From: Verrucomicrobiota bacterium
Lineage (GTDB): Bacteria > Verrucomicrobiota > Verrucomicrobiia > Limisphaerales > JACQFS01
Assembly: GCA_016199935.1 (NCBI GenBank)
Contig: JACQFS010000015.1
Span: forward strand, 39,455 to 103,454
Length of the DNA stretch: 64,000 nucleotides
Reading direction: 5' to 3'
Part shown: positions 1 to 64,000 of the stretch, piece by piece
Layout: the number at the start of each line of letters is the position of its first letter
How positions within the stretch are numbered: the stretch's first letter is position 1
Translations under genes and position numbers: made by a program
The notes under the pieces: generated by a model
Databases searched by the model: none
What the model was told of the DNA's origin: nothing
Seen by the model: the letters and a program-made list of their open reading frames with translations, nothing else

Positions 1-90
1 GGCGGGCAGGTCGTCCACCGTGGCTCGGCGTGCTTGGGCGGGTGAGCTCACGGGCGCGAGTGAAGCACGGCGGGCGCGGGTGGTAAAGGG

Positions 91-190
91 CGGAGCGCGG
101 CGTTTACGCCGCTTCACCGTCCGGAGGGCATGGGCGAAACGATTGGCTGTGAATTTACGAATGACGAAGCGGCGTGAACGCCCCGCGCCG
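91..190. repeat. Imperfect inverted repeat element (GCGGAGCGCGGCGTTTACGCCGCTTCA ... GAAGCGGCGTGAACGCCCCGCGCCG)
   Basis: Arms 91-116 and 166-190 are near reverse complements; each also holds an internal GGCGTTTACGCC-like palindrome. Lies upstream of the ABC transporter start. Confidence 0.6.
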
Positions 191-258
191 CGCCGCGCCG
201 CTTGCGCCGCGCGCGCGCTTCCGCAAAGCTCCCGCCGCAACGAACGCTGTGAACACCG

Positions 259-2157
<1,899 letters not shown>

Positions 2158-2158
2158 G

Positions 2159-2256
2159 AACCACGAATGGACACGAATAAACACGAATGTAGATGCCGGG
2201 CCGCGGTCTCCGAGCGCTTGCTCCGCATTCGTGTCCATTCGTGTCCATTCGTGGTT
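2159..2256. repeat. Inverted repeat of the 'ccacgaatggacacgaat' family
   Basis: Left arm 2159-2188 (aaccacgaatggacacgaataaacacgaat) matches the reverse complement of the right arm 2227-2256 at 28/30 positions; lies between the two ABC genes. Confidence 0.85.
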
Positions 2257-2269
2257 AAAAAATAGTTCC

Positions 2270-4072
2270 ATGCCCTCCAAAGACGACATCCGGCTGGAAG
2301 AAGAACTCGCTCAGAAAAAAATGAGCGCGGGCACCTTCTTTCGCCTCACGGCCTGGCTGCGGCCGTATCGGCGGCGTGTGGTGTGGAATCTGATTTTCAC
2401 CGCGCTCGCCACCGCTTCGTCGCTGCTCGGGCCGAAGTTCATCCAGATCGGCATTGACCGTTTCCTCACCAACTTTTCCACGGCAGAAGTGGCGATGCAC
2501 GGCATTCTCATCGTGAGCGTGGTGTTCCTCCTCAACCTCCTGCTCGGTTGGGGACTCTCCGTCGCGCAGGTGACGAGCGCCATCACCGTCGGGCAGGGCG
2601 CGATGAACGACCTGCGCATGGCGGTCTTCGAGCACATCCAGAAACTTTCGCTCAACTATTTCGACAAGACGCACCAGGGCCGCATCATCGCGCGCGCGGA
2701 TACGGACATTGAATCGCTCGACCGCATCCTGACATGGGGCGCGACGCAGATGCTCGGCAGCGCGCTCACGCTCGTCGGCGTCGTCGCGCTCATGCTGCAA
2801 TATGACTGGCGCCTTTGCCTCGCCGTGAGCGCGGTGCTGCCGCCGCTCGCGATTGCGTCGCGAATTTTTCACACCAAAGGCATGGCCGCCTACCGCAAGG
2901 TGCGCGCGCAGTCGTCGCGGCTCACGGCGGCGATGGCGGAAAACATCGCGGGCGTGCGAGTGGTGCAGGCGTTCACGCGTGAGGAGGAAAACCTCGGGCG
3001 CTTCGAGGAACTGCACGAGACCTATAACAGCCACGTGCTCGCGGCGTCGCGGGTGTTCCACACTTACCTGCCGTTCATCGGGCTGATGTCGGGCGTGGGC
3101 GCGGCGGTGATCCTCGGCTACGGCGGCGCGCTGGTGATGCGCGATGAAATCACCGTCGGCCAGCTCGCGGCGTTCGTGCTCTACTTGGGAATGTTCTTCG
3201 GGCCAATCCAGACGATGGGCGACCTCTACAACTCGCTGCTGTCAACCGCCGCGAGCGCCGAGCGGATTTTCCAACTGCTCGACACCGAGCCGCAGGTCCG
3301 CAACCGCCCTGCGTCACAGCCGCTCCCGCCGATCCGCGGGCACATTGTTTTTGACCACGTGTGGTTCCGCTACGACTCGACGCCCGCCGATGCATGGGTG
3401 CTGGAGGACATCGCGTTTGAGGCGAAGCCGGGCGAGACTGTCGCGCTCGTGGGTGCCACCGGAAGCGGCAAGACGAGCGTCATCAGCCTGCTCACGCGCT
3501 TCTACGAGCCGCAGCGCGGGCGCATCACGATGGACGGCCTCGATTTGCAAACCGTGACCATCGAGTCGCTCCACGAGCAGATCGGCATCGTGACGCAGGA
3601 CAACTTCCTCTTCACCGGCACGGTGATGGAGAATCTAAAATTCGGCCGCCCTGCCGCGACCGACGACGACGTGATGGCCGCCGCGAAAAAGCTCGGCACG
3701 CACGAGGTCATCCTTCGCTTCGCCGATGGCTACGCGACAAAGGTGGGCGAGCGCGGCGCGAACTTCAGCGCGGGCGAGCGGCAGTTGCTCTGTTTCACGC
3801 GCGCGATGGTCGCGCAACCGCGCCTGCTCATCCTCGACGAGGCGACGAGCGCGGTGGACCCGCAGACGGAGGGCTTGATCCAGCACGCGCTGGAGGAGCT
3901 TTTTGCGAAACGCACGAGCTTCGTCATCGCGCACCGCTTGAGCACCGTGCGGCACGCGCACCGCATCCTCGTGCTCGACCACGGGCGCATCATCGAGCAG
4001 GGCACGCACGCGGAGCTGCTTGCGCTCGGCGGGAGATACGCGCGGCTGCACGAGGAGTTTGTGCGGCAGTGA
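2270..4072 (+). CDS. ABC transporter, fused permease/ATP-binding protein (subunit 2)
   Basis: ATG at 2270 in frame with the 652-aa ORF; Walker A GATGSGKTS, Walker B LILDEATSAVD, H-loop IAHRLSTV, degenerate signature FSAGERQ. Confidence 0.92.
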   Translation: MPSKDDIRLEEELAQKKMSAGTFFRLTAWLRPYRRRVVWNLIFTALATASSLLGPKFIQIGIDRFLTNFSTAEVAMHGILIVSVVFLLNLLLGWGLSVAQVTSAITVGQGAMNDLRMAVFEHIQKLSLNYFDKTHQGRIIARADTDIESLDRILTWGATQMLGSALTLVGVVALMLQYDWRLCLAVSAVLPPLAIASRIFHTKGMAAYRKVRAQSSRLTAAMAENIAGVRVVQAFTREEENLGRFEELHETYNSHVLAASRVFHTYLPFIGLMSGVGAAVILGYGGALVMRDEITVGQLAAFVLYLGMFFGPIQTMGDLYNSLLSTAASAERIFQLLDTEPQVRNRPASQPLPPIRGHIVFDHVWFRYDSTPADAWVLEDIAFEAKPGETVALVGATGSGKTSVISLLTRFYEPQRGRITMDGLDLQTVTIESLHEQIGIVTQDNFLFTGTVMENLKFGRPAATDDDVMAAAKKLGTHEVILRFADGYATKVGERGANFSAGERQLLCFTRAMVAQPRLLILDEATSAVDPQTEGLIQHALEELFAKRTSFVIAHRLSTVRHAHRILVLDHGRIIEQGTHAELLALGGRYARLHEEFVRQ

Positions 4073-4083
4073 AGACACGGATT

Positions 4084-4773
4084 TCACGGATGGGCACGGA
4101 ACGGGACATGGCCAATCCGGACCGTCAGCCGACGAGGCTCGGGATGGCCGGCAACTGTTCGACCCGCATCTGAAACGGAATTCAGCCGTTGAGCCCGCGA
4201 AGCACGCCAAAGACGCGAATGGGAATCGGGCCGGGTGTCGTGATTCGAATCAATCCCGCGGGGGGGGCGGCGTGGTGACTTTGCCTTCGCGTGGGTTCGC
4301 GTGTTTCGCGGGCGCCACTCCGGACTTCGGATTTGCCCCTCAGTCCTGCGTGTGCGGATGCGTTTCCCCGGCGTGCGATTCGTGCGCGGGATCATGCGCG
4401 GGATCATGATTCGGATCCCGGCGGTGAGTTTCACCTTCGCGGTCTCCAAAGATTTTTTCGCGGGCGCGTGGCCGCGACGCGACGCGACGATCAGCCATTT
4501 TGCTCCCTCGATGGCGTCCTTGGGCACGCCGCGGCCGAGGCAATACATGAGGCCGAGACTCGTCATCGCTTTCGCGTGGCCCTGATCGGCGGCGCGCTGA
4601 AACCAGTAGGCGGCTTCCCAATCGTTTTTGTCCACGCCCTGCCCGTCGAGATAGGCGGTGCCGAGGAGGTATTGCTCGCGCACGTCGCCGCCGAGCGCCT
4701 TCTCGCGCGTGTCGCGCAGGGAGAAGGCGTTCAGCTCGTTGACGATTTTGAACACGGCGCCGAAAAGACTCAT
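4084..4773 (-). CDS. Sel1-repeat (SLR/TPR-like) protein with atypical C-terminal extension
   Basis: Sel1-like repeats (GDVREQYLLGTAYLDGQGVDKNDWEAAYWFQRAADQGHAKAMTSLGLMYCLGRGVPKDAIEGAKW); internal Met at 4773 is the likely start. Confidence 0.65.
   Translation of the reverse strand: MSLFGAVFKIVNELNAFSLRDTREKALGGDVREQYLLGTAYLDGQGVDKNDWEAAYWFQRAADQGHAKAMTSLGLMYCLGRGVPKDAIEGAKWLIVASRRGHAPAKKSLETAKVKLTAGIRIMIPRMIPRTNRTPGKRIRTRRTEGQIRSPEWRPRNTRTHAKAKSPRRPPRGIDSNHDTRPDSHSRLWRASRAQRLNSVSDAGRTVAGHPEPRRLTVRIGHVPFRAHP
4194..4312. repeat. Inverted repeat (cccgcgaagcacgccaaagacgcgaa ... ttcgcgtgggttcgcgtgtttcgcggg)
   Basis: Arms 4194-4219 and 4286-4312 are imperfect reverse complements. Confidence 0.65.
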
Positions 4774-4870
4774 GGCCGCGGAGCATACGCACGTCGCGCG
4801 GCGACCGCAATTCCGCAGAAGCGAAGATTGCAACGGCCGGGTGAGTTCCTATCCTCCCGCGACTCGTCCG

Positions 4871-5950
4871 ATGAAAGTCCTCTTTGAATCGCGCCGCGCC
4901 GAGACGCCCACGCTCTCGGTCATCATCCCTTACAAGAACGCGTCGCCGACGATTCTCGTGGCGCTGGAGAGCCTGGCGATTCAGGAGGCGGAGTTTGCGT
5001 TTGAGGTGATCTTCGCCGATGGCTGTTCGGATGACGATTCGGTGGAACTCATCAAGAAGCACCGGCTCGTGCAGAAGCCGGGCGTGTCGGTGAGCGTGGT
5101 GACGTTTCCGCCGGAGAAAAGCGGGCAGATGCCGGCGACCAACGCCTCGGTGAAGATCGCCCGCGCCGAACTGCTCCTGCTGATGCAAGCCGACGTGAAG
5201 GTCACCGACCCGCGCGCGCTGGCGAAGCTGGTGAAGTGTTTCGAGAACCCGAAGGTGATCGGCACGCTCTTCACGATGCTCGGCGCGGGGGAGGATTTCG
5301 CGAAATACAATTTCTGGGGTCAGGTGTTCAACGCGCGTTACGAGGGCCACCGCGTCGAGAATCATTTCGACACGAAGTTCAACGCGCTGCGGAAGTTGGT
5401 CTTCGAAAAGATCGGCGGCTACGACGAGGTGAACCAGGCGCTGGCCGGCGGCGACACGGACCTCTACCAGCGGCTGAAGCCGGAGGGTGAGTTCGCGCCG
5501 ACCGACATCGAGGGCTGGCATCTGCACGGGCTGGGGCAGGAGTTCACGTTCGGTGGCTGCATCAAAAAGTATTGCCGCAACGCCGAGGCCGCGGGCGTGG
5601 CCGTGCATTTCAATTTGAAGCAGCCGAGCGTCGGCCTGCTCATCGGCATCGGCCTCCAATTTTTCCTGTGCGTGATGTGCCTGCTCACGCTCGTGCCGTG
5701 GACGTGGCCGTGGACGCCGCTCGTCGTCTTCCTGCTCGGCGTGTATTGGCAGAAGGACTCCTACGTCCACTGCCGCGGCTGGCGGAAAATCTACCTGCCG
5801 TTCTTCGGCGTGATCGGGCTGTATGTGTTCACGTGGTATTTCCTCTCGGGCCTGATTCTGAAAAAAACGCGCTTCCAGTTCAGCAACCGCATGGGCCGCG
5901 CGGCGGCGGGCGGCGGTTCGGAGTTGACCCGCCCCGGCCTGAAAAACTAG
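4871..5950 (+). CDS. Glycosyltransferase family 2 with C-terminal membrane segments
   Basis: LSVIIPYKNASPTILVALESLAIQ N-terminus typical of GT2; hydrophobic C-terminal segments; ATG at 4871 in frame. Confidence 0.88.
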   Translation: MKVLFESRRAETPTLSVIIPYKNASPTILVALESLAIQEAEFAFEVIFADGCSDDDSVELIKKHRLVQKPGVSVSVVTFPPEKSGQMPATNASVKIARAELLLLMQADVKVTDPRALAKLVKCFENPKVIGTLFTMLGAGEDFAKYNFWGQVFNARYEGHRVENHFDTKFNALRKLVFEKIGGYDEVNQALAGGDTDLYQRLKPEGEFAPTDIEGWHLHGLGQEFTFGGCIKKYCRNAEAAGVAVHFNLKQPSVGLLIGIGLQFFLCVMCLLTLVPWTWPWTPLVVFLLGVYWQKDSYVHCRGWRKIYLPFFGVIGLYVFTWYFLSGLILKKTRFQFSNRMGRAAAGGGSELTRPGLKN

Positions 5951-6002
5951 CGTCGCGCGTGTTTTTCCGGCCCGCACTCATGCCGACAACCCGCTGACCG
6001 CC

Positions 6003-6929
6003 TTGAAGACCCTCGCTGAATCGCTCCGGGGAAATTTCGTCGTGGCCAACCTCGGCTGCATCGGCGACTGGGACTACGGGCTGCCCGCGGAGTTGAAGGC
6101 GGCGCTCACGCTCATCGAGATTGACGCGGGCGGCGGCGCGTGGACGGGCGGCGGTTATTTCAAAAAGATCGGCGTCAACCAGGTCATCGGCGGCACCGCG
6201 GGCCCGGCGAAGTTTCGCAAAAACACTTTCGTCGGGAGCTGCTCGTTGCTGAAGCCCAAGTTCGAACTCGTGAAAGCCTTCGGCATCGAGCGCTACCACA
6301 CGATGGAGCAGGAGCTGGATGTCGAATGCACGACGATGCCCGAGGTGCTCAAGCAAAACGGCCTTGCGCACGTGGACTTCCTCAAGACCGATCTCGAAGG
6401 CGTGGACTTCGCGGTCGTGAAAAGTTGCGAGCCGCTGCTCGATCAACTGCTCGCGGTCCAGTGCGAGCTGCGCTTCGAGCCGTTCTATCAGGGCGAGCCG
6501 CCGTATCACGAAGTCGCGGCGTATCTGCACGCGCACGGCTTCGAATTGGTCGGCATGTTTACCGAGTATTGGAAATACGACACGGCCCACCGCTTCTCGC
6601 AGAGCCACGGCAAGCCGATCTACGCCGACTGCCTCTTCTTCCGGCGACCCGAGGTCATCGCTCAATGGCCGGCCGAGGCGCGCGCCCTCGCGCTGGCGAA
6701 GCAGATCGTCATCGCCGCGATGGTCGGCCAGAAAAATCACGCCGAGCAACTGCTCGAAACCCAGCGCGCGCAGCTTCCGCCCGAATGGCTCGCGCCGCTC
6801 GGTGCGCTGGTTCGGCCGCGCTTTCCGACGCCGAAGGAAATGATCGCCGGCTTCCGGAAATTTTTCTGGCCGCTCGAACTCAAGCTCCGCTACCTCGTCG
6901 GCTCCAGCCGCCACGTCGCCACCAAATAG
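6003..6929 (+). CDS. FkbM-type methyltransferase
   Basis: Class I MTase-like NLGCIGDW, IEIDAG and HVDFLKTDLEGVDFAVVKS motifs typical of FkbM; TTG start likely. Confidence 0.75.
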   Translation: MKTLAESLRGNFVVANLGCIGDWDYGLPAELKAALTLIEIDAGGGAWTGGGYFKKIGVNQVIGGTAGPAKFRKNTFVGSCSLLKPKFELVKAFGIERYHTMEQELDVECTTMPEVLKQNGLAHVDFLKTDLEGVDFAVVKSCEPLLDQLLAVQCELRFEPFYQGEPPYHEVAAYLHAHGFELVGMFTEYWKYDTAHRFSQSHGKPIYADCLFFRRPEVIAQWPAEARALALAKQIVIAAMVGQKNHAEQLLETQRAQLPPEWLAPLGALVRPRFPTPKEMIAGFRKFFWPLELKLRYLVGSSRHVATK

Positions 6930-6934
6930 CCGCC

Positions 6935-7678
6935 ATGTTTCTCAAGGACATCGTCTATCGCTACTACGCCTCGAGCTGCGACGCCTCGTATCACTGGGCC
7001 GGCGAGACCATCGCGGCGTTGCAACCGCGCCGCCTCCTCGACGTGGGCTGCGGCGACGGCTCGCGGTTGTTTCATTACCTCAAGCACAAGCCGGAGAAGT
7101 TCTGCGGCGTCGAGGGCAACCCGCCGCTCGCCGACGGCGCGCGCGCGCGCGGCCTCGAGGTCACGTCGTTCGACCTCAACGGCCGCTGGCCCTACCCGGA
7201 CAATTCCTTCGACGCCGTCCATTCGAGCCAGGTCATCGAGCACGTGCACAACACGCGGCTGTTTCTTTGCGAGGCGTTCCGTGTGCTCGCGCCCGGCGGC
7301 ACGGCGGTGTTCACGTCGGAAAATCTCACGAGCCTCCTCAACCTCGGCGCGATGGTGATGGGCTACACGCCGTTCTCGTCGCAGAACGTTTGCGGCTGGT
7401 ATGTCGGCAACCCGCTCGGCCTGCATCACGGCGAGGGATTTCCGGTGGATGTTTCCGGCGTTCCGATCGAGCACCCGGCGTTCTCCGGCATCTCCGGCCA
7501 CAACCGCATCCTTTCTGTGGCACAGGCGCGCGATCTGTTCGCGAAGGCGGGCTTCGGCGGAATCGACGTGCGCTCCCTCGGCCTCATGCCGCTGCCGCGC
7601 TGGCTCGGCAAGCCGCTCGAAGGCCTCATGCCGCGGCGCGGACACTGGCTGCTCATGCGCGCGACGAAGCCGAAATAA
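6935..7678 (+). CDS. Class I SAM-dependent methyltransferase
   Basis: LLDVGCGDGSRLFHYL motif I, FDAVHSSQVIEHV; ATG at 6935 in frame. Confidence 0.88.
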   Translation: MFLKDIVYRYYASSCDASYHWAGETIAALQPRRLLDVGCGDGSRLFHYLKHKPEKFCGVEGNPPLADGARARGLEVTSFDLNGRWPYPDNSFDAVHSSQVIEHVHNTRLFLCEAFRVLAPGGTAVFTSENLTSLLNLGAMVMGYTPFSSQNVCGWYVGNPLGLHHGEGFPVDVSGVPIEHPAFSGISGHNRILSVAQARDLFAKAGFGGIDVRSLGLMPLPRWLGKPLEGLMPRRGHWLLMRATKPK

Positions 7679-7713
7679 TTGACGCCCACCTGACCCAACC
7701 CTAGCCTCACAAA

Positions 7714-8475
7714 ATGGCAGTTGATCCAAAATACTACGAGCAGCAGCACTCGCGCGACGCGGGCTACGGCAAGTCCGTCTTCAACCTCGGGCGCCTGACT
7801 TCCTCCGCCGGCTTTCGCGCGTGGATGCAACGCCAGTCGGGCCGGCCGATCCGGATGCTCGACGTCGGCTGCGGCAAGGGGCAGTTCCTCCTCGACCTCA
7901 CGCGGCATTTCCGCAACTCGGGCCAGACCGTCGAACGCGTCGTCGGCCTCGACCTCGTGAAGACGGAGCAGAATGTCTTCGCCGAAATTTCCCCGAAGCT
8001 GGAGTTCATCCAGCAGAGCGTCGAGGGCACCAAGCTGCCGTTCGCCGACAACAGCTTCGACTTCGTGTCGTGCAACCACGTCGTCGAGCACATTTTTCAG
8101 ACCGAGGCGCTCGTGCGCGAATTCCACCGCGTGATGGACAAGCGCGGCCTCTGCGTCGTGAGCGTGCCGAACATCGCCGCGTGGATGAACCGCATCGCGT
8201 TCCTCTTCGGCGGCCAACCGCTCGGCAGCGAGGTCGGCGTCGAGACCACGGCTTACGGTTTCTGGCCGGGCTTCATGAAGGAAAAACTCGCGCGCTTCGT
8301 GCCGTCGGGGCACATCCGCGATTTCACGCCGGGCTCGTTGCGCGACCTGACCTCCGCGTGCGGCTTCCGTCCGCTCGGCTTCTGGGCGCAGAACGGCGGC
8401 TTCCTCTGCGGCCTCAACCCGCGCCTGGACCGCAACCTCGGCATCGTCCTCGAGTCAACCCAGCGCCCCGCGTGA
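7714..8475 (+). CDS. Class I SAM-dependent methyltransferase
   Basis: MLDVGCGKGQFLLDL motif I, FDFVSCNHVVEHIF. Confidence 0.88.
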   Translation: MAVDPKYYEQQHSRDAGYGKSVFNLGRLTSSAGFRAWMQRQSGRPIRMLDVGCGKGQFLLDLTRHFRNSGQTVERVVGLDLVKTEQNVFAEISPKLEFIQQSVEGTKLPFADNSFDFVSCNHVVEHIFQTEALVREFHRVMDKRGLCVVSVPNIAAWMNRIAFLFGGQPLGSEVGVETTAYGFWPGFMKEKLARFVPSGHIRDFTPGSLRDLTSACGFRPLGFWAQNGGFLCGLNPRLDRNLGIVLESTQRPA

Positions 8476-8494
8476 GCCGCCGCGCCGCGAGCGG

Positions 8495-9619
8495 ATGAAA
8501 AAACTGCTCTTCATCTGGAACGGCACCGTGGCGGGCACCGGCAAGACCGTGCTCGGCGAGATCGGCGGCGGCGACCAGGTCATCATCAAGTGCGTCAACC
8601 TCGGCGGCCTCAAGCCGGATCTGCTCCTGCCCAAATCCGCCGCGGGCCTCGTGCCCGGCGCGGGCCGGCTTTATTTCTCCGCCGCAAATTTCAACGCGGG
8701 CCTCGCGGGACTCATCCTGCTCCTGTGCTGGCGGACCTTGCAGGGCATCGGGCACGCGCTGCGGCTGCGCGGCGCGGGCTATGGTTTCATCATCGCGACC
8801 TCGCCATTTTTTTTCGACCTGCTGCCGCTGCTGTTCGCGAAGGCGAAGCGCAAGGGCGCGATCATCTATCACGTGCCGCCGCCGCGGAAGGCGGTGAACC
8901 TCGCCACGCGCATCCGCTTCACGCTCGCGCGGCTGGAGACGATTTTTTCGCTCCAGCTCGTCCGCTGGTCGTGCGACTTCCTCATCGTCGGCAACGACCA
9001 CACCGGCCAACAGCTCGAAATCATCGCGCCGGGCAAGCCGTGGGCAATCCTCCACGCCGGCTTCGACACCAAAAAGGTGGACCGCTTTCCCGACCAGCCG
9101 AAGAAAATGAAGCAGGCCTGTTTCCTCGGCCGGATGACCTCGCAAAAGGGCATCTTCGATCTGCTCGACGTGATGGAGCGCGTCGCGAAAGCGGACCCGG
9201 AGTTCCGGCTGCTGATGATGGGCAACGGCCCCGAGCGCGCGGCGTTCGTCGCCGAACTGGAGAAGCGGCGCCTCGCGAACGTGATCGTGAAGGGTTTCGT
9301 GAGCGACGAGGAGAAATACGCGATCCTCAAGGAGTCGGCGTTTTTCTTTTTCCCGAGCCTCGAGGAAGGCTGGGGCATCGCGCTCGCGGAGGCGCTCTAC
9401 TGCGGTTGCAAATGCGTGACCTACGAGCTGCCGCATTACCGCAGCATCTTCGGCGAGTTCCCGGCCTACGTTCCGCTCGGTGATCGCGTCGCGTTCGCCG
9501 ACGCCGTGATCGCGAACCTCAACTCCCCCGCCGATCCCGCGCAGAAAAATTTCATCGCGCAATACGACGACGTTCAGGTGGTGCGGCAGTTCGCGGAGAA
9601 TCTCGAACAGTTGAAGTAA
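8495..9619 (+). CDS. Glycosyltransferase family 4/1-type
   Basis: FLGRMTSQKGIFDLLDVM...LLMMGNGPERAAF...FFPSLEEGWGIALAEALYCGC (E-x7-E type motif). Confidence 0.88.
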   Translation: MKKLLFIWNGTVAGTGKTVLGEIGGGDQVIIKCVNLGGLKPDLLLPKSAAGLVPGAGRLYFSAANFNAGLAGLILLLCWRTLQGIGHALRLRGAGYGFIIATSPFFFDLLPLLFAKAKRKGAIIYHVPPPRKAVNLATRIRFTLARLETIFSLQLVRWSCDFLIVGNDHTGQQLEIIAPGKPWAILHAGFDTKKVDRFPDQPKKMKQACFLGRMTSQKGIFDLLDVMERVAKADPEFRLLMMGNGPERAAFVAELEKRRLANVIVKGFVSDEEKYAILKESAFFFFPSLEEGWGIALAEALYCGCKCVTYELPHYRSIFGEFPAYVPLGDRVAFADAVIANLNSPADPAQKNFIAQYDDVQVVRQFAENLEQLK

Positions 9620-9634
9620 CACGAGTCCCCGCGG

Positions 9635-10645
9635 CTATTCCTTCAGCGTCTGCTTTGGCTGGAGCTTCGACACCATTTGCTTGTCACCCGAGTGCCGCTT
9701 GAAGGTCCACCAACCCCACACGGTGCCGAGCGCCGAGACGAAACACGCCGGCGTGTGCCACAGCCACCGGCGGTCGCCCGTGCGCGCGAGGCCGGTGACG
9801 GTGTGATACAGCGGCCCGATGACCGTCACCGCGTAGAGGCACGCGAGCCATGCCGGCACGCGCGGTTTTTCCCGGCTCCAGTTCGCGCCGGTTTTTTTCT
9901 GCACGTTGAAATAATGCGCGATGGCGCGGCGGCGCTTGTGCAGGAACCCGGGCAGCAAATCCTGCACGTAGTAGTGGTGCACGCCGCGCCCGCGCAGGCG
10001 CAGCCACTCGCGTTTGCCCGCGCGCATCAGGTGCATCGCCACGTGGGTGTCCTGGAATTGCTCGCGCGCCTTCGCCGCTTCGAGGTCGGCGCGGCGGAAG
10101 AGAAATCCATTCGCGCCGAGCGGATACGCGAACGTCCCCTCCGGCAGCGTCCACCGTTCCACTTCGCCGTCGGTCGCGACGAGTCGTGGGCGCACCGTCA
10201 TCAGCCACGCGATCGGGTCGCTGATGTGGAGCGTCGCGGTGATGTAGGCGCAGAACGAACTCATCTTCGGCGAAGCCAGATAGTAGCTCTCCACGCCGAG
10301 CGCCTGCGGGTTTTTCTCCAGCCCAGCGACGGCGAGGCGAAAAAAATCCGCGTGCGTGAACTCGTTGTCCGCGTCGGCGAAGAGGACGTAGTCGCCCGTC
10401 GCGCGCGCGAGGGCGATGCGCTTGGCTTCCTCCATGTCGCTGCCGTTGTCATCCATCACCGTCGCGCCGAACTTTGCCGCCAGCTCGCGCGTGCCGTCGG
10501 TCGAGCGCGCGTCGGAAATGAGCAGCTCAATCCGGTCGCGCGGGTAGTCCTGCCGCGCGACGGATTGCAGCAGGTTTTCCAGCAGCGCCCGCGCGTTGCG
10601 CGTGGGCGTGATGACGGAAATTTTTGGCAACAGTTCGCTGCTCAT
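9635..10645 (-). CDS. Glycosyltransferase family 2
   Basis: MSSELLPKISVITPTRNARALLENLLQSV...DYVLFADADNEF; internal ATG at 10645 chosen because the upstream extension lacks similarity to GT2. Confidence 0.87.
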   Translation of the reverse strand: MSSELLPKISVITPTRNARALLENLLQSVARQDYPRDRIELLISDARSTDGTRELAAKFGATVMDDNGSDMEEAKRIALARATGDYVLFADADNEFTHADFFRLAVAGLEKNPQALGVESYYLASPKMSSFCAYITATLHISDPIAWLMTVRPRLVATDGEVERWTLPEGTFAYPLGANGFLFRRADLEAAKAREQFQDTHVAMHLMRAGKREWLRLRGRGVHHYYVQDLLPGFLHKRRRAIAHYFNVQKKTGANWSREKPRVPAWLACLYAVTVIGPLYHTVTGLARTGDRRWLWHTPACFVSALGTVWGWWTFKRHSGDKQMVSKLQPKQTLKE

Positions 10646-10747
10646 CGGTTGCGAGGGCGCGAGGGTGCCGCGCCGCGTCCGGAGCGTCAACGCGGATGAG
10701 GCCGCGAATCTTGCGGCCCGCGTGGCTTCTGCCGCATACTCGACCCG

Positions 10748-13700
10748 ATGTGGCGTAAACTGTTCTATGCCGTTGTCGCAATCCTGCTGGTGGCCAACCT
10801 CGTTGTTCGTTGGTGGGCCGATGACGGGCAGGCGGGGTTGGCACGCCGGCTTCCCGACGTTTCGCCGGGATGGAAACTCAAGGTCGTCGCCCAGTCTCCC
10901 CGGATCCGCAACCCGACGGCCGTCTGCTGCGCGCCTGATGGCCGGGTGTTTGTCGGGGAAGACGTGATGGATGGCGAGGGCGTCACCGATCGGCCCGTGA
11001 GCCGCGTCGCGTGCATCCATCCCGGCGGCCGGGTGGAGGTTTTTGCGGACCAGCTTTTCTGTGTGCAGGGACTGGCTTACCTCGACGGCCAACTTTATGT
11101 GAATCACGCGCCCAAGTTCAGCGTGTTCACCGACGACGGCGCCCGCGCCACGCAACGCCGTGACCTCTTCGACTGCACCAGCCCGCGGGCGGACGGCACG
11201 GTGCTGCTCGGCTCGCGCACGCATGTGCCGGGAAATTTCCGGCTCGGCATGGATGGATTTTTTTATCTGGCCGTCGGCGACGCGGGCCTGTTCAACGTGC
11301 GGAGCCGGGACGGCCAGACCATTCAACTTCACGGCGGCGGCGTCTTTCGCTTCCGGCTCGACGGCTCGGACATGGAGGTGTTCGCCAGCGGCACGCGCAA
11401 CCATCCCGACGTGGCGCTCAACGCCGAGGACGAACTGTTCACTTACGACAACACCGACGACGGCAACGGCTGGGGCACGCGCCTCACGCACATGGTCGAG
11501 GGCGGCACCTACGGTTACCCGTGGGACTTCAAGCCGCGCCGGCCCCACACGCTCTGGATGATCAGTGACTTCGGCGGGGGGGCGGGCGCGGGAGCGTTCT
11601 GTTACAACGAGGACGCGCTGCCGACTGAGTTTGGAGGCGATCTGTTTCTGGCCGACTTTAGTCGGCAGCAGATTATGCGTGTGACCCTTGGGCGGGCCGG
11701 TGCGAGTTTCGTCCTCGCGACACGGCACAACGACGGCGGAAGCGATTTCGTTGCGTCGCGCGGACTTTTCCTGCCGGTCGGCTTGGCCGTCTCGCCAGAT
11801 GGCGCGGCGGTTTACATCACCGATTGGAATACCGGCGAAGTGAAAACGGACAAGGGCCGGCTGATCAAACTAACCTATCAGGGACCGAGCGCCGCTGCGG
11901 CCAGACCTCCGTGGTGGCTGCCCGCCGCACTCGGCAAACCGATCGAAGCTTCCGTCTCGGAACTCCTCACCGGCCTCCGGCACCCCGCGCAATCCGTCCG
12001 GCTTGTGGCGCAACGACAACTTGCCACGCAAGCCACGGCCGCGTTGCCGGCCGTGCGCGCATTGCTGGCTGATACGAACGCGCCGCCCTTCGCGCGCTGG
12101 AGCGCGATCTGGACGCTCGACGCAATCCACGGCGGCCTCGACTCCCGCACGAATGTAATCGCCGCGTTGCGCGATGCCGATGCCAGCGTGCGGCGGCAGG
12201 CCGCGCGGCAACTCTGGGTGCGGCGCGCGAGCGAAGCCGTCGGGCCGCTCGTCGAGTTGCTGCACGACCCGGACGCTTCCGTGCGGTTTCACGCCGCGAC
12301 GGCGTTGGGCCGCATCGCCGACCCAACGGCCATCGCGCCGCTTCAGGGCGCGCTGGTGGAGAAGGATTTGTTCGCCCGTTACGCAGCGTTTACCGCTCTG
12401 AACCGCGTGGGCCGCGTGCATCCCGACCGCTGGCCGGAAATTGCACTCGGTCTCGACGCGCCGGAATCGGAAATTCGGGAGGGAACCATTTTTGCGTTGC
12501 GCGAAGTTTTTGAAACGGCCGTTGTCGCGGCGCTGGCGCAATGCGTCGTCTCGACGAACGCGTCCGCCACGGTGCGCGTCCTGGCGCTGGATGCGATCAC
12601 CTTGGCCGCGCGAAAATCCGTGGCTTGGGACGGCGGCTGGTGGGGCGCCAATGGTCATCCTTCGGTGCAACCGCGGCCGGCACGGACGCTCGACTGGGAA
12701 GGCACACCGGTTTGCCTCGCGCGCATACGCGCTGCGTTGCGTGACCCGGACAGTTCGGTGCGGCAGACCGCGGCACGCAGCACCGCGTGGCTGCGCGACG
12801 CGGAGGCGGAAGCCGAACTGGCCGCCGCGCTCGCCACGGAATCGGAGCCCGGAACCGTGGTCGCGCAGCTCGAAGCTCTGGCCGAACTTGGCGGCGACCT
12901 CGCGCGCCGGGCCGTCGCGGATGAACTCGTTCGTCTCCGACATTCCGGCTCCATCGGTGCCACCAACGACCCGCCGGTTTTTTATGCCGCACTCGAGGCC
13001 GCGGGCCGGTTGGGCGGGCCGGAGATCGAATCCGCGCTCGCCCGGTTTCTGGACCAGCCGCCGAACCCGTCCGGCCTCGTCGAAATCATCCGACACCTCG
13101 GTGAACTGAAAATTTCCGGAGCCGTCTCCGGGCTGGCAAAACGCCTGGACGATCCGGACGCGGAGATTGGCCAGGTCGTCGCGGTCGCACTGGGGAGCAT
13201 TGGCGGCGATGCGGCGGCGCAAGCGTTGGAACGGCGGCTGGCCGGCGCGGCCGGCAATTTGCGCCGCGAGATCATCCGCAGCCTCGGCCTGCTGCGCGCC
13301 ACCAACGCGATCCCGGCGTTGCTACAGACGGCGAAGGACGAAGACGTTCGGGCAGTGGCCACCGAAGCGCTCGCGCGGATGCCGGACCTGCGGGCGCTGC
13401 GCCTGTTCCTCGACAGTGTCGCCCACGGCGACCCGCGCACCCGGATGGTTTCGCGCACGGCGCTCGGCGCGCTTTGCCGACGGGACTCGGCGGCGGTGTC
13501 GCGTGCGGCAGACGTTGCAAAATTATCGCGCGCCGAGCGCCGAGTGCTGAATGAAATCCGCGCCGCGTCTTCGCCGGCTGAATCGCACGCCGTGAAGGCC
13601 CTCGCCGGCTTCGCCCTCGCCAATCCGGGCGACGCCGAACTGGGGGCGCGTTTGTTTCACGACGACCCGGCGCTGGCCTGCGCGAAGTGTCATCGCGCCG

Positions 13701-14044
13701 GCCGGCCGGGCGGTCGGCTCGGTCCCGACCTGGCGCGCGTGGGCACGAAACTGTCGCGCCAACAGTTGATTGACGCCGTGCTCTTTCCCTCCCGCTGGAT
13801 CGCGCCCGGCTACGAGGCGGTCGAGTTGCGCACGCAAAGCGGCGAGGTTTTCACCGGACTCATCGCGCGCGAAACGCCGGACACAGTCACGTTGCTCAAC
13901 GCAGAGGGTGAAACTGCGGTCCCCAAGACGGCCATCGCCTCCCGCCGCCGGAGCAGCGTCTCCGCGATGCCCGAAGGATTGTGCGCGTCCCTTTCGCCCG
14001 TCGAGTTTGCCGATCTGATCGCGTTCCTCTCCTCGCCGCACTGA
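10748..14044 (+). CDS. PVC-type dehydrogenase-like beta-propeller protein with HEAT repeats and C-terminal cytochrome c (CxxCH) domain
   Basis: N-terminal propeller-like segment, multiple HEAT-like repeats, ACAKCHRAGRPGGRLGPDLARVG heme-binding motif. Confidence 0.85.
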   Translation: MWRKLFYAVVAILLVANLVVRWWADDGQAGLARRLPDVSPGWKLKVVAQSPRIRNPTAVCCAPDGRVFVGEDVMDGEGVTDRPVSRVACIHPGGRVEVFADQLFCVQGLAYLDGQLYVNHAPKFSVFTDDGARATQRRDLFDCTSPRADGTVLLGSRTHVPGNFRLGMDGFFYLAVGDAGLFNVRSRDGQTIQLHGGGVFRFRLDGSDMEVFASGTRNHPDVALNAEDELFTYDNTDDGNGWGTRLTHMVEGGTYGYPWDFKPRRPHTLWMISDFGGGAGAGAFCYNEDALPTEFGGDLFLADFSRQQIMRVTLGRAGASFVLATRHNDGGSDFVASRGLFLPVGLAVSPDGAAVYITDWNTGEVKTDKGRLIKLTYQGPSAAAARPPWWLPAALGKPIEASVSELLTGLRHPAQSVRLVAQRQLATQATAALPAVRALLADTNAPPFARWSAIWTLDAIHGGLDSRTNVIAALRDADASVRRQAARQLWVRRASEAVGPLVELLHDPDASVRFHAATALGRIADPTAIAPLQGALVEKDLFARYAAFTALNRVGRVHPDRWPEIALGLDAPESEIREGTIFALREVFETAVVAALAQCVVSTNASATVRVLALDAITLAARKSVAWDGGWWGANGHPSVQPRPARTLDWEGTPVCLARIRAALRDPDSSVRQTAARSTAWLRDAEAEAELAAALATESEPGTVVAQLEALAELGGDLARRAVADELVRLRHSGSIGATNDPPVFYAALEAAGRLGGPEIESALARFLDQPPNPSGLVEIIRHLGELKISGAVSGLAKRLDDPDAEIGQVVAVALGSIGGDAAAQALERRLAGAAGNLRREIIRSLGLLRATNAIPALLQTAKDEDVRAVATEALARMPDLRALRLFLDSVAHGDPRTRMVSRTALGALCRRDSAAVSRAADVAKLSRAERRVLNEIRAASSPAESHAVKALAGFALANPGDAELGARLFHDDPALACAKCHRAGRPGGRLGPDLARVGTKLSRQQLIDAVLFPSRWIAPGYEAVELRTQSGEVFTGLIARETPDTVTLLNAEGETAVPKTAIASRRRSSVSAMPEGLCASLSPVEFADLIAFLSSPH

Positions 14045-14056
14045 AGCGGTGGCCGG

Positions 14057-15424
14057 TCATTCCTCGATCCGGTAAAGGTGCGTCTCCGTCCGCAGCAGCA
14101 GCGCGCCGCCGATCACGGCCGGCGAGGCGTAACAGCCGCCCTCCAGCCGGTTGGTGGCGAGCACCGAGAATTTCCGGTCGGCGGCGACCACCTTCGTGTC
14201 GCCCTCCGCGTTGAAAAAATAAATCCGCCCGGCTGCGGCGAGCGGCGACGCGTAATGGTTGCCACCGAGGCGCTCGCTCCAGCGTTCGCGGCCCGTGTTG
14301 AGTTCAAGGCAGGCGGCGAGACCACTGTCGGAAACGAGGAAAAGATTTTCGCCGTCAGCGACAGGCGTGGCGATGTGCGGAACCTGGCGCGCGTATTTCC
14401 ACGCGACGTGGCTGCGCGTGACGTCGCCCGTCCCGTCGGGCCGGATCGCCCACAGCTCGGCTTTGGGAAAGCCGGTGCACACGAACACGAGGCCGCCGGC
14501 GAACACCGGCCGCGGCACGATGGTCACCCCGGGCAGGTCGCAGAACCACACCTCGCGCCCGGTGGCCGGCTCGTAGGCGGAGACGCGGTGCGCGCCGGGA
14601 CTGACGAGCAGTTCGCGTCCGGCCGCGCGGATCACCAGCGGCGTGGAAAAAGATTTGCCCTCGGCACCGACCGCCGCCGTCGATGACCGTGGGATTTTCC
14701 AGGCCACTTTCCCGCTGGCCAGACGCAGGGCCGCGACGTGGTGCGTGTCGGCGCCGTCGCAATTCAGGATCGCGAGCGCGCCGTGAATGATGGGCGAGCT
14801 GCCCGCGCCGTTGCCGTCGTGGTGGTAGGTCAGGCCGGTCTGGCGCCAAAGCACGCGGCCGCTCTCCGGGTCGAGGCCCGCGACGCCGTTGGGACCGAAG
14901 CTCGTGACGATCACTCCCGCCGCGGCGGCCGGCGTGGGCGAGGCGTAGCCGTTGGGCACCACGACCAGCGGCTCGGCATCGGCGCGGTGAAACAGTTCGA
15001 GGTCACGGACGATTTTTCCCGAATCGAAATCCACCGCCATCGCGCGCAGCGACCGGCCCGAATCGGTGGCGGTGGTGAGCCAGACGCGGCCATTCCAAAC
15101 GATGGGCGAGGAGTGTCCGCGGCCGGGGAGCGCCGTCTTCCACCGGACATGGCTCGTCTCGCCCCAGGTCAACGGCCCGCGGTTGGTGGATTCCCCCTGG
15201 CCGGTCGGCCCGCGGAACTGTGGCCAGTTTTCCCCGGCCGGTGCCGCCAGCGCGCCGGCCAGCCAGGCCGCCGCGAGCCACGCGGTGTGGTAGTGGCCGG
15301 ATTTCGGAGAATTAAAAAACAGGCGACGCACGCGGAAGCGAGCATAGGTGTTCGTTGCGCGAGCGTCACGCGGACTTTGGCGCCGCGCCAAACTTCCGGT
15401 GACGGCGGATGAAACCTCAGGCAT
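14057..15424 (-). CDS. PQQ-binding-like beta-propeller repeat protein (start uncertain)
   Basis: ENWPQFRGPTGQG motif and repeated propeller strands. True start may be an alternative codon downstream of 15424. Confidence 0.82.
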   Translation of the reverse strand: MPEVSSAVTGSLARRQSPRDARATNTYARFRVRRLFFNSPKSGHYHTAWLAAAWLAGALAAPAGENWPQFRGPTGQGESTNRGPLTWGETSHVRWKTALPGRGHSSPIVWNGRVWLTTATDSGRSLRAMAVDFDSGKIVRDLELFHRADAEPLVVVPNGYASPTPAAAAGVIVTSFGPNGVAGLDPESGRVLWRQTGLTYHHDGNGAGSSPIIHGALAILNCDGADTHHVAALRLASGKVAWKIPRSSTAAVGAEGKSFSTPLVIRAAGRELLVSPGAHRVSAYEPATGREVWFCDLPGVTIVPRPVFAGGLVFVCTGFPKAELWAIRPDGTGDVTRSHVAWKYARQVPHIATPVADGENLFLVSDSGLAACLELNTGRERWSERLGGNHYASPLAAAGRIYFFNAEGDTKVVAADRKFSVLATNRLEGGCYASPAVIGGALLLRTETHLYRIEE

Positions 15425-15462
15425 ATTTGCCCGTCAAAGTTCCCAGCCCGAAATCGCCGGCC

Positions 15463-18390
15463 ATGAAATCATCGCTCCTCACTCTGGCTTTCGCCGCCGC
15501 GGTCGCCCTTCCGTTGGCCCGGGCGGCCCAGCCGGTGCCGGCGAATTCTGAAATCGAGTCGTTGTTCATCCGGCGCGTCACACCGCTGTTCAACGAGAAG
15601 TGCCTTGCGTGCCACGGCAAGGACGAGCAGAAGATCAAGGGTGGCTTCGATATGCACACGCCGGCCGGCTTGCTCAAGGGCGGCGAGAGCGAGAAACCTT
15701 CCATTGTTCCGGGCAGGCCCGATGCGAGTCCGTTGTATCTCGCCGTCACGCGCCTGCACGAGGACGACAACTGGATGCCGATGCCGCCGAAGGAGGCGGA
15801 CAAACTCACGCCGGAGCAGATCGGCTGGATCAGGCAATGGATCGCCGGCGGCGCGCCGTGGCCCGACGAGGCGCGCGTGAAGGAACTCTCCAGGGCCAAC
15901 GCGGACAAGTGGTCCGCCGAGGACGGCGTCACGGTGAAGACCGCCGGCGGCCTCTCGCCGGAGTGGACGAACCGCAAATACAAGCCGGAGGGTTTGTGGG
16001 CGTATCAGGCGGTGAGGAAGCCGGCGGTGCCGGCGGCGGAAACTCGAAACTCGAAACTCGAAACTCGAAACCCCATTGACGCCTTCCTCGCCGCGAAGAT
16101 GCCCGCCGGTCTCCAGCCCGCGCCGCTCGCCGACCGCACGACGCTCATCCGCCGCGCGACGTTTGACCTGACCGGCCTGCCGCCGAAGCCAGAGGAGATT
16201 GAAAGTTTTCTGAACGACCCGCTGCCGGACGAAAGGGCCTTCAACAAAGTCATCACGCGCCTGCTCGCCTCGCCGCACTACGGCGAGCGCATGGCGCAGC
16301 ACTGGCTTGATGTGGTGCGTTACGCTGATTCTAGCGGCTTCGCGAATGACTACGAGCGCGGCAACGCGTGGCGCTATCGCGACTACGTCGTGCGCGCGTT
16401 CAACTCGGACAAGCCTTACGACCAGTTCATCCGCGAGCAGATTGCGGGTGACGAAATCGCCGAGTCGCGCTCCGAAGACGGCGAATTGCTCATCGCCGCC
16501 GGCTTCCTCCGCATGGGCCCGTGGGAGTTGACCGGCATGGAGGTCGCGAAGGTTGCGCGCCAGCGTTTCCTCGACGACGTGGCGAACAGCGTGGGCGAAA
16601 CCTTCCTCGCGCACGCGCTGCAATGCGCCCGTTGCCACGACCACAAGTTCGATCCGATTCCGACGCGCGATTACTATTCGCTGCAGGCGGTCTTCGCGAC
16701 GACGCAACTCAGCGAGCGTGCCGCGCCGTTCTTGAAGGAGGAGAACACCGGCGGGTTCGAGGAACGGAAATTTCTCGAAGCGCGCCGCGCCGAATACATG
16801 ACCACGCTCGCGGCGCTCGATGCGAAACTGGTCAGGAACGCGGAGCAGTGGTTCAAGGACAAGGGCCTCGACGCCACGAAGTGGAATGCCGCCATCGCGC
16901 AGGCGCGCACGCAGCCGCCCGTGAATCGCAACGGCAAGCGGCGCGAGTTCGGCGGCATTTTCGACGGCGCGCGCGCGGCGATGGTGAAGCAAGGCGTGCC
17001 CGAGGATCAGTATCCGCCCAAGCTCGTCGGCTTCTCCCCGCAGGACTACGGCAACGAGCGCGTCGCGCGCAAGGGAGTCGAGCGCCTCAAGTGGGAGCTT
17101 GATCGTTACGAGCCGTTCGCGCTCTCGGTCCACAGCGGCCGCACGCCCGAGGTGAAGGCGGTGCTCGCGCCCGTGCGCATGCCGGCCAATCGCATGAGTG
17201 ACGGCGAACTCGAGGAGACGTGCGTGCTCACCGGCGGCGATCCGTTTGCCTCGGGGCAGAAGGTGAAGCCCGGTGTGCTCAGCGTGCTCGGCTCGGTGCA
17301 GCAGACGCCCATCCCCGACGCCATCGAAGGCCGGCGCAAGGCGTTCGCTGATTGGGTCGCAAGCCCGGAGAATCCGCTCACCGCGCGCGCCATTGTGAAC
17401 CGCATCTGGCTCTGGCATTTCGACCAGCCCATCGCGGGCAACCCGAATAATTTCGGCAGCACGGGCAAGAAGCCCACGCATCCCGAACTGCTCGACTGGC
17501 TCGCGGCGACGTTCGTCGAGGGGAGCGCGGGCGGCGTGCCCGCGAGTCCGTGGTCCGTCAAGGCGATGCACCGGCTCATCATGAGTTCCGAGGCGTATCG
17601 GCGTTCGGCCAGTTTCCCCGACCGAAAACTTCTCGCCGAGAAAGATCCAACCGGCACGAGCTACGCCGTCTTCAAACCGCGCCGGCTCTCGGCGGAAGAA
17701 CTCCGCGACTCGATGCTCGCCGCCACGGGCGAGTTGAACCCGACACTCGGCGGCATTCCGAATCGTCCCGAGATCAATCTCGAAGCCGCGCTCCAGCCGC
17801 GCCAGGTCATGGGCACGTTCGCCAACGCGTGGACGCCGAATCCGAAGCCGGAGCAGCGTCATCGCCGCTCGCTCTACGCGCTGCGGATTCGCGGACTGCC
17901 CGATCCGTTTCTCGAGGTGTTCAACAATCCCGCGCCGGACTTCTCGTGTGAGAACCGCTCCGCCTCGACCGTCACGCCCCAGGTCTTCAGCCTCTTCAAC
18001 GGCCGCGCCAGCTACGACCGCGCGCTCGCCCTCGCCAACCGTGCCGTGAAGGAAACGAAGTCCGATGAAGCGGCGCTCACGCGTTGCTTTCAACTCACCT
18101 ACGGACGCGCGCCAAACGCGAACGAACTCAAGTCCTGCTTCGCGCACTGGCGCGTGATGGAAGCGGAACAGAAGTCCACGAAGCTCGAATCGCCGAAGCC
18201 GCCGCTCGAAGTGAAGCGCGAGGCCGTGGAGGAAAACACCGGCGAGAAATTCACCTTCAACGAGAAGCTCGAGGCCTACGCCGAGTTCGTCCCCGACCTT
18301 CAACCGGCCGCCGTGGACGCCCACACCCGCGCGCTGGCCGATGTCTGCCTCGTGCTCTTCAACTCCAACGAGTTTGCGTATGTTTACTAG
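15463..18390 (+). CDS. DUF1549/DUF1553 protein with N-terminal planctomycete-type cytochrome c domain
   Basis: CLACHGKDEQK heme motif, second CARCHDHKFDPI motif, DUF1553-like C-terminus; ATG at 15463 with signal peptide. Confidence 0.92.
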   Translation: MKSSLLTLAFAAAVALPLARAAQPVPANSEIESLFIRRVTPLFNEKCLACHGKDEQKIKGGFDMHTPAGLLKGGESEKPSIVPGRPDASPLYLAVTRLHEDDNWMPMPPKEADKLTPEQIGWIRQWIAGGAPWPDEARVKELSRANADKWSAEDGVTVKTAGGLSPEWTNRKYKPEGLWAYQAVRKPAVPAAETRNSKLETRNPIDAFLAAKMPAGLQPAPLADRTTLIRRATFDLTGLPPKPEEIESFLNDPLPDERAFNKVITRLLASPHYGERMAQHWLDVVRYADSSGFANDYERGNAWRYRDYVVRAFNSDKPYDQFIREQIAGDEIAESRSEDGELLIAAGFLRMGPWELTGMEVAKVARQRFLDDVANSVGETFLAHALQCARCHDHKFDPIPTRDYYSLQAVFATTQLSERAAPFLKEENTGGFEERKFLEARRAEYMTTLAALDAKLVRNAEQWFKDKGLDATKWNAAIAQARTQPPVNRNGKRREFGGIFDGARAAMVKQGVPEDQYPPKLVGFSPQDYGNERVARKGVERLKWELDRYEPFALSVHSGRTPEVKAVLAPVRMPANRMSDGELEETCVLTGGDPFASGQKVKPGVLSVLGSVQQTPIPDAIEGRRKAFADWVASPENPLTARAIVNRIWLWHFDQPIAGNPNNFGSTGKKPTHPELLDWLAATFVEGSAGGVPASPWSVKAMHRLIMSSEAYRRSASFPDRKLLAEKDPTGTSYAVFKPRRLSAEELRDSMLAATGELNPTLGGIPNRPEINLEAALQPRQVMGTFANAWTPNPKPEQRHRRSLYALRIRGLPDPFLEVFNNPAPDFSCENRSASTVTPQVFSLFNGRASYDRALALANRAVKETKSDEAALTRCFQLTYGRAPNANELKSCFAHWRVMEAEQKSTKLESPKPPLEVKREAVEENTGEKFTFNEKLEAYAEFVPDLQPAAVDAHTRALADVCLVLFNSNEFAYVY
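16041..16070. repeat. Tandem heptamer repeat (AACTCGA)x4 inside CDS
   Basis: Four perfect units aactcga plus aa, read in frame as ETRNSKLETRN. Confidence 0.95.
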
Positions 18391-19822
18391 ACCCTTCTTC
18401 CCCTGTGCCGGTGCCCGCGCGTTGCACGCGCCGACGCGCCGGGAGTTCATCTACAGCTTGGGCACGAGTCTCGGCAGCGTGGCGTTGACTGCGATGCTCG
18501 CGCGCGATGCGGGCGCGGCCGAGAAAGTCAGCCCGCTCGCGCCGAAGGCCGGACATTTTCCCGCGAAGGCGAAGAGTTGCATCTTCCTGATGATGGAGGG
18601 CGGGCCGTCGCACATCGACACGTTCGACCCGAAGCCGGAACTGGAACGGCAGCACCTCAAGGAATTCGTGCGCGAGGGCAGGCAGAAGTCCGCGATGGAA
18701 AGCGGCAAGCGCTACTACGTGAAGAGCCCGTTCAAGTTCCGCAAGGCCGGCCAGAGCGGTGCGGACATGGCGGAGAACTGGGAGCATCTCGCGAAGGTCG
18801 CCGACGAGATTTGTTTCTGGCGCGGCTGCAACGTGGATTCGGTGAATCACCCGACCGCGATGTATCAGATGAATTGCGGCAACCGCTTCGGCGGCGACCC
18901 CGGCCTCGGCGCGTGGGTGACTTACGGCATCGGCTCGGTGAACCAGGATTTGCCCGGCTTCATCGTGCTGCCGGAAGTTTCGTATCCGCAGGGCGGCGCG
19001 GCGAACTGGAGCAATGGCTATCTCCCCGCGAGCTTTCAGGGGACGCCGCTGCGCGCGAAAGGTTCGCCCATCCTCGACCTCACCCCCCCCGCCGGCATCA
19101 CGCCCGAGCACCAGCGCGCAAACCTCGACCTGCTCGCCAAACTCAACACCGCGCACGCCGCGCAGCATCCCGGCCACGACGAACTCGCCGCGCGCATGGA
19201 CAATTACGAACTCGCCTTCCGCATGCAGATGCAGGTGCCGGAGACACTCGACCTCTCGAAGGAAGACGCGCGCACGAAGGAGTCCTACGGCATCGGCAGG
19301 GACGCGACGGATTCGTTCGGCCGCAAATGTCTCCTTGCCCGCAAGCTCGTCGAGAAAGGCGTGCGCTTCATCCAGCTCTACAACGGCACGTGGGACTCGC
19401 ACGACTACATCGAGCGCGCGCACGGGAATCTCGTCCGCGGGGTGGACCAACCCATCGCCGCGCTCATCGCCGATCTCAAGCAGCGCGGCCTGCTCGACAG
19501 CACACTGCTCGTCTGGTGCGGCGAATTCGGCCGCACGCCCGACAACGGCGTCCGCGGCGGCACCGCCTACGGCCGCGACCACAATCCCAAGGCGATGACC
19601 ATCTGGCTCGCCGGCGGCGGCTGCAACGCCGGCCACACTCTCGGAATGACCGACGACTTGGGAATGCAGGCCGTCGAAGGCATTGCCCACGTCCGCGACT
19701 TTCACGTCACGCTCCTGCGCCTCCTTGGCCTCGACGACAACAAACTCACCTACTACCACGCCGGCCGCTTCAAGCAGCTCTCACAATTCGGCGGCCAGGT
19801 GATCAAGGGGTTGATCGCGTAA
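18380..19822 (+). CDS. DUF1501 domain-containing secreted protein (Tat-like signal)
   Basis: TRREFIYSLGTSLGSVALTAML signal, FLMMEGGPSHIDTFDPKPEL; ATG at 18380 overlaps the upstream DUF1553 stop. Confidence 0.92.
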   Translation: MFTRPFFPCAGARALHAPTRREFIYSLGTSLGSVALTAMLARDAGAAEKVSPLAPKAGHFPAKAKSCIFLMMEGGPSHIDTFDPKPELERQHLKEFVREGRQKSAMESGKRYYVKSPFKFRKAGQSGADMAENWEHLAKVADEICFWRGCNVDSVNHPTAMYQMNCGNRFGGDPGLGAWVTYGIGSVNQDLPGFIVLPEVSYPQGGAANWSNGYLPASFQGTPLRAKGSPILDLTPPAGITPEHQRANLDLLAKLNTAHAAQHPGHDELAARMDNYELAFRMQMQVPETLDLSKEDARTKESYGIGRDATDSFGRKCLLARKLVEKGVRFIQLYNGTWDSHDYIERAHGNLVRGVDQPIAALIADLKQRGLLDSTLLVWCGEFGRTPDNGVRGGTAYGRDHNPKAMTIWLAGGGCNAGHTLGMTDDLGMQAVEGIAHVRDFHVTLLRLLGLDDNKLTYYHAGRFKQLSQFGGQVIKGLIA

Positions 19823-19849
19823 GGAAGCGGTCGAGCTTCATCGCGCAAA

Positions 19850-19887
19850 ATTCTTTGTGTCCTTTGTGTCTCTTCGCGGCTAAAAAA
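19850..19887. repeat. 'ttctttgtgtcctttgtgtctcttcgcggctaaaaaa' word-like repeat upstream of trpS
   Basis: Near-tandem ctttgtgtc words; same family as repeats at about 51686-51722 and 52621-52656. Confidence 0.6.
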
Positions 19888-19895
19888 TCCGCCGC

Positions 19896-20861
19896 ATGAG
19901 AATTTTGTCCGGCATCCAGCCCAGCGGCGCGCTGCACCTCGGGAATTATTTCGGGATGATGCGCCCGGCCATCGAGCTTCAGGAAAAGGGCGAGGCCTTT
20001 TATTTCATTGCCAACTACCACTCGATGACCTCGCTCTTCGATGCCGCCGAGCGCCGCAAGAACACGCTCGACGTCGCCCTCGATTTCCTCGCGTGCGGTC
20101 TCGACCCGAAGCGCTCGGTTTTCTGGCGTCAGTCGGATGTGCCGGAGGTCTGCGAGCTCACGTGGATGCTCGGCACGCTCACGCCGATGGGCCTGCTCGA
20201 GCGCTGCCACAGTTTCAAGGACAAGTCCGCCAAGGGCATCCCCGTGAATCACGGCCTCTTCGCCTACCCGGTGCTGATGGCTGCCGACATTCTGCTCTTC
20301 GACTCAAACATCGTCCCCGTTGGCCGCGACCAGAAGCAGCACGTTGAAGTCACGCGCGACATCGCGATCAAATTCAACGAGGCCTACGGCCACACGTTCG
20401 TGATCCCCGAGCCGCAGATCAAGGACGAGACCGCCGCCGTCCCTGGCCTCGATGGGCAGAAAATGAGCAAGAGCTACGGCAACACCATCGAGATTTTCGG
20501 CGACGAGAAGGCGCTGCGGAAAAAAATCATGGGCATCGTGATGGACTCGCGCACGCCCGCTGAGCCGAAGCCGGACGCGGAAAAAAACCTCGCCGTCCAA
20601 CTGCTCCGACTCGTCGCGCCGGCCGACGTGGCGGCGGATTTCGAGAACCGCCTGCGCGCCGGCGGGCTGGGCTACGGCGATTTGAAGAAGGCGCTGTTCG
20701 AGCATTACTGGAATCACTTCGCCGCCGCCCGCGCCCGCCGCGCCGAGCTCGCGGCCAATCTCGATCACGTGGAGAGCGTCCTCCGCGACGGCGCGAGCCG
20801 AGCGCGCACGGTCGCGGCGAAGGTTCTCAAACGCGCCCGGCAGGCGAGCGGGCTGGAGTGA
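19896..20861 (+). CDS. trpS: Tryptophan--tRNA ligase
   Basis: MRILSGIQPSGALHLGNYFG N-terminus and KMSKSYGN motif. Confidence 0.97.
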   Translation: MRILSGIQPSGALHLGNYFGMMRPAIELQEKGEAFYFIANYHSMTSLFDAAERRKNTLDVALDFLACGLDPKRSVFWRQSDVPEVCELTWMLGTLTPMGLLERCHSFKDKSAKGIPVNHGLFAYPVLMAADILLFDSNIVPVGRDQKQHVEVTRDIAIKFNEAYGHTFVIPEPQIKDETAAVPGLDGQKMSKSYGNTIEIFGDEKALRKKIMGIVMDSRTPAEPKPDAEKNLAVQLLRLVAPADVAADFENRLRAGGLGYGDLKKALFEHYWNHFAAARARRAELAANLDHVESVLRDGASRARTVAAKVLKRARQASGLE

Positions 20862-20930
20862 AGGCGCCACGCTTCCTGATTGCCAAAAGCCCGGCGCTTT
20901 GCTCACCATGCCGCCCCATTTATTGAAACC

Positions 20931-22013
20931 ATGAGCACTGGCTTGAACATCCCCAAAAGTGGCGCGCTGGACTTCCTGTCCCTCGGCGCGCTCGTCCACC
21001 GGCTTGATCCCGGCATCATCCCGTTCCGCAAGGCGTCGCACTGCGACATCCACGTGAGCGGCGGCGAATTCAACGTGTCGGCGAATCTTTCCGACTGCTT
21101 CCGCCTGAACACGGGCGTCGCGAGCGCGATGGTGGATTATCCGATTGGCGATCTCATTGCCGAGCGCGTGCGCGCGATGGGCGTGAAGCCGTTCTACAAA
21201 AAGTTCAAGCACGACGGCGTGCGCGGGCCGAACATGGCGACCGTGTATTCCGACCGCGGCCAGGGCGTGCGCGCGCCCGTGGTGTTTTACAACCGCAGCA
21301 ACGAAGCCGCCGCGCAGCTCAAGAGCGGTGACTTTAACTGGAAGGAAATCTTTGGCGCGGGCGTGCGGTGGTTCCACAGCGGCGGCATTTTCGCGGCGCT
21401 CTCCGAGACGACCGGCGAACTCATCATCGACGCGATGAAGACCGCCAAGGCACACGGAGCCATCACGTCCTTCGACCTGAACTACCGGCAGAAGCTCTGG
21501 GACATCTGGGGCGGCCAGTCCAAGGCCGTGGGAGTGCTCGCGCGCATCGTCGAACACGTGGACGTGCTCGTCGGCAATGAGGAGGATCTTCAGAAGGGCC
21601 TTGGCGTCGAGGGCCAGGACGTGGAGAGCGCGTCCAAGCTCGACCCGTCGGCGTTCTACGCGGTCATCGAGAAGGCCACGAAGAAATTCCCGAACGTGAA
21701 GGCGGTCGCCACCACGCTGCGGGAAGTCCATTCCACCAATCGCCACACCTGGGGTGCCGTTGCGTGGGTCAACGGCAAGACCTACCAATCACCGATGTGC
21801 GAGCTCGACGTCGTGGACCGCGTGGGCGGCGGCGACGGCTACGCGGCGGGTTTCTTCTACGGCCTGCTCTCCGGCGCGAACGAACAGGAATCCGTGAACC
21901 TCGGCTGGGCGCACGGCGCGCTCCTCACCACCTTCCCCGGCGACACCACGATGGCGACGGTCGAACAGGTGAAGGCCAATGCCAAAGGCGGCTCCGCCCG
22001 CATTCAGCGCTGA
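20931..22013 (+). CDS. PfkB-family carbohydrate kinase
   Basis: PfkB fold: VSGGEFNVSANLS near the N-terminus, DVLVGNEEDLQ, and C-terminal VDRVGGGDGYAAGFFYGLL motif; ATG at 20931. Confidence 0.88.
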   Translation: MSTGLNIPKSGALDFLSLGALVHRLDPGIIPFRKASHCDIHVSGGEFNVSANLSDCFRLNTGVASAMVDYPIGDLIAERVRAMGVKPFYKKFKHDGVRGPNMATVYSDRGQGVRAPVVFYNRSNEAAAQLKSGDFNWKEIFGAGVRWFHSGGIFAALSETTGELIIDAMKTAKAHGAITSFDLNYRQKLWDIWGGQSKAVGVLARIVEHVDVLVGNEEDLQKGLGVEGQDVESASKLDPSAFYAVIEKATKKFPNVKAVATTLREVHSTNRHTWGAVAWVNGKTYQSPMCELDVVDRVGGGDGYAAGFFYGLLSGANEQESVNLGWAHGALLTTFPGDTTMATVEQVKANAKGGSARIQR

Positions 22014-22042
22014 ACGGAAGCGACCCAAAGTCTCCACAAACA

Positions 22043-22075
22043 GAAAAGACCCGGGGCCATCCCGGGTCTTTTTTG
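22043..22075. terminator. Rho-independent terminator, possibly bidirectional
   Basis: aaaagacccggg-gccat-cccgggtctttttt stem-loop with T-tract, between convergent PfkB kinase (+) and zinc-ribbon gene (-). Confidence 0.9.
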
Positions 22076-22156
22076 TTTGGGTTGGGGTTGGGTGCGGATT
22101 TCGAAAACCGAGCCAGAATCACCGAACGTCGAGGGCGACCTCCCGCAAGAAGAAGT

Positions 22157-22363
22157 TCAAGCCAGGAAACGGTTGTTGCACAACCGACATTTCATCCGCA
22201 CCGCTGAGCCGAGTCCCGGCAAGGTAAGGGCGCTGGTCACGACTGACATCGGAACGAGCTTCAAGTTCTCGGCTGCCGCCAAGTCTAGCTTCGTGTCTTT
22301 GCTGCCGCACTTCGGACAACGCGCCGAGAATACTTCAAACTTCGGTGGGCGCTTTCGCTTCAT
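22157..22363 (-). CDS. Small zinc-ribbon-like protein (68 aa)
   Basis: CPKCGSKDTK...CRLCNNRF four-cysteine pattern; starts 16 nt downstream of the sulfatase stop. Confidence 0.6.
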   Translation of the reverse strand: MKRKRPPKFEVFSARCPKCGSKDTKLDLAAAENLKLVPMSVVTSALTLPGLGSAVRMKCRLCNNRFLA

Positions 22364-22379
22364 TCGCGATGCGAGAAGG

Positions 22380-24134
<1,755 letters not shown>

Positions 24135-24190
24135 GGCGGTGGAGGTCGCGTTGAGGACGCCTGAAATCGGCGCGAACTTCAAGTGATTCA

Positions 24191-24305
24191 TGTAGGGCAG
24201 GCTTCCAGCCTGCCGGTTAGCCGGGCATCTTGCCCGGCGGTTTTGAAACGCGCGGACACGAGGCAGGATGCCTCGTGAACCGGCAGGCTGGAAGCCTGCC
24301 CTACA
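24191..24305. repeat. Composite palindromic element with perfect 28-bp terminal inverted repeats and two internal hairpins
   Basis: 24191-24218 tgtagggcaggcttccagcctgccggtt is the exact reverse complement of 24278-24305; internal hairpins gccgggcatcttgcccggc and cacgaggcaggatgcctcgtg. Confidence 0.93.
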
Positions 24306-24349
24306 TCACGCCCAGCCGTCCGACGCGTCGGACGAGTTCGGCCTTCCGA

Positions 24350-25594
24350 TTAAAACTTCACGCTCACCTGTGTGGCCACCATTTGCTCGCCCTGTTGCAG
24401 GTAGCCCTGCTGGTGGCTGTAGCTGTATTGCACCTTGGCCTGCACGTGGCGCGTGAAACGCCAGCCCAGCGCGGCGTCCGCGCGCCAGAGGTTGCGGTCC
24501 CACTGCGCCTCGCCGCCGAGGCCGTTGGGAATCTTGCCGAAGAATTGCTGGTTCCATCGCAGCGCGCCGAAGAGGTGCGGCGTGAACTTGTATTTCGTCT
24601 CAACGTAATAGGCGAGCGTGTCGGCGTTGCCGACGTTCGGCACGTCGAAGCGCGACGCGAAAATTTCCGCCCACACCTGCCAGTGCCGCCACGACCAGTT
24701 CGCGTCGGCGGCGAGCGTGATCTGCGGAAAATCGCCAAGGCTCGTGCCGGCCGGGAGCGTGGGCTTTGCGGCGGGGAGCAGATACGCGCCGCGGCTGAAC
24801 GACGCGCCGAAATTCCACGCCGCGCTGGGCCGCACGCCGACGCGACCGCTGACGGTCGGATTGCTCCAGCCAAGCTCGGTCGCATCCCACGCGGAGGGGC
24901 GCGAGGAGATGGAGGCGTTCTTCACTTCGAGCGCGTAGTCGAACTTCTCCACGCGCCCGAACACACTCGCGCCGCTCGCGTAGCTCGGCCCCCACACGAC
25001 CGGCAGCCACGCGCCCTTGCGGTCGGGGATGTTGCGGCGCGCGAGCATCGCGGCGGGCGACGCGGGTGCGGCCTGGTCGGTGATCACGGTGACGTTCTCG
25101 TAAGGCGCGGGCGCGGTGATGAACGGATTCTCCCACGCGAGATGGCGCGGCACCCAGTTGCCGACGGCGGTGGCAAATTTTCCAACCTGCACGTTCAACT
25201 CGCCCGCGCGCCACGGCGTCCAGCGCAGCAGATACTCGTCGAAGCGCGCGTCGCCGTTGTGCTGCTTCAGGCCCACGTCGAAGCCGCGGTCGGCGCGGAA
25301 CTGCACGAAGCTGTAAAACTGTTCGCCCAGCCGCGCGTCGAGGAAGAGGGAGAGGCGTGGATTGAAAAAGAAATTGTCGGTCGGGAAAATCAGGCCGGGC
25401 GGATTTCCCTCATGGTAATAGCCTTCGAGGTCGAGCCGTCCACTGAGGTCGGTGCGGAAGAAACCGCCGGGCGATTGCACGAAGAGCGCGTCATCGAGCT
25501 TGTCGAGCAACTCCTGCGCGGGGGCCGACGCCGAGAGCGCGAGCAGCAGCAGGAGCGGAAGCCAGCGTCGGCAGAATGCGCTCGTTCGTTTCAC
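24350..25594 (-). CDS. Outer-membrane beta-barrel/porin-like protein
   Basis: Signal peptide, alternating aromatic beta-strand pattern, C-terminal ...VATQVSVKF ending in Phe; start overlaps the cyclase stop. Confidence 0.72.
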   Translation of the reverse strand: MKRTSAFCRRWLPLLLLLALSASAPAQELLDKLDDALFVQSPGGFFRTDLSGRLDLEGYYHEGNPPGLIFPTDNFFFNPRLSLFLDARLGEQFYSFVQFRADRGFDVGLKQHNGDARFDEYLLRWTPWRAGELNVQVGKFATAVGNWVPRHLAWENPFITAPAPYENVTVITDQAAPASPAAMLARRNIPDRKGAWLPVVWGPSYASGASVFGRVEKFDYALEVKNASISSRPSAWDATELGWSNPTVSGRVGVRPSAAWNFGASFSRGAYLLPAAKPTLPAGTSLGDFPQITLAADANWSWRHWQVWAEIFASRFDVPNVGNADTLAYYVETKYKFTPHLFGALRWNQQFFGKIPNGLGGEAQWDRNLWRADAALGWRFTRHVQAKVQYSYSHQQGYLQQGEQMVATQVSVKF

Positions 25595-27507
25595 GATTCC
25601 TCCGGGCGCGAGCGGACCTCGGTGAGGCGGTAGGCGTTCACGAGGTCGGTGAATCCCTTGAGGCGCATTTCGGGCAGCGGCTCGGAGTTGATGAAGCCGC
25701 TGAGTCGCGTGCGGGTGGATTCGTCAATCACCACCTCCATCCGGCCGGCGATGGAGCAGAGGCGTGAGCCGAGGTTCACGCGTTCACCGAGCACGGTGTA
25801 GTTGAGGCGGTCGGCCGAACCCATGCAGCCCGCGACGACGCGGCCGGTGGAGACGCCGATGCCGATGGCGATTTTGTGCGCGGAGGTTTCGTTCAATTTC
25901 GTCCGCTCCTGGATCATCCGCAGCGCGCAGCGGGCGGCGTGGTGGGCGTCGTGCCCGTAACTTTTTGGCGCGCCGAAGACGGCCATGATCAGGTCGCCGA
26001 CGAATTTGTCCACGACGCCGTGGTGTTCATAGACCACGGCGGTGAGCGCGGTCATGTGCTCGTTCAGCATGGCGATGACCTCGGCGGGCGGCATGGTCTG
26101 CGTGAGCGCGGTGAAGCCGCGGATGTCGCAGAAAAGCACGCTGACGTCGCGCAGTTCGCCGCCGAGCGCGACCTCGCCTTTCATCATCGCCTCGGCGACC
26201 TCCTTGTCGGCGACTTGCGAAAGCACGGCCTGGTAGCGCTGGCTGAGCGCGAGGCCGTCGGCCATTTCGTTGAACGACGCGGCGAGCTGGCCGATCTCGT
26301 CGCGCGACCGGACGGGCACCTTCACGTCGAAATTTCCCGCGCGAATTTCACGGGTGCCGCGGACGAGCTGCTGGATCGGGACGGTGAGGCCGTGCGAGAT
26401 GAAGAGGATGAGCACGAGCGCGCCGGCGAGCGCCACCGCGCCGAAGCCGATGATGCGCCAGCGGACCTCGCGCTCCTCCTGCCGCGCGGCGTTGAGCGAG
26501 AAAAGGCAGACCTGGCAGGCGGCGGGAAAGGTGGAGCCGGGATTGAGCACCTTGTAGAAGACGCGGTGGGGCACGCCGTCCACGTCGGCCACGAAATCAT
26601 CGCGGGCGTTGCCGGACTTGACGAGTTCACGGGCGATGGACATCGCGAGGGTATCCCGCACCGATTCGGGAATGGTGTGGGAATAAATTTTTGCGTCGAG
26701 CCAGATGCCGCTGAGCAACTGGCCGAACTCACTGCGCCGGCTGAAGTCGAACATCGCCTGCTCGCCGAAGTCCGCGAGCGGGAAGCCGACCACGAACGCG
26801 CCGAGTGTCTCGTTGTCCGCCTTGTCGATGATCGGAGTGATGACGAACTCGCGCAGCGGGGTGGCGGGATCTTCGGTGTCCGCGAGCATATAGCCGATCT
26901 CCTGCCGCTTGAGCGCGCGGGAGGTCTTGCCGGCCATGAAACTTTTCACCTGATCGTTTTGCTTTTTGGCCGGGGAGTTTTTGCCGGCACCGGCCTTGCC
27001 GGTCGGGCTTTTCTTCAAGCCGTTCACGCGCGGGTCCGTGGTCGGGAGGACGATGCCCGAGAGATTGAGCACGCGGATGAACGGCAACTCCGCGGCTTTT
27101 CGCTGCGTGCCTCCGGGCTTGCCGTCGGCTGGTCGGCCGAGGGCGCTCGCGGGCGGCGCGCCGGGCGAGCCGTCGCCCGGCCCGCTCAACCGGAACATCC
27201 CCAGCAGTTCGGTGTAGACGTTGTCGTGGACCAGTTGCGGGTCCTCCCTTTTGTTCAGCACCTCCTGCATCGCCGCGACGACCCGGGTGGACTTGCCCAG
27301 CTCATCGCATTTTGCCGCGACGGTGGCGAGGCGTTGGGACTGGCGGTCGGAGAAGTAACTGATCTGCGAATGGAACTGCTCCTCGAAGAGGCGCTTGTAG
27401 GTCGCCTGCACGCGCTGCTGCGTCACGAGCATCGTCGCGCCCGTCACCCCGGCGACGATGAACGACATCGCGAGGATGAGCTTGGTGCGGAAACTCAGCG
27501 CGAGCAT
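25591..27507 (-). CDS. Class III adenylate/guanylate cyclase with periplasmic sensor region and HAMP domain
   Basis: Two TM segments, HAMP-like TVPIQQLVRGTREIRAGNFDVKVPVRSRDEIGQLAASFNEMADGL, cyclase VSVLFCDIRGFTALTQTM...DKFVGDLIMAVFGAP. Confidence 0.92.
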   Translation of the reverse strand: MLALSFRTKLILAMSFIVAGVTGATMLVTQQRVQATYKRLFEEQFHSQISYFSDRQSQRLATVAAKCDELGKSTRVVAAMQEVLNKREDPQLVHDNVYTELLGMFRLSGPGDGSPGAPPASALGRPADGKPGGTQRKAAELPFIRVLNLSGIVLPTTDPRVNGLKKSPTGKAGAGKNSPAKKQNDQVKSFMAGKTSRALKRQEIGYMLADTEDPATPLREFVITPIIDKADNETLGAFVVGFPLADFGEQAMFDFSRRSEFGQLLSGIWLDAKIYSHTIPESVRDTLAMSIARELVKSGNARDDFVADVDGVPHRVFYKVLNPGSTFPAACQVCLFSLNAARQEEREVRWRIIGFGAVALAGALVLILFISHGLTVPIQQLVRGTREIRAGNFDVKVPVRSRDEIGQLAASFNEMADGLALSQRYQAVLSQVADKEVAEAMMKGEVALGGELRDVSVLFCDIRGFTALTQTMPPAEVIAMLNEHMTALTAVVYEHHGVVDKFVGDLIMAVFGAPKSYGHDAHHAARCALRMIQERTKLNETSAHKIAIGIGVSTGRVVAGCMGSADRLNYTVLGERVNLGSRLCSIAGRMEVVIDESTRTRLSGFINSEPLPEMRLKGFTDLVNAYRLTEVRSRPEES

Positions 27508-27535
27508 GGGCGGGCGATGGTGGAAGTTGGCAGGC

Positions 27536-28219
27536 TCATTGGCTCTCCCCGGACGGGGCGGGAAAATTGATCCGCAGCGTCTCGCCGTCCGTCAACGTCA
27601 CGCGTTGTTCGCGCACGGTCTTCTCGTCAATCCACGCCTTGAGCGTGAACGTCCCCGCCGGCAGACCCGCGAGCCGGAATTTTCCACCGGGCGCGGTGCT
27701 GGTGAAATGCGGCGTGGCCAGCACGAGAATTGCGCCACGCATATGATCGTGGATGTCGCAATAGAGCCGCACCACCCCGGGCTGTTCGAAGGTCAGCGCC
27801 GCGGGGGTCTCATCCATGCGGTAGCGGCCCAGGTCGAAGCGCTTGGTTTTGGAGTAGGAGAAGACGTTGTGGTATTCCGCGTCCTGGTTCGGGAACTCGA
27901 CGCGCGTGCCGACGCCGACCGGCAGCACCGCATGCTCGAATTGAAACTGCCGCTGGGCCATCCGCAACACCCGCGGCGCGGCGGGCTTGGGAAAATCGCC
28001 CTCGAGATACACCACCGCGACGGGCACCGGCGGCGGGGCCACTTCGCCCGCGGCCTGGTAGCGGACGGTCGGCGCGGTGCCTTTCGGCGGCGGCAGCGTG
28101 ACGGCTCCCTCGATGATGGCCTCGGCGTGCAACTGCGCGCCAGCCAGCCACGCGATTGCGCACGTGAACACCGCGCGCGACCAACCGCGGTGGACGATGG
28201 GATTTCCGAGGGTCGGCAC
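27536..28219 (-). CDS. Cupredoxin-like periplasmic protein with carboxypeptidase-regulatory-like C-terminus
   Basis: EYHNVFSYSKTKRFDLGRY...VVRLYCDIHDHMRGAILV (His/Cys/His/Met cupredoxin-like ligands), FRLAGLPAGTFTLKAW; GTG at 28219 is a plausible start because the longer ORF overlaps the divergent gene. Confidence 0.7.
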   Translation of the reverse strand: MPTLGNPIVHRGWSRAVFTCAIAWLAGAQLHAEAIIEGAVTLPPPKGTAPTVRYQAAGEVAPPPVPVAVVYLEGDFPKPAAPRVLRMAQRQFQFEHAVLPVGVGTRVEFPNQDAEYHNVFSYSKTKRFDLGRYRMDETPAALTFEQPGVVRLYCDIHDHMRGAILVLATPHFTSTAPGGKFRLAGLPAGTFTLKAWIDEKTVREQRVTLTDGETLRINFPAPSGESQ

Positions 28220-28315
28220 GGCGCGACTATTACCGCGCCCGACCGGGCAAGGCAACCCCGGCGGCGGGCGCGCTGGGCGGTTGCGATGCGCGCCGGCTTT
28301 CAGTAAACTGCGCCC

Positions 28316-28546
28316 ATGCCGATCTACGAATTTCATTGCGACGACTGCGAGCAGGACAGCGAGGTGCTGGTGCGTTCCTCCGATTGGAAAGGGACCCAGT
28401 GCCCCGCGTGCGGCTCGACCCGGTTGCAGAAAAAATTCTCCACCTTCGCCTCATCCAGCGCCGGCGGTGCGGCCGAGGCGCCCGCGTGCTCCGGCCAGCC
28501 GCGCTCGTGCGGGATGTGCGGCACGGGCCGGCCGCACTCGCACTGA
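28316..28546 (+). CDS. FmdB-family zinc-ribbon regulatory-like protein
   Basis: MPIYEFHCDDCEQDSEVLVRSSDWKGTQCPACGSTRLQKKFSTF. Confidence 0.88.
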   Translation: MPIYEFHCDDCEQDSEVLVRSSDWKGTQCPACGSTRLQKKFSTFASSSAGGAAEAPACSGQPRSCGMCGTGRPHSH

Positions 28547-28645
28547 GGCACAGGGCGGGGGAGAAAGGGGGAAAGGGAGCGGGGGAGAAATTTTCTGTTC
28601 GCGCGTCGGGGTGCTCTCCACTTTACCACCGCCCCCTTTCCCGGC

Positions 28646-29323
28646 CTAGCGGCAAGCCTCCTCCGCGCTGACCTTGAGCAAATTCTCCACCGCCCACGCC
28701 GGCTTATGCTCGACCAGTTCCGGCAGCTTCGCGCCGCCCGTCGCGACCGCGAGGCAGCGCGCGCCGATGGCCCGCGCGCACTCGATGTCCAGCGGCGTGT
28801 CGCCGATGACGAGGATCTCCTCGCCGCTAAGTTCGCGCTGCAACACGCCCTTGCCCCGCAGTTTGGCGACGCCAGCGAGCTTGTTGCGGTCGTGATGATC
28901 GTCACCGAACGCGCCGGTCAGGAAAGGTTCCCACAGATTGAAATGGCGCAGCTTGATCTCCGCGCCGAGCCGGATGTTGCCGGTGAGCAGGCCCAGCGCG
29001 GGTGGCTCCGGCAGGGCACGCAAACCCCCGATGAACTCCGCCACGCCCGCGCACGTGCCACCCGTGTGTTCGTGCAACGACTCCGCCAGCCAGAACACGT
29101 AGCGCGTGAAAAACTGCTCGGCGTTCTGGCGTGTCGGCGCGACGCGGTGCCTGTGGAAAAGTTCGCGCAGCAATCCGGTATCGGTGCGCCCGGCGAATTT
29201 CACGCCCTCGGTCGGGCGCTCGATGCCGAATGCGCCGGTGAACGCCCGCCCGAACGCCCGCACCCCCGCGCCCCCGCTGTGGATGAGCGTGCCATCAATG
29301 TCGAAGAGGACCAGTTTGACCAT
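28646..29323 (-). CDS. HAD-superfamily hydrolase
   Basis: MVKLVLFDIDGTLIHSGGAG and ILVIGDTPLDIECARAIGA motifs; ATG at 29323. Confidence 0.9.
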   Translation of the reverse strand: MVKLVLFDIDGTLIHSGGAGVRAFGRAFTGAFGIERPTEGVKFAGRTDTGLLRELFHRHRVAPTRQNAEQFFTRYVFWLAESLHEHTGGTCAGVAEFIGGLRALPEPPALGLLTGNIRLGAEIKLRHFNLWEPFLTGAFGDDHHDRNKLAGVAKLRGKGVLQRELSGEEILVIGDTPLDIECARAIGARCLAVATGGAKLPELVEHKPAWAVENLLKVSAEEACR

Positions 29324-29376
29324 GCGCGCCGAGTATCCCCCTCCGCCGGCGTTTGTCCATCGCGCCTCGGGCAACC

Positions 29377-31935
29377 CTAGCGCTTCACCGTCACCCACAC
29401 GGGCGACGACCACGCCATGTTGCCATCGACCTGCTCGACGCGGAGGTAATAGCGGTTCTCGCCGGCGAGCGGGGCGGCGTCGGTGAACGTCGCTGCGAGC
29501 TCGCGTTTGCCTGGCTCGTAAACTTTGTAGTTCACCTCGTTGCGGACGATGGTGACGCGCTTGAGAGACGCGGTGCCGTTGACGGCGAATTTCAGCTCGG
29601 GCTTGCCGCTCGTTTCGAGCAGCGTGCCCATCGGTTTGCCGTCGCAACTGAACTCGACGAAGATCTTGTCCGTCGCCGCGATGCTGCGGCGCGCGCGGAA
29701 GCCCTCGATGATCCCGAGCCGCGTGTTCTCCTCCACGTAAACGCCGCCGAAGGACGTGTGCTGCGAGATGTGGTCCGAACTGGCGAACACGCCGAGCTTG
29801 TGGCCCTTCGCCAGCGCGTGCTGATAGACGCCGTTGTTGCGCTCCGCGCCGAAATCGGTGATCGGCTCGGGCGGCGCGGGGATGACCGCCTTGGACGCGG
29901 TGTCCGCCGTGTATTTCTGCCCGACGCGCAGGCCGACGGTCGGCTGCGGCGCGCCCAGTCCCTCGTAGCTCACGCGCGCGCCCTGGAAAATTTCCACGGT
30001 GTTCTCGAGCTTGCCGTCAATGCGTTCGTATTTGTCCCAATCGGTGCCCATGCCCGTGGCGCCGGTGTGGCTGATGAGCGCGACGGGCTGGCCGTATTTG
30101 CCGAGCACGTCCCAGAGTTCCGTCGGTTCGATTTCACCGACACCGGGGTTCACGGGATAGAGCGCGTTCCACTGCGAGGCTTCGTAAAGTTTGCGGTTGA
30201 TGTAAACGATCGGCCCGCCGCGCTGCGGGAAAACGACGTTGCGATGGCCCCACGGATATTTCTGCTCCCGCTCGTAGGCGTAGAGCGAGTTGAACCGGCC
30301 CGGTGCGTAGAAGATGTCCACCATGCGCTGCGTCTGCCACCACTCGTAGGGATCGTATTTCTTCACGATGTCCGTGTGGTCGCTCGTGCCGAGGAAATCC
30401 AGCGCGGCCATGTCGTAGGCGTAACGGAAATGTTCGAGCACGCAGCCGTCGAAGCCGGTGCGGCAGTTCGAGAAATCCGTGTGCCGGTGCAGGTCGCCGT
30501 AAACGAGCGTGTATTTCTTCCCGCCGATGCTCCAGGTGTGATGTTGGTTGCGCGGGCGGTCGGGCGTGGGCGCGTTCAGGTAAGGCTCGGGCTCCGCGAG
30601 CATCGTGACCCTCACGGCAGGCTCCTTGAACGGCGCGAACTTGTTCTGCACCTCGGCGAGATAAACCCCCGCGGTGAGCACGAGCTTCGTCTCGCGCTTG
30701 TCGCTCGCCCAGCAGAGCAACATTTTGTCTCCGCTGCGCGCGAGCGTGCAGCGGCGGTCCTGGCCGAACGCGCTGTCCGGCACTTCCATCGGCTGCGACC
30801 ACGCCTTCGCCGCCGCGTCGTATTTCGTGACCGCGATCATCCAGCGGTTGAGAAAATAAAACCGCCACGCGAGCCAGGGATTGCCGTCGGCGTCGGTCGC
30901 GAGCGTGGGAAGATTTACAGCGCCCGCTACGCGCGGCGCCGGTTTGCCGTCCGTCGGAACCGGCACCTCGGTAAATTTTCCCGAGGCAATGTCGAAGTAA
31001 CCGAACAGGATCCGCTTCATTCCGTTTAGTCCGGTGTCGCTCTCGTGGCCGCGCAACGGCTTGCCCCACTGGCGACGCCCGCGTTCGCCGGAAATCCAAA
31101 AGCCCTTGTCATCCTTCGCGGCGACGATGCTCGCGCGCGCCTCGTATTCCGGCGAACTCGTGAGCTGGCGCTCCTGCGCGCGCCCATCGAGGCCGACCCG
31201 GGTCAGGTAAATGTTGAATTCACCGCCACGTGACGAATCGAATGCGATCCACGCACCGTCCTTGCCGTCGAAGGCGAGGCGCGGCTCCCAGTTGCCGCCA
31301 TCCGGTTTGCTCACGGCGATTTCCTTCGACCACCTGTCGGACTTCGGATCGAGCCAGCGCGCGAAGACGTCGCCCTGTCCGCGGCGGAGCGATTGCCACG
31401 TGACCCACACGCGTCCGGCACGATCGGTGCCCGCGTCGGCGAAAGTGTCGCTGCCGGCGGATTCAGCGAGCGTCGTCACGGCGTCGAGCTTGCCGTTGGT
31501 GAAGCGACGCGCGCGCAATGTCACGACATCGCGCGAGTCCACCTGCCCCCAAAACGTCCACACCGCGCCGTCGCCCCCGACGGTGATCGCGGGCTGATGC
31601 ACCACGCCGGGATCGGAGAGCGTGGCCACGGTTTCGATTCCGCCCGCCGCCTTGCGCGCGAGCTTCAGCACGTCGGCCTTGCCGTCGTGTTCAATGAAGG
31701 CAATCCACAGCGTGCCTTGCGCGTCGGGCGTCATTGCCGGGAAGTCGCGGTGCAGATTCAGATCGGTGAGTTCCCAACGCTGGCCCACCGGCGAGGCGGG
31801 CGGACCGGACGCTTGTTGCGCGGCCTTCTTGCCGGCGGCTTTCTTCCCGGCCTTCTTCTCGGCGGCCACAGCCAGGATGGTGACGAACGCAAGTCCCACG
31901 GCCGTGGCCGAGCGGAGAATCTGGATGGTCTTCAT
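29377..31935 (-). CDS. Secreted PHP-like/DUF3604-type protein with N-terminal propeller-like region
   Basis: YTLVYGDLHRHTDFSNC...FLGTSDHTDI metal-site motifs; signal peptide followed by a Lys/Ala-rich stretch. Confidence 0.8.
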   Translation of the reverse strand: MKTIQILRSATAVGLAFVTILAVAAEKKAGKKAAGKKAAQQASGPPASPVGQRWELTDLNLHRDFPAMTPDAQGTLWIAFIEHDGKADVLKLARKAAGGIETVATLSDPGVVHQPAITVGGDGAVWTFWGQVDSRDVVTLRARRFTNGKLDAVTTLAESAGSDTFADAGTDRAGRVWVTWQSLRRGQGDVFARWLDPKSDRWSKEIAVSKPDGGNWEPRLAFDGKDGAWIAFDSSRGGEFNIYLTRVGLDGRAQERQLTSSPEYEARASIVAAKDDKGFWISGERGRRQWGKPLRGHESDTGLNGMKRILFGYFDIASGKFTEVPVPTDGKPAPRVAGAVNLPTLATDADGNPWLAWRFYFLNRWMIAVTKYDAAAKAWSQPMEVPDSAFGQDRRCTLARSGDKMLLCWASDKRETKLVLTAGVYLAEVQNKFAPFKEPAVRVTMLAEPEPYLNAPTPDRPRNQHHTWSIGGKKYTLVYGDLHRHTDFSNCRTGFDGCVLEHFRYAYDMAALDFLGTSDHTDIVKKYDPYEWWQTQRMVDIFYAPGRFNSLYAYEREQKYPWGHRNVVFPQRGGPIVYINRKLYEASQWNALYPVNPGVGEIEPTELWDVLGKYGQPVALISHTGATGMGTDWDKYERIDGKLENTVEIFQGARVSYEGLGAPQPTVGLRVGQKYTADTASKAVIPAPPEPITDFGAERNNGVYQHALAKGHKLGVFASSDHISQHTSFGGVYVEENTRLGIIEGFRARRSIAATDKIFVEFSCDGKPMGTLLETSGKPELKFAVNGTASLKRVTIVRNEVNYKVYEPGKRELAATFTDAAPLAGENRYYLRVEQVDGNMAWSSPVWVTVKR

Positions 31936-31982
31936 GGAAGAATGAGCGATGTGTTTGGACTGCGAAGCTTGCGGCCCTCGTT

Positions 31983-33671
31983 TCAGTTTTGCTCCTGCTT
32001 CGCCTTGCCTTTGCCCTTTTTCTTCGCCTTGCCCTCACCGGCGGCGGGCGCGGTCTTGGCGACGAGCGTTTTCGTTTCCTCGGTGTGCTTGTTCCAGACC
32101 TGTTCGAGCTCGCGCACCTTGTCGGGCATTTGCGCGGCGAGGTTGTGCGACTCGGCGCGATCGGTTTTCAAATCGTAGAGCTCCCACGGATCGCCCTTCG
32201 CGGCGACGAGTTTCCAGTCGCCCACGCGCACAGCCTTGTTGTCCTCGTGCAGCCACCAGAGGTAATCGTGCGCCACGGTGCCGTCCTTTTTGAAAGCGGG
32301 CACGAGACTCTTGCCGGGCGCGGGCGGAACCGGCTCGCCGCCGAACACGGCGGGCTTCTTCGTGCCGGTCACTTCGAGCAGCGTCGGCACCACGTCAATG
32401 AGGTGCGCCGGGTTGTGGCGCAGCTCGCCGCGCGCCGCGATGCCCGCGGGCCAGTGGACGATGAACGACGTGCTGATGCCGCCCTCGTGGACCCACGTCT
32501 TGTGCCGGCGGAATGGCGTGTTGGCCGCGCTCGAAAATCCGGGGCCGAGGCAGAGGAAAGTTTTCGCCGAGCCCATCGGCGCCTGCTGGTCGTGGCCGTC
32601 GCCGCGCACCATGATCTCCGCACTCGCGCCGTTGTCGGAAAGGAACATGATGATCGTGTTGTCGAGCGCGCCCATCGCCTTCACCTGCGCGAGCACCTGG
32701 CCGATCTCCTGGTCCATGCGGTCCACCATCGCGGCGTGGATGGACATTTTCGTCGCCTGAAAATCCCGCTGCTCGGTGGTGAGCGTGGCCCACGGCACGG
32801 GGCGGTTGATCTCGCCGGGGCCGAGCTTCGCGATGTCCTCGGGGAAGGCGTAAGGCGGGCCGATGTTCACTTCGAGCGCGGAGAGAGTGGTGCTCACGAG
32901 GCCCATCTTTTTCTGCCGGCCGAAGCGCTCCTCGCGCATCACGTCCCAGCCCTTTTCGTATTTCCCCTTGTAGCGCGCGATGTCCGCGGCGGGTGCCTGC
33001 AACGGAAAATGCGGCGAGGTGAACGCGAGGTATTGGAAGAACGGCTGGCCGCTGAATTTCTCCGCGTGCTCCTTGAGGCACTTCACCGCGTGCGCCCCGG
33101 CGGCGGACGTGACGTAGTAATCGGGCGTCTGCACGTTCGGCACGCCGTCCTCGGTGTTGCCGGGAGCCTTGAAAAAATTGTTCTGCCCGCCGCCGATCTC
33201 GAACGAGTGATCGAAGCCGTTGTCCAGCGGCTTGCCGTCTATGTGCCACTTGCCCGAGTGGTAGCAGCGGTAGCCTTCGGCCTTGAGCATCGTGGAAAGG
33301 AGCGGCGCCCATTTCTGCCGCACGCCCTTGCCGCCGCCGCCGAGGCTCCCCAGCGAGTCGCGGTGAATCTGCTGCGCGTAGTAGCCCGTCATCAACGCGC
33401 CGCGCGACGGCCAGCAGCGCGCGGTGTTGTAGAATTGCGTGAAGCGCAGTCCGTTCTTCGCGAGCCCGTCGAGGTTCGGCGTCTGGATGTCGCCGCCGTA
33501 GCAACCGGGGTCGGAGTAGCCGAGGTCGTCGGCGACGATGAGGAGGATGTTCGGGCGCGCGGCGGCGGCGGCCGCAGAAGTATTCAGTATCCAGTGTTCA
33601 GTGTTCAGAAGCGCGAGCGCGACGAGCAGGATGAACCACGGACGGGCGGTGAACCGATTGGTCGAGTGCAT
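31983..33671 (-). CDS. Sulfatase (CWPSR)
   Basis: PNILLIVADDLGYSDPGCYGGDIQTPNLD, ARCWPSRGALMTGYY. Confidence 0.94.
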   Translation of the reverse strand: MHSTNRFTARPWFILLVALALLNTEHWILNTSAAAAAARPNILLIVADDLGYSDPGCYGGDIQTPNLDGLAKNGLRFTQFYNTARCWPSRGALMTGYYAQQIHRDSLGSLGGGGKGVRQKWAPLLSTMLKAEGYRCYHSGKWHIDGKPLDNGFDHSFEIGGGQNNFFKAPGNTEDGVPNVQTPDYYVTSAAGAHAVKCLKEHAEKFSGQPFFQYLAFTSPHFPLQAPAADIARYKGKYEKGWDVMREERFGRQKKMGLVSTTLSALEVNIGPPYAFPEDIAKLGPGEINRPVPWATLTTEQRDFQATKMSIHAAMVDRMDQEIGQVLAQVKAMGALDNTIIMFLSDNGASAEIMVRGDGHDQQAPMGSAKTFLCLGPGFSSAANTPFRRHKTWVHEGGISTSFIVHWPAGIAARGELRHNPAHLIDVVPTLLEVTGTKKPAVFGGEPVPPAPGKSLVPAFKKDGTVAHDYLWWLHEDNKAVRVGDWKLVAAKGDPWELYDLKTDRAESHNLAAQMPDKVRELEQVWNKHTEETKTLVAKTAPAAGEGKAKKKGKGKAKQEQN

Positions 33672-33722
33672 GAGATAGAGTGTTGGTCACTGACTGAATA
33701 CTGAACACTGAAAACTGATCAC
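33579..33722. repeat. Inverted pair of 'ACTGAATACTGAACACTGA' word repeats flanking and entering the sulfatase start
   Basis: 33579-33608 agtattcagtatccagtgttcagtgttcag is opposed to 33690-33722 ctgactgaatactgaacactgaaaactgatcac. Confidence 0.85.
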
Positions 33723-35539
33723 TTCGGCTTCAACGTGAGCGTCACCAGCCGCACATCCATCACGTTCTTGCCGGGAATCTCCAGCGCGCGGAGCGTGAGC
33801 AGGCCCCGCCCTCTTTCCAGTTTCATCGCGCCGAGATTCAGCGCGTGGAACTCCTTCATGATGGACTCGCCCTTGCGCGGCACGCGGTCCTGATTGTCAA
33901 TCAGCGGCGGATCCCAGCCGGGCGCGACTTTGCCCGCGGACTTCGCGCCGTTGAAACTCAACTCCACCGTCGCGCCCGCGTCGGCGAGCGGGCAGGTGTA
34001 GTAAATCGTCGCGTCGTATTCGCCCGTCGTGTTCACCGCGATGTCCCACGTCATCGAATCGTCGAGCGATTTCCAATTCACGAAATAGGAGCAATTCGGC
34101 GCGCCCGAGCTGCGCGTCACGGTGCCGTGCGCCACGCCGTCGCGCGCGGGCAGCGGCGTCATCGGAAATTCCGCGTAGCCGACGGGATACGGCCGGTCGT
34201 CGTCGAGCTTCGCCTCAGCTTTCGCCTTCGCCTTGCCCTTGGCTTTGCCCTTTCCCTCCGCGACCGGCGGCGCGCTGACCGTGCCCAGGACTTCCTTCCG
34301 CCAATCCGCCACCGCCAGCCGCAGGCGCGCGGCGACGTCCGGCTCCTTCGCCGCGATGTCCGTCCGCTGCGTCGGATCGGCGACCATGTCGAACAGCGCG
34401 TTGGTCCGGTCGAGGCGGTAGCGCTGCGTGCGCACGCTCACCGGGCCGCTGTTGTAGGAAAAAATCATGCGGTCAGGCCAGTCCACACGCGCGCCGAGCA
34501 GCAGCGGCGAAAGGTCCTTTCCATCGAGCGGCTTCGTGCCGACGCGCGGGATGCCGGCGAGGCTCGTGAGCGTCGGCAGCAGATCAATCGCGCCGGCGAT
34601 TTCGCGGACGCTCGTGCCGGGTTTGATTTTGCCCGGCCAGCGGATGAGAAACGGCACGCGCACGCCGCCTTCCTCCGTCATGCCTTTGCGGCCTTTCATG
34701 CCGCCGTTCCAACGCCACGAGTTCGGGCCGTTGTCGGAGAAATAAATCACGATGGTGTTGTCGGCGAGCTTGAGCTGATCGAGCCGCTTGAGCACGCGGC
34801 CGACATTCCAGTCGAGATTCTCGACCATCGCGAGCGCGCAACGCGTCACGGGCAGATCCTCATTCGCGCCGTCCTGGCTGCGCATCGGGATGGGCGCGTC
34901 CTTGAAGCGGTTCCAGTATTCGTCCGGCACGCAGAACGGCGAGTGCGGCGTGTTGAACGGCAGGTAGCAGAGGAACGGGCGCGATTTATTTTTCTCGATG
35001 AACTCCATCGCGTGGTCCGTGAGATCGTCGGCGATGTAGCCCTTGCCGCGGACGAACTGCCCGTTGTGCTCCAGCGGTGGGTCGAAATATTCGCCCCAAT
35101 GGCCGGAGGTGAAGCCGTAGTATTCGTCGAAGCCGCGCGCGTTCGGGTGATACGGCCACTGGGAGCCGTTGTGCCATTTGCCGAAGGCGCCGGTCGCGTA
35201 GCCCGCGGCCTTGAACGCGTCCGCGACGGTCCGCTCGTCGAGGTTGAGCCGCTCCTGCCCGGTCGAGACGCCGCGCACGCCGCCGCGCGAGTGGTAGCGG
35301 CCGGTGAGAAATTCCGCGCGCGTCGGCGAGCACAGCGGGCAGACGTAGAAGCGGTCGAACGCCGCGCCGGCGCGCCCGAGCGCGTCAATGTTCGGCGTCT
35401 TGATGTTCGTGTTGCCGTTGAACGAGTAGTCGCCCCAGCCCGAGTCATCGGCGAGCAGGATGAGGATGTTGGGCGGGCGCGCGGCGGCAAACGCATCGCC
35501 GACCAAACCCAGGAGCAGCAGCAGTAATAATTTTTTCAT
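33719..35539 (-). CDS. Sulfatase (CSPTR) with Lys/Ala-rich linker and C-terminal accessory domain
   Basis: PNILILLADDSGWGDYSFNGN, PLCSPTRAEFLTGRYHSRGG; GKGKAKGKAKAKAEAK linker; ATG at 35539. Confidence 0.93.
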   Translation of the reverse strand: MKKLLLLLLLGLVGDAFAAARPPNILILLADDSGWGDYSFNGNTNIKTPNIDALGRAGAAFDRFYVCPLCSPTRAEFLTGRYHSRGGVRGVSTGQERLNLDERTVADAFKAAGYATGAFGKWHNGSQWPYHPNARGFDEYYGFTSGHWGEYFDPPLEHNGQFVRGKGYIADDLTDHAMEFIEKNKSRPFLCYLPFNTPHSPFCVPDEYWNRFKDAPIPMRSQDGANEDLPVTRCALAMVENLDWNVGRVLKRLDQLKLADNTIVIYFSDNGPNSWRWNGGMKGRKGMTEEGGVRVPFLIRWPGKIKPGTSVREIAGAIDLLPTLTSLAGIPRVGTKPLDGKDLSPLLLGARVDWPDRMIFSYNSGPVSVRTQRYRLDRTNALFDMVADPTQRTDIAAKEPDVAARLRLAVADWRKEVLGTVSAPPVAEGKGKAKGKAKAKAEAKLDDDRPYPVGYAEFPMTPLPARDGVAHGTVTRSSGAPNCSYFVNWKSLDDSMTWDIAVNTTGEYDATIYYTCPLADAGATVELSFNGAKSAGKVAPGWDPPLIDNQDRVPRKGESIMKEFHALNLGAMKLERGRGLLTLRALEIPGKNVMDVRLVTLTLKPK

Positions 35540-35638
35540 AACGGAACGACGCGGCAGACGCTGGCCGCAAGTCAAAGGCTACGGCGCGATTCAAACAGGC
35601 GGCGGCGGAAATGCAATGTCACGGAGCGCGGCAACCTC

Positions 35639-35665
35639 GTAGGGCAGGCAGGATGCCTGCCCTAC
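35639..35665. repeat. Palindrome gtagggcaggca-gga-tgcctgccctac
   Basis: Perfect 12-bp arms; shares the gtagggcagg...cctgccctac words with the element at 24191-24305; one nucleotide from the DUF1501 stop codon. Confidence 0.85.
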
Positions 35666-35666
35666 C

Positions 35667-37127
35667 TCACGCCATGATCTCCCTGATCGGCTGCGCGCCC
35701 TCGACGCCGCTGAGGCGAACGTCCAGGCCCTGGAATTTCACACTGAGCCGGTTGTGATCCACGCCGAGCAACTTCAGCATCGTCGCGTGGAGCGCGTGGA
35801 CGTCGATCTTGTTTTCCACAGCAGCGTAGCCGAGTTCATCGGTGGCGCCGTAAACGAGCCCGCCCTTGATACCGCCGCCAGCCAGCCAGACGGTGAAGCC
35901 GGCGTTGTGATGGTCGCGCCCGCTGCCGCCCTGGCTCATCGGCGTGCGGCCGAACTCGCCCGCCCACACGATGAGCGTGTCGTCGAGCATCCCGCGCTGC
36001 TTGAGATCGGTGATGAGCGCCATGCACGCACGATCAATTTCCTCCGCCTTGAACGCGATGCCCTCCTTCACGCCGCCGTGATGATCCCAATCCTTGTGAT
36101 AAAGCTGGATGAAGCGCACGCCGCGCTCCGCAAGCCGGCGCGCGAGTAGGCAGTTGGAGGCGAAGGAACCGTCGCCCGGTTTGCAGCCGTAAAGATCGAG
36201 CACGCCCGCGGATTCCTTCGCGGTGTCCATCAACTCCGGCACGCTCATCTGCATCTGGAACGCCATCTCGTATTGCGCGATGCGCGCGGAAATTTCCGGA
36301 TCGTCCACGAGCCGGTCGTGCTTCGCGTTGAGCGCGTTCACTGCCTTCACCACGTCGCCCTGCTGGTCGCGCGTGACGCCCGGCGGCGTGCCGAGATAGA
36401 GCACCGGGTCACCCTTGCCCCGAAGCTGCACGCCCTGAAACCGGCTCGGCAAAAATCCCGCGGACCATTGCCGCGCGGCGATGGGTTGGTTCTGCCCACC
36501 CTTGCCGAGCGACGTGAGCACCACGAAGCCCGGCAGGTCCGTCGCGTCGGTGCCGAGGCCGTAAACCGTCCACGCGCCCATGCTCGGCCGGCCGGCGATT
36601 TGCGAACCGGTGTTCATGAACATGTGCGCCGGGTCGTGATTGATCGCCTCGGTCGTCATCGAGCGGATGATGCACATCTCGTCGATGACCGAGCCGAGGT
36701 GCGGGAACAGTTCGCAAATCTCCGTGCCATTCCTGCCGAACTTTTTGAACGGATGCTGCGGCCCGAAGCATTTCAGCTCCTTGCCCTGCAACTGCGCTAT
36801 CTGCTTTCCCCTCGTGAACGACTCCGGCATCGGCTTCCCGTCCATCTCGGCAAGCTTCGGCTTGTAATCAAACGTCTCGAGATGCGACGGCCCGCCCGCC
36901 ATCGAAAGCCAGATCACGCGCCTGGCCTTCGGCGCGAAATGCAGCGGGTTGATGACGCCGGCGAGGCTTGGCCTGGCGGTGGATTTTTTCGCGGCGGCGT
37001 TCAGGAGATTCGGCTGAAGCAACGACGCGAGCGCGAGCGCACCCACGCCCTGGGACGCGCGGCCGAGGAAAACGCGGCGGGTCTGCCGCTGGGCGGCGAG
37101 TTGTCGGAGTTCGGAGGAGAGGTTCAT
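35667..37127 (-). CDS. DUF1501 domain-containing secreted protein (Tat-like signal)
   Basis: TRRVFLGRASQGVGALALASLL, VIWLSMAGGPSHLETFDYKPKLAEMDGKPMP. Confidence 0.92.
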   Translation of the reverse strand: MNLSSELRQLAAQRQTRRVFLGRASQGVGALALASLLQPNLLNAAAKKSTARPSLAGVINPLHFAPKARRVIWLSMAGGPSHLETFDYKPKLAEMDGKPMPESFTRGKQIAQLQGKELKCFGPQHPFKKFGRNGTEICELFPHLGSVIDEMCIIRSMTTEAINHDPAHMFMNTGSQIAGRPSMGAWTVYGLGTDATDLPGFVVLTSLGKGGQNQPIAARQWSAGFLPSRFQGVQLRGKGDPVLYLGTPPGVTRDQQGDVVKAVNALNAKHDRLVDDPEISARIAQYEMAFQMQMSVPELMDTAKESAGVLDLYGCKPGDGSFASNCLLARRLAERGVRFIQLYHKDWDHHGGVKEGIAFKAEEIDRACMALITDLKQRGMLDDTLIVWAGEFGRTPMSQGGSGRDHHNAGFTVWLAGGGIKGGLVYGATDELGYAAVENKIDVHALHATMLKLLGVDHNRLSVKFQGLDVRLSGVEGAQPIREIMA

Positions 37128-37130
37128 CGG

Positions 37131-40100
37131 TCAGGAGCGGGTGATGGTTTCGTGTAAATTGATGATGACGCGCGCGACGCTGGTCCACGCGGCGAGTTCG
37201 GTCTGGTTCAAATCCGTCGGCGGCGCGGACAGTCCGACTTTCAGCAACGCCTCCGCCGCCTTCGCATCCTTCGCGTATTCGGCCAGATGCTTGTCGAGCA
37301 AAGCGCGGATCGTCTTCAACTCATCCGCACGCGGCGCGCGGGCGAGGGCCTGACGCCACGCCCACGTGATCCGCGCGTCGGCATCCTGGCCGCCCTCGCG
37401 CACGATGCGCGTGGCGAAGGCGCGCGCGGCCTCGACGTAGCTCGGGTCGTTGAGCAGCACGAGCGCCTGCTGCGGGATGTTCGAACGGTTGCGGTCGGCG
37501 GCGCATTCCTCGCGGCTCGGCGCGTCGAACGCGACCATGCTCGGGTGCAAAAAGCTCCGCTGCCACCACGTGTAGAGGCCGCGGCGATACTGGTCTTCGC
37601 CCTTGCTCGCGTCGTAGGCGCGCACGGGGAAGTTGAGATTCTCCCAATAACCATCGGGCTGATACGGCTTGACGCTCGGCCCGCCGATTTTCGCGACGAG
37701 CAGGCCGGAGACGGCGAGCGCGTTGTCGCGGACGAGTTCGGCGTCGAGCCGCCAGCGGCTCTGGCGGGCGAGTTCGCGATTGTAGGGATCGCGCGCGGCG
37801 AGTTCCTTGGTCGCGGTGGAAACCTGCCGGTAGGTCTGGCTGTTCACGATGGTGCGCACGAGGCGCTTCACGTCCCAGCCGCTGTCGCGGAAGTCAGCGG
37901 CGAGCCAGTCGAGCAGCGCGGGATTTGCCGGCGGCTCGCCCTGCGCGCCGAGGTCATCGAGCATTTTCGAGAGGCCGGTGCCGAAGAATTGTTTCCACAC
38001 GCGGTTCACGAACACGCGCGCCGTGAGCGGGTTCTCGCGCCACACGATCCACTCGGCGAGATCAAGACGCGTCGGCGCATTGGTGGAAGTGCGCGCGGGC
38101 TTCGGGAGAAACGCCGGCAGCGCGGCCTGCATCACCGGGCCGCTGTCATCCATCCAGTTGCCGCGCGGCAGAATGCGGACGGTGCGATTCGTCTCGGCGC
38201 GCACCGACACGATGCACTTGGGCGCGGCGGTCTCGAAATCCTTCTTCTCCTTCTCGGCGCTCGCGATCTTCGCGCGCAAGTCGGCGAGCTGCGGCGCGAT
38301 CTGTTTGAACTGCTGTTCCAGCTTCGTCCGCTGCGCCGCGGTGCGTTTCGCCGGTTCGACTTTCAAAATGTCCGCGATGTCCTTCGCCGGCACCGTGGCG
38401 GCGGGCGCGCGCACGGGCTTGGGCGCGGTGGTGGCGCTGAGGCGGAGGTTGCGCATCTCGTGGTTCTCGCCCCATGCGAATTTCAGCACGAAGGTCAGCG
38501 GCGTCTTCGCGTCGGCGTTCAACTCCTCCTCCGCCTCCAGATACAGCGCCTGATCCGCGCCCGTCGCGCCGAGCACGGCCCAGCCATTTTCTTTTTTATC
38601 CGCGATGCCATCAATCGCCGCCTCCGCCGGATAGCCCGACTGCTCGAAGGTCGCACTCGCGTTCGCCAGCTTCACTGGCTCCTTGCCGGCGGTGAGGCTG
38701 ATTTCGCTCAGCACAAAATTCCCGTTCGCCGCAAGGCCGACGGACGCGTCCTTTTCCTTCAGCGCCTGGAGGCGGAAGCCGGTCACGCCCTTGAGCGGCA
38801 CGTTGACGGTGATTCGATAGACGGCGGTGCCATCGTTCTGGCCGCGCGCGTTGAGTTTCTCGTTGAGCTTCGCGGATACGAGGCCGTCCTTGTCCGTCGT
38901 GAGCGCGATGCTTTTCTTTTCGGAAACAGCTTTCGCCGGCTTCAGCACCGTCCATTGCCCCTCGCTCGCGACGGCCTCGGCGGCGGCGGCTTCCCACTTC
39001 GACTGCGCGTCTGCGAGTTCGGGATGCGGCGCGTTGAACTCCTTCTGCGACGCGGCAAGGCGCGTCTCGATGCCGCCGAGTTTTTTCTGATCATCAGCGG
39101 AGAGCACGAGCATCCCGTCCTCGCGCCGGCCGATGATGCCTTCCTTGAGGTCGGCGAAGAACGCGCCCATCGAGTAGAAATCGCGCGACGTGATCGGGTC
39201 GAACTTGTGGTCGTGACATTGCGTGCAGCCGATGGTCTGGCCGAGCCACACGCTGCCGACGGCGCGGACGCGGTCGGTGAGATAGCGCGCCTCGTAGTCC
39301 TTCGCCTGCGCGCCGCCTTCTTCGGTGGTGAGCAACAGGCGGTTGAAAGCGGAGCCGACCTTCTGCTCCTGGCCGCTGTTCGGGATGAGGTCGCCGGCGA
39401 GCTGCTCGCGCGTGAACTGGTCGAAGGGCTTGTTGTCGTTGAACGCGCGAATGACGTAATCGCGATACGGCCAGACGTTGCGCGGCGTGTCGGAGTGATA
39501 ACCAATCGTGTCCGCGTAACGCACCACGTCGAGCCAGCCGATGGCCATGCGCTCGCCGTAATGCGGCGAGGCGAGGAGTTGCTCGACGAGCTTCGCGCAG
39601 GCATCGGTCGATTTGTCGGCGACAAATGCGTCCACGTCCTCCGGCCTCGGCGGCAGGCCGGTGAGATCGAACGCGAGCCGGCGCGCGAGCGTGCGGCGGC
39701 CGGCCTCGGGCGAGGGCCTGAGTTTGATTTCCTTCAACCGTTGCTGGACGAGGAAGTCCACGCCGTTCGCGCCCGCGGGAACGGAGGGCTTCACGAGCGG
39801 TGTGTAGCTCCAGTGCGCCTCATACTTCGCGCCCTGCGCGACCCAGCGCTTGAACAAATCCTTCTGCGCCGGCGTGAACGTCTTGTGCGCGTCCGGTGGC
39901 GGCATGAGGTCGTCGGTGTCCTTGGTGAAGATTCGCTTGATGATTTCGGATTTCTCCGGCTTGCCGGGGACGATGGGAATCTCGCCGGACTTCGCGGGCT
40001 TGAGCGCCTCGTCGCGGAGGTCGAGGCGGAGGTTGGCTTTGCGCGCCTTCGCGTCGGGGCCGTGGCAGTGGAAGCACGTGTCCGACATGATGGGGCGGAT

Positions 40101-40202
40101 GTCGCGGTTGAACTTCACCTCGTGCTTCGCGGCACCGAACGCGGCGATGGCTGGGAGCGCCACGGTGACGAGCGTTAGCAAACTTCGGCTGCGAAAAATC
40201 AT
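37131..40202 (-). CDS. DUF1549/DUF1553 protein with planctomycete-type cytochrome c domain
   Basis: FNRDIRPIMSDTCFHCHGPDAKARKANLRLD, CTQCHDHKFDPI; ATG at 40202 precedes a signal peptide. Confidence 0.92.
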   Translation of the reverse strand: MIFRSRSLLTLVTVALPAIAAFGAAKHEVKFNRDIRPIMSDTCFHCHGPDAKARKANLRLDLRDEALKPAKSGEIPIVPGKPEKSEIIKRIFTKDTDDLMPPPDAHKTFTPAQKDLFKRWVAQGAKYEAHWSYTPLVKPSVPAGANGVDFLVQQRLKEIKLRPSPEAGRRTLARRLAFDLTGLPPRPEDVDAFVADKSTDACAKLVEQLLASPHYGERMAIGWLDVVRYADTIGYHSDTPRNVWPYRDYVIRAFNDNKPFDQFTREQLAGDLIPNSGQEQKVGSAFNRLLLTTEEGGAQAKDYEARYLTDRVRAVGSVWLGQTIGCTQCHDHKFDPITSRDFYSMGAFFADLKEGIIGRREDGMLVLSADDQKKLGGIETRLAASQKEFNAPHPELADAQSKWEAAAAEAVASEGQWTVLKPAKAVSEKKSIALTTDKDGLVSAKLNEKLNARGQNDGTAVYRITVNVPLKGVTGFRLQALKEKDASVGLAANGNFVLSEISLTAGKEPVKLANASATFEQSGYPAEAAIDGIADKKENGWAVLGATGADQALYLEAEEELNADAKTPLTFVLKFAWGENHEMRNLRLSATTAPKPVRAPAATVPAKDIADILKVEPAKRTAAQRTKLEQQFKQIAPQLADLRAKIASAEKEKKDFETAAPKCIVSVRAETNRTVRILPRGNWMDDSGPVMQAALPAFLPKPARTSTNAPTRLDLAEWIVWRENPLTARVFVNRVWKQFFGTGLSKMLDDLGAQGEPPANPALLDWLAADFRDSGWDVKRLVRTIVNSQTYRQVSTATKELAARDPYNRELARQSRWRLDAELVRDNALAVSGLLVAKIGGPSVKPYQPDGYWENLNFPVRAYDASKGEDQYRRGLYTWWQRSFLHPSMVAFDAPSREECAADRNRSNIPQQALVLLNDPSYVEAARAFATRIVREGGQDADARITWAWRQALARAPRADELKTIRALLDKHLAEYAKDAKAAEALLKVGLSAPPTDLNQTELAAWTSVARVIINLHETITRS

Positions 40203-40327
40203 AGGCGGCTTTGGGTCTCTGGCTTTGGACGATGTGCGGCGGAACAATCGCAGAAGATTTTGCGGTAAGCCATGCACCAGATTTGCGCGGCCCATGCAAA
40301 ATCCTGCGACGGGTGAAAGCAGAGATT

Positions 40328-40370
40328 AGGCGAAAAATTGGGGCGAAAAATAGATCAGAATTTTTCGCCT
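40328..40370. promoter_or_regulatory. AT-rich perfect 12-bp inverted repeat (aggcgaaaaatt...aatttttcgcct)
   Basis: Arms 40328-40339 and 40359-40370 are exact reverse complements, in the gap between DUF1501 (40391) and DUF1553 (start 40202). Confidence 0.6.
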
Positions 40371-40390
40371 GAATCCGGCCGGCTGTTTTG

Positions 40391-41884
40391 CTACGCGATG
40401 ATTTCCGTCACCGGCTTCGCGCCTTCGACGCCGGTGAGGCGCGCGTCGAGGCCCTGGAATTTGTAGGTGAGCCGGTTGTGGTCAATACCCAGCAGGCGCA
40501 GCATCGTGGCGTGGAGATCGTAGATGCTCACGGGGTTGCTCACGATGTTGTAGGAGTAATCGTCCGTCTCGCCGAGACTCACGCCGGGTTTGATGCCGCC
40601 GCCCGCCAGGAAAACAGTGAAGCAACGCGGGTGATGGTCACGTCCGTAATTCTCCGCGGTGAGCGTGCCTTGCGAGTAAATCGTGCGGCCGAATTCGCCA
40701 CCCCAGATGATCAACGTGTCGTCGAGCAGGCCGCGTTGCTTGAGATCTTTGATCAGCGCGGTCGTCGGCTGATCAGTGTCGTTGCACTGGCCTTTGATCG
40801 CCTTCGGCAAACCGCCGTGGTGATCCCAGCCCATGTGGAAAAGCTGCACGAAGCGCACATCGCGCTCGGCGAGTCGGCGGGCGAGGAGGCAGTTCGCGGC
40901 GTAGGTGCCGGGCGTCTTCACCTCGGGGCCATACATTTCGAGCACGCTCGCCGGCTCCTTCGAGATGTCCGTGAGGTCGGGCACGCTGGCCTGCATGCGG
41001 AAGGCCATCTCGTATTGCGCGATGCGCGCCGTAATTTCCGGATCACCCATCGCGGCATGGCGGTTGCGATTGAGCGCGGCGAGTTCGTCGAGCGTCTCGC
41101 GCCGCGTCGCGCGGTCCACGCCGGGCGGGTTGGAGAGGTAAAGGACGGGGTCGCCGGTGTTGCGGAACTTCACGCCCTGATGCTGCGTCGGCAAAAAGCC
41201 GCTGCTCCACAGGCGGTCGTAGAGCGGCTGGTCATCTTTCCGTCCTGTCCCGAACGACGTGAGCACGACGTAGGCGGGCAAATCCTTGCACTCGCTGCCG
41301 AGGCCGTAGCTGAGCCACGACCCCATGCTCGGAAAACCCGCGAGCTGCCGGCCCGTCTGGAAGAACGTGATGGCCGGGTCGTGATTGATGGCCTCGGTGT
41401 GCATGGACTTGATGAAGCACAAGTCGTCCACCGTGGTCGCGAGGTGCGGCATCAACTCGCTGAGCCACGCGCCGCTTTTCCCGTGTTGGGCGAATTTGAA
41501 AATGCTAGGCGCGACTGGGAAATTTTTCTGGCCCGAGGTCATCGTTGTGAGCCGCTGGCCCTTGCGGATCGAGTCGGGCAATTCCTCGCTGCGCTTGCCG
41601 GCGAGCTGCGGCTTTGGGTCGAACAGGTCCATCTGCGACGGCGCGCCCGACTGGAAGAGGTAGATGACGCGCCTGGCCTTGATCGGAAAATGCGGATAGC
41701 CCGCGAGCGCGCCGGCCGGGCCGCCAGCTTTGGGTGCACCCGCGGCGAAAAGATTTTCATCGAGCAACGAACCGAGCGCCGCGAGTCCGAGCCCCGCCGC
41801 CGAGCGCGACAGGAACGTGCGCCGCGTTAGCGCCTTCCGCGTGGCGGCATCGAGGCCGAGGAATTGATGGTCGTTGCAGTTCAT
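40391..41884 (-). CDS. DUF1501 domain-containing secreted protein
   Basis: [44 protein letters not shown]; Met at 41884 ([10 protein letters not shown]). Confidence 0.92.
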
Positions 41885-41983
41885 GCGTTTCGCTGGCGGT
41901 CGCAGATTTTCTCTCAAATAGACAGCCACAGGTCGTGTTCGTATTCACGACGCCACGACGTGCGACTTGACTGGCGTTGCCGG

Positions 41984-43264
41984 CTACACCGGCTCAAGGC
42001 CCGGAATCGTCCCCGTGCCGGAGCTGAACCGCTCCGTCTCGATCCCCAGCCGCTGGAGCATGGACACGTAGAGATTGCACAACGGCACCGGGTTTTGCTG
42101 ATCGAACGCCAGGTGTTGCCCGTGCTTGAAGCCGCCGCCCGCGAGCAGCACGGGCAGGTTCTTCGTCGAGTGCGTGCTCGCGTTGCCGAGGTTGCTGCTG
42201 AAGTAAATCATCGTCCGGTCGAGCAGGTTCCCGTCCTGTTCCTTCGTCTGCTTGAGCTTCGTCAGCAACTCGCGCAGCGCCTTCATCTTTTCCAGTTCGA
42301 TGGTCTTGAGCTGCGCGATCTTGTCGGGGTCCTGGCCGTGATGCGAGAGATCGTGATGGCCCTGCGTCACGCCGGGGATCGGCGGCACCTGGCTCGTGCC
42401 GAGCAACAGCATCGTCATGAGCCGCGTCGAATCTGTCTGGAGCGCGAGGTGCATGAGATCGAACATCAGTCGCGTCTTGCCGATGAGGTCGGCGGAGTTC
42501 TGGATGTTCTGCGGCGGCTTCGCTTCGACTTTCGGCTTGGGTTTCTTCGACCATTCCTCGGACGTCGCCATGCGCTGCTCCAGTTCGCGGACGCTGGTGA
42601 AATACTCATCCACCTTCTCCCGGTCGCGCGCGCCGAGCGACGGCTGCATCCGCTTCGACTGCTCGCGCACCGCGTCGAGGATGCTGCGGCCGTCGCGCAA
42701 CCGCCGCGCCTGCGCCTCCACTTCATCGGGCCGGCCGTCGAGGAAAAGCCGGCCGAAAACATTGGCCGGATAAAGGTCCGGCGGCACGAGCGCGCCGCTG
42801 CGCGTCCAAGAAAGCCCGAAGCCCTCGGCCGAAAACGACAGGCTGGGGAAGCGCGTCTGCCCGCCGATGCGCTCGGCGGCGAACTGGTCCACCGAGATGC
42901 TGTTGCGAAAGCCCGCGCGCAGTTCCGGGTGCGGCGCGCCGGTCAGGAAGCTGTAGATGGAATCGTGGGTCGAGCCGACATTCGGATGCGCCAGGCCGGA
43001 CATCACGGTGAAGTCGTTCCGAAAATCTTTCAGCGTCTCCAAGTAGGGCGAGAGTGGATAATTTTTTCCGGCCTGCTGCGGAAAGAAATTCGCCGGATGC
43101 ACCCCGAGAGGCGTGCAGATGCAGACCAGCCGCCGCGGCGGGGCGATCTTCCCCGCGGCGAACGCGCGCGGCTGAAATGATTCGAGCACCGGCAGCGCAA
43201 GCGTGACGCCGGCGGCGCGGAGGAAGGTGCGGCGGGTGACGGCGGAAGGAAGCGATGGAGTCAT
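41984..43264 (-). CDS. DUF1552 domain-containing secreted protein
   Basis: TRRTFLRAAGVTLALPVLESFQPRAFA N-terminus typical of DUF1552; adjacent to DUF1592. Confidence 0.9.
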   Translation of the reverse strand: MTPSLPSAVTRRTFLRAAGVTLALPVLESFQPRAFAAGKIAPPRRLVCICTPLGVHPANFFPQQAGKNYPLSPYLETLKDFRNDFTVMSGLAHPNVGSTHDSIYSFLTGAPHPELRAGFRNSISVDQFAAERIGGQTRFPSLSFSAEGFGLSWTRSGALVPPDLYPANVFGRLFLDGRPDEVEAQARRLRDGRSILDAVREQSKRMQPSLGARDREKVDEYFTSVRELEQRMATSEEWSKKPKPKVEAKPPQNIQNSADLIGKTRLMFDLMHLALQTDSTRLMTMLLLGTSQVPPIPGVTQGHHDLSHHGQDPDKIAQLKTIELEKMKALRELLTKLKQTKEQDGNLLDRTMIYFSSNLGNASTHSTKNLPVLLAGGGFKHGQHLAFDQQNPVPLCNLYVSMLQRLGIETERFSSGTGTIPGLEPV

Positions 43265-43292
43265 GGAGTGTTGGGGTTGAAGTTTCGGGCGC

Positions 43293-45710
43293 CTATTTCT
43301 CCTGAAAGAGTTTGCTCTGCGTGATCTCGTGGATGAGCGAGCGGAAGCCGTAGTTCTTCCCGCTCACCTTGCCGACGACCTCGCGGATTGCCGGCTGGTC
43401 GGCGGACTCCGGCGCGCCGCCCGTGGCGTAGGTCACGAGCTTCGCGGTGAGCGCGCGGGCGATCTGATCCTTGTCGGCGAGCAAGAGTCGCTTGAGTTCA
43501 TCAATGTCGTGGAACGCGCGGCCGTTGGGCAGCACATCGGCCGGATCCACTTTCGGCCCGTGTGAATAAGGCATCTTCTGTCCGTTCAGCGTCACAGATT
43601 TTCCGCTTCCCCGGACGCGATAGTAGTCACGCCAGCCGCCGATCACGTCGAAGCTCTCCAGCGCGAAACCCGGCGGATCAATCTTCACGTGGCAGCTCGC
43701 GCACGTCTCGATCGTCCGGTGCTTGGCCAGTTGCTCGCGGATGGTCGTCGCGCCGCGCGTGTCGGGTTCGAGTTGGGCAACGGCCTCGGGCGGCTTGGGC
43801 GGCGGCGTGCCGAGGATGCGATCGAGCACCCACGCGCCGCGCAAAACCGGCGACGTGGTCGTGCCGTTCGCCGTCACTTTCAACACGCTCGCCATCGTCA
43901 GCACCCCGCCGCGATGGCTGGCGGGCGGCAGCGACACGCGGCGGAACTCCCAGCCGTCCACGCCGGGGATGCCGTAATGCTTCGCGAGCCGGCCGTTGAG
44001 CATCGTGAAGTCGGAGGCGATGAAATTCGTGAGGCTCAGATCGTTCTTCAGCACCTCGGCGAAGAACAATTCCGTCTCGCGCACCATCGAGACCTTCAGC
44101 ATGTCATCGAAGTCGGGATAGAAAAGGTGGCTGGGCATCGTGAAATCAATGTCGCGCAGCCCGAGCCACTGGCCGGTGAAGTTCTCGGTGAACGCTGTGG
44201 CCTTCGATGAGTTGAGGAGCCGCTCGACCTGCGCGCGAAGCGTCGCTGGTTGCGAAAGCTTTCGGTGTTCGGCGAGCGTGAGCAGTTCCTCGTCGGGCAT
44301 CGTGCTCCACAGGAAATACGAGAGCCGGCTCGCGAGCGCGAAGTCATCAAGTTTGCCGGGCGGTTCGCGCAAGAAAAGGAAATCAGGCGACGCCATGATC
44401 GCGGTGAGGCCGACGCGCATGGCTTTCTCGAAGGAATACTTCTCCGCCAGCCGCGCCTCGACGAGGGAAAGAATGGGTTTGATGTCGGCCTCGGTCACGG
44501 GCCGGCGAAATGCGCGGCGCGCAAACTTGAGGAGGATGTTTTTCGCATCGGCTTGCGGACTCTCCGAGACGACCTCCATGCGATCACGCTGGTTGTAGAT
44601 CGGCGACGACGCCTGTTTCAAATCACCGAAGAGCCGGCGGTGACTTTCGGGCGGCCACGTTTCATTGAGCGGGCCTTCGACCTCCACCCAATCAATCGCC
44701 AGTCCCGGCTCCGTCCATGCCTCGGCCCCCACCTTGCTGATTTCGCGCGCGCCGGCCAGTCCGTAGGGCAGGACCGAGATCGAAGTCTTCGGCTCCATGT
44801 GATCCACGAACTCGATCACCTTCGCCTTGTCCGCGGGCGCGTCGAAATAGCCGACGAGATGCCCCTTCGGGCCACCCATGCCCGCGCTGCCGCTCCACAC
44901 CTGAAACGTGACCGGCTTGCCCGCGCTCTGCACCGCCGAGGCTGAGATGCGGAAGCGATACCGCCCGCGTTCGCTGGGATAAAACGGCGAGAGCAAAATC
45001 TTCTGCCACGCCGACGAGGAGAACATCACCACGCCGCCGTCGTCGCGGATGCGGAAAACTTTTTCCCCGGTGCTCCGGAGATGTTGCGTCTCGGTGAGGC
45101 GAATGTGCTTCTGCATCGCCGGCGGCTTGGGCCGGTTGGCGATGGCCTGATTGAGCGCCGCGTCGGCCGCTTCAAGATACCGGTCCATCGAGAAAGACGA
45201 AATGTGCAGCGCGTCGCCGATGTTGTCGAAGCCGCTGGCCGCCGTGTCGAGCGGCAGCAACTCCTTCAACTGCGCATCCACACCGAGCAGGTCGCGCACG
45301 GTGTTTTCGTATTCCACTCGATTGAGCCGGCGCAGGACCACGCGCCCCTCGGTCGCGCGCCGCTTCGCCGCCGCCTCGTCGAGCCGCGCGGTGATGCGGC
45401 GCACGACTGACTGCGCCTGGGCCGCGTCCGGGCGCGGCTCCTTCTTCGGCGGCATCTCGCCCGACTCGATGCGCGACGCGATCTCGTGCCAGCGCTCGAA
45501 ATTTTCCCGCAGCGAGAAGTCCGTCGTGAGCTGGTCGAGCCGCAGGTCGCCCTTGGATTTTTCCGGCCCGTGGCAGCGCAGACAATTCTTCTCGAAGAAC
45601 GCGGCCACTTGGGAATCCACCTTCGGTGCGGCCTCCGCCGCGCCGAGTGATCGCGCGGCCACCGCAAAGCAAAGGCAAAGCAGAAGCAGAGTTTTGCGTG
45701 GCGCAATCAT
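43293..45710 (-). CDS. DUF1592/DUF1587/DUF1588/DUF1585 cytochrome-like protein
   Basis: NCLRCHGPEKSKGDLRLDQL, RRLNRVEYENTVRDLLGVD, CASCHVKIDPPGFALESFDVIG; ATG at 45710. Confidence 0.93.
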   Translation of the reverse strand: MIAPRKTLLLLCLCFAVAARSLGAAEAAPKVDSQVAAFFEKNCLRCHGPEKSKGDLRLDQLTTDFSLRENFERWHEIASRIESGEMPPKKEPRPDAAQAQSVVRRITARLDEAAAKRRATEGRVVLRRLNRVEYENTVRDLLGVDAQLKELLPLDTAASGFDNIGDALHISSFSMDRYLEAADAALNQAIANRPKPPAMQKHIRLTETQHLRSTGEKVFRIRDDGGVVMFSSSAWQKILLSPFYPSERGRYRFRISASAVQSAGKPVTFQVWSGSAGMGGPKGHLVGYFDAPADKAKVIEFVDHMEPKTSISVLPYGLAGAREISKVGAEAWTEPGLAIDWVEVEGPLNETWPPESHRRLFGDLKQASSPIYNQRDRMEVVSESPQADAKNILLKFARRAFRRPVTEADIKPILSLVEARLAEKYSFEKAMRVGLTAIMASPDFLFLREPPGKLDDFALASRLSYFLWSTMPDEELLTLAEHRKLSQPATLRAQVERLLNSSKATAFTENFTGQWLGLRDIDFTMPSHLFYPDFDDMLKVSMVRETELFFAEVLKNDLSLTNFIASDFTMLNGRLAKHYGIPGVDGWEFRRVSLPPASHRGGVLTMASVLKVTANGTTTSPVLRGAWVLDRILGTPPPKPPEAVAQLEPDTRGATTIREQLAKHRTIETCASCHVKIDPPGFALESFDVIGGWRDYYRVRGSGKSVTLNGQKMPYSHGPKVDPADVLPNGRAFHDIDELKRLLLADKDQIARALTAKLVTYATGGAPESADQPAIREVVGKVSGKNYGFRSLIHEITQSKLFQEK

Positions 45711-45795
45711 GTGAGGTGAGAACGGCCGGAGCATACTCCCTCCGGACGAACTGGCTCAAGCATTCAGACGAGGCGCGAACCCGACTGACTCAAAC

Positions 45796-46692
45796 TTATC
45801 TGGCTTCGAGCCAGCCCATGCTTTTCATCCATTCGCCGCAGCGCGCGGGCCAGTCGCTGATGGGGTCCTTGCTCTTCCTCATGCCGAAGCCGTGGCCGCC
45901 TTTGGTCAAAATGTGAAGCTCGGCGGGGAGATTGCGCCTCTTGTATTCGAGGTAAAGCATCGCGGCCTCGACCGGGTTCGACTTGTCGTCGTGCGCGACA
46001 AGGAAGAACGCGGGCGGCGCATCGGCCGGCACGCTGAAGCCTTCGCGGAACTTCGACTTGTCGTTCGCGTCGAGAAAGCCGCCGCCGTAGATGAACACGA
46101 GAAAGTCCGGCCCGCGCGGGTCATCCAGCTCCGGCTTCTGCGGATACGTGCGCGCGCCGCGATCCCACGCGGCATGGCCCGCGAGATTTCCGCCGGCGGA
46201 AAATCCGAGCAGGCCCACGCGCTTCGGATCGAGTTTCCACTCCGCCGCGTGATGCCGCACGAGCCCGAGCGCACGCTGCGCATCATGCACTGGCAATGTG
46301 AACATTTCTTTCTCGTCGCGCGTGGGCGTGCGGTATTTCAGCAGCACCGCTGTGACGCCGAGCGAGTTGAACCACTCGCAGACCTGCGTGCCCTCGTGCG
46401 CCCACGAGAGAAACATATAGCCGCCACCCGGCGCGACGATGACGGACGCGCCGTTCGGTTTCTCCGCGCGATAGACCGTGATCGTCGGCTCGGTGACATC
46501 GCTCACGCGATTTGAATTTGCCGGACCGTAGGAGTTGATGAGCTTGATGGTCGCCTCGGACTTCGGCGTCATCGCGCTCGGCGGGCCGTCGGGCCAGAGC
46601 TTGAGCGTGAGCGGTTCCGCCGCGGCGAGGGACAGGGCGCGAAACGTGCAGAGCATCGTGAGAACGAGGGTCAAAGGGTGAGGAGTGCGCAT
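45796..46692 (-). CDS. Alpha/beta hydrolase (BD-FAE/acetyl-xylan-esterase-like)
   Basis: VIVAPGGGYMFLSWAHEG, VGLLGFSAGGNLAGHAA nucleophile elbow; ATG at 46692 with signal peptide. Confidence 0.87.
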   Translation of the reverse strand: MRTPHPLTLVLTMLCTFRALSLAAAEPLTLKLWPDGPPSAMTPKSEATIKLINSYGPANSNRVSDVTEPTITVYRAEKPNGASVIVAPGGGYMFLSWAHEGTQVCEWFNSLGVTAVLLKYRTPTRDEKEMFTLPVHDAQRALGLVRHHAAEWKLDPKRVGLLGFSAGGNLAGHAAWDRGARTYPQKPELDDPRGPDFLVFIYGGGFLDANDKSKFREGFSVPADAPPAFFLVAHDDKSNPVEAAMLYLEYKRRNLPAELHILTKGGHGFGMRKSKDPISDWPARCGEWMKSMGWLEAR

Positions 46693-46741
46693 GAATCGGA
46701 GCATACCGGGTCCATCCCCGGCGAAAAGCTTTCTGCGGATG

Positions 46742-46763
46742 CGCCCGGCGCAATCGCCGGGCG
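46742..46763. repeat. Short palindrome cgcccggcg-caat-cgccgggcg
   Basis: Perfect 9-bp stem in the divergent intergenic region. Confidence 0.5.
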
Positions 46764-46811
46764 TAGTTCTGTTTGCTTCAACGCTCACTCTGGCCCATTC
46801 TCCGTGCCGTA

Positions 46812-48617
46812 ATGGCGAACAAGCCCAAGACCAAACCCGTGGACGCAAAGGCGTTCCTGCCGATGTCGCGCGCCGAGATGGACGCGCGCGGGTGGGACGC
46901 GCTCGACGTTCTCATCATCACCGGCGACGCGTATGTGGACCATCCGTCGTTCGGCACGGCGATGATTGGGCGCTATCTCGAAGCAAAAGGTTTGCGCGTC
47001 GGCGTCGTCGCGCAGCCGGACTGGACGAAGATCGAATCCATCGCGGTCATGGGTGCGCCGAAACTTTTCGTCGGCGTCACGGCGGGCAATCTCGACTCGA
47101 TGCTCTCGAACTACACGGCCGCGCGGCACAAGCGGAAGGACGACGTTTACAGCGCCGGCGGCGTTCCCGGCAAACGGCCGAACCACGCGGCCGTCGTGTA
47201 TTCGCAAATGGCGCGGCGCGCATTTCCCGGCGTGCCCGTCGTGCTCGGCGGCATGGAGGCCTCGATGCGCCGCGTCGCGCACTACGATTTCTGGGAGGAC
47301 AAACTGCGCCCCTCGATCATGGCCGACGCGAAGCCGGACGTGCTCATCTACGGCATGGGCGAACGCGCCGTGATCGAAATCGCGGACCGCCTCCGCGCGG
47401 GCAACCGCGACTTCAGCGGCATCCGCGGCACCGCGCTGTTCCTCGGCGCGAAGGCCACGGCCGCGGCTGACTTCAGCGAGTGCCTCATCCTGCCGTCGTG
47501 GGAGGATTTGCAGGCCGACAAAAAACATCTCATGCGCCTGACGAAAGTCGTGGAGGCGCAGCAGACGCCGTATTGCGGCAAGCGCCTCGTGCAGATGCAC
47601 GGCAACCGCGCCGTGGTCCAGGAGCCGCCCGCGATGCCGGTGGACGGCCCTGAGCTCGACGCGCTCTACGAGCTTCCGTTCCAGCGCGCGGCGCATCCGA
47701 GCTACACCGAACCCGTGCCCGGCTTCGCGACGATCAAGGATTCGATCATCGTCTCGCGCGGCTGCGCGGGCGGCTGCACATTCTGCGGGCTGGGATTTCA
47801 TCAGGGAAAATTTTTGTCGAGCCGCAGCGTCGAGTCCGTCACGCGCGAGATCAACAAGCTCGCCGAGTCCGATTCCTTTCGCGGCACCATCTCCGATCTC
47901 GGCGGGCCGACGGCGAATCTTTACGCCGCGCAAAACGGCCACGCCGAAGAATGCAAGAAGTGCCACCGCCCGAGCTGCCTCTGGCCGAGCATCTGCCCCG
48001 TTTTCAAGGTGGACGAGCAGCAGCAGCTCGACCTGCTCCGCAGCTCACGCACGCAGCCCGGCGTGAAGCACGTTTTCGTGCAGTCCGGCATCCGCATGGA
48101 CGTCGCTCTGCGCACGCCGACCTATCTCAAGGAACTCGTGCAACACCACGTCAGCGGCCACATGAAGGTCGCGCCCGAGCACATGAACCCCGAGGTGCTG
48201 CGGAAAATGCGCAAGCCCGCCGGAGATTTTCAGGGTTTCATGGAAAAGTTTTTCGAGCTGAGCGAGGAAGCCGGCAAGGAGCAATATCTCGTGCCGTATT
48301 TCATTTCGAGCTTCCACGGCTGCACGGAAAAGGAGATGGGCGCAGTGGAAAGTTTTCTGAAGAAGGAAAAGTGGAACCTGCAGCAGGTGCAGGATTTCAT
48401 CCCGCTGCCGATGACCGGCGCCGCGGCGATGTATGTGACCGGCCTCGACATCAACAGCGAGGAATCCATCCCCGTCGTGCGCAACGCCGGTGACCGCGAA
48501 CGCCAGAAACGGATGCTGCGCCCCAACGCGGCGCACGAGGTTCGCGTGACCGGCAGCCGCAGCGGCCGGCGCCCGACTGCCGCGGATGCCGTGGCGGACC
48601 TTGACGTGGTGGATTGA
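46812..48617 (+). CDS. ygiQ: YgiQ family radical SAM protein
   Basis: FLPMSRAEMDARGWDALDVLIITGDAYVDHPSFG; radical SAM CAGGCTFCGLGF; ATG at 46812. Confidence 0.93.
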   Translation: MANKPKTKPVDAKAFLPMSRAEMDARGWDALDVLIITGDAYVDHPSFGTAMIGRYLEAKGLRVGVVAQPDWTKIESIAVMGAPKLFVGVTAGNLDSMLSNYTAARHKRKDDVYSAGGVPGKRPNHAAVVYSQMARRAFPGVPVVLGGMEASMRRVAHYDFWEDKLRPSIMADAKPDVLIYGMGERAVIEIADRLRAGNRDFSGIRGTALFLGAKATAAADFSECLILPSWEDLQADKKHLMRLTKVVEAQQTPYCGKRLVQMHGNRAVVQEPPAMPVDGPELDALYELPFQRAAHPSYTEPVPGFATIKDSIIVSRGCAGGCTFCGLGFHQGKFLSSRSVESVTREINKLAESDSFRGTISDLGGPTANLYAAQNGHAEECKKCHRPSCLWPSICPVFKVDEQQQLDLLRSSRTQPGVKHVFVQSGIRMDVALRTPTYLKELVQHHVSGHMKVAPEHMNPEVLRKMRKPAGDFQGFMEKFFELSEEAGKEQYLVPYFISSFHGCTEKEMGAVESFLKKEKWNLQQVQDFIPLPMTGAAAMYVTGLDINSEESIPVVRNAGDRERQKRMLRPNAAHEVRVTGSRSGRRPTAADAVADLDVVD

Positions 48618-48635
48618 GCCGTTCCACCCGGACTC

Positions 48636-50753
48636 TCATTTCACTTCGAGCCGCGCGACGTCCTTCGCGCTGAGGGCGCGGCTGAAGAGGGCGATTTCAT
48701 CGAGACGGCCTTCCCAGTTGGAGTCGTTGTCGCTGCGGCCGCCGAAGAAAAGCTGGTCGAGGCCGGCAGGGGATTTCGCGGCGGCCTTGGTTTCCATCTC
48801 CAGTTGGCCATTGAGGTAAACGCGCACGTTCTGGGCGTCGCGCACAAGGACGACATGCTGCCATTGCCAGCGGGGGATTTCGGTTTTGCCGGCGGCAACA
48901 TTCTTCGCGTCGTCGCCGTGGAAGAAGATGAGGCGGCCGGTGTGCGCGCTCCTGCCGCCGATACCGAGGTGATCGCCGAAAGCGCCGAGTCCGTGGTCGC
49001 GACCGCGCGAGAAGAGCCAACCGCTCACGTCACGCCCGTCATTCGGCATTCCGTTCCAGAGCCACAGCGAAACGGAGTAGCGGTCGCCGAGTCCATCGAG
49101 GCGCGCGCGCACGCGGCCACCGACGAAGTGCGGCGCGCGGTTCACATCACCCTTCGCGCAGAATTCCGTCGAGCGCGGGCCTTCGAGATAGTAGGTGATC
49201 CCGGGTTCATAAACCGCGTCGTGGCCGTGGCCGGTGGCATCAGCGGCGTGGGGGCCGGTGAATTCGTTCAGCCGCCAGTAGGCCGCGGGCTTGGCATTGA
49301 GGATCGCACGCGCAGCGGGGCCGTCAGCAAGTTTCCACGCACGACGCGGCTGGCCGCTGACTTTTTCCAGCAGGTTGATCGCGGCCTCCGCGATCTTCGG
49401 CTCGGCCTGAACTTCGAGCCCCGCCGAGCGCGCGGCCCACGTGTTGTAGCCGCCGAAGGGATGCTGCTCCGGCGGCGGAATGTAGCCGTCGCCGCCGTTG
49501 GCGAGTTCGATGACGATGTTGTGCGCGAGCGGGCTGGCGGCCTTGATCTTCAAACCCGTGACCGCATACGTCTCGCACGGCGTCGTGGCGATGCCGATGT
49601 CGCCGATGCGCAACGCCTGCACCACGATCTCGGTCCGCTGTCGCTCGTTGAGGATGATCTGCTCGCGCGCGTAAACTTCCGTCGGCGTCTTCGCGAGCGC
49701 GTTGGTCATCGCGGCGACGGTGCGCTGCGCCCATTCGAGGCGCTGCTTGTCGGGCACGCGATAGTTCAACGTCATCCGCCGCTCGGCCATCGCGACGTCG
49801 GCGTCGGCGCGATGCTTGATGCCCGCGTAGGCTGTCATCGCGATGTCGAGCAGGCCCTTGGTGTATTCGTCAATCGTCGGCTTGGGCCGGTCCTTCTCGG
49901 GAATCTTGTAGTCCGTCCGGTAAATGTCGCCGCTGCACCCGTGCGACATGATGCCGACGAACGGCGGCTTTCCCTTCGCCGCCTCGGGCGCGATGCGTGC
50001 CCTCAAACCCTCCGCGAACAATCCGAAATAGTCTGCGCTGATGTCGCGGTCGCCGAAGTAGTGCATGGAAAAATTTCCCAGCACCGCGATGGGCCGGCCG
50101 TCGCGCGACTGGATGGAAATGATCGAGATATCCGGGTCCTTCGGTCCGGCCTCGCCGGTCACGTCGTCCCACTTGCGGCCGGCGTGCATGTTCGCGCGGA
50201 CGCTCATGTTGCCGAACGGATCCTCCGCGAGCCGGTCCGGCCGGCGAATCCACTGGCGCAGCGCGGTGAAATCGCCCGCATCGCCCTTCGCAAAACCCAC
50301 GCGCGCCGGCTCCAGATTTTTCTGCGCCGCGGCGATGGCTTCGGCAATTTTGTCCCGCAGAAAGGGCACGTAACGCGGGTCCGCGTCGGTGCCGAGGCAG
50401 CCCATCGAGGCCGGCGCGCTGTGCGCGTGCGTCGCGGAGATCAGCATCCGATTAGTCGCAATGCCCGTGCGCTTGGACGTGAGGGCCTTCGCCTCATCGA
50501 GCAGCGGCCGGCCCATCATGCAACTGTCCACCACGACGATGACGCATTGCTCCTTGCCATCGCCGAGCGCGATGGCACGGGCGTTCACGCGCGTGTTCAC
50601 GTTGCTCACCGTGCGGCTGATCATCCCGCCGTTCACGAGCACCGGCAGCGTCGGCGGCGTGACGTCAATCACGGCGGCGCCGGCCTTGAACTCCGCGCGG
50701 GCGGACGCAGCGCAGAGCGTGAGGAGGGCGAGGGTGAGAGTGAGGGTTTTCAT
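48636..50753 (-). CDS. Neutral ceramidase-like protein with C-terminal LamG-like domain
   Basis: FKAGAAVIDVTPP, LISATHAHSAP; C-terminal RHWQHVVLVRDAQNVRVYLNGQ-type LamG strand pattern (WQWQHVVLVRDAQNVRVYLNGQLE). Confidence 0.82.
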   Translation of the reverse strand: MKTLTLTLALLTLCAASARAEFKAGAAVIDVTPPTLPVLVNGGMISRTVSNVNTRVNARAIALGDGKEQCVIVVVDSCMMGRPLLDEAKALTSKRTGIATNRMLISATHAHSAPASMGCLGTDADPRYVPFLRDKIAEAIAAAQKNLEPARVGFAKGDAGDFTALRQWIRRPDRLAEDPFGNMSVRANMHAGRKWDDVTGEAGPKDPDISIISIQSRDGRPIAVLGNFSMHYFGDRDISADYFGLFAEGLRARIAPEAAKGKPPFVGIMSHGCSGDIYRTDYKIPEKDRPKPTIDEYTKGLLDIAMTAYAGIKHRADADVAMAERRMTLNYRVPDKQRLEWAQRTVAAMTNALAKTPTEVYAREQIILNERQRTEIVVQALRIGDIGIATTPCETYAVTGLKIKAASPLAHNIVIELANGGDGYIPPPEQHPFGGYNTWAARSAGLEVQAEPKIAEAAINLLEKVSGQPRRAWKLADGPAARAILNAKPAAYWRLNEFTGPHAADATGHGHDAVYEPGITYYLEGPRSTEFCAKGDVNRAPHFVGGRVRARLDGLGDRYSVSLWLWNGMPNDGRDVSGWLFSRGRDHGLGAFGDHLGIGGRSAHTGRLIFFHGDDAKNVAAGKTEIPRWQWQHVVLVRDAQNVRVYLNGQLEMETKAAAKSPAGLDQLFFGGRSDNDSNWEGRLDEIALFSRALSAKDVARLEVK

Positions 50754-50889
50754 GATCATTTCGGATTGTGAGTTTGGATTGCGGCAAAGGAATGGAGGCA
50801 GGGGAATGAATAACGGAAGCAAATCATTCGCTTGCCCCCATTCGTCTGCAAAAAGTTTTCATCGGGATGGCACACGAGACGCACTGTGC

Positions 50890-51739
50890 TTACTTCTTTG
50901 GTTTGGGTGCCGCTGTCCGCAAATCCCTTTTGCACATCGGATCATTCGGCACTGGCTGTCCGGTTTGCTCGACCGGCTGATTGAAAAGGTATCGCCACAC
51001 TGCTTCGTGGATGAACTTGCCCGACGCGTCCTTCACCGCCGCGCCGCCAGGCGTGACGGAGCTGTGGGCACGCTTGGCGTCTTTCTTAGAACATCACCAC
51101 GCGGTCCACCTTCACGTGCTTGGCAAAGCGCGCCGCCGTGGTCGAGCCGTGCGAACTGCCGGAGATGATCACGCGATCCCAGCGCAGGCCCGCCTTGTCG
51201 TCGGTGAGGAAAAAATCCCAGCGGCCCTGCGGATTCACCTTCGCGAGGTGCTTCACGAACTGCACCGAGCGCTCCATCATGCCGTCAGGCTTGGGAATGT
51301 TCACCAACGGGCTGAAGTCCTCGCCCGTCGCGGCTTCGAGGCGGATATTGCCGAGCAGTTGGCCATCGTCGCCGGGTGACTTGTCGCCGAACTTGCCGAA
51401 CCAGCCGTTCGCGTAGTGCACCTGGATCGCGTGGAGGCCATAGCTGTTGACGCGCTCGAACAAATTCTTGTTGTGCCCCATGAGCCAGATGACCAGCTTG
51501 CCCTGCGGCTTCACGCGGGTGTCCACCGCGGCGTTCTCGGTGTCGGCGGGCTTGCCACCCTTCTCGAAGACAAAACCAATTTCCGGATGCGGCCGAGCAC
51601 GCGGATCAATCTGGCTGGCCCGCGCGGTGAGTTCGTAACGCTGCGGCTTTGGGTCGTTGAACGCGGATGGCGCATCGGCCGCGGTGAGTTGGCCGCAAAG
51701 AACGCAAAGGGACACAAAGAAGATGACATTGCTTTTCAT
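50890..51739 (-). pseudogene. Decayed secreted alpha/beta hydrolase (N-terminal ORF 51086-51739 plus frameshifted C-terminal remnant 50890-51089)
   Basis: ORF from 51739 stops abruptly after DRVVMF. The next frame reads KKDAKRAHSSVTPGGAAVKDASGKFIHEAVWRYLFNQPVEQTGQPVPNDPMCKRDLRTAAPKPKK*. Confidence 0.65.
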
Positions 51740-52674
51740 TTGGCGGACGGGGCTTTGAGTTTTTCGATGAGGTAATCCTGAATCGTCGCGTGTTTCACGC
51801 CGGGCGCGCCGGGATAGACGAGTTCGCACTCGACGCCGGCGTTCTTGCAACGCTCCTGCAACTTCACGCCGAAGTTCGACGTGTGCGTCGGGTCTTCGCG
51901 ATCCTGACCGAGTGCGGGCGGCGTGGTGTAGTTGAGGTAAACGGGCGGATCGTCCGCGGTGACGAGCGCGTAGGGCGAAAACTCGGCAATCCACGGGAGG
52001 ATCGTGTCGCGCCTGGCGAGGAACTCGTCGAATGCGGAAAGATTCTTCGCCGGATCACCCTTGAAGCCGAACGCGTGACCGCCGTAACGGCTGTTGGGCG
52101 TCCACTCCTTCATCTGCGCGGGATCGAGCGACGTCTGCGCCTTCGCCACCGCTGCGCACCAGAGGCGGGTGGACTCGCGCGCGACGGGATCGTTGCTTTT
52201 CGGATCGGCCATGTCGGGATGAAACGCGAGCCACAGCGACGAGCACGCGCCCGCGCTGCTGCCGGTCGCGGCGACGCGCGCCTTGTCAATGTTCCACTCG
52301 GCGGCCTTGCTGCGGACGAACTGCAACGCGCGCGCGGCATCGAGCAGCGGGCCTTTCACTGGAGGAACCAGTTTGTCCGCCTCGGCCTGCGGGATGAAAC
52401 GGTAGTTGATGGCGACGACGGAAATGCCCGCCGCAAGATATTGGGCCGTGTTATTGAAACCTGACTTGTCGCCGTTCAGCCAGCCGCCGCCGTGGATGAC
52501 AAACACGAGCGGCGTGGGCCTATCCGACTGCGCCTTGGAGAAGTCGAGCACGTTCCGCTCATGCGGGCCGTAGGGGACATTCGCGAGCGTGGGCTTGGGG
52601 GGTGCGCCCGGCGCGGCAGCCAGTTGGCCGCAAAGAACGCAGAGAGACGCAATGAAGGCGATGGCCCCGGTCAT
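51736..52674 (-). CDS. Secreted alpha/beta hydrolase (carboxylesterase-like), tandem copy A
   Basis: VFVIHGGGWLNGDKSG, VAATGSSAGACSSLWLAFHPDMADP; ATG at 52674 overlaps the upstream stop (ATGA). Confidence 0.9.
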   Translation of the reverse strand: MTGAIAFIASLCVLCGQLAAAPGAPPKPTLANVPYGPHERNVLDFSKAQSDRPTPLVFVIHGGGWLNGDKSGFNNTAQYLAAGISVVAINYRFIPQAEADKLVPPVKGPLLDAARALQFVRSKAAEWNIDKARVAATGSSAGACSSLWLAFHPDMADPKSNDPVARESTRLWCAAVAKAQTSLDPAQMKEWTPNSRYGGHAFGFKGDPAKNLSAFDEFLARRDTILPWIAEFSPYALVTADDPPVYLNYTTPPALGQDREDPTHTSNFGVKLQERCKNAGVECELVYPGAPGVKHATIQDYLIEKLKAPSAK

Positions 52675-53672
52675 TTGGCGGACGGGGCTTTCAGTTTCTC
52701 GATGAGATACTGGTGCAACAGCGCGTGCTTCACGCCGGGCGCTTCGGGATAGACCAACTCGCACTCGACGCCGGCAGCCTTGCAATGCTCCTGCAACTTC
52801 ACGCCGAAGTTCGAGGTGTGCGTGGGGTCCTTCTGCTCCTGCCCGAGCGCGGGCGGCGCGCCGAAGCCGAGCCACACGGGCGGATCATCGGCAGTGACGA
52901 GCGCGTAGGGAGAATACTCGGCGATCCACGGCAGGATGGTGTCGCGCTTGGCGAGGAACTCGTCGAACGCGGAGAGCTTCTTCTCCTTGTCGCCCTTGAA
53001 GCCGAACGCATGGCCGCCGTAACGGCTGTTCGGCGTCCACTCCTTCATCTGCGCCGGGTCGAGCGTCGTCTGCGCGCCCGCCACCGCCGCGCACCACAGC
53101 CGCGTGGACTCGCGCGCGACGGGGTCGCTGCTCTTCGGATCGGCTAGGTCCGGATGAAACGCGAGCCAGAGCGACGAGCACGCGCCCGCCGAACCGCCCG
53201 TCGCGCCGATGCGCGCCTTGTCAATGTTCCACACGGCCGCCTTGCTGCGAACGAACTGCAACGCGCGCGCCGCATCGTGCAGCGGCCCCTTCACTGGCGG
53301 CACCACCTGGTCGGCCTCCGCCTGCGCGATGAAGCGGTAGTTGATCGCGACGACGGAAATCCCGGCCGCGAGGTAATTGGCAACCGCGCCCACGCGCCCC
53401 TTGTCGCCGTTCACCCAGCCGCCGCCGTGGATGTAGAACACCACGGGCGTCGGCTGGTCGGACGCGGCCTTGTAGAAATCGAGCACGTGGCGCTCGTGCG
53501 TGCCGTAGGCGACGTTCGCGAGCGTGGGCTTCGGCCCGGCGGGAGCCTTGGGCGCGGCCTTGGCGGGAGCTTCGGATTTTTCGCCGGCCTTGGTTTTTGT
53601 GGGCGCGTCTGCAGCGGGGAGCTGGCCGCCAAAAACGAAAACGGACACCAGCAGTGAAATGAGTTTCTTCAT
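52671..53672 (-). CDS. Secreted alpha/beta hydrolase (carboxylesterase-like), tandem copy B
   Basis: VFYIHGGGWVNGDKGR, IGATGGSAGACSSLWLAFHPDLADP; near-identical along its length to copy A. Confidence 0.9.
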   Translation of the reverse strand: MKKLISLLVSVFVFGGQLPAADAPTKTKAGEKSEAPAKAAPKAPAGPKPTLANVAYGTHERHVLDFYKAASDQPTPVVFYIHGGGWVNGDKGRVGAVANYLAAGISVVAINYRFIAQAEADQVVPPVKGPLHDAARALQFVRSKAAVWNIDKARIGATGGSAGACSSLWLAFHPDLADPKSSDPVARESTRLWCAAVAGAQTTLDPAQMKEWTPNSRYGGHAFGFKGDKEKKLSAFDEFLAKRDTILPWIAEYSPYALVTADDPPVWLGFGAPPALGQEQKDPTHTSNFGVKLQEHCKAAGVECELVYPEAPGVKHALLHQYLIEKLKAPSAK

Positions 53673-53723
53673 GGCCATGATTTGGAGTTTGACTGGCACG
53701 GCGGTGGACAAAGCGCGCATCGC

Positions 53724-54467
53724 TCACTTCTTCGGCAGCGCCGCCTCGATCGCGGCGGCGACTTTCTCGGCGAGGTATTTGTAACCGTCGCCCGTGTAAT
53801 GCACGTTGCCGTCCGGGAGTTGGATTTCCTTGAGCTTCGCCGCCGCGTGCGAGTGGAGGTCGTTCGTGGGGATGCCCGCGTCCTTCATCACGCGTGCGGC
53901 GACCTCGTTGTATTTCAACTCATCGCCGGCAATTCGACCGTCGGAGCCTTCGGAAACCGGCGTGGTGTTGCACCAGATGAGCTTCGCGCCCGTGGCCCTG
54001 AACTGCGTCACCAACTCGCGGAGATTCTTTTCGTAATCCGCGAGGGGCACCTGTAAATGCGAACCGGGCGCCTTCGGATCGGCGCGCTTGCTCGGGTCGT
54101 CCTGGATGTATTTCAAATCGTGCAGGCCCCAGTTGAAATGGATCACGTCCCACTTCGTATCGCCGAGCCACGACTTGAGATTCTTCAAACCGTTCACGGT
54201 CGGGCCGCCGTTGGCGGGAATGCGGTGGACGTTTGCCTTGCCCTTGAGCAGCTCGCGCACGGGAATCGTGTAGCCCATCGAGATCGAATCGCCGATGAGC
54301 AGCACGCGCGGCAGGCCCGGTTCGTCCTCGATCTTCGCGAGCGACGGGCTGGGCGCGCGCTTGGCCTTCGCCTTCGGCTCGGCCTTTTTCTCGGCGGCGA
54401 AAACAGAGCCGCACACCGCGACGAGCAGTGACGAAATGACGAACAGGGGAAGCAGTTTGGATTTCAT
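53724..54467 (-). CDS. SGNH/GDSL hydrolase
   Basis: LPRVLLIGDSISMGYTIPVRELL (block I GDS), HFNWGLHDLKYI; Met at 54467. Confidence 0.87.
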   Translation of the reverse strand: MKSKLLPLFVISSLLVAVCGSVFAAEKKAEPKAKAKRAPSPSLAKIEDEPGLPRVLLIGDSISMGYTIPVRELLKGKANVHRIPANGGPTVNGLKNLKSWLGDTKWDVIHFNWGLHDLKYIQDDPSKRADPKAPGSHLQVPLADYEKNLRELVTQFRATGAKLIWCNTTPVSEGSDGRIAGDELKYNEVAARVMKDAGIPTNDLHSHAAAKLKEIQLPDGNVHYTGDGYKYLAEKVAAAIEAALPKK

Positions 54468-54542
54468 GCAACGGATTCTAGCCACGGATTAAACACGGAG
54501 GAAACACGGATTTTGAGGCGACACTCGCGCGTCGCCGCACGG

Positions 54543-55376
54543 CTACGGCTTGCCTTTGTCCCGGCCCGACCGCTCCCGGATGATCGGCGCGAGGAACTTC
54601 GCCGTCTCGTCGGCAATCACGTTGTAGCCCGCGAGGTTCGGGTGCCGGTCGCCGAACCAGCCGGGCAGATGGCCGAAGACGCCATCGAGCCGGTTGTCCA
54701 TCACGACAACCGTGGGGTCCTTGCCCGGAGTTGTGTAAGGCTTGGCGAGCTCGTGAAATTTCTCCGGCACCTTCGCGAGCGGATAGCGGCGGTAGTTCAA
54801 CATGTCGGGGCCGCGCTTGAGTTCGGCGGCGTAGCGCGGGTAGATATCGAAGAGCGTGAGCTTTTCCCCGGCGGCGACTTCACGGATGAGCTGGTTGATC
54901 TTCGTGCTCGTCGCCTCGTCGGCCATGGGAATCACCGTCATCGGAATCAACACCGCCTTCGGGTGATCCGCGCGCAGCTTCGCGAGCAGTTCATGGAAGT
55001 CCTTCGGGAAATTTTCGACGAAGTTGGTGCGCTTCGAATTGTCGTTCAAGCCGTAGCGGATGAAAATGTAATCGAGCCCCGGCAGCTTCGACGCCTGCTT
55101 CTCGTAGCGGCCCGAATCAATCAGACGCTGGATGAACTCGCCGCTGAGGCCGAGGTTCATCACGTTCACCGGCGGCAGGTCGCCCTCGGCCGCAAGCAGC
55201 AGCCGAATCACGTCCTCGAACTGCGGCTCCTTCGGCGCATACTTCTTCGGAAAGCTCGCCTCAGTCGTGCTGTCGCCGAGCAGCAGAATTTGGATTTTGC
55301 CCTCGTGCTCCGCGCGCAACGTGGTGGGCGTCGCGAGCGCGATGAGGGCGAGAAAAACTGCGCCGATGGTTTTCAT
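54543..55376 (-). CDS. SGNH/GDSL hydrolase
   Basis: KIQILLLGDSTTEASF, FIRYGLNDNS, signal peptide. Confidence 0.87.
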   Translation of the reverse strand: MKTIGAVFLALIALATPTTLRAEHEGKIQILLLGDSTTEASFPKKYAPKEPQFEDVIRLLLAAEGDLPPVNVMNLGLSGEFIQRLIDSGRYEKQASKLPGLDYIFIRYGLNDNSKRTNFVENFPKDFHELLAKLRADHPKAVLIPMTVIPMADEATSTKINQLIREVAAGEKLTLFDIYPRYAAELKRGPDMLNYRRYPLAKVPEKFHELAKPYTTPGKDPTVVVMDNRLDGVFGHLPGWFGDRHPNLAGYNVIADETAKFLAPIIRERSGRDKGKP

Positions 55377-55391
55377 GATTTCAACGTAAGA

Positions 55392-56579
55392 CTACTCCAG
55401 TTTCCCAAACATGATGCGCTCCTTCCGGCTCGGGTCGGAATCGCCCTGCGTCACGGTGAGCCAGATCGCGCCCGCGTGCTCGCGGAAGGTCGGATACTGA
55501 AATGACTTCACGGTCTCGAAGCGATACTTGCGCTCCCAGTTCACGCCGTCGCGCGAGACGTCGAGGTTGAAAACCGAGCGGCTCACGCCCGCGATGCGCG
55601 TGTTCTCCTGCCAGCCGAGATGGTAGATGCCGCCGAACCTGTCGAAGGTCGGCCGCGAGGCCGCGCCGTTTGGCACGAACGCGCGATGCTCGTTCGTCGT
55701 CCAGTGGACGCCGTCGCGGCTCGTGGTGAACGTGTAGTTTTTGTTCCCGCCCTCCTGACGGCAGATCGCCATCCACGTGCCATCGGGCAGGCGGTTCACG
55801 GCGGGCTCGGTGAGCTTGAGCGCCGCCGGCTCGTTGAAATGGCCGACGATCTCGAAGGTGTCCATCGCGGCGTTCAACGTCGCGAGCGCGTTCTGGCCGG
55901 CGGCGTAGTTGTTGATCGCGGCGTAGTGTTTGCCATCGAAAATCTTGACCGGATCGAAAATGTAGAGCCCGTAATCCTTCTCCGGGCGCGTGAAGCCGTG
56001 CGCCACCGCGTCGTCGTAAAACGGCTTGGGCTGCATGTCGAAAACGCCGGCGGCGGTCTTGAGCTTCGCGCGGTGAATCTGGTTTTCAAACTCGCCGCGC
56101 TCCAGATCGAAATCGCGAAACCAAATCTGCGACTGCCGCTTCCCCGGCGCCTCGCTCGCGAAGAAGCAGCGCAGCGTGCGTTCATCCTTCTTCAGCACAC
56201 GCGGCACGAAGCACGCGCCCGCCGGCAGCGTCTCGTTCGCAAACGCCTGCTCCGACTTCGCGACCGGGATGAACTTCTCGACGCTCATCGTCTTCACGTT
56301 CACCACCGACATTGTCACGTAAATGAACGGCCACGACGGTGCCTCGCCCGGCTGCACGTCGTTGGATTCGGAGACGATGTAGGCGCGCCCGTTCACGAGC
56401 GCCATCTCCGCATCGTGCGCGCCCTTGACTTGCGGCGCGGAAGTGTTGATGAGGCCGGCCAGCGCCTTGTCGCCGGCGGCCTTGGGATTCCAATCGGCAG
56501 GGAGAACCTTCTCTTGCGCTTCGGCGACAGGCACGCAGAGCGAAGGAACCAACGCGGCGAGGGCGAACAGGCGTTTCAT
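55392..56579 (-). CDS. Sialidase-like (exo-alpha-sialidase family) secreted protein
   Basis: Signal peptide; beta-propeller strands with TFTTSRDGVHWT and LDVSRDGVNWERK Asp-box-like segments. Confidence 0.7.
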   Translation of the reverse strand: MKRLFALAALVPSLCVPVAEAQEKVLPADWNPKAAGDKALAGLINTSAPQVKGAHDAEMALVNGRAYIVSESNDVQPGEAPSWPFIYVTMSVVNVKTMSVEKFIPVAKSEQAFANETLPAGACFVPRVLKKDERTLRCFFASEAPGKRQSQIWFRDFDLERGEFENQIHRAKLKTAAGVFDMQPKPFYDDAVAHGFTRPEKDYGLYIFDPVKIFDGKHYAAINNYAAGQNALATLNAAMDTFEIVGHFNEPAALKLTEPAVNRLPDGTWMAICRQEGGNKNYTFTTSRDGVHWTTNEHRAFVPNGAASRPTFDRFGGIYHLGWQENTRIAGVSRSVFNLDVSRDGVNWERKYRFETVKSFQYPTFREHAGAIWLTVTQGDSDPSRKERIMFGKLE

Positions 56580-56589
56580 TATTTCGCCA

Positions 56590-59575
56590 TCACTCCTTGG
56601 TCACCACTTCATCGAGGTTCAGCAGCACGTTGGCCGTGAGCGTGTAGGCGGCGAGTTCGGCCGGGTCGAGTTTCGCGTCGGGTTTCGATTCACCGAGTGC
56701 GACGAGTTTCTTCGCGGCCTCGGCTTCGGCGCGATATTTCACGAGGCGTTTCTCCAGACCCGCGGTGAGCACTTTCAAATCAGCAGCATCCGGCTGGCGG
56801 CTCGTGACGCGGCGGAAACCCCACGCGATGCGCTCGGCGGGCGTGGCACCGCCATCGGTCATCATGTGCTGCGCGAGCGCGCGGGCGGCCTCGACGTAGG
56901 TGATCTCGTTCAGCAACGCGAGCGCCTGGAGCGGCGTGTTGGTGCGCGGGCGTTTCACCGTGCAGATCTCGCGCGAGGGCGAATCGAACAGCAGCATCGT
57001 GGGCGGCGCGGCAGTGCGCTTCCAGATGGTGTAGAACGTGCGGCGGTAGAGCGCGTCGCCCGTGTCGTGCTTGTAGCCGCGCAGGTCGCCGTATTTGCTC
57101 GTCTCGTCCCACACGCCCTCGGGCATGTAGGGGCGCACGCTCGGCCCGCCGATCTTCTCGACGAGCAATCCGCTCGCGGCGAGCGCCTGGTCGCGGATGA
57201 CCTCGGCGGGCAGGCGGAAACGCGGGCCGCGCGCAAGCAGGCGATTCTCCGGATCGCGCTCGACCAGCGCCGGTGTGACCTTCGACGACTGCCGATATGT
57301 CGCGCTCATCACGATCAACTTCTGCATCGCCTTCATGTCCCACTTGAGCCGGACAAACTCGGTCGCGAGCCAGTCGAGCAACTCCGGATGGCTCGCCGGC
57401 TCGGACTGCATGCCGAAGTTCTCGCTCGTCTTCACGAGGCCAGTGCCGAAAAATTTCTCCCACTGGCGGTTCACCCACACGCGCGCGGTGAGCGGATGCT
57501 GCGGGTCCACGAGCCACTTCGCGAGGCCGAGGCGGTTGGTCGGCGAGCCCACGGGCATGGGCGGCAGCACGGCGGGCAGCGCGGCGAAAACGGCGTCGCC
57601 CGGCTTGTCGTATTGGCCGCGGATGAGCAACCGCGCCTCGCGCGGCTTGGCGAGTTCCTTCATCACCATCACGGTCGGCAGCTTGCTTTCGAAATCCTCG
57701 ACGGACTTCTTCGCGGCGGCGAGGGCGTCGTCGGCCTGCTTGACGGGGCTGGCGATGTTGGCACGAAAAAATTTCTCCAGCTCGGCGCGCTGCTTCGCGT
57801 TCCGCTTCTCGGGCGCGGTCGCGAGAATCTGCTTCAACGACTCGGGCACGCCGCCCTTTGGCCTTCGCCTTCGCTTTGCCTTTCGCCGCTGGCTCGGGTG
57901 CGGCGGGCACGAGCGACTCGATGCCGTAACCCTTCTGCGAGTAGTCCGCCTCGGCCTTGGTGAAGGAAACTTTCACCGGTTGCACGAGTCCAGGCGCAGA
58001 GATTTCCGCCTCGACTTTGCTGAGAACAAAGTTGCCGTTGCCATTTCGTCCGAGACTTTTCTCCGGCAGGCTCGTGTCAGGGAACGCTTCGAGCAGCACG
58101 CCGGTGAACTGCCCCGCCGCGAGCGGCACGGTGATGACGTAGGTGTCCTTCGGCGGATTCTTTCCGCTCGCGAGATACGAGCCGTCCGCCTGGCGCGCGA
58201 GCGTGGCGCCGCCGAGCGACAGCACTTCGGTCGGCGCGAGTTGCGTCCACGTGCTCGCTTCGGAATCGGCTTTCGCGCGGAAGCCCGGCTCCCACGCGGC
58301 GACGAGCTTCGGCAATTCCTTCTGCGCCTCGGCGACCTTCGCCTGCGCGGCGGTCACTTTGTTTTCAAGAACCGCGAGTTGCGCCTCCTGCTCCGGCGAG
58401 GGCACGAGCACGGACGGCTCGGGATTGCCGCCACCGCGGTTGGCCTTGATGCCGCCGAGCGTGCCGCTCTCGTCCACGTTGTTGAAGAAGGCGAAGAGCT
58501 GGTAAAATTCCCTCTGCGTGACGGGGTCGTATTTGTGGTCGTGGCAGCGGCAGCAGTTGAGCGTGAGCGCCATCCACGTCGCGCCGGTCGTCTCCACGCG
58601 GTCAATGATGTTCTCGATGCGCCATTCGTCGGCGATGATGCCGCCCTCGCCGTTGATGCGATGGTTGCGATGGAAGCCGGTCGCGACGATCTGCGCGCGC
58701 GTCGGGTTCGGCAGGAGATCGCCGGCAAGTTGCTCGATGGTGAACTGGTCGAAGGGCTTGTTGTCGTTGAACGCGGCGATGACCCAGTCGCGCCACGGCC
58801 ACATGCTGCGGCTGCTGTCGGTCTGGAAGCCGTGGCTGTCGGCGTAGCGCGCGTAATCGAGCCAGTTCATCGCCATGCGCTCGCCGTAGCGCGGCGAGGC
58901 GAGCAGACGATCCACGACATTCTCGTAAGCCTTCGGCGATTTGTCCGCGGCGAACGCATCCACTTCCTCCGGCGTGGGCGGAATGCCGGCGAGGTCGAGC
59001 GAGACGCGGCGGATGAGCGTGACGCGATCGGCCTCGGGCGAGCGCGAAAGTTTTTCCGAGGCGAGGCGGGCGAGGATGAAATTATCAACCGGATTCTGAA
59101 CCAGAAACTTTGAACCTTGAACCTTGAACTTTGAACTTTGAACCACGGGCACGGCCGGTCGCCTTGGCGCGCTGAACGCCCAATGCCCCTGATACTCCGC
59201 GCCCTCGGCGACCCAGCGGCGGAACGTCTCCTTCTGCGCCAGCGTGAGGTCTTTGTGCGCGGACTTCGGCGGCATCAGGTCGTCCTCGTCCTTCGCGAAG
59301 ATGCGGCGGATGATTTCCGATTTGTCAGGCTTGCCGGGGACGACTGCGACATCGCCGGACTTGCCCGCCTTGAGCGCCTCTTCGCGGCTGTCTAGGCGGA
59401 GCTTGCCCTTGCGCGCCTTCTCGTCGTTGCCGTGGCAGTGAAAGCACGTGTCCGACATGATGGGCCGGATGTCGCGGTTGAAATCCACCTTGCCCGTCGT
59501 CGCCGCGTGAGCAGGGCCGCCCGCCGTCACGAGGGTCAGGGCTGAAACGATGCTGAACAGTGTGCGCATGGTCAT
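56590..59575 (-). pseudogene. DUF1549/DUF1553 protein with cytochrome c domain, split by an apparent +1 frameshift near 57854
   Basis: N-terminal frame (59575 to ~57857) ends in PAAKGKAKAKAK; C-terminal frame continues from GGVPESLKQILATAPEKRNAKQ to 56590. Removing one G from GGG (57854-57856) restores AKGGVPESL. Confidence 0.85.
59105..59142. repeat. Tandem heptamer-like repeat (aactttg/aaccttg) inside CDS
   Basis: gaaactttgaaccttgaaccttgaactttgaactttgaacc; read on the minus strand as VQSSKFKVQGSKF. Confidence 0.92.
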
Positions 59576-59687
59576 TTGAAAAGCCGTGGCCCATTTGAAG
59601 CCGACGGCGATGGGCTATTCATCCCACATCCGCCCGCCAATTGCCATGCCCGGCGCTACCGGCGCTTATGTAAAATCACCGCCCATC

Positions 59688-60674
59688 TCAGTGCGCCGCG
59701 AACTCCCGGTGCAACGCGCGCAGCGAATCGCGCACCACGTTCAGGTCGCCGACGATGACGAACTGACGGAAAGCGTAGTCTCCGGGCGTCACGCCATGCA
59801 CCGCGTCGCGGCGGCGGAAGACGCAGTTCCATTTCACCACGCGTGCGTCGGGAAAACGGAAGCGACCGTAGCGCGGGCCGGTCTCGGGCGAGAAGATGCC
59901 CATCGCGTGGCTGCCGCTTTCGGTCGCGAGGATAACCGGGAAGTTTTGTTCGCCGTTTCCGCCTTCGAGCGGCTCCAACTCGCCACTCGCCGGATTGAAT
60001 TTCCAAAACTTCGAGAACTCCGCCGGCATGTAGCCCGTCACCGCTTCGAACACCGCCTCGTTGTGCCGTTCGCCCACGGGCAGACCGAAGGTCACGTCGT
60101 AACGGATGACGTGGTGCATCCCGCGCCAGCCGATCTCGACGCGCTTGGTGATGAGATGATCGGAGAGGATCGCTGTGTTCTTCGCCGGATGGCCCTCGGA
60201 CATCTCACTGGGCACGAGCCAGAAGGCCATCTGCGTGGTGGTCTGGAGCACGTTGCTTTTCGCGACGAGGTGCAGCAGGCGACTGGAGGATTTCGGCCCC
60301 GCGCCATCGAGTCGCGAGCCGGCCTCCGTGGGGTTAAACGTCTCGGCGATGATCGGCGTGCCGAGGTCGCAGTTGATCGCCGACTGCAACTGCCGCCCGT
60401 GGTCGGTCGAGTCAATGAACTCCTTGCCATTCCACGTCACCGAATGAATCGCGCCCGCGAGCCGCGCCGTGGTGGTGATGACGATGTCGGAGACGCCGGC
60501 GCGCGTGCGGATGGAGGCGTCGCCTTCGGCGGCGAATGACCAAGGACCAAGGACCAAGGACCAAAGAAGGACCAAGCTCCAAATTCCAAATCGAATTTCC
60601 GACCACGGTCGGCATCTTGGCGATTTGAAATTGGAGCTTCCTTGGTCCTTGGTCATTTGTCCTTGGTCATTCAT
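59688..60674 (-). CDS. Secreted protein of unknown function with repeat-encoded signal peptide
   Basis: ATG at 60674, SD-like aagaagga upstream; MNDQGQMTKDQGSSNFKSPRCRPWSEIRFGIWSLVLLWSLVLGPWSFAAEGD then a coherent folded-looking body. Confidence 0.8.
   Translation of the reverse strand: MNDQGQMTKDQGSSNFKSPRCRPWSEIRFGIWSLVLLWSLVLGPWSFAAEGDASIRTRAGVSDIVITTTARLAGAIHSVTWNGKEFIDSTDHGRQLQSAINCDLGTPIIAETFNPTEAGSRLDGAGPKSSSRLLHLVAKSNVLQTTTQMAFWLVPSEMSEGHPAKNTAILSDHLITKRVEIGWRGMHHVIRYDVTFGLPVGERHNEAVFEAVTGYMPAEFSKFWKFNPASGELEPLEGGNGEQNFPVILATESGSHAMGIFSPETGPRYGRFRFPDARVVKWNCVFRRRDAVHGVTPGDYAFRQFVIVGDLNVVRDSLRALHREFAAH
60535..60671. repeat. Long imperfect inverted repeat of CCAAGGA/CCTTGGT heptamers, within a CDS start
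   Basis: Left arm 60535-60593 aatgaccaaggaccaaggaccaaggacc...gctccaaattccaaatcg; right arm 60621-60671 cgatttgaaattggagcttccttggtccttggtcatttgtccttggtcatt; central ccgaccacggtcgg hairpin. Confidence 0.92.
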
Positions 60675-60688
60675 TTCCTTCTTCTGTC

Positions 60689-62413
60689 TCACGGCCGCGG
60701 CAGCACATGCGTGCGCTTCGCCCACACGTCCCACTTCGCGGACATTTCTTTCACACGCTCGGGCTGCGACGCGGCGAGGTTGTTCAGCTCCACGCGGTCG
60801 GCGTCCATGTCGTAAAGCTCCCACGGCGCGGCGGCGAAAGAGACGAGTTTCCATTTGCCCTCGCGAATCGCGCGGTTGCCTTCGTGTTCCCAGGCGAGGA
60901 ACTCGCGTTCGACCGGTTGGTTCGCGAACGCCGGCAGGAGACTCTTGCCTTCGCGCGGAAGGATTTTGTTTCCGTTCAACTCCCCCGGATACTTCGCGCC
61001 CGCGAGCTCCACGCACGTCGCCATGAGATCAATGAGGTGGCCCTGCTGCGCGCGGAACTCGCCCTTTGCCTTCACGCCCGCCGGCCAGTGCGCGATGAGC
61101 GGCGTGCTGATTCCGCCCTCGTGGTCGTAGTGCTTGTAGAGTCGCCACGGCGTGTTGCACGCGTTGGCCCAGCCGGAGCCGTAGCTCGGGAACGAGCCGG
61201 GGCCGCCCATCTTCGCGAGCTCGTCGCCGCGGTAGAGTTTGTTCGGCAACGCCTGTGTGCCCTGATTGAGGCCGGTGCCGGGCACGGGATTCGGCGTCGC
61301 CAACATCTCGAAGCCGAACGGTTCCCACTCGGCGCACGCGCCGTTGTCGCTGAGGAAAAAGATGAGCGTGTTGTCGAGTTGGCCGCCTGCGCGCAGGTCG
61401 GCGAGGAGCCGGCCGATGTTGCGGTCCATGCCCGTGACCATGCCTGCATAAACGGCCATGCGCTGCGCGAGGTCGGCACGGCGCTCGGCGGGCAAGGAAT
61501 CCCACGCGGGATTTTTCCCATCGGCAGTCATCGAACCCTCGCGCGTGGAGGCGACGACGTGCGGGATTTTGCTGCGCGGCGTGAGCGTGGTGCCGTCGGG
61601 CAGCAGGCCGATTTTCTTCTGCCGCGCGAGACGTTGCTCGCGGATTTTGTCCCAACCCTGCGCGTAGATTTCCGGATAGCCGGCCATGTCATCCTTGCGC
61701 GAGGCGATGGGGAAATGCGCCGCCTGATACGCAACATAGAGCAGCCACGGCGCGCCGGACTTCCCCATGTCGGCGAGAAAATCCAGCGCGTGATCGGTGA
61801 GCGCGTCGGTAGCGAAAAATTCGCCCGGCTTGTAGCTGCGCTGCGGTCTGCCCTCGGGCAGGCGCGTCATCATGCGCGGCTCCCACGAGTCCACGCCGTA
61901 GCCGCTGACGAAGCCGTAGAAGTCATCGAAGCCGCGTTTGGCCGGCAGCTCGCGGTCGCCCACGTGCCATTTGCCGACGGCGGCGGTGCGGTAGCCGGCG
62001 GGCTTGAGCACCTGCGCGATGGTCACGCAGCTCTCGTTGAGCGCTCCGCGGTAGCCGGGAAATTTTTCCCCCTGATCGCCCGCGCCGGGATATTTCGCGG
62101 CCTTGTCCGAGGTCATCAGCCCAATGCCGGCCTGGTGCGGATAAAGCCCCGTGAGCAGCGATGCGCGCGAGGGACAGCAGCGCGTGCAATTGTAGAACTG
62201 CGTGAAGCGCAGCCCGCCCGCCGCGAGCGCGTCGAGATTCGGCGTTCGGATCTCGCCTCCGTAACAGCCGAGGTCCGACCAGCCGAGGTCGTCGGCGAGG
62301 ATGATGAGGATGTTGGGTTTCGCGGGCGCGGCGGCGGCGGGAGTAACGAGTAAGCAGTAATCCGTAAACAGCGCCGCCAGCGCGGCGGGAAAAAGTCGGG
62401 CGATGGATTTCAT
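60689..62413 (-). CDS. Sulfatase (CCPSR)
   Basis: PNILIILADDLGWSDLGCYGGEIRTPNLD, CTRCCPSRASLLTGLYPHQAG; ATG at 62413 with signal peptide. Confidence 0.94.
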   Translation of the reverse strand: MKSIARLFPAALAALFTDYCLLVTPAAAAPAKPNILIILADDLGWSDLGCYGGEIRTPNLDALAAGGLRFTQFYNCTRCCPSRASLLTGLYPHQAGIGLMTSDKAAKYPGAGDQGEKFPGYRGALNESCVTIAQVLKPAGYRTAAVGKWHVGDRELPAKRGFDDFYGFVSGYGVDSWEPRMMTRLPEGRPQRSYKPGEFFATDALTDHALDFLADMGKSGAPWLLYVAYQAAHFPIASRKDDMAGYPEIYAQGWDKIREQRLARQKKIGLLPDGTTLTPRSKIPHVVASTREGSMTADGKNPAWDSLPAERRADLAQRMAVYAGMVTGMDRNIGRLLADLRAGGQLDNTLIFFLSDNGACAEWEPFGFEMLATPNPVPGTGLNQGTQALPNKLYRGDELAKMGGPGSFPSYGSGWANACNTPWRLYKHYDHEGGISTPLIAHWPAGVKAKGEFRAQQGHLIDLMATCVELAGAKYPGELNGNKILPREGKSLLPAFANQPVEREFLAWEHEGNRAIREGKWKLVSFAAAPWELYDMDADRVELNNLAASQPERVKEMSAKWDVWAKRTHVLPRP

Positions 62414-62458
62414 GGGCACGCGCGTTTGTAACAGCCCGGTCTGCGCCGCGCCAGCGTG

Positions 62459-62546
62459 CACACGGAGGGGCGACACTTTTGTCGCCCGCGTTCATCCAAT
62501 TTGAATGAGTAACGAAGGGCGACAAAAATGTCGCCCCTCCTTGTGT
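62459..62546. repeat. Inverted repeat (cacacggaggggcgacacttttgtcgccc ... gggcgacaaaaatgtcgcccctccttgtgt)
   Basis: Arms 62459-62487 and 62517-62546 are near-perfect reverse complements, in the divergent sulfatase/DUF1592 intergenic region. Confidence 0.9.
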
Positions 62547-62594
62547 CACGCTGAATAGCCGATAAATTCCCTGAGTCTGCTGAAAGCCTTTTTA

Positions 62595-64000
62595 ATGACA
62601 CGTTCGCTGACATTTCTTGGTCTGCTCGCCGCCAGCGCGGTGGGTCTGGTTCCATTGCCCGGCCTGGCCGCCTCGCCTGAGTTCAAGCGCGTCGCCGTGC
62701 CGTTCATGGATAAGTATTGTTACGAGTGCCACGGCGGAAAGAAGACCAAGGGCGATCTCGACCTCAAGCAGTTCAAGGACGACGCGAAAATTCTTGAGAA
62801 CCGCAAGCTCTGGCTTGGCGCGCTCAAGCAGTCGGGCTCGGGCGAGATGCCGCCGAAGAAACATCCGACGCGGCCGACGGCGGTTGAACTCGCGAAGTTC
62901 GATGCCGCCATCAACACCGCGCTCGACCGCGCCGAGGCCGGCGCGAAGCCCGATCCGGGTCGCGTCACCATTCGCCGGCTCAACCGCAACGAATACAACC
63001 ACACCGTCCGCGACCTGCTCGGCGTGGACTTCAATGCGGCGGAAAATTTCCCCGCCGACGACATTGGCTACGGTTTCGACAACATCGGCGACGTGCTGAC
63101 GCTTTCGCCGGTGCATCTGGAGCGCTACCTCGCCGCCGCCGAGACGGTCGCCGCGCGTGCGGTGCCGGCTGAATTGCCGAAGCCGCCGTCGCGCACGACC
63201 TACTCGATTTTTTTGGAGCCGAGCAATTACCACTCGGAGAACGGCACGCGCCCGGTGACGAACTCGACGCCGGAACTTTTCACGCAGCAGAAGATCACGG
63301 TCGCCGGCGACTACCGCTTCGAGGTCCGCGCGAGCGCGACCGCGCCGACGAACACCGAGCCGGTGAAGATGACGCTGCTGCTGGACGACCGGGAGCTGAC
63401 GACGGTGACGGTCACGAACCGCCGGAAGAAATGGGAGACCTTCGAGGTGAAGCTGGACGCGCTGCCCGTGGGCGAGCACCGCTTCGCCGCGCGTTTCGCG
63501 AACCGCACCGAGGGCGCGACGAACCGGATGCTCTTCATCAACGAGTTCAAGGTCATCGGCCCCGCAGACACGCGGACGGATTTCCAACGGCGGATCGCCG
63601 CGAGCACGACGGGCAAACCGCCTGCGGAGCAGGCGCGCGCGTTCGTAGAGTGGTTCGTGACGCGCGCATTCCGCCGGCCCGCGACGAAGGAGGAGATCGC
63701 GCGCTACGTGAAGATGATCGAGTCGGCGCAGGCCGCGGCTGATGGAAAGCTTGAGGCGGGGGCGCAGCAACTGATCAAGGTCGTGCTGTGCTCACCGAAG
63801 TTTCTCTTCCGCATCGAGGGCGACGAGCAGCCCAAGGCGCGCGACGCGCATCCGATTAGTGACCATCAGCTCGCGTCGCGGCTCAGTTATTTTTTGTGGA
63901 ACTCGATGCCGGACGAGGAACTCTTCGCGCTCGCGGCGAAGAAGGAGCTCGGCAAAAATCTCGACGCCCAAGTGCGCCGGATGCTGAAGGACCCGAAGGC
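62595..64000 (+). CDS. DUF1592/DUF1587-type cytochrome-like protein (truncated by window end)
   Basis: ATG at 62595: MTRSLTFLGLLAASAVGLVPLPGLAASPEFKRVAVPFMDKYCYECHGGKKTKGDLDLKQF...RRLNRNEYNHTVRDLLGVDF; open to the window end and so absent from the ORF track. Confidence 0.9.
   Translation, partial: MTRSLTFLGLLAASAVGLVPLPGLAASPEFKRVAVPFMDKYCYECHGGKKTKGDLDLKQFKDDAKILENRKLWLGALKQSGSGEMPPKKHPTRPTAVELAKFDAAINTALDRAEAGAKPDPGRVTIRRLNRNEYNHTVRDLLGVDFNAAENFPADDIGYGFDNIGDVLTLSPVHLERYLAAAETVAARAVPAELPKPPSRTTYSIFLEPSNYHSENGTRPVTNSTPELFTQQKITVAGDYRFEVRASATAPTNTEPVKMTLLLDDRELTTVTVTNRRKKWETFEVKLDALPVGEHRFAARFANRTEGATNRMLFINEFKVIGPADTRTDFQRRIAASTTGKPPAEQARAFVEWFVTRAFRRPATKEEIARYVKMIESAQAAADGKLEAGAQQLIKVVLCSPKFLFRIEGDEQPKARDAHPISDHQLASRLSYFLWNSMPDEELFALAAKKELGKNLDAQVRRMLKDPK

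Follow-up and report, generated by a model that had tools for sequence, protein, structure and literature searches.

The gene at 59688–60674 on the minus strand of the window, by which we mean the whole stretch of 64,000 nucleotides analysed here, joins a repeat-encoded signal peptide to a conserved mature protein. We consider it very probable that a dispersed and probably mobile hairpin built of 7-base units became the Sec signal peptide of an exported protein by way of the 5' end of its gene. The origins of new signal peptides are rarely visible; because this repeat appears to have become a signal peptide many times, and because the ancestral alternatives can still be read, origin, replacement and maintenance become traceable and testable. 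The genetic code also offers a simple reason, in 3 x 7 = 21 and in the opposite hydropathy of complementary codons, why a repeat can give one targeting peptide whatever the frame or strand.

The 328-aa protein starts at 60674(-), immediately past the stop that ends a sulfatase gene (60689–62413); GAAGAAGGAA lies between this upstream stop (60689) and the ATG, and the minus-strand frame of 329 codons from 60674 begins MNDQGQMTKDQGSSNFKSPRCRPWSEIRFGIWSLVLLWSLVLGPWSFAAEGD. Residues 1–47 are encoded by a heptamer inverted-repeat element of 139 bp (60534–60672, minus strand), in agreement with the original prediction that the first 50 or so residues come from one repeat. Its arms (60534–60589 and 60617–60672) are 56 nt apiece, 80% complementary and 27 nt apart, an inner pair of 19 nt is 100% complementary, and the folded strand of the element has z = -10.5 against shuffles. 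On the coding strand, the A-rich arm (60617–60672) comes first and gives a polar, K/R-containing n-region, MNDQGQMTKDQGSSNFKS; the loop (60590–60616) holds a small inner palindrome, CCGACCACGGTCGG, at 60599–60612; and the T-rich arm (60534–60589) comes second and gives a hydrophobic h-region, FGIWSLVLLWSLVLGPWSF. Translation of both arms thus reproduces the predicted order of n-region and h-region, and the start codon (ATG, 60672–60674, minus strand) sits at the outermost repeat variant, AATGACC, where it had been placed. Two further claims stood in part. The arms are indeed heptameric, but the array described as one of CCAAGGA has mixed units, the plus-strand order being outer CCAAGGA units, an AAAGAAG interruption and inner CCAAGCT/CCAAATT units. 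The N-terminus, described as a complete signal-peptide-like one, receives its n-region and h-region from the element, which encodes MNDQGQMTKDQGSSNFKSPRCRPWSEIRFGIWSLVLLWSLVLGPWSF and is followed by AAEGD; since the last residue of the element is F47, the cleavage-site alanines (A48/A49) lie beyond it and are not part of it.

By a home-made scoring of hydropathy and cleavage sites, as distinct from a trained predictor, and with start codons inferred, the N-terminus has the features of a Sec (signal peptidase I) signal: K/R in residues 9–28, then an uncharged hydrophobic h-region whose best 9-residue window, LVLLWSLVL, has a mean Kyte-Doolittle value of 2.86, and small residues at -3/-1 (S/A in WSFA|AE, around residues 46–49). 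A point against this reading is that the n-regions predicted for repeat-encoded signals extend over some 30 residues, which is long, and that their h-regions contain much W, G and S. We infer from sequence and evolution that the proteins with repeat starts are exported, presumably by the ordinary Sec route. The suggestion of a new route to protein secretion was therefore overstated; what is new is the origin of the signal peptide.

Why a heptamer hairpin can read as a signal peptide follows in part from its period. Because three times seven is 21, the three frames of a stop-free array of a single heptamer share one peptide of seven residues: PWSLVLG for (CCTTGGT)n and TKDQGPR for (ACCAAGG)n, whichever frame is taken. 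These two heptads had been predicted, and their translation adds that they are independent of frame. Among 79 inverted elements, 71 have the A-rich arm first, and the reverse complement of such an inverted repeat has the same layout, so that orientation is irrelevant. Complementary codons have long been known to have opposite hydropathy; codons with a middle A are polar and their complements with a middle T are hydrophobic, so a hairpin with the A-rich arm first reads polar and then hydrophobic. Among CCAAG-family elements, 61% of all six frames are open from end to end, and 80% of these open frames run from polar to hydrophobic, compared with 4% for random genome segments and 6% for shuffled elements; the full signal-peptide shape is found in 16.7% of CCAAG-family frames versus 1.9%. 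That the arms read polar then hydrophobic in nearly every frame, whichever strand is taken, would be why the repeat has repeatedly replaced export signals in a group of Verrucomicrobiota.

The conserved core of the protein begins at G51 (GDASIRTRAG...; 59688–60524, minus strand), and is homologous to exported proteins from Verrucomicrobiota, Planctomycetota and Lentisphaerae. The 328-aa protein matched no family in Pfam or NCBIfam; a fold search suggests a carbohydrate-type supersandwich or galactose-mutarotase-like fold. Orthologs with the core occur in 18 other genomes of the order and in 79 named genomes, with 51–78% core identity in the alignment, and nearly all of the 79 have an ordinary, unrelated signal peptide ahead of it (for example, MNVRTRFLFTSLALLSGVVFSAAAPDG and MWPLHLSILLTLAAMPLQAGPAGD) with no similarity to the repeat-encoded peptide. 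Over the 250 nt that precede the core, all 79 lack a period-7 array, and no heptamer array was found in the closest relative (79% identical); the G175 ortholog, from another family, has an N-terminus that looks heptamer-like by eye and is of different sequence (MVKSTKHQPPRTREHPNTKLQ...WGLKCLWCLVLGVWCFNAAA). The comparison of orthologs, in which conserved mature proteins carry unrelated, non-repeat signal peptides, supports the earlier proposal that the repeat ships both n-region and h-region. The first possible start 3' of the repeat is a GTG at residue 81, within the conserved core, and the repeat is therefore not a leader. Because the core starts at residue 51, the orthologs have ordinary signals and the next start lies inside the core, the repeat appears to replace an ancestral signal peptide.

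Other elements in the window are placed similarly. In what looks like a second case of replacement, another heptamer element (23984–24134, minus strand) provides start codon, n-region and h-region (MNTQLKVQSSKLKGNSKLHV...GALSLVLLWSLVLGAWSFASG) for the sulfatase at 22380–24134, whose orthologs (60–83% identical, n = 11) have ordinary signal peptides and heptamer arrays in 0 of the 11. The downstream arm of an ACTGAAC-type element (33578–33724, minus strand) forms the signal-peptide end (LLNTEHWILNTSAAAA) of the sulfatase at 31983–33671, and a GTAANNN heptamer array (62341–62367, minus strand) lies in the signal peptide of the sulfatase at 60689–62413, the gene just upstream, at residues 16–25 (FTDYCLLVTP), as read from the sequence. 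In these two sulfatases, as in loci L082 and L145, a normal-looking start precedes an array that is confined to the h- or c-region, as would be expected if the signal peptide had come first and the array had grown within it by slippage or gene conversion, the repeat then being a consequence and not a source. We regard this as an unlikely account of the main type, which is a whole element of A-rich arm, loop and T-rich arm that is also found, with the same units, outside genes; moreover, no partial array was seen in orthologous signal peptides.

Several additional arrays and hairpins were observed in the window and at other loci. The ACTGAAC family, opposite to most elements, has the T-rich arm first (33578–33724 of the window; L131:9620–9746; L277:5786–5881). 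An in-frame CTTTGAA/CCTTGAA array at 59104–59145(-), within a PSCyt1/PSCyt2 protein (56780–59575), encodes SSKFKVQGSKFLVQ between the two domains, resembling an insertion of a Rickettsia palindromic element (RPE), and a CTCGAAA array of about five units (16036–16076) lies within the gene 15535–18390(+). Intergenic palindromes of GGCAGGCTTCCAGCCTGCC / CCGGGCATCTTGCCCGG type at 24200–24300 represent another dispersed-looking hairpin.

Recurrence across this genome was evident. In random contigs, autocorrelation detected 49 period-7 arrays per 513 kb versus 1–14 at each of the remaining periods between 4 and 13, far more than chance would give, and the unit families include CCAAGNN, TCAAAGN, GACGAAT, TCCGAAA, ACACTGA and CCTGCAA. 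About 1.1 Mb of the genome, partly selected by element similarity, served as the basis for extrapolating genome-wide counts, and the array-encoded N-termini were surveyed around element copies found by DNA similarity; in this sampled DNA, at least 20 exported proteins (about two dozen by inspection) have array-encoded signal peptides, and further cases come from other genomes described below. Those of this genome include at least eight sulfatases, two pectate-lyase-like proteins, DUF3999, a 3-keto-disaccharide hydrolase, PSCyt1 and a solute-binding protein, SBP_bac_5, with a lipobox (HTSALILLAACSG). The typical form runs from an ATG at the outer edge through a polar arm (MKAQSSKFKVQG..., MKLKAQSSKLKG...) and then a loop to a hydrophobic arm (...SLVLLWSLVLGAWSFA, ...LPLSFELCPLSFA). 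An automatic split assigned signal-peptide-like starts to 22/23, 5/5 and 7/9 embedded elements, from which six were later removed on inspection; L058:12163, L079, L083:11801, L123, L137 and L150 were judged not to be repeat-encoded, having a native signal or no repeat-encoded signal. The next ATG of the embedded class is typically 70–1000 nt past the element.

It is chiefly the CCAAG and TCAAAG families, which are poor in stops, that give signal peptides. Because only about 2 of 34 elements in random contigs form signal peptides, most copies do something else or nothing. Beside cytosolic genes, the array ends a few bases before the native ATG, as at genes that we take, from reading their sequences, to be MutL, NuoB and AckA and, in G186 (see below), LarC and ProB. 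One mutL-like gene (L056, 3050–5023) also has internal heptamer arrays at 4139–4185 and 3797–3827, plus one in its leader. Two paralogous neighbours, with arrays at L082:12097–12130 and 13235–13272, carry them in only the h/c portion of their signal peptides (SSLILHPSSLFAQ, LSTLNAQLSTVFAQ), which is a second, partial mode. A near-perfect inverted repeat of about 28 bp at L061:10742–10905 (GAATGGGGTCAGGCGAATGA...TCATTCGCCTGACCCCATTC) is apparently of a different repeat family.

Among genomes that are mostly draft metagenome assemblies, CCAAGNN triplets were found in 52 of 196 genomes of the order and in 39 of 394 across the phylum, and the pattern of repeat-encoded signal peptides occurs in other families of the order as well. 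G186, from another family, has about eight exported proteins with repeat-encoded starts, including a TolC-like outer-membrane efflux protein and a PSCyt1/PSD1 protein, and its LarC-, ProB-, DegT- and LutC-like genes have the array upstream of the ATG. In L284, an array-derived h-region is followed directly by a native-looking signal peptide, a plausible intermediate in signal-peptide replacement.

Within the genus g26, four ortholog pairs carry repeat-encoded signals: two differ by 40 and 50 substitutions over 150 nt yet show no indel, one includes a single gap of 18 nt, and in the fourth the heptamer element at the gene differs between the two species. One gene was read in eight species of this genus: seven, with varying units and left arms, keep a heptamer-derived hydrophobic core, which has decayed in the eighth. 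The nonsynonymous/synonymous ratio in the h/c region was 0.38 and 0.28 for two pairs, compared with about 1.0 in the n-region, from small counts of 5–7 synonymous changes per pair; the ratio of 0.79 for pair 3 is less clear, and the mature-region count of pair 3 and the n-region count of pair 2 (because of the gap) were discounted for alignment offsets. A control copy of the element, which precedes a G125 gene in its 5' leader, is missing from four congeners, which, as one empty-site comparison, is consistent with mobility.

These evolutionary data bear on whether the element could be chance-fixed or selfish DNA, the protein being translated from it yet no longer exported, or the gene decaying. 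The element is dispersed, in leaders and inside genes, as expected of selfish DNA, and function is not provable from single copies; nevertheless, the mature protein is intact and conserved, repeat-derived signals stand on intact sulfatases, a TolC-like protein, cytochromes and a solute-binding protein, and the signals are retained across species of the genus while their units turn over, so that we think this account improbable. Slightly more improbable still is a repeat serving only as a 5' leader or regulatory hairpin, with an open frame that is an annotation illusion and translation starting downstream: most heptamer elements in the genome do lie outside genes or end just before the native ATG of cytosolic genes, and REP surveys warn that, for such a reason, REPs at N-termini could be extragenic (PMC3733652), but the next possible start at residue 81 is inside the core and leaves no alternative signal peptide where the orthologs have one, the next ATG of the embedded class is similarly remote, and h-regions have fewer amino-acid changes than expected.

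For the conversion of a hairpin into a Sec signal peptide, which we prefer, the following course may be proposed. An exported protein's gene would capture an element at its 5' end, or an element would land there. An array of a single stop-free heptamer supplies the same 7-residue peptide in three frames, and with the A-rich arm first, as in the 71 elements, either orientation serves; the first arm provides a polar stretch with K/R from A-centred codons and the second a hydrophobic stretch from T-centred codons. An ATG at the outer edge and the gene's own small residues past the inner edge, both visible in the sequence, would complete a signal peptide that is presumably processed there. The ancestral signal peptide would become redundant and then be lost, as the orthologs and the apparent intermediate suggest. 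Purifying selection would thereafter preserve the hydrophobic part amid turnover of the units, the n-region and the loop, a view supported by the ortholog comparison. There is perhaps an even chance that the wider picture also holds, in which, within one Verrucomicrobiota lineage, mobile heptamer hairpins act as interchangeable, frame- and strand-independent Sec cassettes that keep replacing the signal peptides on tens of exported enzymes per genome, their units turning over and their hydrophobic output being conserved; providing export signals may even aid persistence of the element. For annotation, repeat-like N-termini of such proteins should not simply be trimmed.

A search for literature on heptamer repeats in Verrucomicrobia or Pedosphaera gave nothing directly on point, and we compared the element with known repeat systems. 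No Rfam match exceeded the gathering score, with only sub-threshold matches to microRNA hairpins, as from a chance hairpin; a hairpin listing with wide flanks was set aside, as it included non-element stems. The element is a candidate MITE: copies are dispersed, and the G125 leader copy is missing from the four congeners, while no target-site duplication or parent transposon was found. REP/REPIN sequences are also dispersed hairpins beside genes, occur in Verrucomicrobia (O. terrae) and are found in some cases at ORF N-termini, but they are GTAG/CGTC-tagged units of 20–40 bp associated with RAYT transposases, unlike the heptamer elements (PMC3733652). For 14 RAYT-type (Y1_Tnp) genes from array-bearing genomes, no flanking heptamer elements were found: four had no array in the stretch examined and the nearest arrays of the others were 186–2985 nt away. 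Arrays and Y1_Tnp co-occur weakly (50/52 genomes versus 115/144, with Fisher p = 0.004), an association that genome size confounds; with no adjacency either, Y1_Tnp/RAYT is not supported as the mobiliser, and the analysis found no mobilising enzyme. RPEs are likewise palindromic (about 150 bp) and lie in-frame in many unrelated protein genes, but they insert within proteins and are not heptamer-based, and the review mentions no export-signal role (PMC10969869).

The TAACTGA heptamers of Beggiatoaceae, Cyanobacteria and Bacteroidetes are tandem 7-base units, mostly intergenic near start codons (MacGregor 2015, PMC4679880); the repeating peptide of both readings was noted, and translational regulation, without signal peptides, was proposed (PMC4679880). 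They represent one fixed heptamer in direct repeats (one indirect) with a stop-rich forward reading (PMC4679880), whereas here there are many heptamers in inverted hairpins with the A-rich arm first; the units being CCAAGGA, CCAAGCT, CCAAATT and others, identity with TAACTGA was rejected. RU-2, an enterobacterial MITE-like repeat at Y. pestis YPO1552, is a precedent for a repeat that supplies a signal peptide, and there too the orthologs carry unrelated ones (Delihas 2007, PMC2759123). Compared by its published description, however, it is a single case of a fixed-sequence MITE, without heptamer arrays, frame and strand independence, genome-wide recurrence or turnover across species (PMC2759123). 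None of RU-2, TAACTGA, RPE and REP, as described, unites inverted heptamer arrays with independence of frame and strand and with repeated replacement of signal peptides; what is novel is where the signal peptide comes from and not, presumably, the secretion route.
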